From the NCBI RefSeq assembly GCF_001693255.1, contig NZ_CP016474.1, positions 2,684,661-2,748,660 of the forward strand: DNA of 64,000 bases. Reading direction: 5' to 3'. Source of the DNA: Picosynechococcus sp. PCC 7003. GTDB lineage: Bacteria > Cyanobacteriota > Cyanobacteriia > Cyanobacteriales > MRBY01. The position numbers and the translations under genes were made by a program. The notes beneath the pieces are model-generated. The model saw nothing but the letters and a program-made list of their open reading frames with translations, did not search any database and was not told the DNA's origin. Shown in pieces: positions 1-64,000 of this stretch (position 1 is the first letter of the stretch; the number at the start of each line of letters is the position of its first letter).

Positions 1-1634
1 TTATGATGCCGGGCATGGATGGTTATGGGGTCTTAGAAATTCTCCAAGCGGATCCGGAAACCGAGACGATCCCGTTTATTTTCTTAACGGCTAAAGGCAC
101 CAAAGAAAACATTCGCCAGGGGATGAATTTGGGGGCCGATGATTACCTCACGAAACCCTTTACAACCTACGAATTACTCGACGCCATTAAAACGCGTTTG
201 CGGAAACGTCGTTCTTGGCAAGGCTATTTCCAGCAGAAAAAACAGGCCGGCGATCGCCAACAAATCAACTACGCCGTCACCCACGATCCCATTACCCAGC
301 TTCCCAACCAACTCGCCCTCCGGGATGACCTCAACCGCCTCCTCAAGCAGTGGGAACCGTTTGTTCACCAACAACTCAAACCCCATGAATCATGGCAAAT
401 TCCGATTGTTTACCTGAGCGTTGATCGATTTGAAAAAATAAACGAACTCTTTGGGTATCAATTTGGCAATGTTGTCCTCAAACACATTGTGCGCCAGTTG
501 GTGACGGTGGTGGCCGAGGATGCCTATTTAGCCTGTTTAAATTACACAGATTTTGTGGTGATTTATCCCCCCAGTTGCGCGGTGAATGAGGCCGAGCTCA
601 ATCAAATGGCAGAGCAAATCCTAGAAGCCTTTGAGAGCCCCCTGACGGTCAATGGACAAAAGATCTTAATCAATTGGTACATCGGGATGATTACCATGCC
701 CTACCGGGAATACAATTTTGATAAGTACCTCAACCAAGCAAAAGAGGCGATGGAGACGGCGCGTCAACGGGGTAACACAAACTACTATTTCTATTTCCAA
801 GAAGCGCAAATTAATGCCAATCACCAAAATCTGCTTCTCGATGCGGATCTTTACGACGCGATCCAAGAAAATCAATTAACCCTGTATTACCAACCCAAGA
901 TTAGTACCACGACTGGAAAAATTGTCGGTGCAGAAGCGCTCATTCGCTGGTTTCATCCCACCTTGGGCATGGTGTCACCGGCTAAATTTATTCCCCTCGC
1001 TGAAAAAAATGGTTTGATCACTAGCATTGGTGAATGGGTGTTTCGGGCCGCCTGTCACCAGGCTCAACAGTGGATGCAAGGAGAAATGGCCACTCCGAAG
1101 ATCGCCGTCAATCTTTCTGGACGACAGTTTTACCAATCACAACTGGTCGAAAATCTAGTCGAAATCACCCAGAAGTACGGGGTTAATCCGGCCCAAATTG
1201 AGTTGGAAGTGACCGAAAGTATTTTAATCTCGGATGTGGAATTGGCGATCGCCCATCTGCAAGCCCTAAAAAATTCCGGTTTTCCCATTGCCATTGATGA
1301 CTTTGGGACAGGCTACTCTTCCCTGAGCTACCTCCAAAACTTCCCCTTTGATATCCTCAAAATTGACCGCTGTTTTGTCCGCAACGTCGCCCATAACATT
1401 ACCAACTCCACCATTGTCAAACACATCATCATGATGGCCAAGCAGCTCGAACTAACCACCGTCGCCGAAGGGGTCGAAACCATGGCCGAATTAGAATTCC
1501 TCAAGACGCAACATTGTGACGAGATCCAGGGATTTTTATTTAGTCCGCCGGTGCCCGCCGAAAAATTTACAGCGATGCTCCAGGCCGACCAAAACTTTTA
1601 CGAACCGTGTCCAATCTCACCCGAGCCCGCCTAG
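1..1634 (+). CDS. Response regulator with REC, degenerate GGDEF and intact EAL domains (5' end outside window)
   Basis: The gene enters the window in the middle of its receiver domain: the first residues (MMPGMDGYGVLEIL) normally follow the phospho-acceptor Asp, and the conserved Lys is in TKPF. A GGDEF-like domain spans roughly visible residues 90-270, but the signature position reads NYTDF instead of GGDEF, so diguanylate cyclase activity is probably lost. The C-terminal EAL domain (about 285-530) keeps the expected phosphodiesterase motifs: EALIRW, NLSGRQF, ELEVTES, IDDFGTGYSSL, KIDRCFV and VAEGVET. The likely role is a phosphorylation-controlled c-di-GMP phosphodiesterase in the cytoplasm. 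The true start lies upstream, and a sensor kinase partner is not visible. The domain call is firm; the physiological output is unknown. Confidence 0.93.
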   Translation, partial: MMPGMDGYGVLEILQADPETETIPFIFLTAKGTKENIRQGMNLGADDYLTKPFTTYELLDAIKTRLRKRRSWQGYFQQKKQAGDRQQINYAVTHDPITQLPNQLALRDDLNRLLKQWEPFVHQQLKPHESWQIPIVYLSVDRFEKINELFGYQFGNVVLKHIVRQLVTVVAEDAYLACLNYTDFVVIYPPSCAVNEAELNQMAEQILEAFESPLTVNGQKILINWYIGMITMPYREYNFDKYLNQAKEAMETARQRGNTNYYFYFQEAQINANHQNLLLDADLYDAIQENQLTLYYQPKISTTTGKIVGAEALIRWFHPTLGMVSPAKFIPLAEKNGLITSIGEWVFRAACHQAQQWMQGEMATPKIAVNLSGRQFYQSQLVENLVEITQKYGVNPAQIELEVTESILISDVELAIAHLQALKNSGFPIAIDDFGTGYSSLSYLQNFPFDILKIDRCFVRNVAHNITNSTIVKHIIMMAKQLELTTVAEGVETMAELEFLKTQHCDEIQGFLFSPPVPAEKFTAMLQADQNFYEPCPISPEPA

Positions 1635-1720
1635 CTTCTGACCCTGACGCGAAGAAAGAACCGGAGTACGATAGGATTAAGCCTATTCCAATCTTTTTTC
1701 GTATCAGACATTTATTCACA

Positions 1721-2611
1721 ATGACTGCAGAGCCTAATCCCGCGATCGCCTTTTCCATGGACGACTTTGAGCATGCCCTCACCGAACATGACTACCATTT
1801 CGAACAGGGGCAAGTGGTCACAGGAAAAATTTTTGAACATCTATCCGATGGCGTCCTCGTGGATATTGGTGGAAAATCACCTGGGTTTTCTCCCCTCCGG
1901 GATGCACTCCTGGCTGGCGAGACAGATGCCCATACGGCTCTGCCCGTGGGCGAAAACGTTGAATTTTTGATTGTCCGGGGCCAAAACGCCGAAGGTCAAG
2001 TTACCCTGTCTCGCCGCAAATTAGCTGAACAACGGGTTTGGGAAGATCTCGCCCAAGCCGCCGAAGCAGGCAACTCCGTCCAGATGCGCGTCACAGGTAG
2101 TAACCGGGGCGGCGTCACTGGTGATGTTCAAGGACTGCGGGGCTTTATTCCCAACTCTCACCTAGTCGATAAAAATATCGATGATCTAATGGGGCAACTC
2201 CTGACAGTCAACTTCTTGGAGTTTGACCAAGAACGTCGCAAATTAGTGCTGTCCCAACGCTATGCTGCCCAAGCCGAAGTGATGCGTCGCCTGTCAATTG
2301 GGGCTTTGGTCAGTGGTACCGTGGTGAATCTCAAGCCCTACGGCGTTTTCGTTGAACTCGATGGCATGACTGGACTCCTCCACCGCAGTCAAATTAGTGC
2401 CAAGCCCGTTGAACAAATCGAAGCCCTCTTTAGCATTGGCCAAACGGTGCGGGTGCTGATCACAGACATTGAAGAAAGTAATAATCGCATTTCCCTGTCC
2501 CTACAGGCCCTCGAAAAATTCCCCGGTGAAGTGATCGAGCAGTTTGACGCAGTACAAACCAATGCCGAGGAACGGGTAGAGGCAGCCCGCAAAAAACTCA
2601 ATCTGGTTTAA
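1721..2611 (+). CDS. rpsA: S1 RNA-binding domain protein, 30S ribosomal protein S1 paralogue
   Basis: A protein of about 296 aa with three S1-type OB folds (roughly residues 28-100, 115-180 and 193-265). The third is canonical, with KPYGVFVELDGMTGLLH and NRISLSLQALE. Cyanobacteria often carry two short S1 proteins (Rps1a/Rps1b) instead of the six-repeat E. coli form, and this length fits that pattern. Which paralogue it is cannot be settled from sequence alone. The ATG at 1721 was chosen because the open frame upstream encodes no S1-like sequence and overlaps the end of the GGDEF-EAL gene. Expected role: mRNA binding at the 30S subunit or as a free translation factor. A strong hairpin terminator follows at 2680. 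Confidence 0.88.
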   Translation: MTAEPNPAIAFSMDDFEHALTEHDYHFEQGQVVTGKIFEHLSDGVLVDIGGKSPGFSPLRDALLAGETDAHTALPVGENVEFLIVRGQNAEGQVTLSRRKLAEQRVWEDLAQAAEAGNSVQMRVTGSNRGGVTGDVQGLRGFIPNSHLVDKNIDDLMGQLLTVNFLEFDQERRKLVLSQRYAAQAEVMRRLSIGALVSGTVVNLKPYGVFVELDGMTGLLHRSQISAKPVEQIEALFSIGQTVRVLITDIEESNNRISLSLQALEKFPGEVIEQFDAVQTNAEERVEAARKKLNLV

Positions 2612-2679
2612 GGCATAAAAAATAAGGGAAAAGTTTCCCTTGTTAACCAGAATTAACTAACTTAACTGGTGGTTTGAGG

Positions 2680-2703
2680 TGGTCTTTAGACCATCTTTTT
2701 TTT
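2680..2703 (+). terminator. Rho-independent terminator after the S1 gene
   Basis: A perfect stem TGGTCT/AGACCA with a two-base loop is followed by a T-rich run. It lies about 70 bp past the S1-protein stop. A weaker stem (GGGAAA/TTTCCC) sits at about 2624-2641, without a T-run. On the minus strand no T-run follows, so the terminator appears one-directional. Confidence 0.75.
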
Positions 2704-2748
2704 GGGTAAATTTCAGAAAGCGACTATTTTCTGTGCTTTACAGGGAGG

Positions 2749-3093
2749 CTACTCAAAGTCTAAGTCCGTATGGAGGGAGCCAGATTCAACGAGGCTAGAC
2801 TCTAGGTTCATGCGTTGTTCCATCTGGCCGAGGAAATAACCTGTCATCATGGCAGACGCCAGGAGATTTGCTAAATTTTCGCGGTCGGTGGTAATGCTTA
2901 CTTGAAAATCATCTGGAGGTAAGACACCGATTAAGCCTCTGACATTGTGGGCGATGATATCTTTTATCTCCGAGCTAGCGGACTGGGCCACCCGTGCAAG
3001 TACGTCCGGATTTTGCTGTTGCAAGTATTCCATTAAATTGTTTGCGGCTTGTTCGTCAACGTCGGCGGAAAAGAAGTCAGAGTTAAAAATCAT
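2749..3093 (-). CDS. DUF760 family protein
   Basis: A 114-aa acidic cytoplasmic protein that resembles the DUF760 family, which is shared by cyanobacteria and plant plastids. Seen: N-terminal helix EQAANNLMEYLQQQNPDVLA, then ASSEIKDIIAHNVRGLIG and a C-terminal helix NLANLLASAMMTGYFLGQ. No signal peptide or membrane segment is apparent. No biochemical role can be given from the sequence. It is encoded alone, convergent with the S1 gene, whose terminator lies in between, and divergent from the methyltransferase gene at 3289. Confidence 0.8.
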   Translation of the reverse strand: MIFNSDFFSADVDEQAANNLMEYLQQQNPDVLARVAQSASSEIKDIIAHNVRGLIGVLPPDDFQVSITTDRENLANLLASAMMTGYFLGQMEQRMNLESSLVESGSLHTDLDFE

Positions 3094-3288
3094 TCCTTAG
3101 TCCGAAAATATTACTGCTCACCCCCCACTTTAGCTTTTATTTATCAGACTGTACATGGTGGGTAGCCGGAGAGCTTAGGGAGAGCGCTAGGGGCCAATGG
3201 TGTGAATCACGGGGGCGATCGCCCCCAAAAAGTCCCTGGGGATGATCAACTGTAAAATGAATAACGCCTGCAAACCCTGTTGTAATTT

Positions 3289-4221
3289 ATGCCGACGATG
3301 ACCGTAAGCTCTTCTCGCCAATCCACCGATTTCCGTGTCAAGCTAGCCAATGGCCTTTTGGCAATTCGACCGATCGCCGCCCTTGCGAAAAACCGCGCCC
3401 GGGCGATGATGATTCAGCGGGCCGAAAGGTTAGGGGTGCCCTGGCGGGAGACTGTGGCGACCTTGAAACAACGGGATTGGCAGGGGGATCTTGCAGCGGT
3501 TGAAAATCCGGATTTAGAGTATCCCGAATATTATCTGCGCTCATTCCACGCCTATGAGGCTGGAAATTTGGGTTGGGAGCCGGCCCTAGAGGTCGAATCG
3601 GCGGCCTATTCTGTCCATTCAACCTTGTTTGGTGAACCGAACGTCCAAGGGGATGCGTTGCTGCGGGATAGCTACCACCAAATTCTGAAATTTAACATTG
3701 ATATTACCCCTGAAAAAATTGTCGATATTGGCTGCAGTGTGGGCATGAGTACGGAAGCATTGCAGCAGGTTTTCCCCCAAACACAATTGACGGGAGTAGA
3801 TTTGTCGCCTTATTTTTTGGCAGTCGCAAAATATCGCACCGCTCATCACGCAGATCAGTTTACCTGGTGCCACGCGCCCGGAGAGGATACCAACCTGCCG
3901 GGACAATCATTTGATTTGGTGTCCTGTTCTTTGATTTTCCATGAGCTGCCCCAGACAGCGGCGATCGCCATTTTCCGAGAAGCCAAACGACTTCTTAGAC
4001 CAGGTGGCTATTTTGCGATGATGGACATGAATCCCCAGGCGGAAGTTTATAAAAAAATGCCCCCCTATATTTTGACGTTGCTCAAAAGTACAGAACCCTA
4101 TTTGGATCAGTATTTCAGCCTGGATGTGGCCGAGGAATTGCAGCGGGCTGGGTTTGAGGCCCCCTTCATCCAAGAAAATACCGTTCGTCACCGCACGGTC
4201 ATTGCCAAGGTCAGGGATTAA
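3289..4221 (+). CDS. Class I SAM-dependent methyltransferase
   Basis: A 310-aa protein with a Rossmann methyltransferase domain in its C-terminal half. Motif I is IVDIGCSVGMST (about residues 144-155), an acidic residue ends the next strand (LTGVDLSPYF, D171), and later SFDLVSCSLIFHELP and LRPGGYFAMMDMNPQ are visible. The N-terminal 130 residues are basic and helical and belong to no domain I recognise. The substrate is unknown: it could be a lipid, a quinone or a small metabolite. The stop is only three bases before the next ATG, so it is almost certainly cotranscribed with the FAD-dependent oxidoreductase at 4225. ATG 3298 is an alternative start. Confidence 0.85.
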   Translation: MPTMTVSSSRQSTDFRVKLANGLLAIRPIAALAKNRARAMMIQRAERLGVPWRETVATLKQRDWQGDLAAVENPDLEYPEYYLRSFHAYEAGNLGWEPALEVESAAYSVHSTLFGEPNVQGDALLRDSYHQILKFNIDITPEKIVDIGCSVGMSTEALQQVFPQTQLTGVDLSPYFLAVAKYRTAHHADQFTWCHAPGEDTNLPGQSFDLVSCSLIFHELPQTAAIAIFREAKRLLRPGGYFAMMDMNPQAEVYKKMPPYILTLLKSTEPYLDQYFSLDVAEELQRAGFEAPFIQENTVRHRTVIAKVRD

Positions 4222-4224
4222 GCC

Positions 4225-5328
4225 ATGGTGAAACGGGTTGTCATTTTAGGCGCAGGGGTCGTCGGCGCGGCGATCGCCTATGAGTTGAGCCGATTAGATC
4301 AGTTCGAGATTACGGTTTTAGATACAAGCCAACCAGCGAGTGGGTCAACGGGGGCGGCCCTGGGAGTGCTGATGGGGATCATCAGTCGCAAAACGAAGGG
4401 TCGCGCCTGGACATTGCGTCGTCGCAGTATGGAACGCTTTCCTGAGCTTTTGAAAGAACTCGCCGCTGCGGGTCAGCCAGTGCCCCACAATCCCCACGGC
4501 ATTTTGAAGTTACTGCGCGAACCAGAAGAACTCGCAAAAGGCGATCGCCTCCGGGATGTTCGCCAGGCATCGGGTTGGCAGTTGGCAATCTGGGATCAGG
4601 AAATGATTCAGCAACATTGTCCCCACCTCCAAGCCGGGGAAGCCGCTGGCGGCATTTTTTCGCCCCAGGATTTTCAGGTGCAGCCCGTCCCCTTCACCCA
4701 ATCGCTCCTGGCCGTCGCCCAACGAAATGGTGTGCACTGTCAATTTGGGGTCTCCCAGCCCAGGTTGGATGTCACAGATCAACATTGTCAAAAAATTGTC
4801 ACAGATCAAAACGGCTATCCTTGTGATTGGCTCATTGTTTCAGCGGGTTTAGGTTCCCTAGAGATAACCAAAAATCTAAGCGAAAGCCTTTCCCTGGGGC
4901 CAGTGTTGGGGCAAGCCTTTCACCTGCGCGTGCCAGAACAAGTTGAACCGCAAACTTCTTTTCAACCCGTGGTGAGTTTTGAAGATATCCATGTGGTGCC
5001 CCTCGGCCAAGGGGAATATTGGGTGGGGGCGACGGTGGAATTTCCCGCTGAAACAGGTGAGATCACCACCGATGCGAACCTCGCTGATCAAGTGCTCCAA
5101 AAGGCGATCGCCTTCTATCCGGTGTTAAAACAGGCAGAAATTCTCCGGCATTGGTCAGGGAAACGGCCCAGACCGAATGGTCAAGGCGCCCCCGTGCTCA
5201 AAGGATTAGCGGGTTATGACAATATCCTCCTGGCCACGGGTCACTACCGCAATGGCGTACTCTTGGCCCCAGCTACGGCTTTAACGATCCGCGATTGGCT
5301 CCTGGCCCCAGAAACCATTCCTTTTTAA
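4225..5328 (+). CDS. FAD-dependent oxidoreductase, DadA/ThiO family
   Basis: A 367-aa flavoprotein. The N-terminal dinucleotide-binding motif is VVILGAGVVGAAIAYELSR (residues 4-22), followed by the family-typical acidic strand end VLDTSQPASGSTGAALG. The C-terminus GYDNILLATGHYRNGVLLAP is the usual second FAD contact of the glycine oxidase/D-amino-acid dehydrogenase family. It may oxidise an amine such as glycine; glycine oxidase ThiO of thiamine synthesis is the best-known relative, but no thi genes are near, so the substrate stays open. It is tightly coupled to the upstream methyltransferase (three-base gap). Confidence 0.85.
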   Translation: MVKRVVILGAGVVGAAIAYELSRLDQFEITVLDTSQPASGSTGAALGVLMGIISRKTKGRAWTLRRRSMERFPELLKELAAAGQPVPHNPHGILKLLREPEELAKGDRLRDVRQASGWQLAIWDQEMIQQHCPHLQAGEAAGGIFSPQDFQVQPVPFTQSLLAVAQRNGVHCQFGVSQPRLDVTDQHCQKIVTDQNGYPCDWLIVSAGLGSLEITKNLSESLSLGPVLGQAFHLRVPEQVEPQTSFQPVVSFEDIHVVPLGQGEYWVGATVEFPAETGEITTDANLADQVLQKAIAFYPVLKQAEILRHWSGKRPRPNGQGAPVLKGLAGYDNILLATGHYRNGVLLAPATALTIRDWLLAPETIPF

Positions 5329-5363
5329 GTCTGTTCCAATTCCTAAACTTCCTAACACAAACT

Positions 5364-6209
5364 ATGACGACCTCCGGCACCCTTTATCTGGTGGGCACCC
5401 CCATCGGCAACCTTGATGACATGACTTTCCGGGCGATCGCCACCCTCAAAACCGTTGATTTGATCGCCGCCGAAGACACCCGACACACCGGCAAACTTCT
5501 CAAGCATTTTCAAATTGCCACCCCCCAAATCAGCTACCACGACCACAACCGGCACCAACGACAGGTGCAACTCCTCGAAAAATTGCACAGTGGGCTAAAT
5601 ATTGCTCTAGTTAGCGATGCCGGATTACCGGGGATCAGCGATCCTGGCTTTGAATTGGTCGCCAGTGCCATCGACGCAGCAATTACGGTGGTGCCCATTC
5701 CAGGGGTGAGTGCCGGACTGACGGGTTTAATTGCCTCCGGTATTTCCCCCGAAAAATTTGTCTTTGAAGGTTTTTTACCCCCCAAGAAAAAGGATCGCCA
5801 TCAACTCTTAGCGCAACTGTGCGAGGAGCCCCGCACCCTAATTTTCTACGAAGCGCCCCATCGATTGGTGAAAACCCTGACGGATTTGCTGGAGCATTTT
5901 GCAGGCGATCGCCCCCTTGTGTGCGCTAGGGAACTGACAAAACTCCACGAAGAATTTTGGCGCGGCACCCTAGAAACAGCCCTCACCCATTACCAGCAGC
6001 ACAACCCCAAGGGGGAATTCACCCTGATTTTGGCCGGGGCGAGCCCAACAACTGACCAGGAGGCACCGACTGATGCGGAAATCTTGGCCCAACTTCAGAC
6101 GTTAATCCAACAGGGTATGAGCCGTTCCGGGGCTAGTCGCACCCTCGCCCAACAACTCAACCTCTCCCGCCGCCACATTTATCAACTCAGTACTGATCTA
6201 GAGAGTTAA
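5364..6209 (+). CDS. rsmI: 16S rRNA (cytidine(1402)-2'-O)-methyltransferase RsmI
   Basis: A protein of about 281 aa of the tetrapyrrole-methylase fold. Family hallmarks are visible: TLYLVGTPIGNLDDMTFRA at the N-terminus, AAEDTRHTGKLL, ALVSDAGLPGISDPG, VVPIPGVSAGLTGL and FVFEGFLPPKK. RsmI methylates the ribose of C1402 in the decoding centre, together with RsmH. ATG 5364 was chosen because it directly precedes the conserved N-terminus; the longer open frame would overlap the oxidoreductase gene. Its C-terminus carries the usual short helical region (SRTLAQQLNLSRRHIYQL). The stop is two bases from the convergent RodZ-like gene. Confidence 0.95.
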   Translation: MTTSGTLYLVGTPIGNLDDMTFRAIATLKTVDLIAAEDTRHTGKLLKHFQIATPQISYHDHNRHQRQVQLLEKLHSGLNIALVSDAGLPGISDPGFELVASAIDAAITVVPIPGVSAGLTGLIASGISPEKFVFEGFLPPKKKDRHQLLAQLCEEPRTLIFYEAPHRLVKTLTDLLEHFAGDRPLVCARELTKLHEEFWRGTLETALTHYQQHNPKGEFTLILAGASPTTDQEAPTDAEILAQLQTLIQQGMSRSGASRTLAQQLNLSRRHIYQLSTDLES

Positions 6210-6211
6210 GT

Positions 6212-7042
6212 CTAAGAAGATGCCTGGGTTTTAGGTTTGTTGTTGTCGGCTTTGGCCTGGTAGGTAAACTCTTCGACGGCACCGGGTTCCCCTAAACGAT
6301 GGGGTTGTTGGTTATTGATGGTGATGTAAACAGCCCCGGCATTACCGGAACGGACGCGCACACTTTCATCGGCGATCCATTGTTTTTGGGTGCCCTTAGC
6401 GAGGGTGCCTTCAAAGGCCGTTTGACCATCGATTTCCACCCGCATCCAAGCCATTTCTTGGGTTTGGATATCAACCACCACTGATTCTGATGCGTCTGCT
6501 GCATTGCCATCGGGGTTGGTGGTGGCGACGGGTTGAGATGAGGCTATGCTTTGGGTAGTCGTGTTTTCTTGACGGGCTGGGATTTTACTTTCTACAAGTG
6601 CCGGATCTAGCTGGGGCGTCAGACTGGGATTTTGGTTACGGACGATATTACCCAAGGATTGCACTGTGGCGACGATGATCAACAAATAGGCAAGGTAAAG
6701 GTGGCTAGGCCGCAACTGGAAATGATAGATAAATTGGCTCCAGTGGGGAATGTGCCAACGGTTTTGGGGCTCGGCTTGGGGAAATTCCTGGGCGATCGCC
6801 ATACCATCGAGGCCAAGACATGCCGCATAGCAACGCAGAAGACCTTGGAGATAAACCGGCTCTGGTAACTCCTCAAGGCGACCTGCTTCAATGCTTTCCA
6901 GGAGTGCCCGGCGAATATTGGTTTTACGGGAAACAAAGGCGAGAGACCAGCCTTTGGCGAGGCGTTGTTGCTGCAACTGGACACCGATTTGGGCAAGGTA
7001 TTCTTGCTGGGGGATGGGGGAATGGATCGCTGTCTCCTTCAT
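6212..7042 (-). CDS. RodZ-like helix-turn-helix membrane protein with C-terminal DUF4115 domain
   Basis: A 276-aa protein in three parts: an N-terminal Cro/RodZ-type helix-turn-helix (about residues 15-80, with GWSLAFVSRKTNIRRALLE and LPEPVYLQGLLRCYA), one transmembrane helix (about 113-133), and a periplasmic domain of DUF4115 type (about 190-270, WMRVEIDGQTAFEGTLAKGT) after a low-complexity linker. RodZ links MreB to the membrane in rod-shaped bacteria; cyanobacterial relatives are usually annotated as helix-turn-helix or DUF4115 proteins. Its start overlaps the stop of the upstream pseudouridine synthase by four bases, so the two are translationally coupled. Confidence 0.85.
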   Translation of the reverse strand: MKETAIHSPIPQQEYLAQIGVQLQQQRLAKGWSLAFVSRKTNIRRALLESIEAGRLEELPEPVYLQGLLRCYAACLGLDGMAIAQEFPQAEPQNRWHIPHWSQFIYHFQLRPSHLYLAYLLIIVATVQSLGNIVRNQNPSLTPQLDPALVESKIPARQENTTTQSIASSQPVATTNPDGNAADASESVVVDIQTQEMAWMRVEIDGQTAFEGTLAKGTQKQWIADESVRVRSGNAGAVYITINNQQPHRLGEPGAVEEFTYQAKADNNKPKTQASS

Positions 7043-7818
7043 GCTTGGTACTCCCGGACTGGGGCGGATGAATGGAATGGAAAATTAGAATTATATTTGG
7101 ATCGGAGCTGTTTGATCTCAGCTTTGGTTAGGGGACGGGCTTGGCCCCGTTGCAGATCGCCCAGGTGTAGGTTGCCAATGGCTAAACGATGGAGTTTTAC
7201 CACAGGAAAACCGAGCTGATCAGCTACCCGACGAATCTGGCGGTTGCGCCCTTCGGTAAGCATGATATCAATACAGGTTTTATCTTGGGTAATGGTTTTG
7301 AGGTGAATTTGGGTGGGCAAAGTGCGGCGATCGCCTAACATTACCCCCTGACGCCACTGGTCGAGGATATGCTCTGGCACTTTCCCTTTTAGCCAAACGC
7401 GATAGGTTTTGGGAATGTGGTACCGAGGATGAGTTAAGGCCAGGGTGAAATCACCGTCATTGGTCAGCAGCAACGCCCCTGTGGATTGGGCATCGAGACG
7501 GCCAATAGGATGAATTCCCTTTCCCTGTCGGAGCGGTGGGGGCAGTAAATCTAAGACCGTAGATCGTCCCTTAGGATCGGCACAGGTAGAAACCACCCCC
7601 TTGGGTTTGTGGATAAGGTAATAGTAATGTCGTGGCCGTTCAGCAACCTTGAGGGGTTTACCGTCAACACAGAGGCGATCGCCTTCTGGATCTGCTTGAT
7701 CACCCAACTGAACGGGTTTGCCATTGAGGGTAACCCGTCCAGCGAGAATGAGTTTTTCTGCGCCTCGCCGTGAAGCAATGCCCCAACGGGCGAGAATCTT
7801 TTGCACTCTTTCAGCCAT
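7039..7818 (-). CDS. Ribosomal RNA pseudouridine synthase, RsuA/RluB/RluE family
   Basis: A 259-aa enzyme with an N-terminal S4 RNA-binding domain (residues 1-60, ILARWGIASRRGAEKLI) and the RsuA-type catalytic domain. The catalytic Asp is in GRLDAQSTGALLLTNDGD (about D109); later motifs are LTEGRNRQIRRV and FPVVKLHR. It converts a specific uridine of rRNA to pseudouridine; RluB-like activity on 23S rRNA is a reasonable guess, because most cyanobacteria carry a single member. The last four bases overlap the start of the RodZ-like gene. A gap of about 190 bp without clear features separates it from tldD. Confidence 0.92.
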   Translation of the reverse strand: MAERVQKILARWGIASRRGAEKLILAGRVTLNGKPVQLGDQADPEGDRLCVDGKPLKVAERPRHYYYLIHKPKGVVSTCADPKGRSTVLDLLPPPLRQGKGIHPIGRLDAQSTGALLLTNDGDFTLALTHPRYHIPKTYRVWLKGKVPEHILDQWRQGVMLGDRRTLPTQIHLKTITQDKTCIDIMLTEGRNRQIRRVADQLGFPVVKLHRLAIGNLHLGDLQRGQARPLTKAEIKQLRSKYNSNFPFHSSAPVREYQA

Positions 7819-8008
7819 AGATTATGGAGTGCTGGTTTTTAAAAAGCCAGGAAAATTGCAAGTCATATTTTACAAATCTTAGCAGGTGTTGTTTCCCCGC
7901 ATAAATACCTAAAACAAAAGGGGGATGTTGAAATTTCTTGACAAATGTGGGTCAGAGCAAGGGCCAACCTTGATTGTTTACCCACGACGCCCGGCGTAAT
8001 TTCGTCCC

Positions 8009-9493
8009 TTAACGACCAATGGTGATGTTGCCTACTCGGATAGGGACACAGGCGTGGGTCATTTGGGCAATCTGCATTGGCTCTCCTTTGCCGCACATAT
8101 CGGTGCCGCGCTGTTCTAATTCTGAAGCTGGGGCGATCGCCTCTACTTTATTCCAGAATTCTGTGGTCATGCTCTGGTAAGTGAGATTTTTGACCATGCC
8201 GTTGAGTTGACCGTTTTTGATGTACCAGACCCCATTACCGCCAAATTGAAAATTCCGCCGCTGTTGATCAATGGAAAAAGTATCATCCCCGTCGATGAGA
8301 TAACCGTCTTTGGTATCGGCGATCATTTCCGCGAGGGTTGCCGTGCGATCGCCCCCAGGTTCTCCCGGTTCGAGGCCGAGATTCGGAATCCGCACCATGG
8401 GAACACTGGCCCAACTATCGGCGAAAGCACAACCATTACTTTCCGGTCGGCCGAGGCGGTGGGCGGTTTCTCGGTCAGTGAGGTAATCCGTCAAAATGCC
8501 ATCTTTGACAACGTACCATTCCTGGGCCTTAACCCCCTCATCGTCATAGCCAGCGGTGCTGCGACCACCGGGTTGGGTGCGGTCTGCCTTGAAATTCACC
8601 CAGGGGGCTGCGTATTGCAGTTGATTGAGATGATTCGTGGTGGCAAAACTTGTCCCGGCAAAATTCGCCTCATAGCCATAAACCCGGTCTAACTCCGTGG
8701 GATGGCCGACAGATTCATGGATTGGAAGCCAGAGATGACTGGGTTTAAGGATCAAGGTTGTTTCACCGCTGGGAGCTTCGGGGGCATGGACTTTTTCGAT
8801 GGCTTCCTGGGCGACGCGCTCGACATTGTTGCGGAGGGTTTCCGGTTCGATGTGTTCATAGCCGAGATTTAAGGGCGATCGCTCATATTTGCGACCCTGG
8901 GCATCCCCATTGGCCACCGCCGTACAACCCATCCCGGCCCCACTGCGATAGAGCCGTTGTTCAATTAAAGATCCTTCCGTCGAAGCAAAGATTTTGTCCT
9001 CTTGGGTAAAGCTCAGATAGGCATAGGCTTTTTTAATCTGGGGATCATGGCCCAGGAACCGATCCGTTAAATCGAGGAGGAGGTCTGTTTTTTCCGTGAG
9101 GGACACCGCAAACGGATCAATTTGAATCGGCGTTTCGTAGCGATCGCGGTAGGCGGGCACTGGCACCAAACGAATGGGTTCCCGTTGGCTGAGGTGACTG
9201 CCTTTGGCAATATCGATGGCTAATTGCACAACGCGTACCATCTCTGCGGTCGTCCGCCGGTGGCTCGCGGCAAATCCCCAAGCTCCCTGCCACAGTACCC
9301 GCACCCCAAAACCGGCACTGACATTATCGCTGAGGCGTTTGAGGGAACGATCCTGGGCCCAGAGTCGCTGCTTGCGATAGGTACAGAGACGAATTTCGCC
9401 ATACTCACAACCCTGTTGCCGGATCAGCTGAATAGCAGCTTGGGCGAGGTCGCTAAACGTCAAATGTTGGGGGTGAGGCGCGGCTTGAACCAT
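8009..9493 (-). CDS. tldD: TldD family metalloprotease
   Basis: A 494-aa protein of the TldD/PmbA family. The zinc motif HESVGH (residues 259-264) identifies it as the TldD subunit rather than TldE/PmbA, which lacks the motif. Other conserved stretches are GFGVRVLWQGAWGFA, GEPGGDRTATLAEMI and DGYLIDGDDTFSIDQQR. In other bacteria TldD forms a heterodimer with TldE that unfolds and cleaves peptides, including modified peptides and the antitoxin CcdA. No tldE is in this window. It is transcribed on the minus strand downstream of the BaiN-type gene, with a 30-bp gap. Confidence 0.93.
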   Translation of the reverse strand: MVQAAPHPQHLTFSDLAQAAIQLIRQQGCEYGEIRLCTYRKQRLWAQDRSLKRLSDNVSAGFGVRVLWQGAWGFAASHRRTTAEMVRVVQLAIDIAKGSHLSQREPIRLVPVPAYRDRYETPIQIDPFAVSLTEKTDLLLDLTDRFLGHDPQIKKAYAYLSFTQEDKIFASTEGSLIEQRLYRSGAGMGCTAVANGDAQGRKYERSPLNLGYEHIEPETLRNNVERVAQEAIEKVHAPEAPSGETTLILKPSHLWLPIHESVGHPTELDRVYGYEANFAGTSFATTNHLNQLQYAAPWVNFKADRTQPGGRSTAGYDDEGVKAQEWYVVKDGILTDYLTDRETAHRLGRPESNGCAFADSWASVPMVRIPNLGLEPGEPGGDRTATLAEMIADTKDGYLIDGDDTFSIDQQRRNFQFGGNGVWYIKNGQLNGMVKNLTYQSMTTEFWNKVEAIAPASELEQRGTDMCGKGEPMQIAQMTHACVPIRVGNITIGR

Positions 9494-9523
9494 GGTTTAA
9501 AAAAGAATGAGGTTGTTGTGATC

Positions 9524-10756
9524 TTAGTGAATATTTTTGGCGATCGCCTGACCCGCGAGCCAACTGGTCGTCCAAGCACTCTGAAAATTAAAACCCCCAG
9601 TGATCCCATCAATGTCGAGCACTTCTCCAGCGAAATAGAGACCCGGACAACAGCGACTTTCGAGGGTTTTAAAATTGACTTCCTTCAGGGAAACACCGCC
9701 ACAGGTGACAAATTCTTCCTTGAAAACGCCTTTCCCTTGGATGCTGTATTGGCCTTGGGTGAGTTCCTGACAGAGGACATTTAATTGTTTCTTTGATAAA
9801 TCCGCCCAGTTTTGATCGGTGGTTATCCCTGCATACTGCGCCAAGCTTTGCCACAGGCGCTTGGGAATGTCCACCGGGGCCAGGGTCGTAATTTTCTTTT
9901 TGGGATGTTGGGTTTTAAAGGTTTGGATTTGTTGACGGAGGGTTTCTGGGTTGATGTCAGGGAGCCAATTGACCGTGAGGGGCATTGTGTAACGGTGTTC
10001 GGCTAACGTGCGCGCCCCCCAAGCCGAGAGTTTCAAAACCGCTGGCCCACTCAGGCCCCAATGGGTGATTAGCAGTGGCCCCGTTTGCACGAGTTTTTTC
10101 TTGGCATCTAGCTTAATACTCACAATGGCCTTGGGCACACTCACTCCAGCTAAACCCTGGAGACGGGGATCATTAATCTGAAACGTAAATAACGATGGTT
10201 GCGGCGGCACAATCTTGTGGCCCAAGGTGGCAGCGAATCGATGGCCCGAAGGATGACTCCCCGTGGCTAACAAAATGCAGTCGGCAGAAAGGCGATCGCC
10301 CCCCTTAAGATTCACTTGAAATTGCGCGGTTTCATCTTTAACAATGCTTTGAACCACGGCCCCGGTGCGACATTGAATTTTTGCCTGGGTGGCAGCTCGC
10401 AAAAAAGCCTGAATAATCGTTTCGGAATCATCCGTCACCGGGAACATCCGCCCATCGGCTTCGGTTTTGAGCTGAACACCCTCCCCCTTGAGCCAGGCGA
10501 TCATGTCTCGGGGCTGAAACTGACTAAAGGCCCCCCGCAACTCCCGCTGGCCCCTCGGATAGGCTTTGATTAATTCCACGGGATCAAAGCAATGGTGGGT
10601 GACATTACAGCGGCCGCCCCCAGAAATTTTTACTTTGCTGAGAAATGTTTTGCCCGCTTCGAGGATGATCACCTCTAACTTTGGGTTCGCCCGGGCAGCG
10701 GCGATCGCCCCAAAAAATCCCGCCGCCCCACCGCCAACGACGATTAATTTTGCCAT
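9524..10756 (-). CDS. BaiN/HI0933-type NAD(P)/FAD-dependent oxidoreductase
   Basis: A 410-aa flavoprotein. The FAD-binding N-terminus reads LIVVGGGAAGFFGAIAAAR and is followed by the family signature GGGRCNVTH. The C-terminal GLYFAGEVLDIDGITGGFN is the typical last FAD motif of the HI0933 family. Some members reduce unsaturated bile-acid intermediates, but most are uncharacterised, so the substrate is unknown here. It precedes tldD on the same strand and follows a small membrane-protein gene by six bases, suggesting a three-gene transcript. Confidence 0.9.
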   Translation of the reverse strand: MAKLIVVGGGAAGFFGAIAAARANPKLEVIILEAGKTFLSKVKISGGGRCNVTHHCFDPVELIKAYPRGQRELRGAFSQFQPRDMIAWLKGEGVQLKTEADGRMFPVTDDSETIIQAFLRAATQAKIQCRTGAVVQSIVKDETAQFQVNLKGGDRLSADCILLATGSHPSGHRFAATLGHKIVPPQPSLFTFQINDPRLQGLAGVSVPKAIVSIKLDAKKKLVQTGPLLITHWGLSGPAVLKLSAWGARTLAEHRYTMPLTVNWLPDINPETLRQQIQTFKTQHPKKKITTLAPVDIPKRLWQSLAQYAGITTDQNWADLSKKQLNVLCQELTQGQYSIQGKGVFKEEFVTCGGVSLKEVNFKTLESRCCPGLYFAGEVLDIDGITGGFNFQSAWTTSWLAGQAIAKNIH

Positions 10757-10762
10757 GGTTCG

Positions 10763-10969
10763 TTAGTAATTCTTTGTCCACTCCAGTCCATAGAGGATCC
10801 CAGAAAGGAGCGTCAGGAGCAACATGATATTAATAATGCCCCCCGGCAATAGCGTAAAGGGTGGCACCCCAAACCCCCGCAAAATCCAGAGCAGCAGAAA
10901 GCAGACGAGGCAAGTGATGAAGAGGTAGAGAACACCGGAAGAATTGGAGCGATTCACAAGGCGACACAC
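10763..10969 (-). CDS. Small two-helix membrane protein, hypothetical
   Basis: A short frame encoding two hydrophobic helices (LYLFITCLVCFLLLWILRG and ILPGGIINIMLLLTLLSGI-like) joined by a short loop, ending in LEWTKNY. The frame is open up to 11044, but that start would leave only 24 bp to leuB on the opposite strand. GTG 10969 or GTG 10957 is therefore more plausible; AGGAG lies upstream at about 10983-10987. I recognise no family. It sits six bases before the BaiN-type gene and is probably cotranscribed with it. The coding call is supported mainly by gene spacing and the clean transmembrane pattern. Confidence 0.55.
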   Translation of the reverse strand: MCRLVNRSNSSGVLYLFITCLVCFLLLWILRGFGVPPFTLLPGGIINIMLLLTLLSGILYGLEWTKNY

Positions 10970-11068
10970 CGGGTCAAATAACTCCTCTAGTCTAACATTC
11001 GCCCCTTGGGGCCGCCCAAAACCCGCTATCATAAACAGTTGCAAAAATATCTAGATCAACACCCTCCT

Positions 11069-12154
11069 ATGACCCAGCAATACCGGATCACCCTCCTCCC
11101 TGGCGATGGCATTGGCCCCGAGATTTTGGCCGTGGCCGTAGATGTTTTAAAAACCATCGGCCAACAATTTGATCTAGAGTTTGTCTTTACCGAAGCTTTG
11201 ATGGGGGGTGCGGCCATTGATGCCACCGGAGAACCCCTCCCCCAAAAAACCCTAGATATTTGCCGTGCCAGTGATGCGGTATTGTTTGCGGCGATCGGCG
11301 GCTACAAGTGGGATAATCTGCCCCGGGAGCAACGGCCAGAAACGGGGCTATTGGGCCTGCGTGCCGGTTTGGGTCTGTTTGCGAATTTACGTCCGGCAAC
11401 AATTCTGCCGCAGCTCATTGATGCCTCGACCCTAAAGCGGGATGTGGTTGAAGGGGTCGATATTATGGTGGTGCGGGAACTCACCGGCGGCATCTATTTC
11501 GGGAAACCTAAAGGTACTGTCACCCTAGAAACGGGCGAAAAACGGGGTTTTAATACGATGGTCTATGACGAGTCGGAGGTGGATCGTATTGCGAAAGTCG
11601 CCTTTGAGATTGCCCAAAAACGCAACCATCGCCTCTGCTCTGTGGATAAGGCGAACGTCCTCGATGTGTCGCAACTATGGCGCGATCGCCTCAATTTGAT
11701 GGCCGAAAACTATCCCGATGTGGAACTGTCCCATCTGTATGTCGATAATGCCGCCATGCAGTTGATCCGCGCACCGAAGCAGTTTGACACCATTGTCACG
11801 GGGAACTTATTTGGCGATATTCTTTCCGATGCCGCTGCCATGCTCACAGGGAGTATTGGCATGTTGCCCTCGGCCAGTTTGGGCGCGGATGGCCCTGGAG
11901 TTTATGAACCGGTGCATGGGTCTGCGCCAGACATTGCGGGGCAAGATAAGGCCAACCCCCTGGCGATGGTGCTCAGTGCGGCGATGATGTTGCGTTACTC
12001 CTTTGACCAACCGGAAGCAGCGGCAAAAATTGAACAGGCGGTACGAACGGTGCTCGACCAAGGCTTCCGCACGGGGGATATTATGTCCGAGGGGATGACT
12101 CTCCTAGGTTGTAAAGGCATGGGCGAAAAACTCCTGGCGGCTCTCACTGCTTAG
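11069..12154 (+). CDS. leuB: 3-isopropylmalate dehydrogenase
   Basis: A protein of about 361 aa, the usual length for LeuB. It starts [20 protein letters not shown] and contains the LeuB-specific ELTGGIYFG and the Mg/substrate motif [18 protein letters not shown], then [20 protein letters not shown]. It catalyses the NAD-dependent oxidative decarboxylation of 3-isopropylmalate in leucine synthesis in the cytoplasm. The ATG at 11069 immediately precedes the conserved N-terminus; the longer frame reaches into the divergent small-protein region. No other leu genes are adjacent, which is common in cyanobacteria. Confidence 0.96.
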
Positions 12155-12358
12155 GTCTTACCCTGGGCGTTGATGCCGGGAAAAAATTCGGTGAGTCATT
12201 TTTAAAAAATGCTTTTTGGCCATGGGGAACCTGAACTTTTCGAGACGGATTCCCCTACTGTCAAATTCTCCAGACAAAAATACAATAAATAGGTAAGTTC
12301 TAGGGTTTCTTTTCGGAGAAGCGATGGGACTTTATCTTAATATTTATTGTTCTGTCCT

Positions 12359-14953
12359 ATGCAACCCACCAACCCGAATCAATTTACCGAAAAAGCTTGG
12401 CAGGCGATCGCCCAAACGCCGGACATTGCCAAACAAAATCAGCAGCAGCAGATCGAATCCGAACATCTGATGCAGGCGCTGTTGGAGCAAGATGGCCTCG
12501 CAAAAAGTATTTTTACTAAAGCTGAAATTCCCCTAGGGAGACTCCGGGAAAGAACCACCAGTTTCATCACTCAGCAACCCAAAATAGCCCAGCCGAGTGA
12601 ATCGGTTTATTTAGGGCGGAGTTTAGACACCCTCTTAGACCGGGCTGAACAGCATCGCAAATCCTTTGGGGATGACTTTATTTCCGTTGAACATTTAATT
12701 CTGAGCTATGCCAAAGATGACCGCTTTGGCAAAAATCTGTATCAGGAATTTGACCTCACAGAAAACAAACTAAAAACAATCATTACGCAAATTCGAGGCA
12801 ACCAAAAGGTGAGCGATCAAAACCCCGAAGGGAAATACGAATCCTTAGAAAAATATGGCCGGGATTTAACGGAATTGGCCCGCAACGGCAAACTCGACCC
12901 GGTCATTGGTCGCGATGATGAAATTCGGCGCACGATTCAAATTCTCTCCCGCCGCACCAAAAATAATCCAGTTTTGATCGGGGAGCCGGGGGTTGGTAAA
13001 ACGGCGATCGCCGAAGGCTTGGCCCAAAGAATTATCAACCGAGATGTGCCAGAATCCCTCAAGGATCGCACCCTAATCGCCCTGGACATGGGATCTTTGA
13101 TCGCCGGGGCAAAATATCGCGGTGAATTTGAAGAACGCCTCAAAGCAGTCTTAAAGGAAGTCACCGATTCCGAAGGGCAAATTATTCTCTTTATCGACGA
13201 AATCCACACCGTTGTCGGCGCTGGCGCAACCCAGGGGGCCATGGATGCCGGGAACCTGCTCAAACCGATGCTGGCCCGGGGTGAACTCCGCTGTATTGGC
13301 GCGACGACCCTCGATGAATACCGCAAATACATCGAAAAAGATGCGGCCCTCGAACGGCGCTTCCAGTCGGTGATGGTCAATGAACCCAATGTGGTGGATA
13401 CCATCTCAATTCTGCGAGGCCTGAAGGAACGCTACGAAGTACACCATGGGGTCAAAATTGCTGACACAGCCCTGGTGGCGGCAGCGATGCTCTCGAACCG
13501 GTACATTAGCGATCGCTTTTTGCCCGACAAGGCCATTGATCTGGTGGACGAAGCCGCAGCCAAACTAAAGATGGAGATCACCTCCAAGCCGGAGGAACTC
13601 GATGAAATTGACCGGAAAATTCTCCAGTTGGAAATGGAAAAACTCTCCATCCAAAAGGAAAAAGATGAAGTTTCCCTAGAACGGCTCGCCAAACTCGAAA
13701 AGGAACTCGCCAACCTCAAGGAAGAGCAGTCCCAACTCAATGCCCAATGGCAATCGGAAAAAGAATTTATCGACAAAATTCGCTTTCTTAAGGAGGAAAT
13801 TGACCGCACAAACCTAGAAATTCAGCAGGCCGAACGCAACTATGACCTCAACAAGGCCGCAGAGTTACGCTACGGTAAGCTGACGGAACTGCAACAAAAA
13901 ATCAAAGACATTGAAAGCAGTCTCGCAGCCCAACAGGTCACTGGGGACTCTCTATTGCGGGAAGAGGTGATCGAATCGGATATCGCCGAAATCATTTCAA
14001 AATGGACAGGCATCCCGATTAGTAAATTAATCGAATCGGAAAAAGAAAAACTACTCCACCTCGAAGCAGAACTCCACCATCGGGTTGTCGGTCAAGAAGA
14101 AGCCGTCACCGCCGTTGCCGAAGCGATCCAGCGATCGCGCGCTGGACTCGCCGATCCGAACCGTCCCACGGCCAGCTTTATTTTCCTCGGGCCGACGGGG
14201 GTCGGGAAAACGGAACTCGCCAAAGCCCTCGCCCAATTTCTCTTTGATACCGAGGAAGCCCTAGTGCGGATCGATATGTCTGAGTACATGGAGAAACACG
14301 CCGTTTCCCGGTTGATGGGAGCACCTCCAGGGTATGTGGGCTACGAGGAAGGAGGCCAGTTAACGGAAGCGATTCGCCGTCGCCCTTACTCGGTGATTCT
14401 CTTTGACGAGATTGAGAAGGCTCACGCCGATGTGTTTAACGTGATGCTGCAAATCCTGGATGATGGTCGCCTCACCGATTCCCAGGGGCGGACAGTAGAC
14501 TTTAAAAACACTGTGATCATCATGACCAGTAATATCGGCTCCCAATTTATCCTTGATATCGCCGGGGATGACAGCCGTTACGAGGAAATGCGGAATCGGG
14601 TGATGGACGCAATGAACGCGAACTTCCGACCGGAATTTCTCAACCGCATCGATGAACTGATCATTTTCCATGGTCTGCAAAAGGATCAGCTCCGTTCCAT
14701 TGTTCAACTCCAGGTTAATCGCCTCGCTGAACGCCTCGCGGAACAGAAGATCAGCATCCAACTCACCCCAGAAGCCTATGATTTCATTGCGGAGGTGGGC
14801 TATAACCCAGTCTATGGTGCGAGACCCCTGAAGCGGGCCGTCCAAAAATATGTCGAAACGGCGATCGCCAAAGGCATCCTCAAGGGTGAATTTAAAACGG
14901 GCAGTGCAATTACCGTCGATGTGAAAGACGAAAGACTCGTTTTCCAAGGCTAA
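12359..14953 (+). CDS. clpB: ATP-dependent chaperone ClpB
   Basis: A protein of about 864 aa with the full ClpB layout: an N-terminal double Clp repeat (1-145), a first AAA+ module with Walker [10 protein letters not shown] (about 208-216) and Walker B LFIDEIH, a long coiled-coil M domain (about 405-530), and a second AAA+ module with GPTGVGKTE and the GYVGYEEGG pore loop. It disaggregates proteins together with DnaK. The sequence is close to the ClpB1 heat-tolerance protein of Synechococcus as I recall it; cyanobacteria usually have a second, essential ClpB elsewhere. ATG 12359 starts the conserved [14 protein letters not shown]. No CIRCE operator is visible upstream. A hairpin follows at 14982. 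Confidence 0.96.
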
Positions 14954-14981
14954 ATTGCATCCCGATCTTTCCTATCGTTCA

Positions 14982-15009
14982 GGGGGCGTTCTACGGAGCG
15001 TCCTCTTTT
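14982..15009 (+). terminator. Probable terminator after clpB
   Basis: A GC-rich inverted repeat (GGGGGCGTTC pairing with GGAGCGTCCTC, including G-U pairs) starts about 28 bp after the clpB stop and is followed by a short T-run. It also separates clpB from the convergent yoeB gene. Confidence 0.55.
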
Positions 15010-15026
15010 CGCATCTGGGAAAAATT

Positions 15027-15281
15027 TTAGTAGTGGTAGCGGCATTGGGCGATTTCTACAGCAGCTTCAGTTACCCGGTAAGCAAGGCGATGTTCAGCGG
15101 TAATTCGACGCGACCAGTAGCCGGATAAGGCGTGCTTCAGGGGTTCGGGTTTGCCTGTTCCTTCGTAGGGGGTGCGCAAAATTTCCTTGATTAAACCGTT
15201 GATGCGCCGCAGAATCTTTTTATCGGTTTTTTGCCAATAGAGATAGTCGTCCCAGGCATTTTTTGCAAACACCAATTTCAT
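15027..15281 (-). CDS. yoeB: YoeB-family mRNA interferase toxin
   Basis: An 84-aa protein, the exact length of E. coli YoeB. It matches the family closely at the C-terminus: GYWSRRITAEHRLAYRV and the terminal CRYHY. The residues known to be catalytic in YoeB (Glu46, Arg65, His83 and the terminal Tyr84) all fall at the same numbers here. YoeB binds the ribosomal A site and cleaves mRNA when free of its antitoxin. The start codon overlaps the stop of yefM by four bases, the normal arrangement of this operon. It lies between clpB and a damaged restriction-methylase gene. Confidence 0.93.
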   Translation of the reverse strand: MKLVFAKNAWDDYLYWQKTDKKILRRINGLIKEILRTPYEGTGKPEPLKHALSGYWSRRITAEHRLAYRVTEAAVEIAQCRYHY

Positions 15282-15529
15282 TCGAGCAAATCCTTTTCTA
15301 ACCCTTGACCACCTTCGAGTTGGGCGATCGCCTCTAGTAGTCGCTTGGCATTTTGGGGAGAACGGATTAAGTAGGCCGTTTCCTCTAGGGCTTCGTAGTC
15401 TTCGAGGGACATAATCACAACCGCGTCATTATTTTTCCGGGTGACGATGACTGGGGCATGGTCTTGGCACACCTGCTCCATGGTTTTGGCGAGATTTTGA
15501 CGGGCATTGGTATAGGATATGGCTTTCAT
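15278..15529 (-). CDS. yefM: YefM/Phd-family antitoxin
   Basis: An 83-aa antitoxin of the Phd/YefM family. The N-terminal DNA-binding part reads MKAISYTNARQNLAKTMEQV and is followed by HAPVIVTRKNNDAVVIMSLEDYEAL; the C-terminal tail (YLIRSPQNAKRLLEAIAQL) is the YoeB-neutralising segment in relatives. It would repress its own promoter alone and more strongly in complex with YoeB. A strong AGGAGG lies at 15535-15540, five bases upstream of the ATG, and two operator hexamers abut it (see the regulatory entry). Confidence 0.93.
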   Translation of the reverse strand: MKAISYTNARQNLAKTMEQVCQDHAPVIVTRKNNDAVVIMSLEDYEALEETAYLIRSPQNAKRLLEAIAQLEGGQGLEKDLLE

Positions 15530-15539
15530 GGCGACCTCC

Positions 15540-15577
15540 TGTACAGAAAAATGTACAGCTCAAGTTTAATCGATCAA
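15540..15577 (-). promoter_or_regulatory. yefM-yoeB operator and overlapping promoter
   Basis: Two TGTACA hexamers (15540-15545 and 15552-15557) stand with centres 12 bp apart, just upstream of the yefM ribosome binding site. TGTACA is the core motif bound by the E. coli YefM-YoeB complex, where, as I recall, the same 12-bp spacing is conserved. A plausible promoter on the minus strand has -35 TTGATC (15577-15572), a 16-bp spacer and -10 TACATT (15555-15550), so the -10 box lies inside the operator, as expected for autorepression. Confidence 0.75.
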
Positions 15578-15616
15578 CAAGAGGCGATCGCCTTTCGGCA
15601 TTCCTTAAGGTTTCAT

Positions 15617-18600
15617 CTAAAATTTTGGTGCTGGGATCGGCATTCGGGGCGGTGCTGTTTTCCACATGAGCGCGATCTCTTCGGGGGTGAGTTGATAGGC
15701 TTGGTTCACCAGATCGGACACGCGGATTTCATGGGCTAAAATCTCGGCTTTGCGTTGTTGGATCTGGGGGGCATATTCGTTGTAAGCATTTGTGAGTTCT
15801 TTATTCTGGGCAATGCTCAGGCTAGATCCTTTGGGGCGACGTTTTTTGATTTCCTGTTTAAAGTCTTCAATGCTCAGGGCAGAAAAATCTTCAAGTTTAT
15901 TGCCTATTTTTTCGATATTCATTTCTACTCGCAACCAATCTAAAACATCTCGATAGGCTTCTTGGTTGAGTTTTGTTAGTTCAATTAATTCACTCACTCT
16001 TTCTTCTGTCTCCACACGAATTGAGTCAAGAGGCTCAACTATAGGAATATTTAACATATACTTTTTTTTGAGTCGTAAGGCTTCATCTTTTCCGTGAGGC
16101 GTATTTCGCCATAAATATGACCACATTAAAGGAGAGTTTAGAATTCCAAGTTTCCACAAGTCATTGGTCTCTAGACAAAAGCAAGTCATTTCTGGAATGC
16201 TATTTTCTAGAGAAAGGCAAAATTGTGAATTAAATGATAAATCTTTCCAGAAAATATTTGCTTGAGTAAACGTATCATAATAAGCACATGACCTTAATTC
16301 CCACCAAAATAATCCTTGATCAGATCTCTTTTTAAGATCAGTTTTGTATTCAATAAAATGGCTATATATGGAAGGAAAAGAATTACGAAAAATGTCTTCT
16401 GCACTAGAAATATTTTGTGCTTGACTCCATTCCCATAAGTGATTAGCACTAGATTTTATCAAAATAAGATATGTTTGGTCGTGTAGAGTATGCCATCTAG
16501 ATAATCCATTACCTCGAAAATATGGAACAATCAAGTTATTTGCTTTTGGATCTGAATTCACTAGCTTTTGTCGCTTTATGTCATCAATCAAATAAGCATT
16601 ATTAAAACCTGTTTTAATTCCACATAATAATTGTTCTTTGAGAAAGCCCTTTAAAGGAATACCGATCGCCCGAATTTTAGCCATCAGATCATCCACTTCC
16701 TGACGTTCCAGACTCCAAGCTCCATGGGAAAAACGATCTTGTTTAACTTGATATCCTTCGTTGTTGACATATTGCGTCAAATTCAAATCTGCCAGTCGCT
16801 CCCGTGGCACCGGACAAATTAAAGTCGGCGATTTTGGCGTTGCCGCTTTTTTTTCCTCCGGCTTTTTCACCACCACAATACAAGGAAAAGTATCCGCATC
16901 CTTAAAAATTGGCGCATGACCAAAATCAATAATTTGCTCGACCTCTGTTTTTTCTGCAAAGAACTTCCTGAGAGGTTCACCATAGCCCGCCCGTAACCAC
17001 TTATTTGTCACGATATAGGACATCATTCCCTGGGGTTTGAGCAGCTTAACGCCCTTCTCATAAAAATACACATAGAGATCCGCCACCCCGTCATAACATT
17101 CATAATGCTGCTCTAAATAGGGCTTAAACGGCGATAACAGTTCCTGCCGCACATAGGGCGGATTGCCAATTACAACATCAAACCCACCATCCGCCATCAC
17201 CTCAGGAAACGCCTTTTCCCAATCAAACGCCTTCGGGTCATATTGAGTATCCGCAACAATCGAATTACCCGCCTTAATATTGCCATCCAAATTCGTCAAC
17301 CGTTGCCCCTTTTCCGCCGTATGGAGCCACAAAGAAAGCTTGGTAATTTCCACCGACTCCGCCGATAGATCCACCCCATATAAATTCTGGGTCAAAATTA
17401 AACTACTCAGATCAAATAAGTCCGGTGTATTTTGTGTTTTTTGATATTGAGCTAAATTCTCATTCGCTTCCTGATATTTGCGCTGGAGAAACTGTAACGC
17501 CGCAATCAGGAAAGCCCCCGAACCACAGGCCGGATCAAGAATCCGAATTTTTTGTAAAATCTCTTTAATATAAATCTGCCAAAATTTACGATTTTTCGCA
17601 TCGAAAGACCTAAGTTTTTTGATTTCTGGCCGTTCCCAAATGGCTTCTTTTTTCTGTTCTAGGTATTCCCCAATGGTGGTCTCGACAATATAGGTCGTCA
17701 CCCAGGCTGGCGTATAAAAAACACCGTCTTTTTTCCGTTTTCCCTTTTTGGCATCGTAGGGCTGGTGATTGGCGATCGCCTGAAGCTCTTCTAAGTCCGT
17801 AACGGATTGCTCAAAAATATGACCCAACACATTCACCGACACCTCAGAATCAAAATCGAACCGAGTTAATTCCTTAAAAGAGGTACATAGCTCATCCGGT
17901 ACAGTGAGCAGTTGATCCACAAGCGGATCTGGCTTAAAAAGTCCCCCGTTATAACCCGCAATGGGCGGATTATCATTGCCTTGGTCAACCCAACGAAACA
18001 CAGCCTTGTAATTATGCCAAATCGGCTGAGGATTATAGGGATCTTTATAATCGTGGGCTTCCTTTAAAGTATTGTTGGGCAACAGTAAACGATCTTCACA
18101 GAATGCCACAAAGAGAACCCGATCTAAAATCCTTTGGGCTGCCTCAATAATGGCCGCATTTTTATCCTGAAGATCTGTGGGTGCCGTATCCCGAAAATGC
18201 TGCACTAACCGCTGACGAACATTTTTATATTCCTTATAAAGATCATTCGTTATCTCCTCCTCCTTTGCCTCCGACGTTTTCAGCAGCTTATCAATCACCG
18301 TTTCTGTATTGGGCTGAGTTGCCTTCGGAAGAAAATTCTGCCGACAGAGTAAAAAATAAAATCGCTTAAAAACAGCTAAATTAGCCAAATCCTTCAAGAA
18401 AAAACATTCATAATTAGAAGGAGTTTTGAGGGTGTGATAGAGCCTAATTTCTTGGTAATTAGACACTAAAATCCATTGACAGCCTTCCGTATAATTCGCG
18501 TATCGCCACCCCTGATGAACTGGGGACTCCTTCCCTTTGGGGGCATGATCCAGATTAACTTTCGCCCCTTTCAACTCAATCGGCGCAACGATCCGCCCCG

Positions 18601-18939
18601 TCAGCTTGACTTCCCCTTTTTTGCCTGTAGTTGCCGTAAACAAACCCAAAGCCGCATCCGCAAACCCACCGCCACCATTAACATTTTTTCTGGGTGAATC
18701 TCCCAAGCCTCTCCCTCTCCGGTGGTAATGCCCTTGTAGCCTAAGACTTCCCGAAAAATATCCCCTAAAAATTCACCGTGTAACGACGTTTCTTTAATCT
18801 TTGTGAGGGTGCCGCTCGCTTCTGTCTTCACCCATTTCTGAATAATGCCGTGTTTTTGTTCTAGATCTTCTGGAAAAATAAATGACTTAACGGCTTGACG
18901 TAGGGTTTTTTCGTGGAAGAGAGACGTTTGGCTAACCAT
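15617..18939 (-). pseudogene. Type IIG (Eco57I-like) restriction endonuclease-methyltransferase, frameshifted near the N-terminus
   Basis: Two overlapping frames make one gene. The 5' part (18939 to about 18690) encodes about 85 residues ending in EAWEIHPEK. The protein then continues in another frame as NVNGGGGFADAALGLF, without a start codon better than TTG 18706. A run of six A (coding strand, 18689-18684) joins them; one extra A would restore a single protein of about 1107 aa. The long part holds a PD-ExK-like nuclease core (FADAALGLF, then PIELKGAK), adenine-methylase motif I DPACGSGAFLIAAL, motif IV NPPYVRQE and a C-terminal AT-rich specificity region (about 15960-16650). It may be a dead gene, a phase-variable gene, a slippage product or an assembly error. 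yefM-yoeB lies just downstream. Confidence 0.85.
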
Positions 18940-19123
18940 TCTGAAACTGAGGGGCTCTAGAAAGCTTCTTTCTCCCCATTCTATGACCTTCCTGGTTGAT
19001 CACTCCCCACAGCTCATCCGCTAAACCGAGGCGATCGCCTACGAGAGTTAAGTTAAGGTTGCTTTCATTTTTATTTCTCCGGCACAATGGAAGACCGTGC
19101 AGTGTAGTCAGGGTAATGTAACG

Positions 19124-19957
19124 ATGGCCAGTCAGTGGGAAAATTTTCTAAAAAATCTGGGGAACTGGCGCGGTTCCTTTGCAGGGGTAAATCTGGATGG
19201 AGAGATCACCACGGAAGTCCCTTCCATTTTGACCCTGTCGCTCATAGACGGGAACCGAGATAAAGTGCTGTTTACCCTACGGCGCTTTGAAAATGGCGGT
19301 TACGACAGCGAACCCACCAGCAATATGTCCCAGGAATTTACCGGCTTGGGGCGACACACGATGTTTTTCGATACGGGATCTTTCTCGAAAGGCTCTATGT
19401 GTTTGTCGTCCATTTCATCCTTTATCGCCGAATATGGGTTTATCAAAGGCGATCGCCGCATGCGGATGGTGCAAATGTACGGTGATGCGTTTACCTTCAA
19501 TAAGCTAGTGTTTATCCGGGAATTTCGGAAGGGAAGCAATGCCCAGGAGCGGCCAGCACTAACCGTTGAACAACTTTTAGGTACCTGGGAAGCGGAATAC
19601 CACGTTTACACCCCCGACCTTGATCCCCCCAAAGTGCACCAGAGCCGCTTAAGCCTCAAAAAAGAGGGCGATTATCTCCACCAGACCCTCGAATTAGAAC
19701 ACCAAACCATCGCCTCTAAAGGGCAGATCCAAGGCAACACAATTCGTTTTACGGAAGGCAGTACGCCCCGCAATTTGGTGCTGTTACCCGATGGCGCTTC
19801 GATGAATGTGTCCCCCCAATTAGCCCAACGGCAGGCTTTTTTCGTGGAAGCGGGTTGGCTCGTCAGCGACAACGAACGGCAACGAATCATGCGCAACTAC
19901 AACGACCGGGGTGAATGGGTTAGTTCGACGTTGATTTTTGAGCGACGGGTGGCCTAG
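19124..19957 (+). CDS. DUF3598 family protein
   Basis: A protein of about 277 aa that resembles the cyanobacterial DUF3598 family, whose fold is related to lipocalin/fatty-acid-binding proteins and the CpcS-type phycobiliprotein lyases. Seen: SQWENFLKNLGNWRGSFAG at the N-terminus and a second half that repeats the pattern (LLGTWEAEYHVYTPD). ATG 19124 directly precedes the conserved tryptophan-rich start. A ligand or pigment role is possible, but nothing in the sequence proves it. Its last 38 bases overlap the end of the convergent CHAD gene. Confidence 0.82.
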   Translation: MASQWENFLKNLGNWRGSFAGVNLDGEITTEVPSILTLSLIDGNRDKVLFTLRRFENGGYDSEPTSNMSQEFTGLGRHTMFFDTGSFSKGSMCLSSISSFIAEYGFIKGDRRMRMVQMYGDAFTFNKLVFIREFRKGSNAQERPALTVEQLLGTWEAEYHVYTPDLDPPKVHQSRLSLKKEGDYLHQTLELEHQTIASKGQIQGNTIRFTEGSTPRNLVLLPDGASMNVSPQLAQRQAFFVEAGWLVSDNERQRIMRNYNDRGEWVSSTLIFERRVA

Positions 19958-20891
19958 GCTCCGGTTGACACAGGGTCTGATGCAGTTGGTAACGATACTC
20001 TGCCGTCAAAAATTGGTGCTGTAGTTTTGTCCATTGGTGCCAAGTTTGGTGACGATTGTCGTGGAAAATTTGGCAGAGGGTGGGGAGTTCCTGGGCGAAC
20101 GTTTTACCGAGGGCTTTTTCTAGAAATTCTTGCAGTACTGCATCATCTTGAAGTAAACCGATTAGGGTTTGGACTTTTTTGATCGCTTGGAGCTGATCGG
20201 CATAATTTTCACCGTAAAAAGGCGCAAAAATTTCCCTGGTATAGCGCGATCGCTTGGCGGCCTTGCGGAGGTCATGGAGGATCGGGCTGTCGGTCGCAAA
20301 AAGTTTTTCTAACTGTTTTTTCGAGAGTTTCTTTGGGCTGTAACCGACCCACCAACCGGGATGGAGCAGCAGTTCGCTCAGTTGAGGCAACAGCAAATCC
20401 GGCAAGATCAGTTGAATGTCTACCGAGGCGATCGCCTGATATTGGGGTTGATCTAACCAAGCCTGGGTTGCCCCCTTAAACTCCCCATAGCGCGCTGAGT
20501 TGAGGAATTGCCGCACCTTAGTGAGTTGTTTTTGACGACGCTTAGCTAATTTTTTCAGGGCAATCTCGAGAATTGTCACCTCAACGGTCGGCAGTTGGGG
20601 CAGATACCGCTCCCGAAACGTCAGGGTCATCACATCCACATCCCGCAACTTCCCCAGAACCCGACCATAGCGGCCTACTTGCTTCGGGGCCATGGCTTCC
20701 GGCACCACCAAAGCAGGGGCAAATCCCAACAACACACTGCGCAACCGCCGCATCCCCACCCGCATTTGATGCAATTCTTCTGGGTCACGGTCGGCTAAAA
20801 CCCCCGCTTCGTGGCTGAGGATTTTTTTGTAATGCTTGGCGATCGCCTTATGTGCCCAATCGCCAAAACGTTGTGCTTGGGGTGGCTGCAT
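19920..20891 (-). CDS. CHAD domain protein
   Basis: A 323-aa basic, helical protein with a CHAD domain. Typical signatures are HQMRVGMRRLRSVLLGF (the conserved HxxRVxxRRLR motif), VLGKLRDVDVMTL and LHDLRKAAKRSRYTREIF. CHAD domains bind inorganic polyphosphate through their conserved His and basic residues, and several localise to polyphosphate granules. There is no attached CYTH/triphosphatase domain and none is adjacent. The 3' end overlaps that of the DUF3598 gene by 38 bp, tail to tail. Confidence 0.92.
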   Translation of the reverse strand: MQPPQAQRFGDWAHKAIAKHYKKILSHEAGVLADRDPEELHQMRVGMRRLRSVLLGFAPALVVPEAMAPKQVGRYGRVLGKLRDVDVMTLTFRERYLPQLPTVEVTILEIALKKLAKRRQKQLTKVRQFLNSARYGEFKGATQAWLDQPQYQAIASVDIQLILPDLLLPQLSELLLHPGWWVGYSPKKLSKKQLEKLFATDSPILHDLRKAAKRSRYTREIFAPFYGENYADQLQAIKKVQTLIGLLQDDAVLQEFLEKALGKTFAQELPTLCQIFHDNRHQTWHQWTKLQHQFLTAEYRYQLHQTLCQPEPRPPVAQKSTSN

Positions 20892-21026
20892 AATTCATGC
20901 CCAAATCAATCTCACTCCCTCGATCTTAAGAGGTGCAATTTTAAAACCTGATTAAGAACACACAAGGCTTAACGATTCCTGTTTGAAGTCTTTTCTTTTC
21001 CCCAAAATCAATTCCTGGCTCAATTA

Positions 21027-21431
21027 TTAAAGGAACTGTCGCGCTTCGGTGACCCATTGCTTTACCAAAGTCAGGGGAGGCGCTAGATCCTTACGCTGGA
21101 GATTCGCCACCTGTAACCGGACAATATTCTGATGGAGCCGCGAAAAGGGAGTCTGGGCCAACTGATTTACCGATGCCACGCCACTGTGCAATACTAGGCC
21201 GCAATATTGTGTGCCAATACTCGGTACTCGCGCCAAATCTGCCAAGGCTACCCACTTCAAAACGTAATTGAGATGAATTTTGAGGCGACGGGCCAACGCT
21301 TGTTTCGCCTGGGGCGTGCGGGTCGCTAACAAAAGCTGATGGGTTGTGTGAATCTCCTGGGCTGCGAGTAGAGTCTGCTGTTCTTTGCTCAGGCCGGGTA
21401 ATTCCACAATCCGCCAATTACAGGAAGCCAT
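21027..21431 (-). CDS. DUF4332 domain protein
   Basis: A protein of about 134 aa starting MASCNWRIVELPGLSKEQQ. It has the helix-hairpin-helix-like layout of DUF4332: the stretch LADLARVPSIGTQYCGLVLHS followed by VASVNQLAQTPFSRLHQNI. DUF4332 proteins are thought to be nucleic-acid-binding from their fold, but a function is not established. ATG 21431 was chosen because the earlier in-frame codons encode a hydrophobic stretch unlike the family. It is divergent from def, with a 72-bp gap that must hold both promoters. Confidence 0.8.
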   Translation of the reverse strand: MASCNWRIVELPGLSKEQQTLLAAQEIHTTHQLLLATRTPQAKQALARRLKIHLNYVLKWVALADLARVPSIGTQYCGLVLHSGVASVNQLAQTPFSRLHQNIVRLQVANLQRKDLAPPLTLVKQWVTEARQFL

Positions 21432-21503
21432 AGGAATCCTTGTTAAAATGGAAGCACATAATATCAAGAAAAATTGTCGTTACCCCCAAACGTAAAGAAA
21501 TTT

Positions 21504-22067
21504 ATGACTGTTGGTCTATCTGTCGAAAAAGGAAAGCAAGAGACTCCTCCCTTAGAACTCCATTACCTCGGTGACAAAGTCCTCCGCCAAAAAGCGAAAC
21601 GCATCGCCAAAGTGGATGACGAAATCCGTACCCTAGCGAAGGAAATGCTGCAAACCATGTATTCTTCCCAGGGGATTGGTCTGGCTGCGCCCCAAGTTGG
21701 CGTTAATAAGCGTTTAATCGTCATTGATACCGATCCAGAAAATCCTGCCAATGAACCACTGGTTTTAATCAACCCTGAAATCAAAAAATTTGGACAGCAG
21801 CTTTGTCCCTTTGAGGAAGGTTGTCTCAGCATTCCTGGGGTTCACTTAGATGTCATTCGCCCCGATGAAATTGAAGTAAGTTACCGAGATGAGCAGGGTA
21901 AACCCAAACGTATCAAAGCTTCCGGCCTTCTATCCCGGGTGATTCAGCATGAAATTGACCATCTCGATGGGGTGATGTTCGTCGATCGCGTCGAAAATGA
22001 AATTGCCCTCAGCAGCCAATTAAAACAACGGGGATTTGCCCTGAAATCGGTACAGCGCATCTCCTAA
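21504..22067 (+). CDS. def: Peptide deformylase
   Basis: A protein of about 187 aa with all three deformylase motifs: GIGLAAPQVGV, EEGCLSIPG and QHEIDHLDGVMF, giving the Cys-His-His metal site and the catalytic Glu. It removes the formyl group from nascent protein N-termini. ATG 21504 is the first good start; TTG 21474 lies upstream in frame. The methionine aminopeptidase that acts next in the pathway is encoded separately at 27530. A probable terminator lies at 22151. Confidence 0.96.
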   Translation: MTVGLSVEKGKQETPPLELHYLGDKVLRQKAKRIAKVDDEIRTLAKEMLQTMYSSQGIGLAAPQVGVNKRLIVIDTDPENPANEPLVLINPEIKKFGQQLCPFEEGCLSIPGVHLDVIRPDEIEVSYRDEQGKPKRIKASGLLSRVIQHEIDHLDGVMFVDRVENEIALSSQLKQRGFALKSVQRIS

Positions 22068-22150
22068 TTTTTTTTGCCTTGCGAGTTTCAACATGACGGT
22101 AACTTAGTGTTGTACCAAATTTGTGTCAGACAATTCCCGTCAAGTTAGAT

Positions 22151-22185
22151 AGACGTTCTACCCCGTGAGGTGGTCGTCTTTTTTA
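22151..22185 (+). terminator. Probable terminator after def
   Basis: An imperfect inverted repeat (GACG..CTACC and GGTGGTCGTC around CCGTGA) is followed by a run of six T. It lies about 85 bp after the def stop. Confidence 0.5.
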
Positions 22186-22663
22186 TTGCCTAATCTTCAG
22201 CAAGGTTGCGTTTTGTATCAAACCGCGAAAAATTTACGTTTCGTTAGCAAATTCTTGAGGCAGCGCAGCAGCACCGTTGCTACAGACATCGTTTTGAATC
22301 TCGGATTTTACAAAAGATAAAAGCTGGCTTTCCTCTATGGCAAGCGATTGGCCTACTGCGGGTGTTGCATGGGGCGTAAAAAAAGGCGATCGCCTTTTTG
22401 AGTCAAACCTGTATTTATACTCAGGTTTATTTTTAAATCTATTTTTTGTGTATTGTCTTTATTTTTATAAATCAAAGACGTAAATATTTTTTTAAGAAAG
22501 TATTTAGAGATTTCTGCTGATTTTTAAACTTTTGAATATTCATAAAAGCTTCTAAGTCTCTATAAATCTGTTTGAATGCTAGATCCCAAACCGTTGCACC
22601 TTTCAATTCCCCCAGGGATTGCCAATAATGCAGCTAACGGAACTTTTAGGAGCACGCAATTCC
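22186..22663. other. AT-rich non-coding region upstream of chlL
   Basis: A gene-free stretch of about 480 bp. It contains a HIP1 site extended by A and T runs into a long perfect palindrome (22378-22400), which could act as a bidirectional hairpin, followed by a strongly AT-rich segment (about 22420-22580) that probably holds the chlL promoter. I see no tRNA, riboswitch or conserved small ORF in it. Confidence 0.5.
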
Positions 22664-23530
22664 ATGACAATGACCCTCGCGGTTTACGGCAAAGGTGGCA
22701 TCGGCAAATCTACCACCAGTTGTAATATTTCCGTCGCCCTCGCCAAACGGGGCAAAAAGGTTCTCCAAATTGGCTGTGACCCGAAGCATGACAGCACCTT
22801 TACCTTGACGGGCTTTTTGATTCCGACGATCATCGACACTCTCCAGGAAAAAGATTTTCACTACGAAGACATTTGGCCAGAAGATGTCATTTACAAAGGC
22901 TATGGCGGTGTCGATTGTGTGGAAGCGGGTGGGCCTCCGGCGGGGGCAGGCTGCGGTGGTTATGTGGTCGGGGAAACGGTCAAACTCCTAAAAGAGCTCA
23001 ATGCCTTCGATGAATATGATGTGATTTTGTTCGATGTGCTGGGAGACGTGGTTTGTGGGGGCTTTGCGGCACCACTCAATTACGCAGACTACTGTTTGAT
23101 CGTGACGGACAATGGCTTTGATGCGTTGTTTGCGGCGAATCGTATCGCGGCTTCTGTGCGGGAAAAAGCGCGGACGCACCCCCTCCGCTTGGCTGGCTTG
23201 ATTGGGAATCGTACCTCGAAGCGGGATTTGATCGAAAAATATGTGAGCCATGTGCCGATGCCCGTGCTGGAAGTGTTGCCCCTCATCGAAGATATTCGGG
23301 TGTCGCGGGTGAAGGGAAAAACCCTCTTTGAGATGGCAGAAGGGGACTCGATGTTGGATTATGTCTGCGATTTTTATTTGAATATTGCCGACCAAGTGTT
23401 GGCGGCCCCAGAGGGAGTTGTGCCCAGTGAGGCTTCGGATCGGGAATTGTTTAGTTTGCTCTCAGATTATTATCTCAATCCGCCTGTCGAAAAGACCCAG
23501 GAAGATGAGCTGGATCTGATGATGGTCTAG
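22664..23530 (+). CDS. chlL: Light-independent protochlorophyllide reductase, ATP-binding iron-sulfur subunit ChlL
   Basis: A 288-aa NifH-like protein starting [19 protein letters not shown], with the P-loop at residues 8-16. The cysteines that bridge the [4Fe-4S] cluster lie in [12 protein letters not shown] and in [13 protein letters not shown]. As a dimer it transfers electrons to ChlNB in an ATP-dependent way, allowing chlorophyll synthesis in darkness. ATG 22664 was chosen over ATG 22628 because it begins the conserved N-terminus and has TAGGAG at 22647-22652. It leads a cluster with the DUF5331 gene and chlN; chlB is not in the window. Confidence 0.96.
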
Positions 23531-23712
23531 GCCAGGGGACGCTGGGCAGGATTCTCGAAATCGTTTATCCGGCAATGGCTCACTGTGATCATCCTCCTGG
23601 GTTAAATTTTGCTTCAAAATAGAGGCGATCGCCCGAAACGGCACAATGATCAAAAAAGGCGATCGCCCATTACCCAAATCTCTGCAGTTGATTTACAAGG
23701 AGCGTAAATATT

Positions 23713-24066
23713 GTGAGCTTTTTCGAGCAAATTAAACCCAGCATCAAAACCAAATGGCTAGATTACTTTGAAAATAACCAAGACTGGCTAAATATCCTGA
23801 TGGATCGCGGCGAATCCGTGGCAACCCCCGACGGTGGCCGTCGTCCCCAAGGTTCCGTAATTCTCGGTGCGATCAGTGCCAAGGAACCCCGCCTCGCCGA
23901 AAGTCTCTATCTGTTTTCTTTAGTTGAAGCGAATTTTGACACGATTGTTGATGTTTTAGGGCTAAACTTTGACCCACTCTTGGAACTCCGAAACCTAGAG
24001 GAAAAAGGAGCGGCAGCAAAGCCAATGATTACGCCCCCGAACCCAACCGTTTTGCCCACAGAATAA
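23713..24066 (+). CDS. DUF5331 family protein between chlL and chlN
   Basis: A 117-aa cytoplasmic protein starting MSFFEQIKPSIKTKWLDYF from GTG 23713, supported by AAGGAG at 23698-23703. It resembles the cyanobacterial DUF5331 family, and this position between chlL and chlN recurs in cyanobacteria as I recall. Visible features are conserved tryptophans in the first 30 residues, a helical middle (RLAESLYLFSLVEANFDTIV) and a proline-rich tail. No catalytic motif is apparent. Its context suggests a link to dark chlorophyll synthesis, perhaps assembly or regulation, but this is inference. Confidence 0.82.
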   Translation: MSFFEQIKPSIKTKWLDYFENNQDWLNILMDRGESVATPDGGRRPQGSVILGAISAKEPRLAESLYLFSLVEANFDTIVDVLGLNFDPLLELRNLEEKGAAAKPMITPPNPTVLPTE

Positions 24067-25602
<1,536 letters not shown>

Positions 25603-25643
25603 TTGTTTCTCTGGATTGTCTTACAGACTCACCAATAGAAGTG

Positions 25644-26129
25644 ATGCATGTTCAATTGCTGCCCTTTGATGGCGATCGCCACTGGTCACTCATTAATAAG
25701 TGGATCGAGGCCCCCCATGTTGCACGGTGGTGGGGCGATCCAGGTGAGATTCTTTTGGAATTACAGCAGCACGACCCAAATCATCAGGCAATGATCACCG
25801 CAGCGGGTCAACCAGTTGGTTTTCTTTGCTGGCAAACCCCTTCACAGGAAGAGTTACAAGCAGCGGGTCTGGCTGATCTCCCGAAGGATCTCATTGATGT
25901 GGACATCATGTTAGGGGAGGCCGAAGCCCTCGGTAAAGGGATTGCTCCCCAAGCCTTGCAATGTTTATTTGAGCAACTAAAAAATCAGGGAGTAACCCTT
26001 GTCGGACTGGCAGGAGCGATCGCCAATGGGCGGGCGATGAAAGCCTATCAAAAGGCAGGGCTTATGCCATTTCGTGACTTCTTTGAAAATGGTGAATGGT
26101 ATCGATACTTTACGATTTCTCTGCTCTGA
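25644..26129 (+). CDS. GNAT-family N-acetyltransferase, AAC(6')-like
   Basis: A 161-aa acetyltransferase. The N-terminal HWSLINKWIEAPHVARWWGD resembles aminoglycoside 6'-acetyltransferases and siderophore acetylases. The acetyl-CoA site is GEAEALGKGIAPQALQCLF and the C-terminus is NGRAMKAYQKAGLMPFRDF. True antibiotic modification cannot be concluded; many such genes are general small-molecule acetylases. ATG 25644 is preferred to GTG 25641. It follows chlN by about 40 bp, so it could be cotranscribed. No terminator is clear before the convergent DUF3370 gene. Confidence 0.8.
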   Translation: MHVQLLPFDGDRHWSLINKWIEAPHVARWWGDPGEILLELQQHDPNHQAMITAAGQPVGFLCWQTPSQEELQAAGLADLPKDLIDVDIMLGEAEALGKGIAPQALQCLFEQLKNQGVTLVGLAGAIANGRAMKAYQKAGLMPFRDFFENGEWYRYFTISLL

Positions 26130-26148
26130 GCTGAGAAAAAATACCGAC

Positions 26149-27486
26149 TCACTGGGTTTTAACGGTTAAAACCTGGGGGGGCGTCGCGTCGGGGGGATAG
26201 CGCAGTTGGATATTCACCAAACGGCGATCGCCTGGGGGCATTTCCAAGGTAACGAGGGGTTCCCCGGCTTGGCCGCGCTTTTGCACGAGGTGAAAATATT
26301 CGGTACGCAAAAAGCCCTGGTCATCTTTGTAATTGACCCGCACTGGCCCCCGGAAAAAGGTTGCTGTCGGTAGGGGATCAAAAAAGCGCAGTGCTTCGTC
26401 CGTAGCATCTTGCTTGATGGGCGTTTCAAGGGCGATCGCCACGGTTTGGGTTGCCTCGGTGGGATTGTGGAGGGGCAGGGTCAAATCGTAGAGCACCCCG
26501 TAATTCCCGTGGGCAGCATAGGCAGTATCGGGATAGCGGCGCAACATTTCGGCTGTTTGGATCTGGCCCGTGCCATGGGTTCCCCCAACGAGGGTGCTAA
26601 TACCATAAGAAAAGACTTCTCCAGGGGCGGGAATGGTGAGATCCCAGGTGGGACTGTCATAAATTTGCGTTTTCCAAGTGCTGCCTGCGGAAACACCAGC
26701 CACCCGACCATAGATTAAACCTCCTGGAGCACCAGGCACGCTGGGGGGGCGATCGCGCGGGCTAGAGAGTTCCCCCGTTTCTAGAAGTGCTTGCCATTCT
26801 GCCAGGGTAGGTGCTCGGAAATTGCCTTGGCCATCGGGTTTTTCAAGGAGGGCTAAACTCGCCACATAAACGGGGCCAGTGCTGGTTAGCTCCAAATAGG
26901 TCGAGCGACCATTGAGAGGGGGATCTAGTTCCCGCACCGGAATCGGCAGATCAAAGATCATCTGGTAACTCCGAGGAGCAATGGTCAACTGCTTTGGAAA
27001 CTGCTCCTGGAGACGGCGACGCAGCAGATTATCCATTACCCGGCTGCCTGGCCCGGCGTAAACATTCCCCCTCGGATTCGGCACTTGGGTATCCAGGGCA
27101 ATAAAGGGAGCATCCGGTTGGCTCAAATAGCTCGCACCGTGGTGGAAATAAAGGGTAATGGGTTGATCGTTCGGATTGTAGGCGATCGCCCCGATGTGGA
27201 GACTGCGCAGATCCTCTGGGGAACCCTGGGCGACGTGGTGGGCAAACAGATCAAACCGTCCTGAAAAGGTGAAATCTAGGTGAGCATCTGGATGGGTTTT
27301 CCCGGTGGCCGGAAATGTGGACAGCAAAATTCCTTCCCCCAACACCTTTTCCGGGCTGTTGCTGTTAAACACAGGGGTTTGGTCTAGCTGTCCCGGTAAA
27401 ACTCGTACTTCCTGGGGACGGACAATTTCCACCGGGGGCGGCGCTTGGGCAACAAAGAAGGGAAAAAACATACCGACATTCCACAC
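26149..27486 (-). CDS. DUF3370 family protein
   Basis: A protein of about 445 aa of the cyanobacterial DUF3370 family. It starts with a very short hydrophobic stretch (MFFPFFVAQA) that may be a signal peptide, followed by VEIVRPQEVRVLPGQLDQTPV. The rest is rich in beta strands, Pro and Gly, with no transmembrane helix. The start is GTG 27486 or ATG 27471. The family is probably exported to the periplasm or outer envelope, but its role is unknown. It is the last gene of a minus-strand run with map. Confidence 0.8.
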   Translation of the reverse strand: MWNVGMFFPFFVAQAPPPVEIVRPQEVRVLPGQLDQTPVFNSNSPEKVLGEGILLSTFPATGKTHPDAHLDFTFSGRFDLFAHHVAQGSPEDLRSLHIGAIAYNPNDQPITLYFHHGASYLSQPDAPFIALDTQVPNPRGNVYAGPGSRVMDNLLRRRLQEQFPKQLTIAPRSYQMIFDLPIPVRELDPPLNGRSTYLELTSTGPVYVASLALLEKPDGQGNFRAPTLAEWQALLETGELSSPRDRPPSVPGAPGGLIYGRVAGVSAGSTWKTQIYDSPTWDLTIPAPGEVFSYGISTLVGGTHGTGQIQTAEMLRRYPDTAYAAHGNYGVLYDLTLPLHNPTEATQTVAIALETPIKQDATDEALRFFDPLPTATFFRGPVRVNYKDDQGFLRTEYFHLVQKRGQAGEPLVTLEMPPGDRRLVNIQLRYPPDATPPQVLTVKTQ

Positions 27487-27529
27487 ACATTGCCGCCCAT
27501 TGTATTGAGTTTTTTGGCTTTTTGGGTAA

Positions 27530-28372
27530 TTACACGAGATCGCGATCCGTGAGAATTTCGTAACCCGTTTCTGTCACCAGCACCGTATGCTCAAACTGGG
27601 CGGACAGGGATTTATCAGGGGTAATCACTGTCCATTTATCTTCGAGGGTGATTGTTTCCTTGGTTTTCGCATTGACAATCGGTTCAATGGCCAGCACCAT
27701 GCCCGCTTCGAGGATGACATTGGGCAGGTCACGGGTGCGGAAATTAAACACCGATGGTTCTTCGTGGAGTGCCTGGCCTACCCCGTGGCCCGTAAAATCT
27801 TCCACCACCTGGTAGCCATAGCTATGCACATGGTCTTCCACGGCCCCGGCAATATCCAGGAGTGTATTTCCGGCTTTTACTTGCTCGATTCCTTTATAAA
27901 GCGCTTCTTCGGCCGCTTGCATCAACCGTTTCGCCTCCGGCTTAATCTTTTTGCCAACGCCGACGGTAATACAGGAATCGCCATGGTAGCCATTGAAGAA
28001 GGCACCCGTATCGACTTTCACGATGTCCCCTTGGTGGATGCGTTTGTCCGCCCGGGGAATGCCATGGACGACTTCATCATTGATCGAGATGCAGATAGAA
28101 CCGGGAAAACCGTAATACCCTTTAAAGCTCGGTGTTGCGCCTAATTCTCGGATCCGCTGTTCAGCATAGGCATCCACTTCAAGGGTCGTCATCCCTGGCT
28201 TGATGATCTCACTCACTTCCTTGAGAACGGTGGCCACGATCCGCGCCGATTGTCGCATAATTGCAATTTCAGCGGCGGTCTTAATTTTGACTTTGCTTTT
28301 TTTACGGCGGCGGGGGAGGCCCACCTGGGCTTTTTTGGGTTCGGGAATTAGGAGATTGAGTAACTGTTTCAA
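27530..28372 (-). CDS. map: Methionine aminopeptidase, type I
   Basis: A 280-aa enzyme with the M24A fold. The metal ligands are in [14 protein letters not shown] (two Asp), [12 protein letters not shown] (His), MVLAIEPIV (Glu) and the C-terminal [11 protein letters not shown] (Glu). It carries an N-terminal extension of about 30 residues ([19 protein letters not shown]), basic and unusual for the minimal enzyme, perhaps a ribosome-contact tail. It removes the initiator Met after deformylation. Its start overlaps the stop of the upstream peptidoglycan-binding gene by four bases. Confidence 0.93.
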
Positions 28373-29847
28373 TGGAGTACCTTGAGGAAATCAATGGCAG
28401 ATTGGGCAATTATTTCGGCGGCGGGATCGAGATCAGCGACAATGCGGCGGGCGTGGTAAAAATCTTGGCGATCGCCATTGAGGTAATCGTCTAGTTTTTG
28501 ACCCGTAAACGAACCGTCGCGCAGCCCCAGCACCAGGATGATCGCCGCGAGGTGAGGTTCAGCAGCAAAGTCTGGGTGATCGACGAGATTAACGCCTGTG
28601 CGATCGCCCCACCGGGTATAGTTTAACCGACCGGCAATTTTTACAAAGCCCCGTCCCTGGTAGCGCAGCCCATCACCCGGTTGGATATTTCCCAAATCAC
28701 GACGACCTTCTAGGTTTGGGTCTGGGATCGGCTGCACAAGACTGGCACCAAAGACCCCTTTATGGCTCGCCGTGGCGAGAATATAGGCCACCTGGGTCGG
28801 TTCAATGATCCCGCAGCGTTGGCAGGTTTCTAGGAGTAGAGGAATGGTTTTGCGGGCGGCATTGTGGTGGGGATGATTTTCTAAGGATACAATCAGGCGA
28901 TCGCCATAGCTTTTGAGGGGTCGTAGGGGCGCATAAACTTCCACCCATTGATTTAAGAGTGTCATCCAAGTTTGACCCCCAACAACGCCATCAATGGTCA
29001 ATTCCGCAATCATCTGAAAGCGTTTCACAGCCTGTTCGGTTTGGGGGCCAAAGTGACCATCAATGGTGAAATGCTCAAGGGACAGCAGCCGCTGCAACAA
29101 CCGTTGTAAATAGCTCACCGAAGCATTGAGTTGAGGCGTCGCTAAACCATCGCCCAAGTAAAGGATGGGATATTTGCGGTCACTGGCTGGGAATTCCCCG
29201 CTCGGCAAATGTTGTAAATCAGCATATTTTTTGGCGATCGCCTCTTGATCCTGAATAAATTTTTCCAAAGCTTCCCAGGTGGATAGCCCCACAATCCCAT
29301 CGGCCACTAATTTTTGACGTACCTGAAAAAATTTCACGCCGTTTTCCGTTTGCCGACCAAACTTTCCATCCAGCTTGGCCGTTTCTGGGATAAATAGACC
29401 CCGTTGCAGCAATTTTTGCAGGTAATGCACTGCCTGCTGTTGGGGCGAAATTTCAAACCCGGCCCCCCGGCGCAACAGGAGTTTTTCGGGCCGATCTTGT
29501 TGGAAAAGCGAAGCGGCTTCCGGGACCTTTTGGGGTGAGAGTTCTCTCGTCGCTGGGGGGGTTAGAAAGAGTTGTTGGTAGCGTTCAATGGTTTGCCAAG
29601 TGCGGGGATCAACGGTGCCCGTTTTTGGTAGTTTATTCGCCCGTTGAAATGACCGAACCGCCGCTTCCGTCGTGCGCCCAAAAATGCCGTCAATCACCGC
29701 CGAGCGGGGTAAAAATCCGGCAGCCCGCAAAAAGGTTTGCAGATAACCCACATCATCATTGGCGATCGCCTGGCGTTGCAGTTGCCGGGGGCGTTTGAGA
29801 GCGGGACGTTCACGGCTGGCGGTGGCGGACTCACGGTGACGCTTCAT
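28369..29847 (-). CDS. Protein with three peptidoglycan-binding domains and a degenerate GH19 chitinase-like domain
   Basis: A protein of about 492 aa. Three PG_binding_1 domains are clear: [44 protein letters not shown] and [22 protein letters not shown] (about residues 30-95, 135-200 and 245-310). The C-terminus has the GH19/lysozyme-like fold with [20 protein letters not shown]. The position of the catalytic Glu (usually HET) reads SHKGV, so hydrolysis is doubtful. No signal peptide is visible from ATG 29847; the N-terminus is Arg/Lys-rich. Longer starts would run into sbcD on the other strand. It is translationally coupled to map. Confidence 0.85.
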
Positions 29848-29928
29848 ATTATGATTGGGGGTGATGGGAGGGGCGATCGCCTTCCATTGTAAGAAATGAA
29901 AAATTAGACCACCCAAACTATCGCTACC

Positions 29929-31155
29929 ATGTTCAGAATTCTTCACTTCGCCGATATCCATATGGGCAGCGGTTTTTCCCATGGTCGGGTGAACCCAGAA
30001 ACTGGTCTAAATTCCCGCCTCGAAGATTTTGAGCAGACCCTAGGGCTTTGCATCGACCGGGCGATCGCCGATCCCGTAGACCTCGTTATTTTTGCTGGGG
30101 ATGCCTTCCCCGATGCCACCCCGGCCCCCTATATCCACGAAGCCTTTGCCGGGCAATTTCGTCGCCTCGTCGCCCACAATATCCCGGCGGTGCTCGTCGT
30201 CGGCAACCATGACCAATATTCCCAAGGCAATGGGGGAGCCAGTTTAAATATCTATCGCACCCTGGCGGTGCCTGGTTTCATCGTGGGCGATCGCTTGACA
30301 ACCCACACCCTCGAACTGCCCAAAGGTCCCCTGCAAATCATTACCCTGCCCTGGCTGAACCAAGCCACCCTCCTCACCCGGCAACAAACCGAAGGCAAAA
30401 CCCTCAACGAAATTCATCAGATCCTCCTCCAGAAACTCGAACCGATCCTCGAAGCGGAAATTCGTCGCCTCAATCCCGAAATCCCAGCAATTCTGGTGGG
30501 TCATCTGATGGCCGACCGCGCCAACCTGGGGGCCGAACGCTTCCTTGCGGTGGGCAAAGGCTTTAACATTCCTGTGGCTTTCCTGAACCGTTCTGAACTT
30601 GATTATGTGGCCCTCGGCCATGTGCACCGCCACCAAAACCTGAATCCCAGCAATGATCCCCCGATCATTTATCCTGGCAGCATTGAACGGGTTGATTTTA
30701 GCGAGGAAAAAGAAGCCAAGGGCTATGTTTTAATCAACCTCCGCAAGGGTCAGGTCGACTGGGAATTTGTCCCTCTCCCAGCCCGGGCGTTCCGCACGAT
30801 CAAAATCGATGTCAGTGACACTGACGAACCAGAAACCGAGATTCTCAGCGAAATTGCGAAGTCTTCCATCACCGATACCGTGGTTCGCCTCATCTACAAA
30901 ATCCGCCCCGAACAAACAGAACTCATTGATCAACGCACCCTCAGAAAAGCCCTCAAAGCCGCCCATCAAGCGTCTATTCAAGCGGAACTGGTGAGCCAAC
31001 TCTCCCGGCCCCGTTTACCGGAACTGGGCATTGGCCAATCCCTCGATCCGATGAATGCCCTCGACACCTATCTCACGAACCGAGAAGATTTACAGGATAT
31101 TGCCCTGGCTATGCGCGAAACTGCCACAGAACTCATGTCACAAACCTCACTTTGA
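29929..31155 (+). CDS. SbcD-like metallophosphoesterase, DNA exonuclease family
   Basis: A 408-aa calcineurin-like phosphoesterase of the SbcD/Mre11 group. Metal ligands are in LHFADIHMGSG, FAGDAFPD, VVGNHDQYSQGN, VGHLMAD and ALGHVHRHQ. The C-terminal cap and helical arm (LRKALKAAHQASIQAELV) match the SbcD architecture. The usual partner SbcC, an SMC-like ATPase, is not adjacent. It probably processes DNA ends or hairpins, which may matter in a genome full of HIP1 palindromes. It is divergent from the peptidoglycan-binding gene with an 81-bp gap. Confidence 0.88.
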   Translation: MFRILHFADIHMGSGFSHGRVNPETGLNSRLEDFEQTLGLCIDRAIADPVDLVIFAGDAFPDATPAPYIHEAFAGQFRRLVAHNIPAVLVVGNHDQYSQGNGGASLNIYRTLAVPGFIVGDRLTTHTLELPKGPLQIITLPWLNQATLLTRQQTEGKTLNEIHQILLQKLEPILEAEIRRLNPEIPAILVGHLMADRANLGAERFLAVGKGFNIPVAFLNRSELDYVALGHVHRHQNLNPSNDPPIIYPGSIERVDFSEEKEAKGYVLINLRKGQVDWEFVPLPARAFRTIKIDVSDTDEPETEILSEIAKSSITDTVVRLIYKIRPEQTELIDQRTLRKALKAAHQASIQAELVSQLSRPRLPELGIGQSLDPMNALDTYLTNREDLQDIALAMRETATELMSQTSL

Positions 31156-31166
31156 GCCTTAGAACG

Positions 31167-32516
31167 CTAATGGCCAATGCCCAGATAGCGAAACCCTAGT
31201 GCTTCTAGGACATCTCGGTCGAGAAAATTCCGGCCATCGATGATCAACCGATTTTGGAGGCGATCGCCTAATTGCCCATAGTCGAGGTGCAAAAATTCTT
31301 GCCAGTCCGTGACTAAAACCAAAGCATCACAGGTATCTGCTAACATTTCTGGGCTATCTTCGATGATTACTCCCGATAGGCCGTGACCAATGCCATTTTG
31401 AGAAACAATCGGATCATAGGCCTTGACCCGCGCCCCCAGGCGATTTAGCTCTGTAATCAGATTGAGGGATGGGGCATCGCGCATATCGTCGGTGTCTGGC
31501 TTAAAAGTTAACCCCAAAAGACCAATGGTTTTCCCCTTAAGGATTTTTAGTTCTTGTTGCAGTTTTTCGACGACGATTAATTTTTGCCGATTATTTACGC
31601 TGACAGCGGCTTCCAAGAGTTGCGCCTGATAGCCATAATCTTCGGCGGTGTGCACTAAAGCGGCCACATCTTTTGGGAAGCAGGAACCGCCCCACCCCAG
31701 GCCCGCCTGGAGAAATTTATTGCCAATGCGGCTATCGAGGCCGATGCCCTTCGCCACCTGGAGAATGTCTGCCCCGACGCGATCGCACACATTCGCCACT
31801 TCATTAATAAAGCTAATTTTTGTTGCCAGGAAAGCATTGGCGGCATATTTAATCATTTCGGCGGAATTGAGATCCGTTTCCACCACCGGAATCGGCTTGG
31901 GGTGTTCTGGCGCGCTAAATTGCCCTTGGATGAGGGGATCATAAAGCTGCTTCATCAAGGCGATCGCCTTGGGACTGCTACTGCCTAGGACAATCCGGTC
32001 GGGGTTAAAAGTATCGAAAATCGCCGAGCCTTCCCGCAGAAATTCGGGGTTACTAACCACGTCAAACTGCACCGTATGGCCGTTTTGCTTCCGTTTGACC
32101 CCATCGAGGACGATCATCCGCACCCAGTCCCCCGACCCAATCGGCACGGTTGATTTGTTAACAATCACTTTGTAACTAGCCGCTGGTAAATGTTCACCAA
32201 TGCCCTTGGCCACGGCCTCCACATAGCGGGTGTCACTTTCCCCCGTCGGTAGGGCTGGGGTGCCCACCGCAATAAACAGAATTTCCCCGTGGTTGACCCC
32301 CCGCTGCAAATCACTACTAAATTGCAAACGTCCGGTGGCCATTTCCTGCTGCATCAGTTCCGCTAAACCGGGCTCGTAAATGGGCGATCGCCCCGCCTGC
32401 ATCAGCTTGATTTTCTGCTCATTGTTGTCGATGCAGATGACATCATGGCCCATGTGCGCCAGGCAAACCCCTGTGACCAAGCCCACATAACCTGTTCCAA
32501 TTACACAAACTTTCAT
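31167..32516 (-). CDS. UDP-glucose 6-dehydrogenase
   Basis: A 449-aa enzyme. The NAD site is CVIGTGYVGLVTGVCLAHMG, the catalytic Cys lies in GWGGSCFPKDV, and the C-terminal UDP-binding domain has LGLTFKPDTDDMRDAPS. It oxidises UDP-glucose to UDP-glucuronate. Immediately upstream, 28 bp away on the same strand, is the UDP-glucuronate decarboxylase gene, so the two form a short pathway to UDP-xylose for cell-surface polysaccharide. HIP1 sites are dense, as in the core genome. Confidence 0.95.
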   Translation of the reverse strand: MKVCVIGTGYVGLVTGVCLAHMGHDVICIDNNEQKIKLMQAGRSPIYEPGLAELMQQEMATGRLQFSSDLQRGVNHGEILFIAVGTPALPTGESDTRYVEAVAKGIGEHLPAASYKVIVNKSTVPIGSGDWVRMIVLDGVKRKQNGHTVQFDVVSNPEFLREGSAIFDTFNPDRIVLGSSSPKAIALMKQLYDPLIQGQFSAPEHPKPIPVVETDLNSAEMIKYAANAFLATKISFINEVANVCDRVGADILQVAKGIGLDSRIGNKFLQAGLGWGGSCFPKDVAALVHTAEDYGYQAQLLEAAVSVNNRQKLIVVEKLQQELKILKGKTIGLLGLTFKPDTDDMRDAPSLNLITELNRLGARVKAYDPIVSQNGIGHGLSGVIIEDSPEMLADTCDALVLVTDWQEFLHLDYGQLGDRLQNRLIIDGRNFLDRDVLEALGFRYLGIGH

Positions 32517-32544
32517 CGTCGTTTCTAGTGTTGTTGTCCGTAAA

Positions 32545-33474
32545 TTATTCTGCGAGGCGATCGCGGAAATAGGCGATCGTTTTTTCTAAGCCCACCTTGA
32601 GGGGGACTGTCGGCTGCCAATCCAAGTAGGTTTTAGCACGGGTAATGTCCGGTTGCCGTTGACGCGGATCATCCTGGGGCAAAGGTTCAAAGGCCAATTC
32701 AGCATTGGGATTGACCATATCCTGAATTGTTTGGGCCAACTCCAAAATGGTGTACTCATCAGGATTGCCTAAATTGACGGGGCCGATAAAGTCTTGGTTC
32801 ATCAGGCGAATCAAACCTTCAACCAAATCACTCACATAGCAAAAACTCCGGGTTTGGGAACCATCGCCATAGACTGTCAGAGGTTTTCCTTGCAGGGCTT
32901 GGACGATAAAGTTGCTCACCACCCGTCCATCATTCGGCAACATATTGGGGCCATAGGTGTTAAAAATTCGAGCGACGCGAATATCAACATCATTGGAGCG
33001 GTGGTAATCAAAGGCCAGGGTTTCCGCCATTCGCTTCCCCTCGTCGTAACAGGAGCGAATGCCGATGGGATTCACATTGCCATGGTAGGTTTCTGGCTGA
33101 GGATGGACTTCTGGATCGCCATATACTTCAGAGGTGGATGCCAACAGAATTCTCGCTTTTACCCGTTTCGCCAAACCCAACATGTTGAGGGTGCCCATGA
33201 CGTTGGTTTTAACGGTTTTAATGGCGTTGAACTGGTAATGGATGGGTGAAGCAGGACAAGCGAGGTGATAGACCTGATCCACTTCGAGGCGGATGGGTTC
33301 GGTGATATCGTGGCGCACCATTTCAAAATAGGGGTTGCCAATCCACTTCAAAAGGTTATGTTTGCGGCCTGTGTAGAAGTTATCGAGGCAAATGACTTCA
33401 TGGCCTTCGGTCATCAGGCGATCAACGAGATGGGAGCCGATGAACCCTGCACCGCCGGTCACTAAAATTCGCAT
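32545..33474 (-). CDS. UDP-glucuronate decarboxylase (UDP-xylose synthase)
   Basis: A 309-aa short-chain dehydrogenase-type protein. It has the N-terminal [15 protein letters not shown], the catalytic [11 protein letters not shown] (YxxxK), the xylose-synthase-typical [18 protein letters not shown] and [17 protein letters not shown]. It converts UDP-glucuronate to UDP-xylose through a 4-keto intermediate using bound NAD. It heads a two-gene operon with the UDP-glucose dehydrogenase. The GSCYDEGKR context favours decarboxylase over epimerase function. Confidence 0.93.
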
Positions 33475-33540
33475 GGTGAGTTCTGGAACGATGAATGTTC
33501 AGATGATTTTCCTAACGGTAGCGAGAGACGGACACTTTGT

Positions 33541-35031
33541 CTAGCCATCTAGTTCTCCTTCAAGGATCGTGGCGATCGCCTGCCTGGTATTTTCTTTAAA
33601 TTCGCGGATATTGACGTTATTAAGAATGAAAATGGCGCTGAACATCCCCACGGCCTGGAGCACAAAAACAGAACTGTAGGCCAAGAGGGGGGTTTGAAAA
33701 ATCGCCCGTCCGATATCTAACACGACTCCCCCCATCAAAGTGGCGATCGCCCGGGACATCGCTTGGGCCAGCGCCCAGGTGCCAATGAAAGTGCCTGCAG
33801 TTTCGGCAGCGGTGAGATCAAGCATTAAACTAATCGCACCGATGGTACCGATCCCCGTGGCCATACCGAAGAGGACGAGGGCATATCTCAGGATCTGGGG
33901 TTGTTGGGTAAACCCGGCCAGAATAATTAAAAAGAAGCAAGCTGCCGTGAGCAAACAGCCTAAGCGGGCCGTATTTTTTTTCCCCAGGCGCGGCACCACC
34001 AAAAATCCGGTCACACTATAGCCGATGAGAACACCGATGCCCCAGTAGGAATTGAGCAAGGTGCTCTCGCCGATGGACATCCCAAACACTTCACCGCCGT
34101 AGGGTTCTAACACGGCTTCCTGCATAAACAGGCTGATCGTAAAGGTCACCAAAAAGCTGAAGAAAATGGCCGTTTGTGGACTGCTACGGACGACTTTAAT
34201 AGAATCCCGAAAGGTGATTTGGTCTTCCCGCGTTGTGGGGGCAGTGCGCCGACTAAAGCGCGAATATTTGCGTTCGATCCCAAGGATGCCAAGCAATCCT
34301 AAACCAAAGGCGATCGCCGGCACCACCAAAAAGAGAGAATTGATTGGCCCCTGCAAACTTTCGATGGGGGTATTCAGGAGCTTTTCCCCCTGGGTGATGA
34401 TCGCTCCGGCATTAGCCCCCAGGATGACCCCAGCCTGTTGCACCTGATCGAGGAAAATACTGCCACTGATCCCGCCAATCACAACCCCTAGCAGCAGCAT
34501 TGACCAGACCACAGCAACGATTTTTGAGCGGTTGTTTTCATCGGAAATATCCACCAACAGCGCCGTGAAGGGGGTGGATGTAGAGCTGAGAGCCAGGCCA
34601 TAGAAACCGAGAACTGCCCCCAGGGCGATCGCCCACAGCAACATCTCCCCAGACCAGGCCCAGCCGCCATTTTCCCGCACCGCTAAGGCCAACTGCCAGA
34701 CGATTTGTACCGCCACAAAGATCGCCGCACCGAACAGCACTGTCCCAATCCAGACATAACCACTGCGGTGGAGCTTAAAAATCTTTTTGCTGTCGGACAG
34801 TTGCCCGAACCAGACCCGCGCTGGGGCCATAAATTGCGGTACCGCCAAAGCCCCCGCTGTCACCGTCGCTGGAATATCCAGTTCACTAATCATCACCCGG
34901 TTGAGTACCGCCAGGGTCAACACCGCCATCAGCCCCAAGCCCAGGTTAAAGAGTCCCAGACGAAACATCGTGAATGGGCCAACGGTGGGTAAATTTTGGG
35001 CGGAGGTGGGACTAAGTTCAGAAGTGGTCAT
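33541..35031 (-). CDS. PucC/LhaA (BCH) family MFS protein
   Basis: A 496-aa polytopic membrane protein with about 12 hydrophobic helices, of the bacteriochlorophyll-delivery (BCH/PucC) branch of the major facilitator superfamily. Typical are [20 protein letters not shown] at the N-terminus and [19 protein letters not shown] in the middle. In purple bacteria PucC and LhaA assist light-harvesting complex assembly; the cyanobacterial members probably serve chlorophyll or photosystem assembly in the thylakoid or plasma membrane. It is third in a minus-strand run after the stress-protein and yraN genes. Confidence 0.9.
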
Positions 35032-35080
35032 GGGGCGATCGCCACAGGGCTTATAAGAATCACGAAAAACACTCTACATT

Positions 35081-35503
35081 CTAGAATGCATCGGCCTCGA
35101 ATGCCCCTTCTAGGTAAGCAGCCAGGCTGAAGTCCTGGGGGAATACGGCGGTTTTGCTATAGGCGACGAGGGCCACATCAAAGCGACAGCCGTAGGTTTC
35201 ATATCGGGGAAATTTACTTAAAAATTGCATCGCCGCCCGGATAGTTTTGCGTTGTTTGCTAGGGGTAATGGCCAGTAATCCCTGATGATCCAAGCTGTGC
35301 CGTTGTCGGGTTTTTACCTCTACAAAAGCGAGAATTTTTGTCTGGCCCTGAAACGCCACCAGATCCAATTCTCCCCAGCGGCAGCGCCAACGGGTCGCGA
35401 TAATCTGCCAACCTTGGCTTTCGAGGTGCTGCTGCACAAAAAGCTCCCCCTGCTCACCAACGGCAAGGGCGGCTAATTTTTCGGGTGAGGGGGTGTCGGC
35501 CAT
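35081..35503 (-). CDS. YraN family (UPF0102) putative endonuclease
   Basis: A 140-aa protein with the UPF0102 signature: GEQGELFVQQHLESQGWQI, WRCRWGELDLVAF and ILAFVEVKTRQ. These give an E-D-ExK set like that of Holliday-junction resolvases and restriction nucleases, so nuclease activity is suspected in the family but not firmly shown. It lies ten bases after the general-stress-like gene and 49 bases before the PucC-type gene, all on the minus strand. Confidence 0.9.
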   Translation of the reverse strand: MADTPSPEKLAALAVGEQGELFVQQHLESQGWQIIATRWRCRWGELDLVAFQGQTKILAFVEVKTRQRHSLDHQGLLAITPSKQRKTIRAAMQFLSKFPRYETYGCRFDVALVAYSKTAVFPQDFSLAAYLEGAFEADAF

Positions 35504-35512
35504 GGTAACGGC

Positions 35513-36031
35513 TTACATGCCTCCAGATTCTGAATAGCCCTGGAGGTTTTCTGGGTTTTGCTCCTGGAGGAGACGGGTTACTAAATCGCGGTATTTATTC
35601 AACTCGTATTTGTAGATCACGAGGTATTTTCCAGCATTGAGGCGATTGCGATAGGGCAGGGCATCACCACTCCCCACAGCCAAGCCAACGGTTGTACCAA
35701 CGAAATAGCTACCCATGGCGCCACCGATGGCCCCAGCAAGACCTCCGACGATATGATTACCCGGTGTACCGGCCCAAGCGAAGGTATCTAACCCCGTAAT
35801 GTAATCGAAGACAAACCCCCCAAAAAAACCAAAGGGAATTAGCCAATAGGCCATCAGTTTCGCCCGTTTGCGCCCCTGCTTCGAGGGATCGATAAAGCCA
35901 AACTCATCGGCGGTTTGGTAGCCTTGACCCACAATGGCCAGACTTTTGGTGGGCACTTTGGCCTTTTCCAGTTGGGTATAGGCTTCTTCGGCAGTAATAC
36001 GGTCTGGGAATACGGCGATCAGATAATTCAT
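35513..36031 (-). CDS. General stress protein 17M-like membrane-associated protein
   Basis: A 172-aa protein. The N-terminal 60 residues resemble the GSP17M-like alpha/beta domain (LIAVFPDRITAEEAYTQLEKA, then KSLAIVGQGYQ). A glycine-rich hydrophobic centre follows (YWLIPFGFFGGFVFDYITG and IVGGLAGAIGGAMGSYFVG), with the look of a glycine-zipper membrane segment, and then a soluble end (GKYLVIYKYELNKYRDLV). Its role is unknown; relatives are often stress-induced. It begins a likely three-gene transcript with yraN and the PucC-type gene. Confidence 0.72.
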   Translation of the reverse strand: MNYLIAVFPDRITAEEAYTQLEKAKVPTKSLAIVGQGYQTADEFGFIDPSKQGRKRAKLMAYWLIPFGFFGGFVFDYITGLDTFAWAGTPGNHIVGGLAGAIGGAMGSYFVGTTVGLAVGSGDALPYRNRLNAGKYLVIYKYELNKYRDLVTRLLQEQNPENLQGYSESGGM

Positions 36032-36154
36032 AGCAACGACAAACCAATGGGATCTTCAACGTTTGATTGTAGGCGATCGCCCCAACCTCCGGGTTGAAGT
36101 TGCAAATACCAACGCCTATTTTAATTTTGGCGACAACTTAAAGCAGGCTATTTT

Positions 36155-36697
36155 TTAATTGCAGGGGGTGTCAGTGATATCAACAACTAAAACCAAGTCA
36201 TCATCGGTTTCATCATAGAAATGAAATCCAGTGGTTGATATTTCATTGATGGCATTTTGAGTAAATCTTCTGAGGCCATTTCGACCAAAAAAAGTCACTG
36301 CGACGTAACAACCAGAACCATAATTCCAGCGTTCATAATCGTAGACAGAATTAAAGGGAATATCTGTATTATTGTTTTGATTGATGTCTGGTCTATCCCT
36401 AACATACCCTGTATGCACCTTAAAACATTCAGACCCAGGATAGTAGGGGACATTACGGTTTTGGTCGGGGGGATAACCACCATTATTCAAGCGATATACT
36501 TTCAGCTCCTGAAGCATGCACCGCATTTGCAATCTGGCTTTAGCATATCGAGATTTGTCCACTTGATTTAAAAAGGTAGGTAAGGCGATCGCCGCGAGGA
36601 TACCTGTGATAATTATCACAATCATGAGTTCAATCACAGTCAGACCCTGGGAATTTTGGGATACTTTCTTACGATGGGGAAAAAGAAGGCGCAACAT
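36155..36697 (-). CDS. Type IV pilin-like protein with prepilin N-terminus
   Basis: A 180-aa protein with a class III prepilin leader. The cleavage site is SQG|LTVIELMIVIIITGIL, with Glu at +5 of the mature form, followed by the usual single hydrophobic helix. The rest is a small globular domain with four Cys (CMLQEL, SECFKV, GSGCYV, TPCN) that could form two disulphides. The gene is AT-richer than its neighbours and stands alone. It could be a minor pilin or pseudopilin of the natural-competence/motility machinery. The prepilin peptidase is not in this window. Confidence 0.88.
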   Translation of the reverse strand: MLRLLFPHRKKVSQNSQGLTVIELMIVIIITGILAAIALPTFLNQVDKSRYAKARLQMRCMLQELKVYRLNNGGYPPDQNRNVPYYPGSECFKVHTGYVRDRPDINQNNNTDIPFNSVYDYERWNYGSGCYVAVTFFGRNGLRRFTQNAINEISTTGFHFYDETDDDLVLVVDITDTPCN

Positions 36698-37002
36698 ACA
36701 TAAGGAAGTTTTTTGGGATCTCAGAACAACTTTAGATTTACAATACCCAATTTATTTTTAATTCGATCTTTTATAACAGATAAAATTTTCTATTGATCAC
36801 CAAGCTATCGGCCTATGCCTGGATAGAAATTGTAAAAATCTCTGCATAAAACGAATTTTGAACGGTATTGAATTGCTTTTTTGGTTCTTTTTTAGCCCAA
36901 AATCTTAGGGAGTTTTGTCAAGCAGAAGTAAAAGTTTATGGCGTATGGTGAGTGCTGCTTCTGTGGTGCTTTAGGATTGGAATATTTCACTGGATATTTT
37001 CG
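36698..37002. other. Intergenic region between the divergent pilin and beta-lactamase genes
   Basis: About 300 bp, AT-rich in its first 200 bp, where the pilin promoter should lie. I see no conserved small ORF, tRNA or clear hairpin terminator. The bla frame is open from 36952, but the residues before ATG 37003 do not form a better signal peptide. Confidence 0.4.
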
Positions 37003-37872
37003 ATGGCGATGAATTTTGTGCGTGGGTTAGGTCGGTTAGTGGCAACTTTATCTTGTTTGGGAGTATTGTTGATCCCAATGGAAACCCCAGAGAGGAGTAA
37101 GGCGATCGCCGATCCAGGGCCAGCCATTGCCCGGGCAAAAACCATTGATTTTCAGAAACATTTTCAGGATTTGGGACTGGAAGGGTCGATTTTGATCTAT
37201 GACCTCCAGACGGGGCGAAGTTTTCAGCACAATCCCCAACGTAATCAGACAGCGTTTCCGGTCGCTTCAACCTTTAAAATTCCCAACTCTTTGATTGCCC
37301 TCGAAACAGGGGTGATCCCCAATGAGCTGGCTTTGCTTACCTGGGACGGGATTTCGCGGGAATTACCGGTGTGGAATCGGGATCTGAATCTAAAGGAAGC
37401 CTTTAAACATTCGGCGGTGTGGTTTTACCAAGTCCTCGCACGGCGGACGGGCCATGACCGGATGAAACAGTGGATCGAGGCGATCGCCTATGGCAATCAA
37501 GCGATTGGCACTCCAGATAATATTGATCAGTTTTGGCTGAATGGCACATTACAAATCACGCCCCAAGGTCAAGTGGACTTTTTGCGCCGTCTCTATGCCA
37601 ATGAGTTACCTTTCTCCGCAAAGGCGATCGCCACGGTCAAGGAAATCATGATCGCTGAACAAACCCCCAATTACACGATTCGGGCAAAAACAGGCTGGTT
37701 TGGTTTTGGGAACCCCCAAGTACAAAATATTGGTTGGTATGTGGGCTATGTGGAACGGGGCGATGATGTGTACTTTTTTGCGACCAACATCGATATCAAC
37801 AGTCCCCAAGATGGTTCTGCTCGCCTGGAGGTTACCCGTCGCTGTTTACAGGAGTTGGGGATTTTGCCTTGA
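37003..37872 (+). CDS. Class D (OXA-type) beta-lactamase
   Basis: A 289-aa serine beta-lactamase. The class D motifs are complete: STFK (Ser89-Lys92), SAV (137-139), YGN (163-165) and KTG (229-231), with the usual WLNGTLQITP following YGN. Residues 5-35 form a signal peptide-like hydrophobic stretch, so it should act in the periplasm. ATG 37009 is an alternative start. It is a monocistronic chromosomal gene with HIP1 sites inside it, so it looks resident rather than newly acquired. The spectrum cannot be predicted. Cyanobacterial class D enzymes are known; some relatives may be sensors or penicillin-binding proteins instead. Confidence 0.92.
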   Translation: MAMNFVRGLGRLVATLSCLGVLLIPMETPERSKAIADPGPAIARAKTIDFQKHFQDLGLEGSILIYDLQTGRSFQHNPQRNQTAFPVASTFKIPNSLIALETGVIPNELALLTWDGISRELPVWNRDLNLKEAFKHSAVWFYQVLARRTGHDRMKQWIEAIAYGNQAIGTPDNIDQFWLNGTLQITPQGQVDFLRRLYANELPFSAKAIATVKEIMIAEQTPNYTIRAKTGWFGFGNPQVQNIGWYVGYVERGDDVYFFATNIDINSPQDGSARLEVTRRCLQELGILP

Positions 37873-37885
37873 CTGCTTCCGGCCT

Positions 37886-38386
37886 TCAGCGTGGCAATTG
37901 ATCAATCGGCTTAATAATTTCCACTGCACCATACTGTCCCAGACAACTGCAGGTTTGTCCCCCAGAGTTCTGTGGCGATGTGCTGCTGGATTGGTAGCCA
38001 TGGTAGCGACAATAGCCGTGACAACGTTCTTGTGGAGATTTGGGGCCGAGGTTGCCATTACCCAACTGATGGAGCAAGATAATCGCAATTGGTAGTGATG
38101 TTGCCCATAGAGATAGCCAAAGGTGTTTGCTTTTAAACCCTGACCTCGCCTCTAATTTTTTGCCGACACGGTAGCCCACTACGGTAATCGTTAGCCATGA
38201 GCCAGAGAATATTAACAAAAACAAGACAGATATCAACGGATCTACCCACGTTGGCCATGGATTGTCGCCAAAGACATATAACCAGAGTATTCCGAGGACA
38301 GTACCCATTATTATCCAAGTACCCAATAGAGCAACAAAAAAACCGGGCACGAAGAACAGTAATGAGTAGATATAGCGCTGTTTCAT
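37886..38386 (-). CDS. Membrane protein with a cysteine-rich C-terminal tail, hypothetical
   Basis: A 166-aa protein with three hydrophobic helices (about residues 8-37, 49-71 and 87-105). A soluble tail of about 60 residues follows, with the pattern ERCHGYCRYHGY and, later, GQTCSCLGQYG. The four Cys (CxxxC and CxC) plus His could bind a metal or form disulphides. I recall similar proteins in other cyanobacteria, with the same NLGPKS lead into the tail, but no known function. It is convergent with the beta-lactamase gene, only 13 bp away, and is the last gene of a long minus-strand run from serS. Confidence 0.72.
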   Translation of the reverse strand: MKQRYIYSLLFFVPGFFVALLGTWIIMGTVLGILWLYVFGDNPWPTWVDPLISVLFLLIFSGSWLTITVVGYRVGKKLEARSGFKSKHLWLSLWATSLPIAIILLHQLGNGNLGPKSPQERCHGYCRYHGYQSSSTSPQNSGGQTCSCLGQYGAVEIIKPIDQLPR

Positions 38387-38469
38387 GTAAAGGGTTTTTC
38401 TCGCCTATCTTTTACGTCCCGGCCGATGGGTCATGGGGTTGAGTCTGCCACGGTAAATGAGTGAGATCC

Positions 38470-39627
38470 TCAGGTGAGGGTGGTAAGGGCGATCGCCAAT
38501 TGGTCGATGTCTTCGGGGGTGGTGAAGTAATGGGTACAGGCACGGATACAGTCGGGGAAGCGAATCGTCCGGAGACAAAAACCCTGGGCTTCGAGGGCTT
38601 TAACAATGTCACTATGGCTTTGGGGCGTATCAACTTGGAAGGAGACCAACCCAGAAGCAGGTGGCGTGGCCTTAAGACATTGCACCTGGGGGATAGCGTT
38701 GAGTTTTTCCCAGCAATAGGCACTGCGATCGCAGATTTGTTGATAACGGCTGGCGGTGTCACCCCATTGTTGGTGGAAGCGGATCGCCTCCATGAGGCCA
38801 ACATAGAGGGGATAGGCAGAGGTTGCCACTTCATAGCGGCGGGCATCTTGGGCGAGGGCCACTGCAGTTGTTGAGTCCCACTGGGTCACCCCCCGCCAGC
38901 CAATAAAGGTCGGTCGATGCTGGGCGATCGCCTCGGTGGAAATATAAAGTCCGCCAACCCCCGCCGGACCACACCACCATTTATGGCCCGTAAAGGCATA
39001 GAAATCGACTCCCAGCGCCGGCAAATCGAGGGGCAACATCCCAAAGGATTGGGCCGCATCCACCAACACCAGGGTATTTTGGCCATGGCAGAGGCGACAA
39101 ATGTCCTGTAGCGGTAAGACTTGGCCCGTATTCCAAAAGAGATGGCTGATCACCAAGAGGCGGGTCTGGGGGGTTAAATGTTTGGCGATCGCCGCTGTGG
39201 GATCACCACCATTGAGGGTGTCGAAGAGGGGGCAAATGCGGATTTTAACGTCGAAGCGAGCCGCAATCTCCTGGACAATGCCGACAATCCCCGGATGTTC
39301 ACAATCACCAAGGAGGATTTCATCCCCCGGTTGCCAGTCGATGCCCCAGAGGGCAATGTTACAACCCGCTGTCACGTTTTCCGTCAGGGCAATATTTTCC
39401 GGTTGGGCGTTGAGTTCAAAGGCGATCGCCCCCCGTAATTTCTGAATCATGCCAGTTTCCCATTGACCCATGGCCAGCGAAAACGGCCCCCGGACAGCGC
39501 CCTGTTGGTAACTGTCCAAAATCGCACTGAGGCTCGACTGGGGTAGCGGCCCCTGGCCACCGTAATTAAAGTAGGTTTTGTTGGCGAGGGCGGGAAACTG
39601 TTGGCGGTGCTGGTGCAGGTCGGGCAT
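38470..39627 (-). CDS. L-cysteine/cystine C-S lyase (C-DES type), class V aminotransferase fold
   Basis: A protein of about 385 aa of the NifS-like PLP family. It begins HRQQFPALANKTYFNYGGQG, and the PLP lysine is in YAFTGHKWWCGPAGVGG. It matches the Synechocystis cystine lyase C-DES closely in several blocks (WGIDWQPGDEILL, LSHLFWNTGQVLPL as SHLFWNTGQVLPL, EVATSAYPLYVG and RACTHY). That enzyme splits cystine to a persulphide, pyruvate and ammonia and can supply sulphur to iron-sulphur clusters in vitro. ATG 39627 was chosen because the upstream codons are not family-like. It is not a SufS with SufE partner; no suf genes are nearby. Confidence 0.87.
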   Translation of the reverse strand: MPDLHQHRQQFPALANKTYFNYGGQGPLPQSSLSAILDSYQQGAVRGPFSLAMGQWETGMIQKLRGAIAFELNAQPENIALTENVTAGCNIALWGIDWQPGDEILLGDCEHPGIVGIVQEIAARFDVKIRICPLFDTLNGGDPTAAIAKHLTPQTRLLVISHLFWNTGQVLPLQDICRLCHGQNTLVLVDAAQSFGMLPLDLPALGVDFYAFTGHKWWCGPAGVGGLYISTEAIAQHRPTFIGWRGVTQWDSTTAVALAQDARRYEVATSAYPLYVGLMEAIRFHQQWGDTASRYQQICDRSAYCWEKLNAIPQVQCLKATPPASGLVSFQVDTPQSHSDIVKALEAQGFCLRTIRFPDCIRACTHYFTTPEDIDQLAIALTTLT

Positions 39628-39667
39628 GGGAAAATTAATTAAATTATGGGGATAAAAATGAACAGGG

Positions 39668-40234
39668 TTATTGCTGGGGCGAGAACTGACGGGTATTGGG
39701 ATCGTAACGCCAGGGAATATTATCGGGATCTTTGGCCTGACTCCATTCGGCAAAATTATCACGGCCCCGGCGTTTACGGAGGGTGCTGGGATGCACGGAA
39801 AAACGTTTTGCTAATTCCGTTTGAATCATCGGTGCTGGCGGCGGCTTCGGGGCCAAGGGCGTTGGAGGACTTGGTTCCTGGGGGGCGGGGGCTTGGTTTG
39901 GGGTTTCGGGATCACTGCCATTGAACATACTGCCCAGGGCACCGCTCGTCAAAAAATAATAAACAATGCCTGTTTTTTGATATACCACAGCCTGGGCGGC
40001 GTACTCCTTTGCTTTGCGTTCGAGAAACCAACGAACATCGTGCCCCGGTAAACCTGTGGCAAGGGTTAAATCGGCCACAGTAATTTTCCCTTGGTTTGCT
40101 TCGATCAGGCGACGGAAATCGGGGGTGAGGGTAATCGAGAGTTGCTTCCAGCGGTACTGTTGCCAGAGATACCAGGCCACCAAAAAGGCGATCGCCACCA
40201 CACAGATCGTCCAGACACTGAAAAATATAGTCAT
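39668..40234 (-). CDS. Membrane-anchored protein with winged-helix-like domain, hypothetical
   Basis: About 188 aa from ATG 40234; ATG 40288 would add 18 hydrophobic residues. It has one N-terminal transmembrane helix (VWTICVVAIAFLVAWYLW), a helix-turn-helix-like domain (RLIEANQGKITVADLTLATG and DVRWFLERKAKEYAAQ), a Pro-rich linker, then a second short helical unit (LAKRFSVHPSTLRKRRGR) that looks like a DNA-binding or peptide-binding helix-turn-helix. I recall related cyanobacterial proteins without a known function. A membrane-tethered regulator is one reading. Confidence 0.65.
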   Translation of the reverse strand: MTIFFSVWTICVVAIAFLVAWYLWQQYRWKQLSITLTPDFRRLIEANQGKITVADLTLATGLPGHDVRWFLERKAKEYAAQAVVYQKTGIVYYFLTSGALGSMFNGSDPETPNQAPAPQEPSPPTPLAPKPPPAPMIQTELAKRFSVHPSTLRKRRGRDNFAEWSQAKDPDNIPWRYDPNTRQFSPQQ

Positions 40235-40347
40235 TAACAGTGTGCAGGGCAGGATCAGGATCAAGGGGCTTTTCGCATCTTTCTCCATTGGTTTTGTCAG
40301 GCAGTGCTGGTGAGAAGGGTCTACTTGCTAAGTTTAAACGGGGTTGC

Positions 40348-41148
40348 CTAAACGGGGCTGCTCGGTACAGACAAGGTGAGGCGCTGGAACATGGTCTGGC
40401 GCGCTTGGTGAGCCAGTTGATCGTCGAGGGGATCAAGGTGAATTTCGGTGTTGTACTTCCGTTCTAGGGCTTTTTCGAGAAGCCAATCGGCCAAGAACGG
40501 ATTTTTTGGCAGTAGTGGCCCGTGGGCATAGGTGGCGATCGCCTTTTGGTAAAACGCTCCTTCCCAACCGTCTTCGCCGTTGTTGCCGTAGCCTTTGAGG
40601 ACTTTCCCTAGGGGTTGTACATCGCCTAAATAGGTGCGTCCACCGTGGTTTTCGAAGCCAATGGCAATGGGGCGATCGCCGAGTTTGGTTTTTAATTCTG
40701 TGGCGAGGGGTTCAGCGGTAATTTCAAAGGCCACATTCCCGATGCAACGTTTCGCCCCAAAGCCTGGATGCTTACTCACGAGATCTAAAATGCCTAGACC
40801 TTCGATGCGTTGGCCGAGGGCGGGTTCGTAATATTTGCCAAGGAGTTGCGGCGAACCGCAGGTAAAGACCCCCGGCACCTGATCCTCGATGAGTGCTTTC
40901 AATTTCTCTGCCTTAGCCCCCTGGAGATCCCGCATGACAATTTCCTGCTGGCGATCCTGGGCTCCCCCGCCCACAATCAAATCCACCTCTTCCCAAACAT
41001 TTAGGGGCGCTTCTTTATCGAGGGGAATCACGTCAACGGTAATCTGTCGCCATTGGGCGCGTTTTTCTAGGCAAATCACATTACCGCGATCGCCATAGGT
41101 GCCCATGAGGGTGGGGTAGAGCCAGCCGAGCTTTAGGTGCATCGTCAT
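40348..41148 (-). CDS. GatD-like type 1 glutamine amidotransferase (lipid II amidation)
   Basis: A 266-aa protein of the CobB/CobQ-like glutaminase group. The N-terminal LYPTLMGTYGDRGNVICLEK and the catalytic His block YAHGPLLPKNPFLADWLLEKAL are typical of GatD, which with MurT amidates the D-Glu of lipid II. The nucleophile Cys is in GVFTCGSPQLLG; the usual form is CGGYQ, so the oxyanion region differs. No murT is adjacent. Conserved ENHGGRTYLGDVQPLGKVL also matches the GatD group. A different amidotransferase role cannot be excluded. Confidence 0.82.
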   Translation of the reverse strand: MTMHLKLGWLYPTLMGTYGDRGNVICLEKRAQWRQITVDVIPLDKEAPLNVWEEVDLIVGGGAQDRQQEIVMRDLQGAKAEKLKALIEDQVPGVFTCGSPQLLGKYYEPALGQRIEGLGILDLVSKHPGFGAKRCIGNVAFEITAEPLATELKTKLGDRPIAIGFENHGGRTYLGDVQPLGKVLKGYGNNGEDGWEGAFYQKAIATYAHGPLLPKNPFLADWLLEKALERKYNTEIHLDPLDDQLAHQARQTMFQRLTLSVPSSPV

Positions 41149-41197
41149 TGAGCCATTTACCGAAAAAAAGAATGCCCCTTATCTTAACCTTTGGGGG

Positions 41198-41875
41198 TCA
41201 ACTCCGAAAAAGGCGAGTGTATTGGGTTTCGTGGTTCATACTCGCCAAACTTAAGCCCCAGGTACAGCCATAGAGATCTTTTTCCTGTTGGTCAAGCAAT
41301 TCTTCTGCCACCGTTACTATCACTGGCTGTAATTGATAGATGATCTGTTGGCCCTGGGTCTGGCCCAAGGGGATCAACTTCACTCCCGCACTTACTAAGT
41401 TACTCACCCAGCTATGGAGATAACCTAAAACGGCTTGGTGCGGTTCGATCTCCCAGAGGGCCACGGCAATCCCAAAGGCGATCGCATAATGGCAGTTTTT
41501 GCCGATCTGCTCCCGACAGGCCCCTAGCTGTAGTCGTTTGTTTTCGTCTAAATCTCCCAGCAGTTTCAACAAACTATTGCCCATCTGGATACTTTGTTGC
41601 CGCAGTTCCCTAGTTTCCCGTGTGCCATTCAACCAGCTATTCCAATACTGCAATTGGGTCAAGTCATCAGCGGCGATCGCCTGAATAACCCGCAGCATAA
41701 CGCTCACTTCAGCGCGGATCGAACCATAACGCAGGTGCAACCTCAACCAATCCTGAAAGCTCTCAGCCTCAGAACATCCAGCCGACTCAATCAAATATTC
41801 CAAACCCTCCGAATAGTTATAGGCTCCAAGGGGAAAGTTTGAATTAATGAGTTGCCAGAGAATTAGTTGTTGCAC
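41198..41875 (-). CDS. ureF: Urease accessory protein UreF
   Basis: A 225-aa helical protein starting with the family-typical LINSNFPLGAYNYSEGLEYL and ending GCTWGLSLASMNHETQYTRLFRS. UreF joins UreD/UreH and UreG to load nickel into urease. No other ure gene is in this window; a scattered distribution is usual in cyanobacteria. It lies 21 bp after serS on the same strand, so it is probably cotranscribed with it. No NtcA box (GTA-N8-TAC) is apparent in the short gap. Confidence 0.92.
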   Translation of the reverse strand: MQQLILWQLINSNFPLGAYNYSEGLEYLIESAGCSEAESFQDWLRLHLRYGSIRAEVSVMLRVIQAIAADDLTQLQYWNSWLNGTRETRELRQQSIQMGNSLLKLLGDLDENKRLQLGACREQIGKNCHYAIAFGIAVALWEIEPHQAVLGYLHSWVSNLVSAGVKLIPLGQTQGQQIIYQLQPVIVTVAEELLDQQEKDLYGCTWGLSLASMNHETQYTRLFRS

Positions 41876-41896
41876 TAGTTATCCGCCTTATATGAA

Positions 41897-43180
41897 CTAG
41901 AGAAAATCGCGTTTTAGGTAGGGCCGCAGTACCTCTGGCACCGCCACCGTCCCGTTGGGCTGTTGATAATTTTCGAGGATTGCCGCCATGGTGCGACCGA
42001 TCGCCAAACCAGAACCGTTGAGGGTATGGACAAACTGAGTACCTTTTTTCCCTGCTTCTTTAAAGCGAATTCCCGCCCGTCGCGCTTGGAAATCATAGAA
42101 ATTAGAACAACTCGAAATTTCCCGGTAGGTGTCTGCGGAGGGGAGCCACACTTCCAGGTCATAACATTTCCCGGCGCTGAAACCGAGATCGCCGCTACAG
42201 AGTTCTAAGACACGGTAGGGCAATTTCAGGGCTTGGAGGATCGCTTCGGCATTGGCGACAAGTTTTTCATGTTCTGCCGCCGAGGTTTCCGGCTGGACAA
42301 ATTTCACCAGTTCCACCTTATTAAATTGGTGTAGTCGAATTAACCCACGGGTGTCTTTGCCGTAGCTGCCTGCTTCTCGCCGAAAACAAGGAGTGTAAGC
42401 ACAATGGTAGATGGGCAAATTTTCGGCTTCGAGGATTTCATCACGGTAGAGATTCGTGACGGGCACTTCCGCAGTAGGGGTGAGCCAGAGATCATCATCG
42501 GCACAGCGGAAACTTTCCTCGGCAAATTTCGGCAACTGTCCCGTCCCGGTGAGGGAATCGCTATTGATCAGCACCGGAGGCATCACTTCCACATAACCCG
42601 CCGCAATTTGCTGATCCAACATGAAATTAATCAAAGCCCGTTCTAGGGCCGCCCCTGCACCAACTAGACTCACAAAGCGACTCTGGGCCACCTTCACTGA
42701 CCGGGCAAATTCAAGGATACCGAGCTGTTCGCCGATTTCCCAGTGGGGCAAAATATTGTCGTTGGTGGGCTTATGTTCTTCTCCCCAGCGGCGTACTTCG
42801 ACATTTTCGGTTTCGTTAGCTCCCACAGGGGTGCTTTGATCCGGCAGATTGGGCAGGGCTAACAGCAGATTATAAATTTGGGCTTTGAGTTCTTTTTCCT
42901 GGGGTTCGAGGTCGGCGAGTTTTTGTTTAATCTCATTCCCCTCCGCTTTGAGGGCGGCAATTTCTTCGCCTTTGGGATCGGCACCGCCCTTAATCTTTTG
43001 GCCGATGAGTTTACCGATTTCGTTGCTGCGGGCCTGGAGTTGGCTGCGATCGCCTTCGAGGGTACGTTGTTGAATATCAAGATCGAGAATCGGTTGAATA
43101 TCGTATTCTCCCGCTTTACGGGCATCAAGACGTTCTTGGACAAGAGTGGGATTTTCGCGGAGGAGTTTAATGTCTAGCAC
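41897..43180 (-). CDS. serS: Seryl-tRNA synthetase
   Basis: A 427-aa class II synthetase. The N-terminal 110 residues form the long coiled-coil arm ([20 protein letters not shown] and [20 protein letters not shown]) that contacts the variable arm of tRNA-Ser. The catalytic core shows [16 protein letters not shown], motif 2 [20 protein letters not shown] and motif 3 [19 protein letters not shown]. It charges tRNA-Ser and tRNA-Sec with serine. It heads the minus-strand run serS-ureF-gatD and beyond. A repeat-rich region lies upstream. Confidence 0.96.
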
Positions 43181-43261
43181 GGACTTTGCTTTGCTGCGGT
43201 TGAATCACCCAACATTATTCATGATGGGCTAGTAATAATCAATCGAATCCTGCTGGGTACT

Positions 43262-43490
43262 GTCTCTAGGGACACCCACACCCCTCTAGCTCCCCTAATA
43301 GGGGAGAATGGCACCCTCCGCCTACGACACCTCCCTTAAGGGAGGATCTTTTGAGGGGTTTTCCGGAATACTGGCTAATTGTCCCCTCCTGGGAGGGGTT
43401 ACGGGTGGGTTATGCAGAAAGACTAGCCACCCTCCGCCTACGGCACCTCCCTCTAGGAAAGATTTTTTGGGAGGATTGGCGATAGTTATT
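43262..43490. repeat. Intergenic repeat block with direct repeats and short palindromes
   Basis: Two copies of a 25-bp sequence (CACCCTCCGCCTACG, then A or G, then CACCTCCCT) lie at 43312-43336 and 43428-43452, with one mismatch. Short palindromes occur between them, including CCTCCCTTAAGGGAGG at about 43330-43345 and CCCCTCCTGGGAGGGG at 43383-43398. Together they look like degenerate copies of a dispersed intergenic repeat. No coding potential is evident; the ndhD promoter probably lies downstream of it (a TATGAT occurs at about 43550). Confidence 0.65.
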
Positions 43491-43597
43491 GACTAACGAC
43501 GAACCGATTGGGGATCACGACATATTGCGGAGAAAGCACACCTCTTTGGTATGATGCTGGGATTCTAAACATTTCTACATATAGAAGCGAACAACTC

Positions 43598-45250
43598 ATG
43601 GCACCAGATTTCCCATGGTTGACGGCAATCATTGCCCTGCCAGCTCTTTCGACCCTATTGATCCCGTTGCTTCCTGATAAAGAAGGAAAAACTGTACGCT
43701 GGTACGCCCTAATCGTCGGTTTAGTCGATTTTGCGCTGATGTGCTTTGCCTTTTGGCAACATTTTGACCCCCAGGCGACTGAGTTTCAATTGGCAGAAAG
43801 TTATAGTTGGCTGCCGTCCCTGGGAATTCAGTGGAGTGTCGCAGTGGATGGCATTTCTGCGCCCCTCGTGCTCCTCGCCGGTTTTGTAACAACCCTCGCG
43901 ATGTTTTCGGCCTGGCAAGTCAATCGACGCCCCCGGCTGTTTTATGCGTTGATGCTGCTGCTCTATTCGGCGCAGATTGGGGTATTCGTCGCCAAGGATT
44001 TATTTTTGTTCTTCCTGATGTGGGAGATTGAACTGATCCCGGTGTATCTCCTCGTTTGTATCTGGGGAGGGAAACGTCGCCGTTACGCAGCGATGAAATT
44101 CCTGCTCTACACAGCCGCAGCTTCGATTTTTATTCTCGTGGCAGCTCTGGCTCTAAGCTTGAATCTGCCCGGTGGCCCGAACTTTGATTTCGGGGCGATC
44201 GCCCAACAGGATTATCCATTGGGCTTACAAATGTGGCTCTATGCGGGACTTTTAGTTTCCTTTGGCGTGAAGTTAGCGATTTTTCCGCTCCACACCTGGC
44301 TACCCGATGCCCACGGCGAAGCTTCATCCCCCGTTTCTATGCTCCTGGCAGGGGTACTGCTGAAAATGGGGGGCTACGGGTTGATGCGGTTCAATATGGA
44401 GCTGTTGCCCGACGCCCATGTGCGATTTGCGCCCCTTTTAGTCATCCTTGGGGTAGTCAATATTGTCTACGGTGCATTTAGTTCCTTTGGCCAAACCAAT
44501 ATGAAGCGTCGCCTCGCTTATTCTTCTATCTCTCACATGGGGTTTGTCCTGATTGGCATTGCCTCCTTTACGGATTTGGGGATCAACGGGGCAATGCTGC
44601 AAATGCTCTCCCACGGCTTGATTGCATCGGTACTCTTTTTCCTTGCTGGGGTAACCTATGACCGCACAAAGACGATGGTGCTCGCCGAAATTGGTGGCCT
44701 CGGTCAAGTAATGCCGAAGGTCTTTGCTTTGTTTACCGTCGGTGCTTTAGCCTCCCTCGCGCTGCCGGGGATGAGTGGTTTTGTGGGGGAACTTTCTGTC
44801 TTTGTCGGTCTGGCTACCAGTGATACCTATAGCTCGCTGTTCCGGACGATCACTGTTTTCCTCGCGGCTGTTGGGGTAATTCTTACGCCTATTTATCTGC
44901 TCTCGATGCTCCGGGAAATGTTCTACGCCCGGGATCTAGATCTCAGTTGCGACCTCGGTCAACCGAGCAATGTGGCGATCGCCGGGAATTCCCCCGTGTG
45001 TTTTGGGAATGACTGCGTGCTACCAAGCAATGCCATCTACGAAGACGCCCGGCCCCGGGAAATCTTTATCGCGACCTGCTTTACCGTCTTGATCATCGGG
45101 GTAGGACTTTATCCGAAACTGCTGATGCAAATGTACGACGCAAAAACCCAGACCCTCAATGCCAGCGTGCGTCAGGCCCAGGCGATCGCCCAGCAACCCA
45201 GTGAGCCCATCGCCGCTTTGCAGGCCCCAGAACTAAACACCCTCCGCTAA
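43598..45250 (+). CDS. ndhD: NAD(P)H-quinone oxidoreductase subunit 4 (NdhD)
   Basis: A protein of about 550 aa with about 14 membrane helices of the Mrp/NuoM type. Conserved proton-channel regions are visible: [19 protein letters not shown] (with the channel Glu), [20 protein letters not shown] and [16 protein letters not shown]. It is a proton-pumping membrane-arm subunit of NDH-1. Several ndhD paralogues serve respiration or CO2 uptake; the C-terminal [20 protein letters not shown] region reminds me of NdhD2-type (respiratory) rather than NdhD3/D4, but this is from memory. ATG 43598 begins the conserved [11 protein letters not shown] strong terminator follows at 45286. Confidence 0.92.
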
Positions 45251-45285
45251 TCTGTTTGATATTTCCAATGAATTAATTTCGCCAG

Positions 45286-45311
45286 TCCCCGATCCGTCGG
45301 GGATTTTTTTT
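45286..45311 (+). terminator. Rho-independent terminator after ndhD
   Basis: The stem TCCCCGA/TCGGGGA with a short loop is followed by eight T. It lies 35 bp after the ndhD stop and is the clearest terminator in the window. Confidence 0.85.
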
Positions 45312-45330
45312 GTACTTGCACCCATGGCGC

Positions 45331-45366
45331 AAAAAAATAGAAGCGCTTCCCAAGGGAAACACTTCT
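45331..45366 (-). terminator. Rho-independent terminator after petF
   Basis: On the minus strand, a long stem (AGAAG..TTTCCC pairing with GGGAA..CTTCT, with two internal mismatches) is followed by a run of seven T (45337-45331). It stands back to back with the ndhD terminator between the two convergent genes. Confidence 0.75.
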
Positions 45367-45409
45367 AAATGTTCTATTTATCTAGTTGCCCAAGGTGGGC
45401 CGAGAAATT

Positions 45410-46066
<657 letters not shown>

Positions 46067-46360
46067 TTAGTAGAGATCTTCTTCTTTGTGGGTCTCGATC
46101 ACACAGTTAGATGTGGGGTAAGCGATGCAGGTGAGGACGTAACCCGCGGCCACCTGTTCGGGGCTGAGGAAATTTTGATCACTCTGGTCAACGGTGCCAG
46201 AAATGAGTTTCCCGGCACAACTGGAACAAGCCCCAGCACGGCAGGAATAGGGAATATCGATGCCTTGGTTTTCAGCTTCGTCGAGGATATACATATCATC
46301 GGGAACGCTGATGGTATATTCGCCTTCGGGGGTCTTCAGAGTAACTTCGTAACTTGCCAT
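46067..46360 (-). CDS. Second plant-type [2Fe-2S] ferredoxin
   Basis: A 97-aa ferredoxin from ATG 46360, with all four ligand Cys in the same positions as petF ([12 protein letters not shown] and VLTCIAY). It shares about 64 of 97 residues with the downstream ferredoxin by hand count. It differs in the N-terminal strand ([20 protein letters not shown]) and in the loop [11 protein letters not shown], where petF has the acidic [11 protein letters not shown]; this surface contacts partner enzymes. It is probably an alternative ferredoxin with a different partner or expression. An in-frame ATG at 46381 is less likely. Confidence 0.93.
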
Positions 46361-46484
46361 TGCGGTAATGTAATTTTGCAACTAGGGTTTTCATTTTCCA
46401 TTAAACCCGGTTGGGGGCCTTGGGAAAATACCTGATGTTCCATCGGGATTCTGGGCAGTATAGTTTGAGGTTGAAAATTAAACG

Positions 46485-47444
46485 ATGGCAAAATTTCGAG
46501 TGGGCATTGTCGGGACTGGTTACGCGGCCCAACGGCGGGCAGAAGCCTTTTTGCGGGATGGGCGGGCCACCTTAGTCGCTGTGGCGGGGCAATGGCAGCA
46601 AGCCCGGGAACAGTTCGCCAGCAACTATGATCTAGAGGCGATCGCCCACTGGGAAGACCTCATTCAGCGGGACGATCTCGATTTAATTGTGGTGTGTACG
46701 GTCAACCGACGCCACGGGGCGGTGGTACGGGCGGCCTTAGAAGCAGGCAAACATGTGGTGGTGGAATATCCTTTGTCCCTAGATCCCACGGAAGGGGCGG
46801 AGTTGATTCAACTGGCCCAGGCGAAAAAACGATTCCTCCATGTGGAGCATATTGAACTGTTGGGGGGACTGCACCAAACGATTCGGCAGACCTTACCGGA
46901 ACTAGGCGAGATCACCTATGGTCATTACGTCACCCTGGCCCCCAAGGCGAAAACTCTCCCCCACTGGACATACCATTACGAAGATTATGGCTTTCCCTTT
47001 GTGGCGGCCCTTTCGCGGGTGAATCGGTTACTGGATCTCTTTGGCGCTGTCGAAACAGTCACCGGAGCGGCGCAATTTCTCCCGGCAGATTTGCCCGGCT
47101 ATTATCAAAACTGCCTCTGTACAGCGCAACTAAAATTTCAAAGTGGTGTGATTGCCCACCTCACCTACGGCAAAGGAGTCTTGATTCCCAAAGGCGATCG
47201 CCGTTTTCAGATCTATGGCGAAAAAGGCACTTTAGAATTTAACGGCAACCAAGGCACCCTGACCCAAGGCGATCAACAGACAAACCTCGATGCCGGCAGT
47301 CGGCGCGGCGTCTTTTTGCAAGACACAGTTGCGGTGCTGGATCATTTAACCGCAGACAAACCCCTCTACATTCAGCCAGAACAAAGCCTGTACGCCCTCC
47401 AGGTGGCCGCCCAAATCCAACAGGCTGCCCTGGGCAAAACCTAA
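46485..47444 (+). CDS. bvdR: Biliverdin reductase (Gfo/Idh/MocA fold)
   Basis: A 319-aa oxidoreductase starting VGIVGTGYAAQRRAEAFLRD. It follows Synechocystis BvdR closely in my recollection: GYAAQRRAE, HGA-EAGKHVVVEYPL, FLHVEHIELLGGLHQTIRQ, WTYHYEDYGFPFVAALSR and SRRGVFLQDT-AVLDHLT. BvdR reduces biliverdin to bilirubin with NAD(P)H and affects phycobilisome assembly. A general Gfo/Idh dehydrogenase is the alternative, but the HVEHIELLGG block favours BvdR. It is divergent from the second ferredoxin gene; ferredoxin is the electron donor of bilin reductases elsewhere in the pathway. Confidence 0.85.
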   Translation: MAKFRVGIVGTGYAAQRRAEAFLRDGRATLVAVAGQWQQAREQFASNYDLEAIAHWEDLIQRDDLDLIVVCTVNRRHGAVVRAALEAGKHVVVEYPLSLDPTEGAELIQLAQAKKRFLHVEHIELLGGLHQTIRQTLPELGEITYGHYVTLAPKAKTLPHWTYHYEDYGFPFVAALSRVNRLLDLFGAVETVTGAAQFLPADLPGYYQNCLCTAQLKFQSGVIAHLTYGKGVLIPKGDRRFQIYGEKGTLEFNGNQGTLTQGDQQTNLDAGSRRGVFLQDTVAVLDHLTADKPLYIQPEQSLYALQVAAQIQQAALGKT

Positions 47445-47497
47445 ATATTTCTGTGACTTCTCAGACTTCGGCCCATGCCGCTCGGTAAAATAGAGCG

Positions 47498-48151
47498 ATG
47501 ATTTACCCTGGGAAAATTATGGTTGCGTTGTTCTCTGCCCAACACAGGACAAAATTTTGGGGGCCGGTTTTGCTACTGACTTTGATGCTGCTGAGTAGTT
47601 GCGGTGGCAATAATCCCCCAGAAGAAGCCGTTGTCCCAGAGCCTCAACCTCTGCCCACGGAGGAGATCCCAGTGGAAAACGCGCCCCAAGTCCCCAACGC
47701 AAAAAATAACAATAACCTCCCCAAAGATAATCTGGTGGTGCAGGGGGAACCGATCCAGAATGCACCCGCCGACAGTGCTGCCCCCAAGATCACCAGTAAA
47801 ACGACCCTAGAGGCAGGGGCCTATTGCTATCGCACCGAAGAGCAGACCATCCAGGCGATCGCCGAATTGCTTGTAGAACCGACAAATGATGTCAGCGGCA
47901 CGATCGAAGCCACGATCACCAACGACGAAGCAGGCTACTACACTTCTTACAATCAGAGAATTGCCGGGGTTTTGGAGACAGAAACCCTGAGCGCCGCCGT
48001 CGTCACCAACATCGAAAACGATGTGCAAAACTCTCAAGAAACCTGGACGTTAAATCGGAATGTGTTTAGCAATGGCCGGGATGTGAACCTGAAGCGGGTG
48101 AGTTGCGAAGAAATTATCGCCCTCAAAGCCAACCGCAAAAACAGTCCCTAA
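47498..48151 (+). CDS. Lipoprotein, hypothetical
   Basis: A protein of about 210-217 aa with a bacterial lipoprotein signal: a basic start, the hydrophobic stretch WGPVLLLTLMLLSSC and a lipobox LSSC with the cysteine followed by GGN. A Pro/Glu/Asn-rich disordered linker follows (about 60 residues), then a small domain with YCYRTEEQTIQAIAELLVEP and GTIEATITNDEAGYYTSY. The second Cys pair (AYCYR and RVSCEE) could form a disulphide. It starts at ATG 47498 or 47519. The family is unknown. Its last four bases overlap the convergent repeat-protein gene. Confidence 0.7.
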   Translation: MIYPGKIMVALFSAQHRTKFWGPVLLLTLMLLSSCGGNNPPEEAVVPEPQPLPTEEIPVENAPQVPNAKNNNNLPKDNLVVQGEPIQNAPADSAAPKITSKTTLEAGAYCYRTEEQTIQAIAELLVEPTNDVSGTIEATITNDEAGYYTSYNQRIAGVLETETLSAAVVTNIENDVQNSQETWTLNRNVFSNGRDVNLKRVSCEEIIALKANRKNSP

Positions 48152-48513
48152 TGGCTATGGTCATGGCTCGGTTCTGCCATTGGATCAGCGGCGGGCATGG
48201 TTGAATTTTCGCTCGGTAAACTGTGTTGGTGGGGTTCGTTGAGGGTCATATTTTGCCGCCCAAAGGAATACAGCCCCATGGAGACGGCCCCCACACTCAA
48301 AGCCCCCATGGAAACTAGGCCACAGGAGATCACTCCCATTGCCACAACCCCAAGCGAAATAATGCCGTGGGTGGCCACTCCAATCGCGACAATGCCGTGG
48401 GCAGAGATACCAATCGCGATGGTGCCGTGGGCGGAAATGCCGATGGAGAGAAATTTGGTTTTCGAGAGGGGCGAGGGTTTCGTGATTTGGGTTTCTGGAT
48501 TAAAAGTGGTCAT
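48148..48513 (-). CDS. Glycine-pentad repeat protein with His-rich tail
   Basis: A protein of about 121 aa from ATG 48513. The centre is about 12 tandem pentads of the form G-hydrophobic-x-[AS]-x, for example GISAH GTIAI GISAH and GVVAM GVISC GLVSM. The tail is His-rich: PHQHSLPSENS and the final SHDHSH. The repeat should form a regular beta-solenoid or a membrane-packed glycine structure; there is no signal peptide. Short repeats of this kind occur in several bacterial phyla without a known role. The His tail and the nearby copper genes suggest metal binding, which is inference. It is convergent with the lipoprotein gene. Confidence 0.72.
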   Translation of the reverse strand: MTTFNPETQITKPSPLSKTKFLSIGISAHGTIAIGISAHGIVAIGVATHGIISLGVVAMGVISCGLVSMGALSVGAVSMGLYSFGRQNMTLNEPHQHSLPSENSTMPAADPMAEPSHDHSH

Positions 48514-48552
48514 CGGTACTGCACAGGGGAATTTTAAAAAAGGATTCAAAAC

Positions 48553-49305
48553 TTAAGAAGTTACCGCCCAATATAACGAAGCTAAGGCGATCGCCACCAT
48601 TGCCCCCACCAAAGTATTCAAAATATTCACCACTTCATTGGTGAGGACGGCAAATTTTTCCTGAATTGTTGCGCCGATCACGCTCTCAATATTCGTCGCC
48701 ACAAAGGCCGCCACCACACACCAAAAGATTCCCAAGGCATCCATCAAACCGACCCCATACCCCACCAAGGCGATCGCCACCGAGGCAACCACCCCAGCCA
48801 GAGTTCCTTCTAAGCTCACTGCCCCTTCCGTGCCCCTGGGGACAGCTTGAAAGGTGGTGATTAAGAATGTGCGTTTCCCGTAGGCTTTACCCACTTCACT
48901 GGCGCTGGTATCCGAGAGCTTCGTGCAAAAACTGGCCACATAACCGAGCAACAGTAAGGGTTTGATATTTTCTGGCGCAATTAAAGTCCCCAGGGCGCAA
49001 AGGGTACCAATTAGAGCTGACCCCCAAACATTTTCTGGCCCCCGTAAGCCCCCCCGACCTTCGGCAATCCCAGCAGCTTCTTTGATATTTTTGCCAATTT
49101 TCGTGACGCCGACCCCCACCAGGAAATAGAACATCACCACTCCATAGCCCTGCCAACCCAAGCAACCCCAGACCAACACCCCCAACAGCCAAGCGTGGAG
49201 ATAGCCCCAGGGGGTTAGTAATTTTTTCGGTACCAAAAAAGCAAAGGAGATCAGTAGCGAATTTAAGGCGATCGCCACGACCCAATTATTTGTCAGAACG
49301 TCCAT
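48553..49305 (-). CDS. DUF92/TIGR00297 membrane protein, VTE6-type phytyl-phosphate kinase
   Basis: A protein of about 250 aa with 6-7 hydrophobic helices. It has the conserved loop KIGKNIKEAAGIAEGRGGLR and FCTKLSDTSASEVGKAYGKR, followed by VPRGTEGAVSLEGTLAG. The plant homologue VTE6 and the Synechocystis homologue are phytyl-phosphate kinases that make phytyl diphosphate for tocopherol and phylloquinone/chlorophyll recycling. ATG 49305 is preferred to the upstream in-frame ATG 49323. It is divergent from the copper cluster and precedes the repeat-protein gene on the same strand with a 39-bp gap. Confidence 0.85.
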   Translation of the reverse strand: MDVLTNNWVVAIALNSLLISFAFLVPKKLLTPWGYLHAWLLGVLVWGCLGWQGYGVVMFYFLVGVGVTKIGKNIKEAAGIAEGRGGLRGPENVWGSALIGTLCALGTLIAPENIKPLLLLGYVASFCTKLSDTSASEVGKAYGKRTFLITTFQAVPRGTEGAVSLEGTLAGVVASVAIALVGYGVGLMDALGIFWCVVAAFVATNIESVIGATIQEKFAVLTNEVVNILNTLVGAMVAIALASLYWAVTS

Positions 49306-49354
49306 CACAAAAACCAAACTCACTTTTCAATATCTTATTGAATCGCTTTCCCCA

Positions 49355-49386
49355 TTGACCTTCTAGCCGAGGGGAGAGTCTATGAT
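49355..49386 (+). promoter_or_regulatory. Promoter with 20-bp spacer upstream of the copper cluster
   Basis: A near-consensus -35 TTGACC (49355-49360) and -10 TATGAT (49381-49386) are separated by 20 bp. The spacer starts TTCTAG and ends GGAGAGTC, giving a weak dyad with the end of the -35 box. A 19-20 bp spacer with a dyad is the hallmark of promoters activated by MerR-family regulators such as CueR. It lies 30 bp before the DUF411 gene. No MerR gene is in the window. Confidence 0.5.
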
Positions 49387-49415
49387 GAAAGCAGATTGTA
49401 TTTGCGGTGTCAGTA

Positions 49416-49937
49416 ATGGTGAAAAAATCTTGGTTTGCTGTCGGATCGATCGCTCTTTTACTGGGTGTTGGTGGGATCGCGGCCTTTAGTCAATCCCAGG
49501 CCCAGGGGGATCAGCTCCGCCTAGTCGAAAATCAGACGCCAATACCCAGCCAGGTGATCGCCGCAGAAGTTTACCGGACGCCTACCTGTGGTTGTTGCGG
49601 CGCTTGGGTGGATCATTCCGAAGCCAATGGCTTCACTTTTACGGACAATATTCAGCCGGACATCACCGCCATCAAAGAACAATTCGGCATCACCCCAGAA
49701 CTTGCGTCTTGTCACACCACTGTCGCCAATGGCTATGTGTTTGAGGGTCATATTCCCGCCGCTGATATCCAACGGTTTTTAGCCAATCCTCCCGCCGATG
49801 TCGTCGGTTTGACCGTGCCAGGGATGCCCATCGGTTCCCCAGGGATGGAAGCGGGCGATCGCCAACAGGCTTACCAAGTTCTCGCGCTCCATAAAGACGG
49901 CACAACTTCTGTATTCCAAGAATATCCAGGTAACTAG
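49416..49937 (+). CDS. DUF411 metal-binding protein of copper clusters
   Basis: A 173-aa exported protein. Residues 1-28 form a signal peptide (basic VKKSW, then FAVGSIALLLGVGGIAAF). The DUF411 core begins VYRTPTCGCCGAWVDHSEA, with CGCC at residues 58-61, followed by LASCHTTVANGYVFEGHIP. DUF411 proteins occur in copper and silver resistance clusters and are thought to bind metal in the periplasm. ATG 49416 is preferred to GTG 49407. It leads the cluster and is followed after 12 bases by the multicopper oxidase. Confidence 0.88.
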   Translation: MVKKSWFAVGSIALLLGVGGIAAFSQSQAQGDQLRLVENQTPIPSQVIAAEVYRTPTCGCCGAWVDHSEANGFTFTDNIQPDITAIKEQFGITPELASCHTTVANGYVFEGHIPAADIQRFLANPPADVVGLTVPGMPIGSPGMEAGDRQQAYQVLALHKDGTTSVFQEYPGN

Positions 49938-49949
49938 GAGATTCAGGTG

Positions 49950-51389
49950 ATGGCCATAAAGCGGCGGCAATTTCTCGGTTTAACGGCCTTGGGAGCAACG
50001 GGAGCCTTACTTTGGCAGGGGCGCAATTTTCTGACGGGAAAAACCTCTAGCCCTTTGGCGGCAACAGCATCGGAGATTTATCGCAGTGAGGGGGGTTCCC
50101 TAGAAATTAACCTAGAGGCCCGTTACGAAAACGTCTTGCTGGGAGGAGAACTGGCCCGCAACATGATGACCTATAACGGTCAAATCCCTGGCCCCCGCAT
50201 GGAAGTCAGACCGGGCGATCACCTGACGATTCACTTTAAAAATAGCCTCGATCAACCGACAAATCTGCACTTCCACGGACTGCACCTTTCCCCAGAAGGC
50301 AACCAAGATAATGTGTTCCTCCACATCGCACCAGGGGAAACTTTTCACTACGAACTGGAGATTCACCCCCAACAGCGGGCAGGAACTTACTGGTATCACC
50401 CCCACCACCATGGTTTTGTTGCCGAGCAATTATTTCAGGGGTTGGCTGGGCTAATCGTTGTGCGGGGAGACTTGGATGAGCTGCCAGAGATCCGCGCTGC
50501 CCAAGAGGAATTTTTTGTTCTCCAGGATTTTAACCGCGATCGCCAATCTCAAGGGATGATGGGCTCACCGATGAATTTGATGGCCGGTCGAGAAGGGGAT
50601 CTGATTACGGTCAATAGTCTATTCCACCCAGAAATTGCTGTCACCAAAGACCTGGTGCGCTTACGGTTGCTGAATGCGTCCCCCTCGCGGTTCTATCGTC
50701 TGCAACTCTATGGCCAAAAACTTATCCAAATTGCCGGAGATGGTGGTGCTTTTTCTCAACCCATGGAGCGGGACGAATTACTTTTAACCCCAGGTCAACG
50801 GGCGGAGGTGCTCATCAAAACCCAGGATCTACCGAAAACGCCGATCCATTTACTCAACCTTCCTTATCAACGCGCCCAAATGGGGATGATGGGCCAGCAA
50901 TACAACAATGCAACCGTGGCGATCGCCGATTTTACCCCCAGCGCTCAAACCTTCGCCCCGGTGCAAATTCCTGCCCAATTAATTCCCGTTGAACCTTTAC
51001 CGGAGCCGAGCCGAACCCGTCGTTTTACCCTGAACCATGGCATGGTACCAGGACAAGGAATGGCTTTTTTGATCAATGGGGAAGCCTACCGGGATCAACC
51101 CCAAACCACCGTCCGCTTGAACGATGTGGAGGATTGGGAAATTGTGAATACGGGCACAATGGATCACCCCTTCCATGTCCATGTGAATGGGTTCCAGGTG
51201 GTAAGTCGTAACGGGGTGCCGGAAGAAAATATCGCCTGGGCGGATACGGTACTGGTGCGGGTCGGGGAAACGGTCAAAATTAGAATGGCTTTCCGGGATT
51301 TCAGCGGCAAAACGGTTTACCACTGCCATATTCTCGATCATGAAGACCTTGGCATGATGGGCCAATTGGAAATTCTACCCGCTTCATAA
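49950..51389 (+). CDS. Multicopper oxidase with Tat signal (CueO/SufI/laccase-like)
   Basis: A 479-aa protein. A twin-arginine signal (KRRQFLGLTALGATGALLW) directs folded export. The four copper-ligand segments are present in order: LHFHGLHLSPEG, WYHPHHHGFVAEQLFQGLAG, MDHPFHVHVNGF and VYHCHILDHEDLGMMG, with Met as axial type-1 ligand. It probably oxidises Cu(I) to Cu(II) or phenolic or iron substrates in the periplasm. ATG 49950 has AGGAG at 49936-49940. It is the second gene of the cluster; a gap of about 95 bp precedes pacS, with no clear terminator. Confidence 0.92.
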   Translation: MAIKRRQFLGLTALGATGALLWQGRNFLTGKTSSPLAATASEIYRSEGGSLEINLEARYENVLLGGELARNMMTYNGQIPGPRMEVRPGDHLTIHFKNSLDQPTNLHFHGLHLSPEGNQDNVFLHIAPGETFHYELEIHPQQRAGTYWYHPHHHGFVAEQLFQGLAGLIVVRGDLDELPEIRAAQEEFFVLQDFNRDRQSQGMMGSPMNLMAGREGDLITVNSLFHPEIAVTKDLVRLRLLNASPSRFYRLQLYGQKLIQIAGDGGAFSQPMERDELLLTPGQRAEVLIKTQDLPKTPIHLLNLPYQRAQMGMMGQQYNNATVAIADFTPSAQTFAPVQIPAQLIPVEPLPEPSRTRRFTLNHGMVPGQGMAFLINGEAYRDQPQTTVRLNDVEDWEIVNTGTMDHPFHVHVNGFQVVSRNGVPEENIAWADTVLVRVGETVKIRMAFRDFSGKTVYHCHILDHEDLGMMGQLEILPAS

Positions 51390-51485
51390 CCTACTTCATA
51401 AAATGTGAAATTTTGGCCTTGACTCTCCAGCGTACTAGAGCTTTTACCCTGAGATTAGTTATTGGATCATCGAGGAAACGCCCCC

Positions 51486-53717
51486 ATGGAAACCCGCCAG
51501 TTCCAGATCAAAGGGATGGGCTGCGCTGCCTGTGCCACTACCATCGAAACCGCCCTTCAGAAAACCGCAGGGGTACAAACGGCCCAAGTGAATTTTGCCG
51601 CCGAGCAGTTAAGGGTCGAATTTGACGGCACCCAGGTTAACGGAGAAACCCTCCAACAGGTAGTCAGCGATGCGGGCTATGAAGCGATTCCCCTCATGAA
51701 AGGCGATCGCCAAAGTCAGTTAGACCAACAGGAACGGGAACAGGCGCGGCAACTGCGCAAATTAGCCCACAAGGTCTGGTTAGCGGGAATCTTAAGTACG
51801 GTATTGGTGGTGGGCAGTTTACCAATGATGCTGGGGACGGACATTCCGGGGATCGCCCATTGGTGGCATAGCCCCTGGTTGCAGTGGGCTTTGACGACGC
51901 CAATCATGGTCTGGCCGGGCCAGGGCTTTTTTACGGGGGCCTGGAAAAGTCTCAAAAATCGCACCGCCGACATGAATACCTTGGTGGCCCTGGGGACGGG
52001 GGTGGCCTATGGCTATTCGGTGCTGGCAACGGTGTTTGCAACGCAGTTCCAAGCTTGGGGTTTGACTGGGGATGTGTATTTTGAAAGTGCGGCGGTGATT
52101 ATTACGCTGATCCTCCTGGGGCGCTTTTTAGAGCGGCGGGCGAGGGGGAAAACGGCGGCGGCAATTCGCGAACTCATGGGCCTACAGGTAAAAACAGCGC
52201 GGGTGCTGTGGGGCGAAGGAACCTTTGATATTCCTGTAGAAGAAGTGCAGGTTGGCGATCGCCTTTTAATCCGACCGGGGGAAAAAATTCCGGTGGATGG
52301 CGAAATTTTAGAAGGAGATTCCACCCTCGATGAAGCTTTGGTGACGGGGGAATCGCTGCCCGTGGAAAAAACCGTTGGCGATCGCGTCATTGGTTCCACC
52401 TTAAATAAAACGGGTCGCTTGATCCTGAAAGCCACCCATGTGGGGGAAGACACGGTCTTGGCGCAAATTATTCGCCTCGTCCAGGAGGCCCAGGGAAGCA
52501 AAGCACCGATCCAAAAGTTGGCGGATCAGGTCACGGCTTGGTTTGTGCCCGCAGTGCTGATGATTGCCTTGATTACTTTTAGTATTTGGGCGATCGCCGG
52601 TAATCTTTCTTTAGCGATCACGACTTTAGTGAGTGTGTTGATTATTGCTTGTCCCTGCGCCCTGGGGTTAGCAACGCCTACCTCGATTATGGTCGGCACG
52701 GGGGTTGGTGCCCAGCATGGAATTTTGATCAAAGATGCCCAGAGCCTCGAACTTGCGGCCCATCTCAGTACCATTGTTCTCGATAAAACGGGCACCCTCA
52801 CCCAGGGGAAACCCAGCGTCACCAACTGCCACAGCCTCATTGACGAAGCGCAACTGTGGTCTTGGGTTGCCAGCGTGGAACAGTCTTCGGAACATCCTTT
52901 GGGGGAAGCGATCTTTCAGCACGCCCAGGCGAAAAATGTGCCCCTCGTGCCCCTAGAAAATTTCCAATCTCAAACGGGGCAAGGGGTACAGGCCACGATT
53001 AATCAACAATCGATCTACATTGGCACCGCCCAATGGTTACGGGATCTGGGCATTGATTCTGAGCCGCTCCAATCCCAAGCAACAGCCTGGCAAAACGAAG
53101 GGAAAACGGTGATTTGGGTCGCCATTGATCAGCAACTCGCAGGTATTATTGCCTTGGCTGACCAGCTTAAACCCACCAGTGCCAGTGTGGTGAAACAGTT
53201 GCAAAAACTGGGTCTGAAGGTTGTTCTGCTCACCGGAGATAATCCCCGCACCGCCGAGGCGATCGCCAAACAGGTAGGTATTGATCAGGTACAGGCGGAA
53301 GTACGTCCCGACCAAAAGGCCGCTGTGGTGCAACAATTCCAAAGTCAGCGGGAAATCGTCGCCATGGTGGGGGATGGCATTAACGACGCTCCAGCCCTGG
53401 CCCAGGCGGATTTAGGCATTGCCATTGGGACGGGAACCGATGTGGCGATCGCCGCCAGTGATCTCACCCTCATTTCTGGGGATTTAGAAGGGATTTTAAC
53501 GGCGATCAAACTGAGCCGCGCCACCCTCCGCAATATCAAACAAAATCTCTTTTTCGCCTTCTTCTACAATGTCGCCAGTATTCCCATTGCTGCGGGGATT
53601 CTTAGTGCTTGGGGAATTTTCCTGAACCCGATGATCGCTGGGGCGGCCATGGCCTTTAGTTCTGTTTCGGTGGTGACGAATGCTCTACGTTTGAAAAAAG
53701 TTAGTCAACGGCTTTAA
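51486..53717 (+). CDS. pacS: Copper-transporting P1B-type ATPase, PacS-like
   Basis: A 743-aa P-type ATPase. It has one N-terminal heavy-metal domain ([15 protein letters not shown], Cys13 and Cys16), the membrane copper motif [13 protein letters not shown], phosphorylation site [11 protein letters not shown], the HP motif SSEHPLGEA and hinge [18 protein letters not shown]. The N-terminal GMGCAACA and most of the core follow Synechococcus PacS, the thylakoid Cu(I) pump that supplies plastocyanin, more closely than CtaA. ATG 51486 begins the conserved domain. Function as a detoxifying exporter is the alternative. It closes the copper cluster; a palindrome follows the stop. Confidence 0.93.
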
Positions 53718-53744
53718 AAGGTCATTTATAAAGTCGATAAATCT

Positions 53745-53773
53745 CCCCCAAATTGGGGGCTGGGGGGCTTTTT
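53745..53773. repeat. Palindromic GC repeat after pacS, possible terminator
   Basis: A perfect palindrome CCCCCAAATTGGGGG (53745-53759) is followed by CTGGGGGGC and five T. Sequences of this form (AATCCCCC..GGGGG..GGGGGGCTTT) are scattered between genes in many cyanobacteria, often as copies of a dispersed repeat. Here it may also end pacS transcription. Confidence 0.55.
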
Positions 53774-53808
53774 AGGCATCCTGTAAAAAGGCGATCGCCT
53801 TTCGTAGA

Positions 53809-54069
53809 TTATTGGTAAATTTCTCGGCGATGTCCAATTTTAATGATCAGAATAATGAGCTTTTCGTTTTCAATTCTATAGATAATGCGGTAATTTCCTA
53901 CTCTAATCCGAAAGCGACCATTACCATTTTTAAGTTTTTTGGTATCTGGTGGATACGGATTATTGATCAGGGCTTCAATTTTTTCAATGATGCGCTTCTG
54001 AGTACCTTTGGGCAATTTAGAGAGTTCTTTTTGAGCAGTCTTCAAGAACTCAATGCTATAGCCAGCCAT
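53809..54069 (-). CDS. RelE/ParE-family toxin
   Basis: An 86-aa basic protein with the RelE fold pattern: SIEFLKTAQKELSKLPKGTQ, then the ribonuclease-type strand FRIRVGNYRIIYRIENEKL and the C-terminal IIKIGHRREIY. It probably cleaves ribosome-bound mRNA. It is five bases downstream of its antitoxin gene, as normal for RelBE modules. The base composition is AT-richer than that of the copper genes beside it, in line with lateral transfer. ParE-like gyrase poisoning is a less likely alternative. Confidence 0.87.
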   Translation of the reverse strand: MAGYSIEFLKTAQKELSKLPKGTQKRIIEKIEALINNPYPPDTKKLKNGNGRFRIRVGNYRIIYRIENEKLIILIIKIGHRREIYQ

Positions 54070-54074
54070 AATTC

Positions 54075-54538
<464 letters not shown>

Positions 54539-54561
54539 GGGTCGATGCTCGTGGTTCTGAT

Positions 54562-57306
54562 TTATTTTGGTGGGTTATCGATCGCCCAGGGGCCAACTAT
54601 ATTTTCGCCATTTTTTTCTTTTTCGGCCAGGGCGAGGTTCAACTCTAAAAGTTTTTCGAGGATGTCATCGTCTTTTTTGAAGCCATAGGCTTTGAGAACA
54701 AGGGCATCAAGCTGTTTGTGGAGTTTATGGAGTTGGCTGGCGGGTTCATCGAAAAAGGCGTTGTAAAGTTTGGTAATCCCCCATTGTTTGGCTTCCATTT
54801 GGGCGCTGCGATATTCGTGGAGGTTGATCATCGCTTGGCGGATCTGTTGGGTGAGTTTTGCACTCGCCATCTGGGGAAAGGGAAAAGTTTCAAAACAAGT
54901 GTTGTGGGTGTAACGGGTATCACCTTTTAGGGTTGAGCTTTGGGCTTTGACCCATTGGCGATGAACATCTGATGTCAAAATTCCCAACACATAAAAATCA
55001 TCCGAAGCCACAACAGTTGTTGAGTCAGCAGGAAGCCAATCTAATTTACAAGGAATAAAAATAAACCATTTAGAATGTCTTGGAACTGCAAAGTAAAGAG
55101 CTAGTAGCTCGATTGCTTGACGCATTGCAGGGCGTTTTTCTCCAAATTGCCACCAATTTTCTCGCGTTGTTTGTCGTCGATTTGTATCGCGCACGGGTTT
55201 TACAAATTCCTTGAGATGATTGAACGGTAATTTGTAATTACTAGCATCTTCTAAAGATAAATCATTAAAATCAATAATCCAGCGGCTTGGTTCACCGTTC
55301 ACTTTGTCTGTCAAATCTCCTGCTGAAACTGACCACTTTAAAACTTGTCTATTGACTGAATTTTGTTTAATCCAAGCTTTTGCGATTTCTGGCTTAATAT
55401 AAAAATCTTTCCCGACAGGAATTACACCTTGAAAAGCAAAATCCTTATTTTGTTCAATTCTAAAGGCTTGACTGACATCAAAAAGCTCTGTCAAAGAGCT
55501 ATTGATACTTTTGACTTCTCGATTATCCAAAAGATAATGTTTTGGTGCTTGCTTTGCCCAATTCACTAAGCTGACATGAACATTTGCTTCCCCTGACCAG
55601 GGTTGTGTTGAAACTGCTTCGTGAATAAACCCGCCATTTTGCACAATATATTCCAAAGAGGCTGTGCGGCTTTTCCCTTGGCTAATGGAATTTGTGCCAA
55701 CTAAACCAGCCCGACCGTTTCCATCCAGTTGATCGTGGGCTTTCCGAAACCAATAACTACAAAAATCCACTGAATCTTTGACATCAGCAAATTTTTTAAA
55801 AACCCGCTCCATATATTCATCACCCAGAGCTAATCGGGCGTGTTTACCACCAAGAAAAGGCGGATTGCCGATGATCGCGTCAGCCTTCGGCCAGTCATTA
55901 AATAGCGCATCCTTGCAGACAATATTTTGATCCAAAGAATCCAACGGCAAAGCAGGCTCATTCAACCCAAACTTATCAATCGCAATCTTCCGGGCGATCA
56001 TCATCGTCACCCGCGCCAACTGCACCGCAAACGGATTTGTATCCATCCCAAAAAACTGCAATGGCGTCACAATCCCCAGTTCTTCCTGCTGTAAAGCGTC
56101 CCCCTGGAACCGCTTCCGCCGCTCATAGATTTTATTCAGCAAAACCCGTTCAAGCCGCTTCAACTCCTGATAGGCCACATAAAGGAAATTTCCCGAACCG
56201 CACGCCGGATCCAACACCCGATATTCCCGTAATTCCTGCTTCAGTTTTTCGAGATCTTCGTAGGTCGTCGCTTGGTCGATTTTTCCTTCCCAATAGTCGG
56301 CGATCGTCGGTCGCACAATCTGCCGAATATCTTTCTCAGAGGTGTAATGAATCCCCCTGGCATGGCGCTCATCCGCATCAATGGCACTCTCAAAAATATT
56401 CCCAAAAATCGAGGGCCGGATATTCGCCCAATCATCCCGCGCACAAACATCCAGAATTTCTAACTCGCTCTTTTCCAAGGGAATTGGCTGAATCTCACCA
56501 AACAAGCCCCCATTAAAATAGTCCACCCCCTGATAGCGACCCTGGGGCACGATCCCCGGCTGATCCATCGCCCGAAACAACCCACTAAACGCATCATAGG
56601 CATTGTCCCGCCCCGCTAAACAGTCCTGCACCAACCCCACAAACAGATCCCGTGGCAGAAGGTTCCGGTCTTCAGCGAACATCGCTAGGACACATTGCAG
56701 GGTAAACCGTTGCAGTTGCGTTTCCGTGAAATAAACAAATTTTTCCTTTTCGCCTCGCGATCGCACCAGCCGATAAAATTCCCCCATGCGTTTAGCTGTG
56801 CGTTCCGTTACCTCGACCTGATTGTTGCGAAAGACGGGTTCCCGACCGCCAATCTCCATAAATGAGAACGTCCCCGCCCGATGGGGGAGATCCTCTAACT
56901 TCACCCGGTCTACAGGCTCATCGACTTGGTTGTTAAAGTCATAGACCCAAAACTCATCAAAATTGCAGAGGATCGAATAGCGTGGTTTCGGGGTCAGCCG
57001 CAGCCAATATTTTTCAAGCTGGGAATAATGCAGCGCCAGATCCGTGCCCCGCTTTTTCATCTCCACCACGATCCCCTTTACCCCAGGGGCGGGCGACCAA
57101 ACCAAATCTGCAAAACCCGTTTTATCCTTCTTGCTCGCTTTTTTGACCCGCTCCTCAAACTCAGCCCCAACTTCCTTGATCCCCACATGGCCAAACGCTT
57201 GAAAAAATCGCGTTAAAAATGTCTGCGCCTCTGACTTCTCATCCCCTTGGATATACGCCTTGCAGTAATCCACAAATGCCTGGAGAGAATCACGGGTTAC
57301 TGCCAT
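54562..57306 (-). CDS. MmeI-like type IIL restriction endonuclease-methyltransferase
   Basis: A 914-aa protein, close to the 919 aa of MmeI. The N-terminal nuclease core is GFADLVWSPAPG..GIVVEMKKRG (D-ExK). The helical linker ends at the methylase: motif I DPACGSGNFLYVAYQEL and motif IV NPPFLGGKHAR. The target-recognition part (about residues 580-800, gene region 54900-55560) is AT-rich, and the C-terminal region (NLHEYRSAQMEAKQWGITKL, then LDALVLKAYGFKKDDDILEK) matches the family. One protein methylates adenine on one strand and cuts at a distance. The frame is intact. It is bracketed by toxin-antitoxin genes on both sides. Confidence 0.92.
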   Translation of the reverse strand: MAVTRDSLQAFVDYCKAYIQGDEKSEAQTFLTRFFQAFGHVGIKEVGAEFEERVKKASKKDKTGFADLVWSPAPGVKGIVVEMKKRGTDLALHYSQLEKYWLRLTPKPRYSILCNFDEFWVYDFNNQVDEPVDRVKLEDLPHRAGTFSFMEIGGREPVFRNNQVEVTERTAKRMGEFYRLVRSRGEKEKFVYFTETQLQRFTLQCVLAMFAEDRNLLPRDLFVGLVQDCLAGRDNAYDAFSGLFRAMDQPGIVPQGRYQGVDYFNGGLFGEIQPIPLEKSELEILDVCARDDWANIRPSIFGNIFESAIDADERHARGIHYTSEKDIRQIVRPTIADYWEGKIDQATTYEDLEKLKQELREYRVLDPACGSGNFLYVAYQELKRLERVLLNKIYERRKRFQGDALQQEELGIVTPLQFFGMDTNPFAVQLARVTMMIARKIAIDKFGLNEPALPLDSLDQNIVCKDALFNDWPKADAIIGNPPFLGGKHARLALGDEYMERVFKKFADVKDSVDFCSYWFRKAHDQLDGNGRAGLVGTNSISQGKSRTASLEYIVQNGGFIHEAVSTQPWSGEANVHVSLVNWAKQAPKHYLLDNREVKSINSSLTELFDVSQAFRIEQNKDFAFQGVIPVGKDFYIKPEIAKAWIKQNSVNRQVLKWSVSAGDLTDKVNGEPSRWIIDFNDLSLEDASNYKLPFNHLKEFVKPVRDTNRRQTTRENWWQFGEKRPAMRQAIELLALYFAVPRHSKWFIFIPCKLDWLPADSTTVVASDDFYVLGILTSDVHRQWVKAQSSTLKGDTRYTHNTCFETFPFPQMASAKLTQQIRQAMINLHEYRSAQMEAKQWGITKLYNAFFDEPASQLHKLHKQLDALVLKAYGFKKDDDILEKLLELNLALAEKEKNGENIVGPWAIDNPPK

Positions 57307-57390
57307 CGGTCACTCAGCCTACAACAAAAAAACGATACAAAGATTCCTCCATAGTATCGTCCCGCCCCAACACCATCCACCCAAAAAGCA

Positions 57391-57431
57391 CTGACACAAT
57401 TGATTTTAGGCAAGTATGATGAAAGTCATAC
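57391..57431 (+). promoter_or_regulatory. Probable promoter and operator of the RHH-PIN module
   Basis: The -35 CTGACA (57391-57396) and -10 TATGAT (57415-57420) have an 18-bp spacer. A perfect inverted repeat GTATGA-N6-TCATAC (57414-57431) overlaps the -10 box, 23 bp before the antitoxin ATG. This is where a ribbon-helix-helix antitoxin would bind to repress its own operon. Confidence 0.6.
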
Positions 57432-57454
57432 CCTGCAGTTTGAGTTAAGCACCC

Positions 57455-57661
57455 ATGAAAAAAACACTGTACATCCCGGATGAGCTGTGGCAGCAGCTTG
57501 ATCAATACCTCCAAACTCACCCCGAAGAAAATGCCTCTAGCCTCGTCCAGAGCGCCCTCAGAGATAAGCTACGTCCCCGGAACGGCCAGGGTTTACTAGA
57601 TTTAGCAGGCCTAGTTCGTAATGCCCCTGTAGATGCTTCAACGAATCCCTTGGAGCGTTGA
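57455..57661 (+). CDS. Ribbon-helix-helix antitoxin of a VapBC-type module
   Basis: A 68-aa protein. The N-terminal KKTLYIPDELWQQLDQYL is a ribbon-helix-helix DNA-binding unit (beta strand then helix), followed by ASSLVQSALRDKL. The C-terminal part (GLLDLAGLVRNAPVDAST) is the disordered tail that would block the PIN active site. Its stop overlaps the ATG of the PIN gene by one base (TGATG). An operator-like inverted repeat lies upstream. Confidence 0.85.
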   Translation: MKKTLYIPDELWQQLDQYLQTHPEENASSLVQSALRDKLRPRNGQGLLDLAGLVRNAPVDASTNPLER

Positions 57662-58068
57662 TGGAACGACTGGTAATCGATGCAGGCCCACTAATTGCTC
57701 TCGTTTCTCACCAGGATCGATATCATGAGCTAGCTCAAGCCGGCTTTACCCAAATCCCAAAAGTTTTTGGGGAAATCATTACCCCTTTACCGATTGTTTT
57801 TGAGGTTTACAAATTCGTTTCACGCCGTGAGTCAATCCAAGCGGCTCAATTCCTTTTGACAACTTTGCAGGCCAATACAGTCATTCAGACTATTTCTCCA
57901 ACGGATTTTCAAGAGATTTACGAACTCAGCCTTCGTTCACCCCAATGGCGAGGCAGTTTAGAAGATGCTTCTGTGCTGGTCTTAGCAAAACAAATGCAAG
58001 CGAGGGTTTGGACAATTGATTACAGAGATCTCGGCTTTTTTGAAGATATTGGTTTTTGGCATCCCTGA
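57661..58068 (+). CDS. PIN-domain toxin (VapC-like)
   Basis: A 135-aa PIN-domain protein. The acidic catalytic residues are in LVIDAGPLIALV (Asp), IVFEVYKF (Glu), GSLEDASVLVLA (Asp) and WTIDYRDLGFF (Asp). It would cleave RNA, such as tRNA or rRNA, when released from its antitoxin. ATG 57661 is preferred to TTG 57658 because it overlaps the antitoxin stop. It is transcribed away from the MmeI-like gene and ends 92 bp before the convergent NDH-2 gene. Confidence 0.87.
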   Translation: MERLVIDAGPLIALVSHQDRYHELAQAGFTQIPKVFGEIITPLPIVFEVYKFVSRRESIQAAQFLLTTLQANTVIQTISPTDFQEIYELSLRSPQWRGSLEDASVLVLAKQMQARVWTIDYRDLGFFEDIGFWHP

Positions 58069-58160
58069 AAAAAGATTGCATCATAAATCCCCCACAAAAT
58101 TTCTGTAAACCAGCGATTTCGCAGGGGAGATTTCAATAAAATGCGCTATTCAATCTGACT

Positions 58161-59543
58161 TTAGGCTTCTACTTTGATGTTGACCTTCGTTTCTTTATCC
58201 GCAGCTTCTTGGTAGAGCTTGAATCCAGAGACGAGATCTTTTTCTCCGGTAATCAGGCGAGCGCCCCGACCTCTAGTGACGTAGTTCCAACCCCACTGGA
58301 GCATCACCACCATCTTGTTATCAAACTCGATTAGGTAGTAAACGTGGGCAAAGATCCAGATTAACCAGGCCAGGAAGCCAGAGAATTTCACAAAACCCAG
58401 ATCCACAACGGCGGCATTTTGCCCAATCACGGCCAGGCTACCCAATTCCATATAACGGAAGGGGGCCATCTCCTGACCATTGACCCGTTGTTTGATCAGT
58501 TTTGCCACATATTCTCCTTCTTGCATCGCCACCGGCGCCACCCCAGGCAAAGGCCGTTCATTTTGGTGGGGGAAGTTTGCCAAGTCCCCAATGACAAATA
58601 CATCGGGATAACCGGCAACGCTTAGATTCGGCTCGACAATGACGCGACCGGCCCGGTCTAGGGTCGCTCCTAAACGGTCTTCGAGGACTTTACTCATGCC
58701 AGACGCTTTAACCCCAGCGGCCCAGACAATGGTTTTTGCGGCAATTTCAAGCTGCTCATCGCCCTGTTTAAAGGTGACGAGGTGGTCTTCGATGTTCGTG
58801 ACGAGGCTCTTGGTTTGTACCTGCACCCCTAGATTTTCCAGGGATTTTTGCGCCTTCGCCGACAAACTCGGATCGTAGGGGGGCAAGACTCGATCCATCC
58901 CTTCTAGGAGAATAATCCGGGCGCGGGTAGTATCAATTTTACGGAAATCTTTTTTCAGAACGCTGTAGGCAATTTCGGCGATCGCCCCGGCGAGTTCTAC
59001 CCCCGTGGGGCCACCCCCAATGATCACAAAGGTCAACCAAGCCTGTTGCAGAGCGGGGTCTGTTTCCTTTTCGGCTGCCTCAAAGGCCATAAAAATGCGA
59101 TGGCGAATTTCGAGGGCATCTTCAACGGTTTTCAGGCCCGGTGCGTAGGGTTTCCAATGGTCATTCCCAAAGTAGTGGTGGCTGACCCCCGTAGCGACGA
59201 TCAAACTGTCATAGTTGACGATCCCTTCGTTCATCACCACCGTTTTGCTGTCGGGGTCGATATCGACCACTTCATCGAGGAGCACATGGGTGTTTTTGTT
59301 GCCGCTGAGGACGCCGCGCAAAGGCGAAGCGATATCCGCAGGGGACAGGGTACCCGTTGCCACTTGGTACAGCAGGGGTTGAAACAGGTGGAAATTGCGT
59401 TTGTCGATCAGGGTGACATCCACGGCAGCCTCGTATTTACCGAGGGTTTTCGCGGCATAGAGGCCACCAAAACCACCACCGAGAATCACCACTTTATGCT
59501 TATCTGTCTTGGGGGTGAGATTGGGGAGTTGCGTATTGACCAT
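58161..59543 (-). CDS. Type II NADH dehydrogenase (NDH-2)
   Basis: A 460-aa flavoprotein with two dinucleotide folds: FAD at VVILGGGFGGLYAAKTLG and NADH at FVIIGGGPTGVELAGAI. Other family marks are HLFQPLLYQVATGTL, VWAAGVKASGM and VFVIGDLANFPHQNERPLPGV. The C-terminal hydrophobic stretch (FSGFLAWLIWIFAHVYYLIEF) anchors it to the membrane. It oxidises NAD(P)H and reduces plastoquinone without pumping protons; in cyanobacteria such enzymes may act as redox sensors. Cyanobacteria carry several (NdbA, B, C); which one this is I cannot decide. It is divergent from rsmE. Confidence 0.93.
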   Translation of the reverse strand: MVNTQLPNLTPKTDKHKVVILGGGFGGLYAAKTLGKYEAAVDVTLIDKRNFHLFQPLLYQVATGTLSPADIASPLRGVLSGNKNTHVLLDEVVDIDPDSKTVVMNEGIVNYDSLIVATGVSHHYFGNDHWKPYAPGLKTVEDALEIRHRIFMAFEAAEKETDPALQQAWLTFVIIGGGPTGVELAGAIAEIAYSVLKKDFRKIDTTRARIILLEGMDRVLPPYDPSLSAKAQKSLENLGVQVQTKSLVTNIEDHLVTFKQGDEQLEIAAKTIVWAAGVKASGMSKVLEDRLGATLDRAGRVIVEPNLSVAGYPDVFVIGDLANFPHQNERPLPGVAPVAMQEGEYVAKLIKQRVNGQEMAPFRYMELGSLAVIGQNAAVVDLGFVKFSGFLAWLIWIFAHVYYLIEFDNKMVVMLQWGWNYVTRGRGARLITGEKDLVSGFKLYQEAADKETKVNIKVEA

Positions 59544-59692
59544 GGGTTCGCTGGGGTTGGGGAGAATATAAACTTTTATTTCAATCGGCCTGTGTTAGGT
59601 AAGAATACTAACAGAAATCTACCCAAAGAGATAAAAGGTGAGATTTCAATGGTGCTATTGCCTGAAAAAGTGGCGCGGAGACGGTTAATTTA

Positions 59693-60403
59693 ATGCAGCG
59701 TTTGGTGGTTTCTGAGGCGCAATTTGCTGATCTTTCTAGGGTTAATTTAACGGCAGAACAACGGCATTATCTGCTAAGTGTGTTACGGTTGCGCGCGGGC
59801 GATCGCCTGATTGTGTTAAATGGCTTAGGTCAAGCTTGGGTGGGGGAGTTGACCGAGACTGAGGAAATTCAACTAATAGAATCCCAGCCCCTCCAAACAG
59901 AATGTCCGATTCCGGTGAAATTAGTGGCAGCGCTGCCGAAAAATGGCTTTGATGAAGTGGTGCGTTGCTGTACAGAATTAGGAGTAACGCAGATCTATCC
60001 GGTGATTTCTGCGCGGACAATTTTAAAACCGAGTGAAAATAAGTTAAAACGCTGGCGCAAAATTGCCACCGAAGCCGCAGAACAATCGGAACGGGCAATT
60101 GTGCCGAAAATTGAAACACCACAACCTTTTTTAACGCTTTTAGAAAACCTTTCGCCAGAGCAAACCTATCTCTGTGGCGCACGGGAAAAATCATGGCATC
60201 TTCTGGATGTTTTACCGCCAAATCTCCCGCCAGAAATTACGGTACTGATCGGGCCGGAGGGGGGCTGGACAGAGACAGAAATCCAACAGGCGATCGCCAA
60301 AAATATTCCGGTGGTTTCCTTGGGAAGCTCTATCTTACGGGCAGTGACGGCTTCGATTACGGCGATCGCCCTGGTGAATAGTTACTGTCGCCCCAAAAAC
60401 TAA
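59693..60403 (+). CDS. rsmE: 16S rRNA (uracil(1498)-N3)-methyltransferase RsmE
   Basis: A 236-aa SPOUT-class enzyme. The N-terminal PUA-like part has HYLLSVLRLRAGDRLIVLNG. The knotted catalytic part has VRCCTELGVTQIYPVIS, VLIGPEGGWTETEI and VVSLGSSILRAVTA. In most relatives the last motif is LGxxILRxETA; here Val replaces Glu. It methylates U1498 near the decoding site. ATG 59693 begins the family-like QRLVVSEAQF. It is divergent from the NDH-2 gene, with 149 bp between them, and ends six bases before the convergent 60410 gene. Confidence 0.93.
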   Translation: MQRLVVSEAQFADLSRVNLTAEQRHYLLSVLRLRAGDRLIVLNGLGQAWVGELTETEEIQLIESQPLQTECPIPVKLVAALPKNGFDEVVRCCTELGVTQIYPVISARTILKPSENKLKRWRKIATEAAEQSERAIVPKIETPQPFLTLLENLSPEQTYLCGAREKSWHLLDVLPPNLPPEITVLIGPEGGWTETEIQQAIAKNIPVVSLGSSILRAVTASITAIALVNSYCRPKN

Positions 60404-60409
60404 GCTGAC

Positions 60410-60646
60410 TTAACTTTGGGAGTCCCGGCGGGATTTTTCGATGGCGATCAAGGTTTTGCGGAGGGACTCGATCTCCCCCTGGAGTTGGCTGGTGTAGGTG
60501 GCATTGCTCTGGGCGGCTGTGAGCATGGCCGCCGCCTGAAAAGCCGTATCGGGGCTGATATTACCCTTGTAGGTCATCATGATGCGTTGATAATGTTCGC
60601 CAAGGTCATCGTGCATGATGCTTATAAAATCAGCGAATTCACTCAT
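60410..60646 (-). CDS. Small conserved-looking cytoplasmic protein, hypothetical
   Basis: A 78-aa helical protein: MSEFADFISIMHDDLGEHYQ, then ISPDTAFQAAAMLTAAQSNA and a charged C-terminal helix (EIESLRKTLIAIEKSRRD) with coiled-coil spacing. I do not recognise a named family, though the clean composition and compact fit between rsmE and mtnA support it as a gene. No signal peptide or membrane helix is seen. The stop is six bases from that of rsmE. Confidence 0.65.
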   Translation of the reverse strand: MSEFADFISIMHDDLGEHYQRIMMTYKGNISPDTAFQAAAMLTAAQSNATYTSQLQGEIESLRKTLIAIEKSRRDSQS

Positions 60647-60809
60647 TTTCCCGCTTCTCCAAGCCGTTAGGGGGTTTTAGTTACCTTACATGGCCATGGT
60701 AGCGGAGATGCAAGGCGATCGCCTCGGAAATTTACCGAATGTATTTTTTTTCGTCCTCCCTCAGGCCACAATAGGGAAGATTTTTCACCGTTGGAATTTT
60801 CCCAGTTTA

Positions 60810-61850
60810 ATGAGCAACTCCATTAACCCCATCGTTTGGCAAGAAGACCGCGTCCTCCTCGTGGATCAAACCCTGCTCCCCCTCGCCTGTAAAGTCGTCG
60901 AAATTAAAACCTACCAGGCCATGGCTGAGGCGATCCGCACGATGATTGTCCGGGGAGCGCCTGCCATTGGGGTTTCTGCTGCCTATGGTCTATACCTGGG
61001 GGCGAAGGAAATCCAAACCACGGACCGCACCATTTTCCTTGAAAAGTTAGAGGCGATCGCCGAAACCCTCCGGCAAACCAGACCCACCGCAGTCAACCTC
61101 TTTTGGGCCATTGATCGGGTGATGGCAACGGTGCAAGGGGCGACTGGTAGTATTCCTGAGTTGCAAAACTTGATTCTTAATACCGCCAAGGCGATCCACG
61201 ATGAAGACCTCGCCACCTGCCAGGCGATCGGTGACCAGGGGTTAGCGGTTCTCCCCGAAACCCCCGAAAAGTTAACGATCCTCACCCATTGCAATGCGGG
61301 TGGTTTAGCTACAGCGGGTTATGGCACAGCTTTAGGCGTGATTCGCTCAGCCTGGCGGGAAAACCGGTTGGCCATGGTCTACGCCGACGAAACCCGACCC
61401 CGGCTCCAAGGCTCGAAGCTCACCACCTGGGAATGTGTCCAGGAAGGGATTCCCGTCACCCAAATCTGTGACAACATGGCCGCCCATTGTATGCAGCAAG
61501 GGCGCATCGATGCGGTGGTGGTGGGGGCCGACCGGATTACGGCCAACGGGGATGCGGCGAATAAGATTGGCACCTACAGTTTGGCGATCGTCGCGAAGGC
61601 CCATAATGTGCCTTTCTTTGTGGCGGCGCCCCTATCGACAGTAGATTTTTCCCTCAGCGACGGTAAGCAAATTCCCATTGAAGAGCGCGATCCCCAGGAA
61701 GTCTATCAAATTGGCGACACGCGCATTTGCCCAGAAGGGGTGCAGTTTTATAATCCGGCCTTTGATGTGACCCCGGCCCACCTGATCACGGCGATCATCA
61801 CGGAAAAAGGGGCAGTAGCTCCCGACCAGTTGATTAATCTCAAGGGCTAA
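60810..61850 (+). CDS. mtnA: Methylthioribose-1-phosphate isomerase
   Basis: A 346-aa enzyme of the eIF2B-related sugar isomerase family. It has [33 protein letters not shown], the catalytic-Cys block [19 protein letters not shown] and the Asp block [20 protein letters not shown]. It converts methylthioribose-1-phosphate to methylthioribulose-1-phosphate in methionine salvage. ATG 60810 begins the conserved [18 protein letters not shown]; the longer open frame is not family-like. Other mtn genes are not nearby. Confidence 0.95.
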
Positions 61851-61857
61851 AAACCCA

Positions 61858-61882
61858 CCCCTCTATCCTTTCCCAAGAGGGG
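61858..61882. terminator. Inverted repeat between mtnA and the MgtC-like gene
   Basis: CCCCTCT and AGAGGGG form a 7-bp stem with an 11-base loop in the 42-bp gap between two convergent genes. No T-run follows on either strand, so termination is only possible. Confidence 0.4.
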
Positions 61883-61892
61883 AAGATCACTA

Positions 61893-63167
61893 TCAAAAAA
61901 GCTGGGTCAAAATGGGTAATAATCCCAACACACTAAAGCCCAGCAAAAAATACAAACTTTGTTGTCCCGTTTGGCGATCGCCAAAGGAGCGGGCATAGAT
62001 CCCTTTGACTGCATTGTTACTGGCCGTCGCAATCAGAATCGAAATACTGGCTAGGGGTAAGGACAAGGACTGGCCCGCCGACTGGGTCAAGCTCAGAATA
62101 AAGGGGTCTACATCGGTGATCCCCATGATTGCCGCAAAGGAGTACACACCGCGATCGCCTAAATAATCAACGATGTAACGGGTCAAGAGGGAGATCACCA
62201 CAAACAGCAGCGCAAAACTAAAGGCGGCCTTTAGTTCCAAGGGGTTTCCCTGGGGATGGGTCGCAGCGATCGCCTGGGGATCAGTTCCATTTTTTTTCCG
62301 GAGGGCGATCGCCAAGCCCCCCACAACCCCTACCAGCCCTAACAGGAAAAACGAACCCATCAGCCGTTCTGACAAAGCCCCATTAAATAATTCCAACAGC
62401 AAAATTAAGCGCCAGTACATCATCCCCGAAGCCATCACCATTCCCCCCACATACCGCTGGGAATTTTCCGGATCAACGCTAGACCGTTTCGCCAGGGCCA
62501 CGGTGGTCACCGTCGAAGAATAGGCTCCCCCCAAAAGGGCCGCCAGCGGAATGCTGCCTTTACCCTTGATCAGCCTTTGTAGGAGAAAACTGCCGTAGGA
62601 GACCGTACTCACAGCCACCACCACCAGCCAAGTTTTAAAGGGATTGAGATCAAAGGTGGTCAGGGCTTGATTGGGCAAGATTGGCAAAATGACGATGGTC
62701 AGCAACAGGAACTTTGTGAAGGTGAAAATATCCTCCTCAGAAAACTGCTCGGCCAGTCCCTCTAAAAATGTCTTCAGTTCCAACAGGATCAAACTGGCGA
62801 TCGCCAAGGAAGAAGCCACCCAAAAATGCCCATGGTAGACCAGCGCCCCCAGAATATAGGTCGCCAAACCCGCCATTTCCGAAGTTAGGCCCACCCGTGA
62901 TGTTTTCGCCTTATGCCAATAGGAAATCATCATAAAGCCACCAATCACCGCCAAACCGCCGATCACCGCCAGCATTTGGGTCTGGGCCAAAAAAGCGACG
63001 CTATAGCCAATCAGACCAATGAGCGGGTAGGTGCGCACGCCCCCAAAGGCATAGCCCTTATTGAGTTTGTGTTCCTCCCGTTCGAGGCCAATGAGAAACG
63101 ACAAGAATAAAACCACCAGAAGCTTATAGGCATCTGCCGGGACGAGGCTGAGGAGTTGGGAGCCCAT
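61893..63167 (-). CDS. MgtC/SapB-like membrane protein with DUF4010 domain
   Basis: A 424-aa membrane protein with about 12 hydrophobic helices. The N-terminal third is MgtC-like (LVVLFLSFLIGLEREEHK and AFGGVRTYPLIGLIGYSVAF). The rest is DUF4010 (LLGGAYSSTVTTVALAKRS, then MGITDVDPFILSLTQSAGQ, and the end NAVKGIYARSFGDRQ). MgtC affects F-ATPase and magnesium response in pathogens; for this fused form the role is unknown, with ion transport often assumed. It is convergent with mtnA. Confidence 0.88.
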   Translation of the reverse strand: MGSQLLSLVPADAYKLLVVLFLSFLIGLEREEHKLNKGYAFGGVRTYPLIGLIGYSVAFLAQTQMLAVIGGLAVIGGFMMISYWHKAKTSRVGLTSEMAGLATYILGALVYHGHFWVASSLAIASLILLELKTFLEGLAEQFSEEDIFTFTKFLLLTIVILPILPNQALTTFDLNPFKTWLVVVAVSTVSYGSFLLQRLIKGKGSIPLAALLGGAYSSTVTTVALAKRSSVDPENSQRYVGGMVMASGMMYWRLILLLELFNGALSERLMGSFFLLGLVGVVGGLAIALRKKNGTDPQAIAATHPQGNPLELKAAFSFALLFVVISLLTRYIVDYLGDRGVYSFAAIMGITDVDPFILSLTQSAGQSLSLPLASISILIATASNNAVKGIYARSFGDRQTGQQSLYFLLGFSVLGLLPILTQLF

Positions 63168-63240
63168 TACTAAAAATGTGTTGCGATTTTACGATAGCGA
63201 TGTTTGCCGCCCTAAACCCAGTGACAAAAAATGATTGTGC

Positions 63241-63330
63241 TTAGGGTTGAACTTTAGCGCGGCAGTCCCTATCTCTCTTTAGGGTAGGGAAGGATAGCGC
63301 GGTGATGTAGCAAAGCGGAATCACCAACCA
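63241..63330. repeat. Intergenic hairpins with a short direct repeat
   Basis: Two inverted repeats stand in tandem: TCCCTA/TAGGGA (63266-63290) and GGTGAT/ATCACC (63301-63325). The first is flanked by direct copies of TAGCGCGG (63255-63262 and 63295-63302). This is part of a 384-bp gene-free gap and lies just upstream of the IS remnant, so it may be the element's degraded left part or an unrelated repeat. Confidence 0.45.
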
Positions 63331-63380
63331 GTGTGGAAATAATATGCTATAACAGTAGCCACATTGATCACTTAAAGAGA

Positions 63381-63540
63381 ATCAATGTAGCTCAGGTTAA
63401 TTTAGCCTGGGCAAGGGGTCAGGAACTGGCCTCTTTAGACGCAGAGCTGCCTAGCTCTACCAATTGCGGAAGCATGAGGCAACTAGGAGCGATGAAGCGT
63501 CGGAAACTCCATGCCTCTTAGGCTGGAGTAGTTCATTAGG
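63381..63540 (+). mobile_element. IS200/IS605-family remnant: 3' end of tnpB with right-end hairpin
   Basis: The plus-strand frame from about 63381 to the TAG at 63519-63521 encodes the typical end of cyanobacterial TnpB proteins: ARGQELASLDAELPSSTNC followed by GSMRQLGAMKRRKLHAS. The stop codon lies inside a strong hairpin (ACTCCA-GCCT..AGGC-TGGAGT, 63506-63529) followed by AGTTCAT, which matches the right end and guide-RNA scaffold of IS605 elements. Zinc-finger and RuvC parts are absent, so the gene is a decayed tail only. The upstream boundary is uncertain. The scaffold part could still be transcribed. Confidence 0.75.
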
Positions 63541-63551
63541 ATGTACTCACC

Positions 63552-64000
63552 TTACCAGCAGCCGAGGTAGTAAACATCTTCGTAATGTTCAGTGCAACCT
63601 TCGCCACCAATGTTATTCAAAATATTCATGCTGGTGTTGTGGAGCATCGAACTGACATAGGATTGCTGTTCGGCAGAAACCGCAACGCCGCCACTTGCCA
63701 TTAACTGCGCTTGGTATTGCTGGAGGTAGGCAATCAAAACATTCACCATCACCCCCGAATAAGGCCAAGGAGTAATCGCCGCTTCGATGGTATTTGGGTC
63801 AACGGCGATCGCCTGATTATTTTGCATTCTGTAGGTGGCAGTGGGTGTCAAGGCGTAGAGAATCTGTGGGTCATTATTTTGGCTCATTTGAGCGAAAAAA
63901 ACCGTCACCTGACTCGGCGAAAAATAGCTGATCCGCCCTTGGGCATCCAGATAAATTAAACCCTGATCATCGGAAAAAGGGCCAATAATCCCAGCATTGG
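63552..64000 (-). CDS. Unrecognised protein, C-terminal part (5' end outside window)
   Basis: An open frame enters from the right edge and ends at 63552. The visible 148 residues begin NAGIIGPFSDDQGLIYLDAQ, continue with ISYFSPSQVTVFFAQMSQNN, include AITPWPYSGVMVNVLIAYLQ and end GCTEHYEDVYYLGCW. A GTG at 63908 is in frame, but the upstream reading is clearly continuous, so the start lies beyond the window. Two Cys near the end could pair. I recognise no family. The stop is just downstream of the IS605 right end. Confidence 0.65.
   Translation of the reverse strand, partial: NAGIIGPFSDDQGLIYLDAQGRISYFSPSQVTVFFAQMSQNNDPQILYALTPTATYRMQNNQAIAVDPNTIEAAITPWPYSGVMVNVLIAYLQQYQAQLMASGGVAVSAEQQSYVSSMLHNTSMNILNNIGGEGCTEHYEDVYYLGCW

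Follow-up and report, generated by a model that had tools for sequence, protein, structure and literature searches.

A probable two-promoter copper-efflux regulon under a single metal-type MerR protein in Picosynechococcus sp. PCC 7003

When cyanobacterial copper control is described in the available parts of the literature, two systems are named, CopRS and PetRP (PMC4182526, PMC10141476). In Synechocystis, CopRS controls copper resistance but, according to the accessible portions of the same two papers, not pacS, ctaA or atx1, and the sections at hand of a 2023 comparative survey report no homologues of one-component copper systems in its representative Cyanobacteriota (PMC10141476). Among cyanobacterial MerR proteins of the type considered here, the only one found to have been studied experimentally is Slr0701, which, in the excerpts available, responds to Hg and drives merA (PMC6741143) and showed no binding to the DNA upstream of sll1920, which is pacS in Synechocystis (PMC6741143); the slr0701 mutant is described there as growing like the wild type on the other metals tested, including copper, with the data not shown (PMC6741143; PMC4284471). 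As to the DNA sites, those of the MerR and HMRTR subfamilies are, in the part of the source available, 22 bp long and centred 8 bp from the -35 box, with spacers of 19-20 bp (PMC5045206). In the open-access literature, neither a copper MerR regulon of cyanobacteria nor start-site or copper-response data for the genus Picosynechococcus were found. Within the literature covered, the MerR-type promoter is a known kind, and its use in a cyanobacterial copper regulon, along with the altered cysteine pattern of the regulator (see below), appears to be new.

Here we compare with these systems a copper cluster of Picosynechococcus sp. PCC 7003 (genome of 3.345 Mb in 3 contigs), located in a stretch of 64,000 nucleotides that is hereafter called the window. 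The features concerned are the following:

49355..49386, plus strand: predicted MerR-type promoter 1, with -35 box TTGACC at 49355-49360, spacer of 20 bp at 49361-49380 and -10 box TATGAT at 49381-49386 (from the sequence, the genus alignment and the matrix)
49358..49379, plus strand: predicted MerR-family operator of promoter 1, 22 bp, ACCTTCTAGCC/GAGGGGAGAGT, placed relative to the -35 box as in 116 distinct order-wide sites and by the rule given in the available part of PMC5045206
49416..49937, plus strand (alternative start GTG at 49407): DUF411 gene (PF04214, 3.3e-25), the first gene behind promoter 1
49950..51389, plus strand: multicopper oxidase (MCO) gene, with matches to three Cu-oxidase families, 12 bp after the DUF411 gene
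51418..51450, plus strand: predicted MerR-type promoter 2, consisting of a C, -35 box TTGACT at 51419-51424, a 20-bp spacer and -10 box TACCCT at 51445-51450, with a predicted operator at 51422-51443 (best matrix score in the window)
51486..53717, plus strand: copper P-type ATPase gene pacS (PacS/CopA type; PF00403, PF00122), behind promoter 2

The preliminary description of this DNA took the genes behind the promoter to be copper-related, and the matches to Pfam, NCBIfam and solved structures bear this out for the DUF411 gene, the oxidase gene and the copper P-type ATPase gene. Specifically, the DUF411 protein, known elsewhere as CopG, has as its only solved relative 6wis/6wje (5.9e-42), named 'DUF411 domain-containing protein', and is 91% identical to that of Picosynechococcus sp. 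PCC 7117, the nearest named relative found. The oxidase has an N-terminus that looks twin-arginine-like by eye, and its top NCBIfam model is CueO, with a score under the cut-off of that model. The pacS product reaches 659.8 bits with TIGR01511 (cut-off 397), and its best solved relative is 3rfu, 'Copper efflux ATPase' (2.6e-181). As in a CueR-like regulon, predicted operators precede the genes for the copper ATPase and the multicopper oxidase, pacS directly and the oxidase behind DUF411, and both classes of gene also occur as the first gene behind the motif elsewhere in the order.

Around the cluster, the window also holds, just downstream of pacS, a gene for a ParE-type toxin (PF05016) next to a small gene that has no Pfam match and may encode an antitoxin (53809-54311, minus strand), followed by an MmeI-like type IIG restriction-modification enzyme of 914 aa (54562-57306, minus strand) and by a small protein with a weak DUF2811 match and a PIN-domain protein, perhaps a VapBC-type pair (57455-58068, plus strand). 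On the other side lie a protein with GLTT pentapeptide-like repeats (PF01744; 48148-48549, minus strand), which adjoins a DUF92 gene, and two similar small adjacent ORFs (45410-45703 and 46067-46381, both on the minus strand) that resemble [2Fe-2S] ferredoxins by eye.

The boxes TTGACC and TATGAT, placed at 49355-49386 with a 20-bp gap by the preliminary description, can be read directly in the sequence, and this is the only place in the window where the exact boxes occur with 0 mismatches. The further use of the boxes and their spacing as evidence in themselves did not hold, as they are at chance level genome-wide: the pattern TTGACN-N19/20-TATNAT has 14 matches in the whole genome, and its reversed control has 13. 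When as many as 3 mismatches are allowed, the exact boxes match 66 times in the window, versus 49.5 expected (sd 7.45; 66 was reached in 0 of 100 shuffles). A scan for ordinary sigma-70 promoters with 16-18 bp spacers found none on the plus strand between 48500 and 50500. The predicted operator is a 22-bp dyad with its centre 8 bp from the -35 box, its right half being close to the consensus and its left half degenerate; counted by eye, the dyad symmetry is weak in operators 1 and 2 (5/11 and 6/11, respectively) and amounts to 9/11 in the G001 orthologue of operator 1 (L095).

Promoter 1 stands above chance owing to its conservation in the genus, with diverged flanks, and to the finding of copper genes across the order by the pattern derived from it. 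The DUF411 gene is present in all six genus genomes, and the alignment shows that the promoter block upstream of it is kept in each of them while the flanks diverge. All aligned sites have TTGAC[CT]NNTC[CT]A, then eight unconstrained bases, then GAGAGT[CT]TA and the T that closes the -10 box. This pattern occurs exactly once per genome in the six genomes, always upstream of DUF411, with 0 control matches, which shows uniqueness and not significance, since the pattern was derived from these same sites. The multicopper oxidase gene follows DUF411 in five of the six genomes, the exception being G005, whose 11-kb stretch at DUF411 yielded none. The contig search for relatives covered the best 80 of 147 relatives, of which the one cyanobacterium (PCC 7117, L010) was used and the other bacteria were left out.

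A looser pattern drawn from the genus alignment, TTGACNNTCN10GAGAGTNTA, was searched in 388 genomes of the order and found at 121 sites in 87 of them, the reversed control giving 2 matches in all. Comparison of all 121 listed sites (116 distinct 48-mers) reveals order at positions that the pattern leaves free: T occupies position 5 in 88% of the distinct sites, C occupies position 6 in 87%, and in 90% the base just ahead of TTGAC is a C. In 113 of the 116, a spacer of exactly 20 bp leads to a -10 box with its final T, a base that lies outside the pattern. The order-wide column consensus, TTGACTCTCCAGTTAACTGGAGAGTTTA, forms a dyad of 22 bp whose midpoint lies 8 bp from the -35 box; at three of its five free dyad pairs, bases pair within individual sites beyond what the column make-up gives, the other two showing no excess. 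The first downstream gene, taken as the longest ORF with 55 aa or more whose start lies no more than 450 bp downstream (a rule by which a short first gene may be skipped), could be named at 114 of the 121 sites. It codes for a MerR in 32 cases, for DUF411 in 25 (6 of them in the genus itself), for HMA proteins in 20 (17 with ATPase-domain matches), for DUF305 in 9, for a multicopper oxidase in 5, for glutaredoxin in 2 and for phytochelatin synthase and a CusB-like protein in 1 each. MerR, DUF411, HMA/copper ATPase, oxidase and DUF305 genes thus add up to 91 of the 114, and all named classes to 95; among the other 19 are short proteins that match no Pfam family, one CbiD (L160) and a few likely chance matches. 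Three strict-motif sites (G124:C54, G038 and G032) were discarded as probably due to chance; they show no convincing dyad.

Some individual sites can be described here. In G266:C738 (the CbiD case, L160), the motif lies about 280 bp before the ORF for this cobalamin-synthesis protein. A phytochelatin synthase ORF in G164:C285 (L149) has the same operator some 330 bp ahead of it, this copy coming after a MerR gene that has its own site. In G248 (L225-L231), the motif occurs seven times, spread over three contigs, and the genes that follow it are those for copper ATPase, DUF411 and MerR.

A 33-position matrix, for which 31 sites preceding MerR genes of other genera served as the training set, gave its best scores on both strands of the window at 51418 (28.9) and 49354 (23.6), the third being 12.2, and the maximum in 200 first-order random windows was 9.6. 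The genus-alignment pattern fixes 15 of the 33 matrix positions, which makes the score of promoter 1 circular in part. When just the other 18, free positions are counted, promoter 1 has a score of -5.4, a value reached by 1.3% of random 33-mers, whereas its genus orthologues range from -0.3 to 18.1 and promoter 2 scores 11.9 (about 1 in 100,000 random 33-mers). The case for promoter 1 is therefore built on its conservation and on what the pattern finds elsewhere. The matrix was also applied starting from DUF411, of which 106 genomes had a match: among the best 30 DUF411 loci, 6 of them from the genus, the scores are bimodal, with 17 loci (including those 6) scoring at least 23.7 and 13 without a site, and the maximum in 600 shuffles was 12.0. 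For the best 24 loci outside the genus, this means 11 with a site scoring at least 28.8 and 13 without; 7 of the 11 sites, judged by eye, do not fit the search pattern. Operator 1 has the lowest matrix score among the positive DUF411-upstream sites and is the weakest of that set. The idea of a MerR-type promoter, put forward in the preliminary description, draws support from the 20-bp spacing, the 22-bp dyad, the conservation, the order-wide link to copper genes and the presence of a single metal-type MerR (see below), and promoter 1 is, on these grounds, a supported candidate for a conserved MerR-type operator-promoter.

Promoter 2, which the preliminary description did not contain, was found by the matrix trained on other genera and does not fit the search pattern; as a predicted site, it is a find independent of the pattern from the genus alignment. 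Its sequence, CTTGACTCTCCAGCGTACTAGAGCTTTTACCCT (51418-51450), ends 35 bp 5' of the pacS ATG. Promoter 1 had been placed ahead of the whole DUF411-MCO-PacS cluster; this stands for DUF411 and the oxidase but not for pacS, which has a MerR-type promoter of its own, and promoter 1 would therefore serve DUF411-MCO first. In PCC 7117 and G004, where pacS lies inside the cluster, promoter 2 is kept, and in G001, G003 and G005, where pacS lies elsewhere in the genome, a 20-bp-spaced site is found 31-37 bp before the ATG (counted from the end of the 28-mer). In all six genus genomes, such a promoter thus precedes DUF411 as well as pacS, with a spacing of 20 bp at each of the 12 sites. G004 has an extra site, on contig C3, next to the second of its MerR genes. 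No further sites were found in the window's own genome at 3 mismatches from the consensus; promoter 1 itself has 5 mismatches and is missed by this search, so that weaker sites could exist. The GAGCTT variant seen in promoter 2 is rare, as it occurs in only 4 of the 388 genomes (three of the genus and G162); in G162, it again precedes an ORF resembling, by eye, a copper ATPase.

Which protein could read these promoters? The preliminary description called for a genome search for a CueR-like MerR, and one metal-type MerR is indeed found, with PF00376, in the window's genome (G000:C1:130826-131239, minus strand, 138 aa); its likeness to CueR is another matter, as discussed below. The laxer PF13411 (MerR_1) brings two more proteins over its cut-off, a 227-aa protein (C3:80556-80717) on the 253-kb contig C3 and the thymidylate synthase ThyX (L004, G000:C1:1278505-1281606). 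The latter, which is split by an intein with an HNH domain, was rejected as a further MerR, the match falling inside the intein. The candidate MerR is not linked to the copper cluster and has an orthologue, at least 68% identical, in each of the five other genus genomes. No MerR-type site was found at its own locus, where the best matrix score is -10.6; many relatives have one. Identity with the candidate is 37-57% for motif-linked MerRs from other genera, and 63-64% for two cut-off fragments among them. MerR relatives at E <= 1e-15 occur in 84 of the 87 motif genomes versus 190 of the 301 others (Fisher p 2e-11, shared ancestry being ignored), with none at this limit in the motif genomes G032, G232 and G258. 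In 36 motif genomes, the only MerR within this limit, below which weaker MerRs may exist, is not beside the motif, and for 29 of these 36 proteins (24 of them from other genera) the match to the window's MerR reaches E <= 1.1e-37. This suggests that unlinked MerRs read the motif as well. In a tree of 73 rows, the window's MerR groups with MerRs that do not adjoin the motif, the motif-linked ones falling into other branches; since this tree has few columns and open forks, and its rows were picked for being near the motif or similar to the window's MerR, it only groups. The published slr0701 primers match G289 (the forward one exactly, the reverse one with 1 mismatch) and do not match L195; since the ORF between them in G289 is not a MerR, Slr0701 is not placed in the tree.

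The metal-binding residues were compared by aligning 71 distinct full-length MerR ORFs (from 79 in the fetched loci) with CueR and ZntR of E. coli. All 71 have Cys at CueR position 77 (ZntR 79), where CueR has Ser77; Cys at this position is usual in sensors of divalent metals. In the column of CueR Cys112, none has Cys and 64 have Trp, whereas Cys is found in all 71 in the column of CueR 120; elsewhere in the metal loop, Cys occurs in 4 of the 71, and the window's MerR has none there. Among the NCBIfam models, the best for the window's MerR is the Hg-MerR model TIGR02051 (76.2 bits, cut-off 150.85), the CueR model TIGR02044 gives 65.1 bits (cut-off 147.4), and no equivalog cut-off is passed. 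CueR was accordingly rejected as an identification: Cys112 is missing, Cys replaces Ser77 and the TIGR02044 cut-off is not reached. The best solved relative is 4ua1, labelled 'Regulatory protein', which we take to be the Bacillus mercury sensor Hg-MerR. Compared with 4ua1, a motif-linked relative retains the helix cysteine and the last loop cysteine, and the first loop cysteine is gone, so that two of the three metal cysteines of an Hg-MerR (one in the helix, two in the loop) are present. By its cysteine pattern and its scores under the equivalog cut-offs, the window's MerR is thus not a member of CueR, MerR, ZntR or CadR as NCBIfam defines these families; it would work like CueR yet stand outside all four. 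We infer a two-cysteine metal site across the MerR dimer.

Taken together, these data make it quite probable that pacS and the DUF411-MCO pair form a two-promoter copper-efflux regulon controlled by the genome's single metal-type MerR, with copper as the signal. Promoter geometry, predicted operator, conservation, the second site, gene content and the single metal-type MerR are what sequence analysis provides. We infer that this MerR would be the reader and copper the inducer, and that the DNA would be twisted, the latter by analogy with the MerR family. The choice of copper comes from the genes; in Synechocystis, Slr0701 is linked to Hg and does not bind at pacS, and CopRS does not control pacS. 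In the proposed mechanism, a MerR dimer would occupy the 22-bp operator between the boxes 20 bp apart and would bind copper of the cytosol (probably as Cu(I); other thiophilic ions may be bound as well), whereupon the metal-bound protein would twist the over-long spacer so that RNA polymerase could use both boxes. Promoter 1 would drive DUF411-MCO and promoter 2 pacS; the DUF411 protein and the CueO-like oxidase would handle periplasmic copper, and PacS would pump copper from the cytosol.

The main rival to copper control leaves promoters and MerR in place and changes the signal, the protein being a broad thiophilic or a mercury sensor. We regard this as unlikely, with an appreciable chance of being right: Slr0701, comparable here by description, activates its own gene and merA on Hg in the available part of PMC6741143, the nearest NCBIfam model and the nearest solved relative of the window's MerR are those named above, and every one of the 71 aligned MerRs has the cysteine at CueR position 77. 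However, the motif-linked genes across the order are largely of copper type, no mercuric reductase family occurs among 25 of the 37 Pfam families behind the motif, and both sites in the window's own genome precede copper genes. It seems improbable, to a markedly greater degree, that the promoters are read by another protein, be it the MerR-like protein on contig C3 or a distant MerR missed by the models. Such a reader would fit the unlinked position of the candidate gene, with no motif upstream, and the presence of a second MerR_1 protein; the C3 protein, however, has a single cysteine, far from the helix-turn-helix by eye, and is not matched by PF00376, whereas the candidate has its orthologue in all six genus genomes and the identity given above to the motif-linked MerRs elsewhere.

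Control lying mainly with another copper system, the long spacer being incidental, is very improbable. The accessible parts of PMC4284471 and PMC10141476 describe copper resistance in Synechocystis as governed by CopRS, and a metal ATPase of Oscillatoria as governed by BxmR, so that a CopRS two-component system or a repressor of the BxmR/SmtB or CsoR type might be envisaged; against this, both boxes, the 20-bp distance and the operator are kept at two genes in six genomes, the motif is order-wide, and pacS of Synechocystis is not under CopRS according to the portion available of PMC4182526. That two sigma-70-like boxes came to be oddly spaced by mere chance can hardly be credited. The hexamer pair is, as noted, at chance level genome-wide, and promoter 1 reaches only the 1.3% level at its pattern-free positions, but the conservation in six genomes, with pattern-free scores of the orthologues up to 18.1, and the order-wide link to copper genes speak against chance.

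With copper control by MerR as the preferred reading, the sites provide a concrete candidate regulator, a predicted operator and a target set, so that the question of pacS control becomes testable. Should the metal be copper, this MerR, which has neither hallmark of CueR, would show that the scaffold can hold a copper site of a second design. A broader and decidedly more tentative thought, which we would entertain with some doubt, is that there may exist in Cyanobacteria a one-component copper sensor of their own, distributed over the order; this branch of MerR proteins, closest to Hg-MerR and with the first loop cysteine lost, might bind Cu(I) between the helix cysteine of one subunit and the last loop cysteine of the other, bridging the dimer, and might drive pacS, DUF411, multicopper oxidase and DUF305 genes; this would then be the missing pacS regulator.

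Among the known systems, the Hg-sensing MerR (4ua1) is the best solved relative and has the helix cysteine and the last loop cysteine in common with the cyanobacterial group; in contrast to it, the first loop cysteine is missing in this group, and the targets here are not mer genes. The Cyanobacteria branch of the HMRTR subfamily has the same site geometry, with a C-K nucleotide/residue pair noted for Cyanobacteria; the portion available of that source does not name the cyanobacterial target genes or the metal (PMC5045206). Slr0701-merA of Synechocystis PCC 6803 is alike in combining a cyanobacterial MerR, a conserved inverted repeat before the targets and an unlinked regulator, and differs, in a comparison by description and not by sequence, in that mercury and merA take the place of copper genes and the DNA upstream of pacS is not bound, as far as the available part of the report goes (PMC6741143). 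The CueR/HmrR regulon of Proteobacteria (copA, cueO) likewise has its operator in an over-long promoter and its Cu(I) ATPase and multicopper oxidase at separate promoters. There, however, the spacer is 19 bp and the operator arms are ACCTTCC/GGAAGGT, according to the accessible part of PMC1526738, versus 20 bp and the 22-bp ACTCTCCAG/CTGGAGAGT here; and, unlike CueR/HmrR, the regulator described here has no Cys112, carries Cys at position 77 and is associated with a gene set that includes DUF411.
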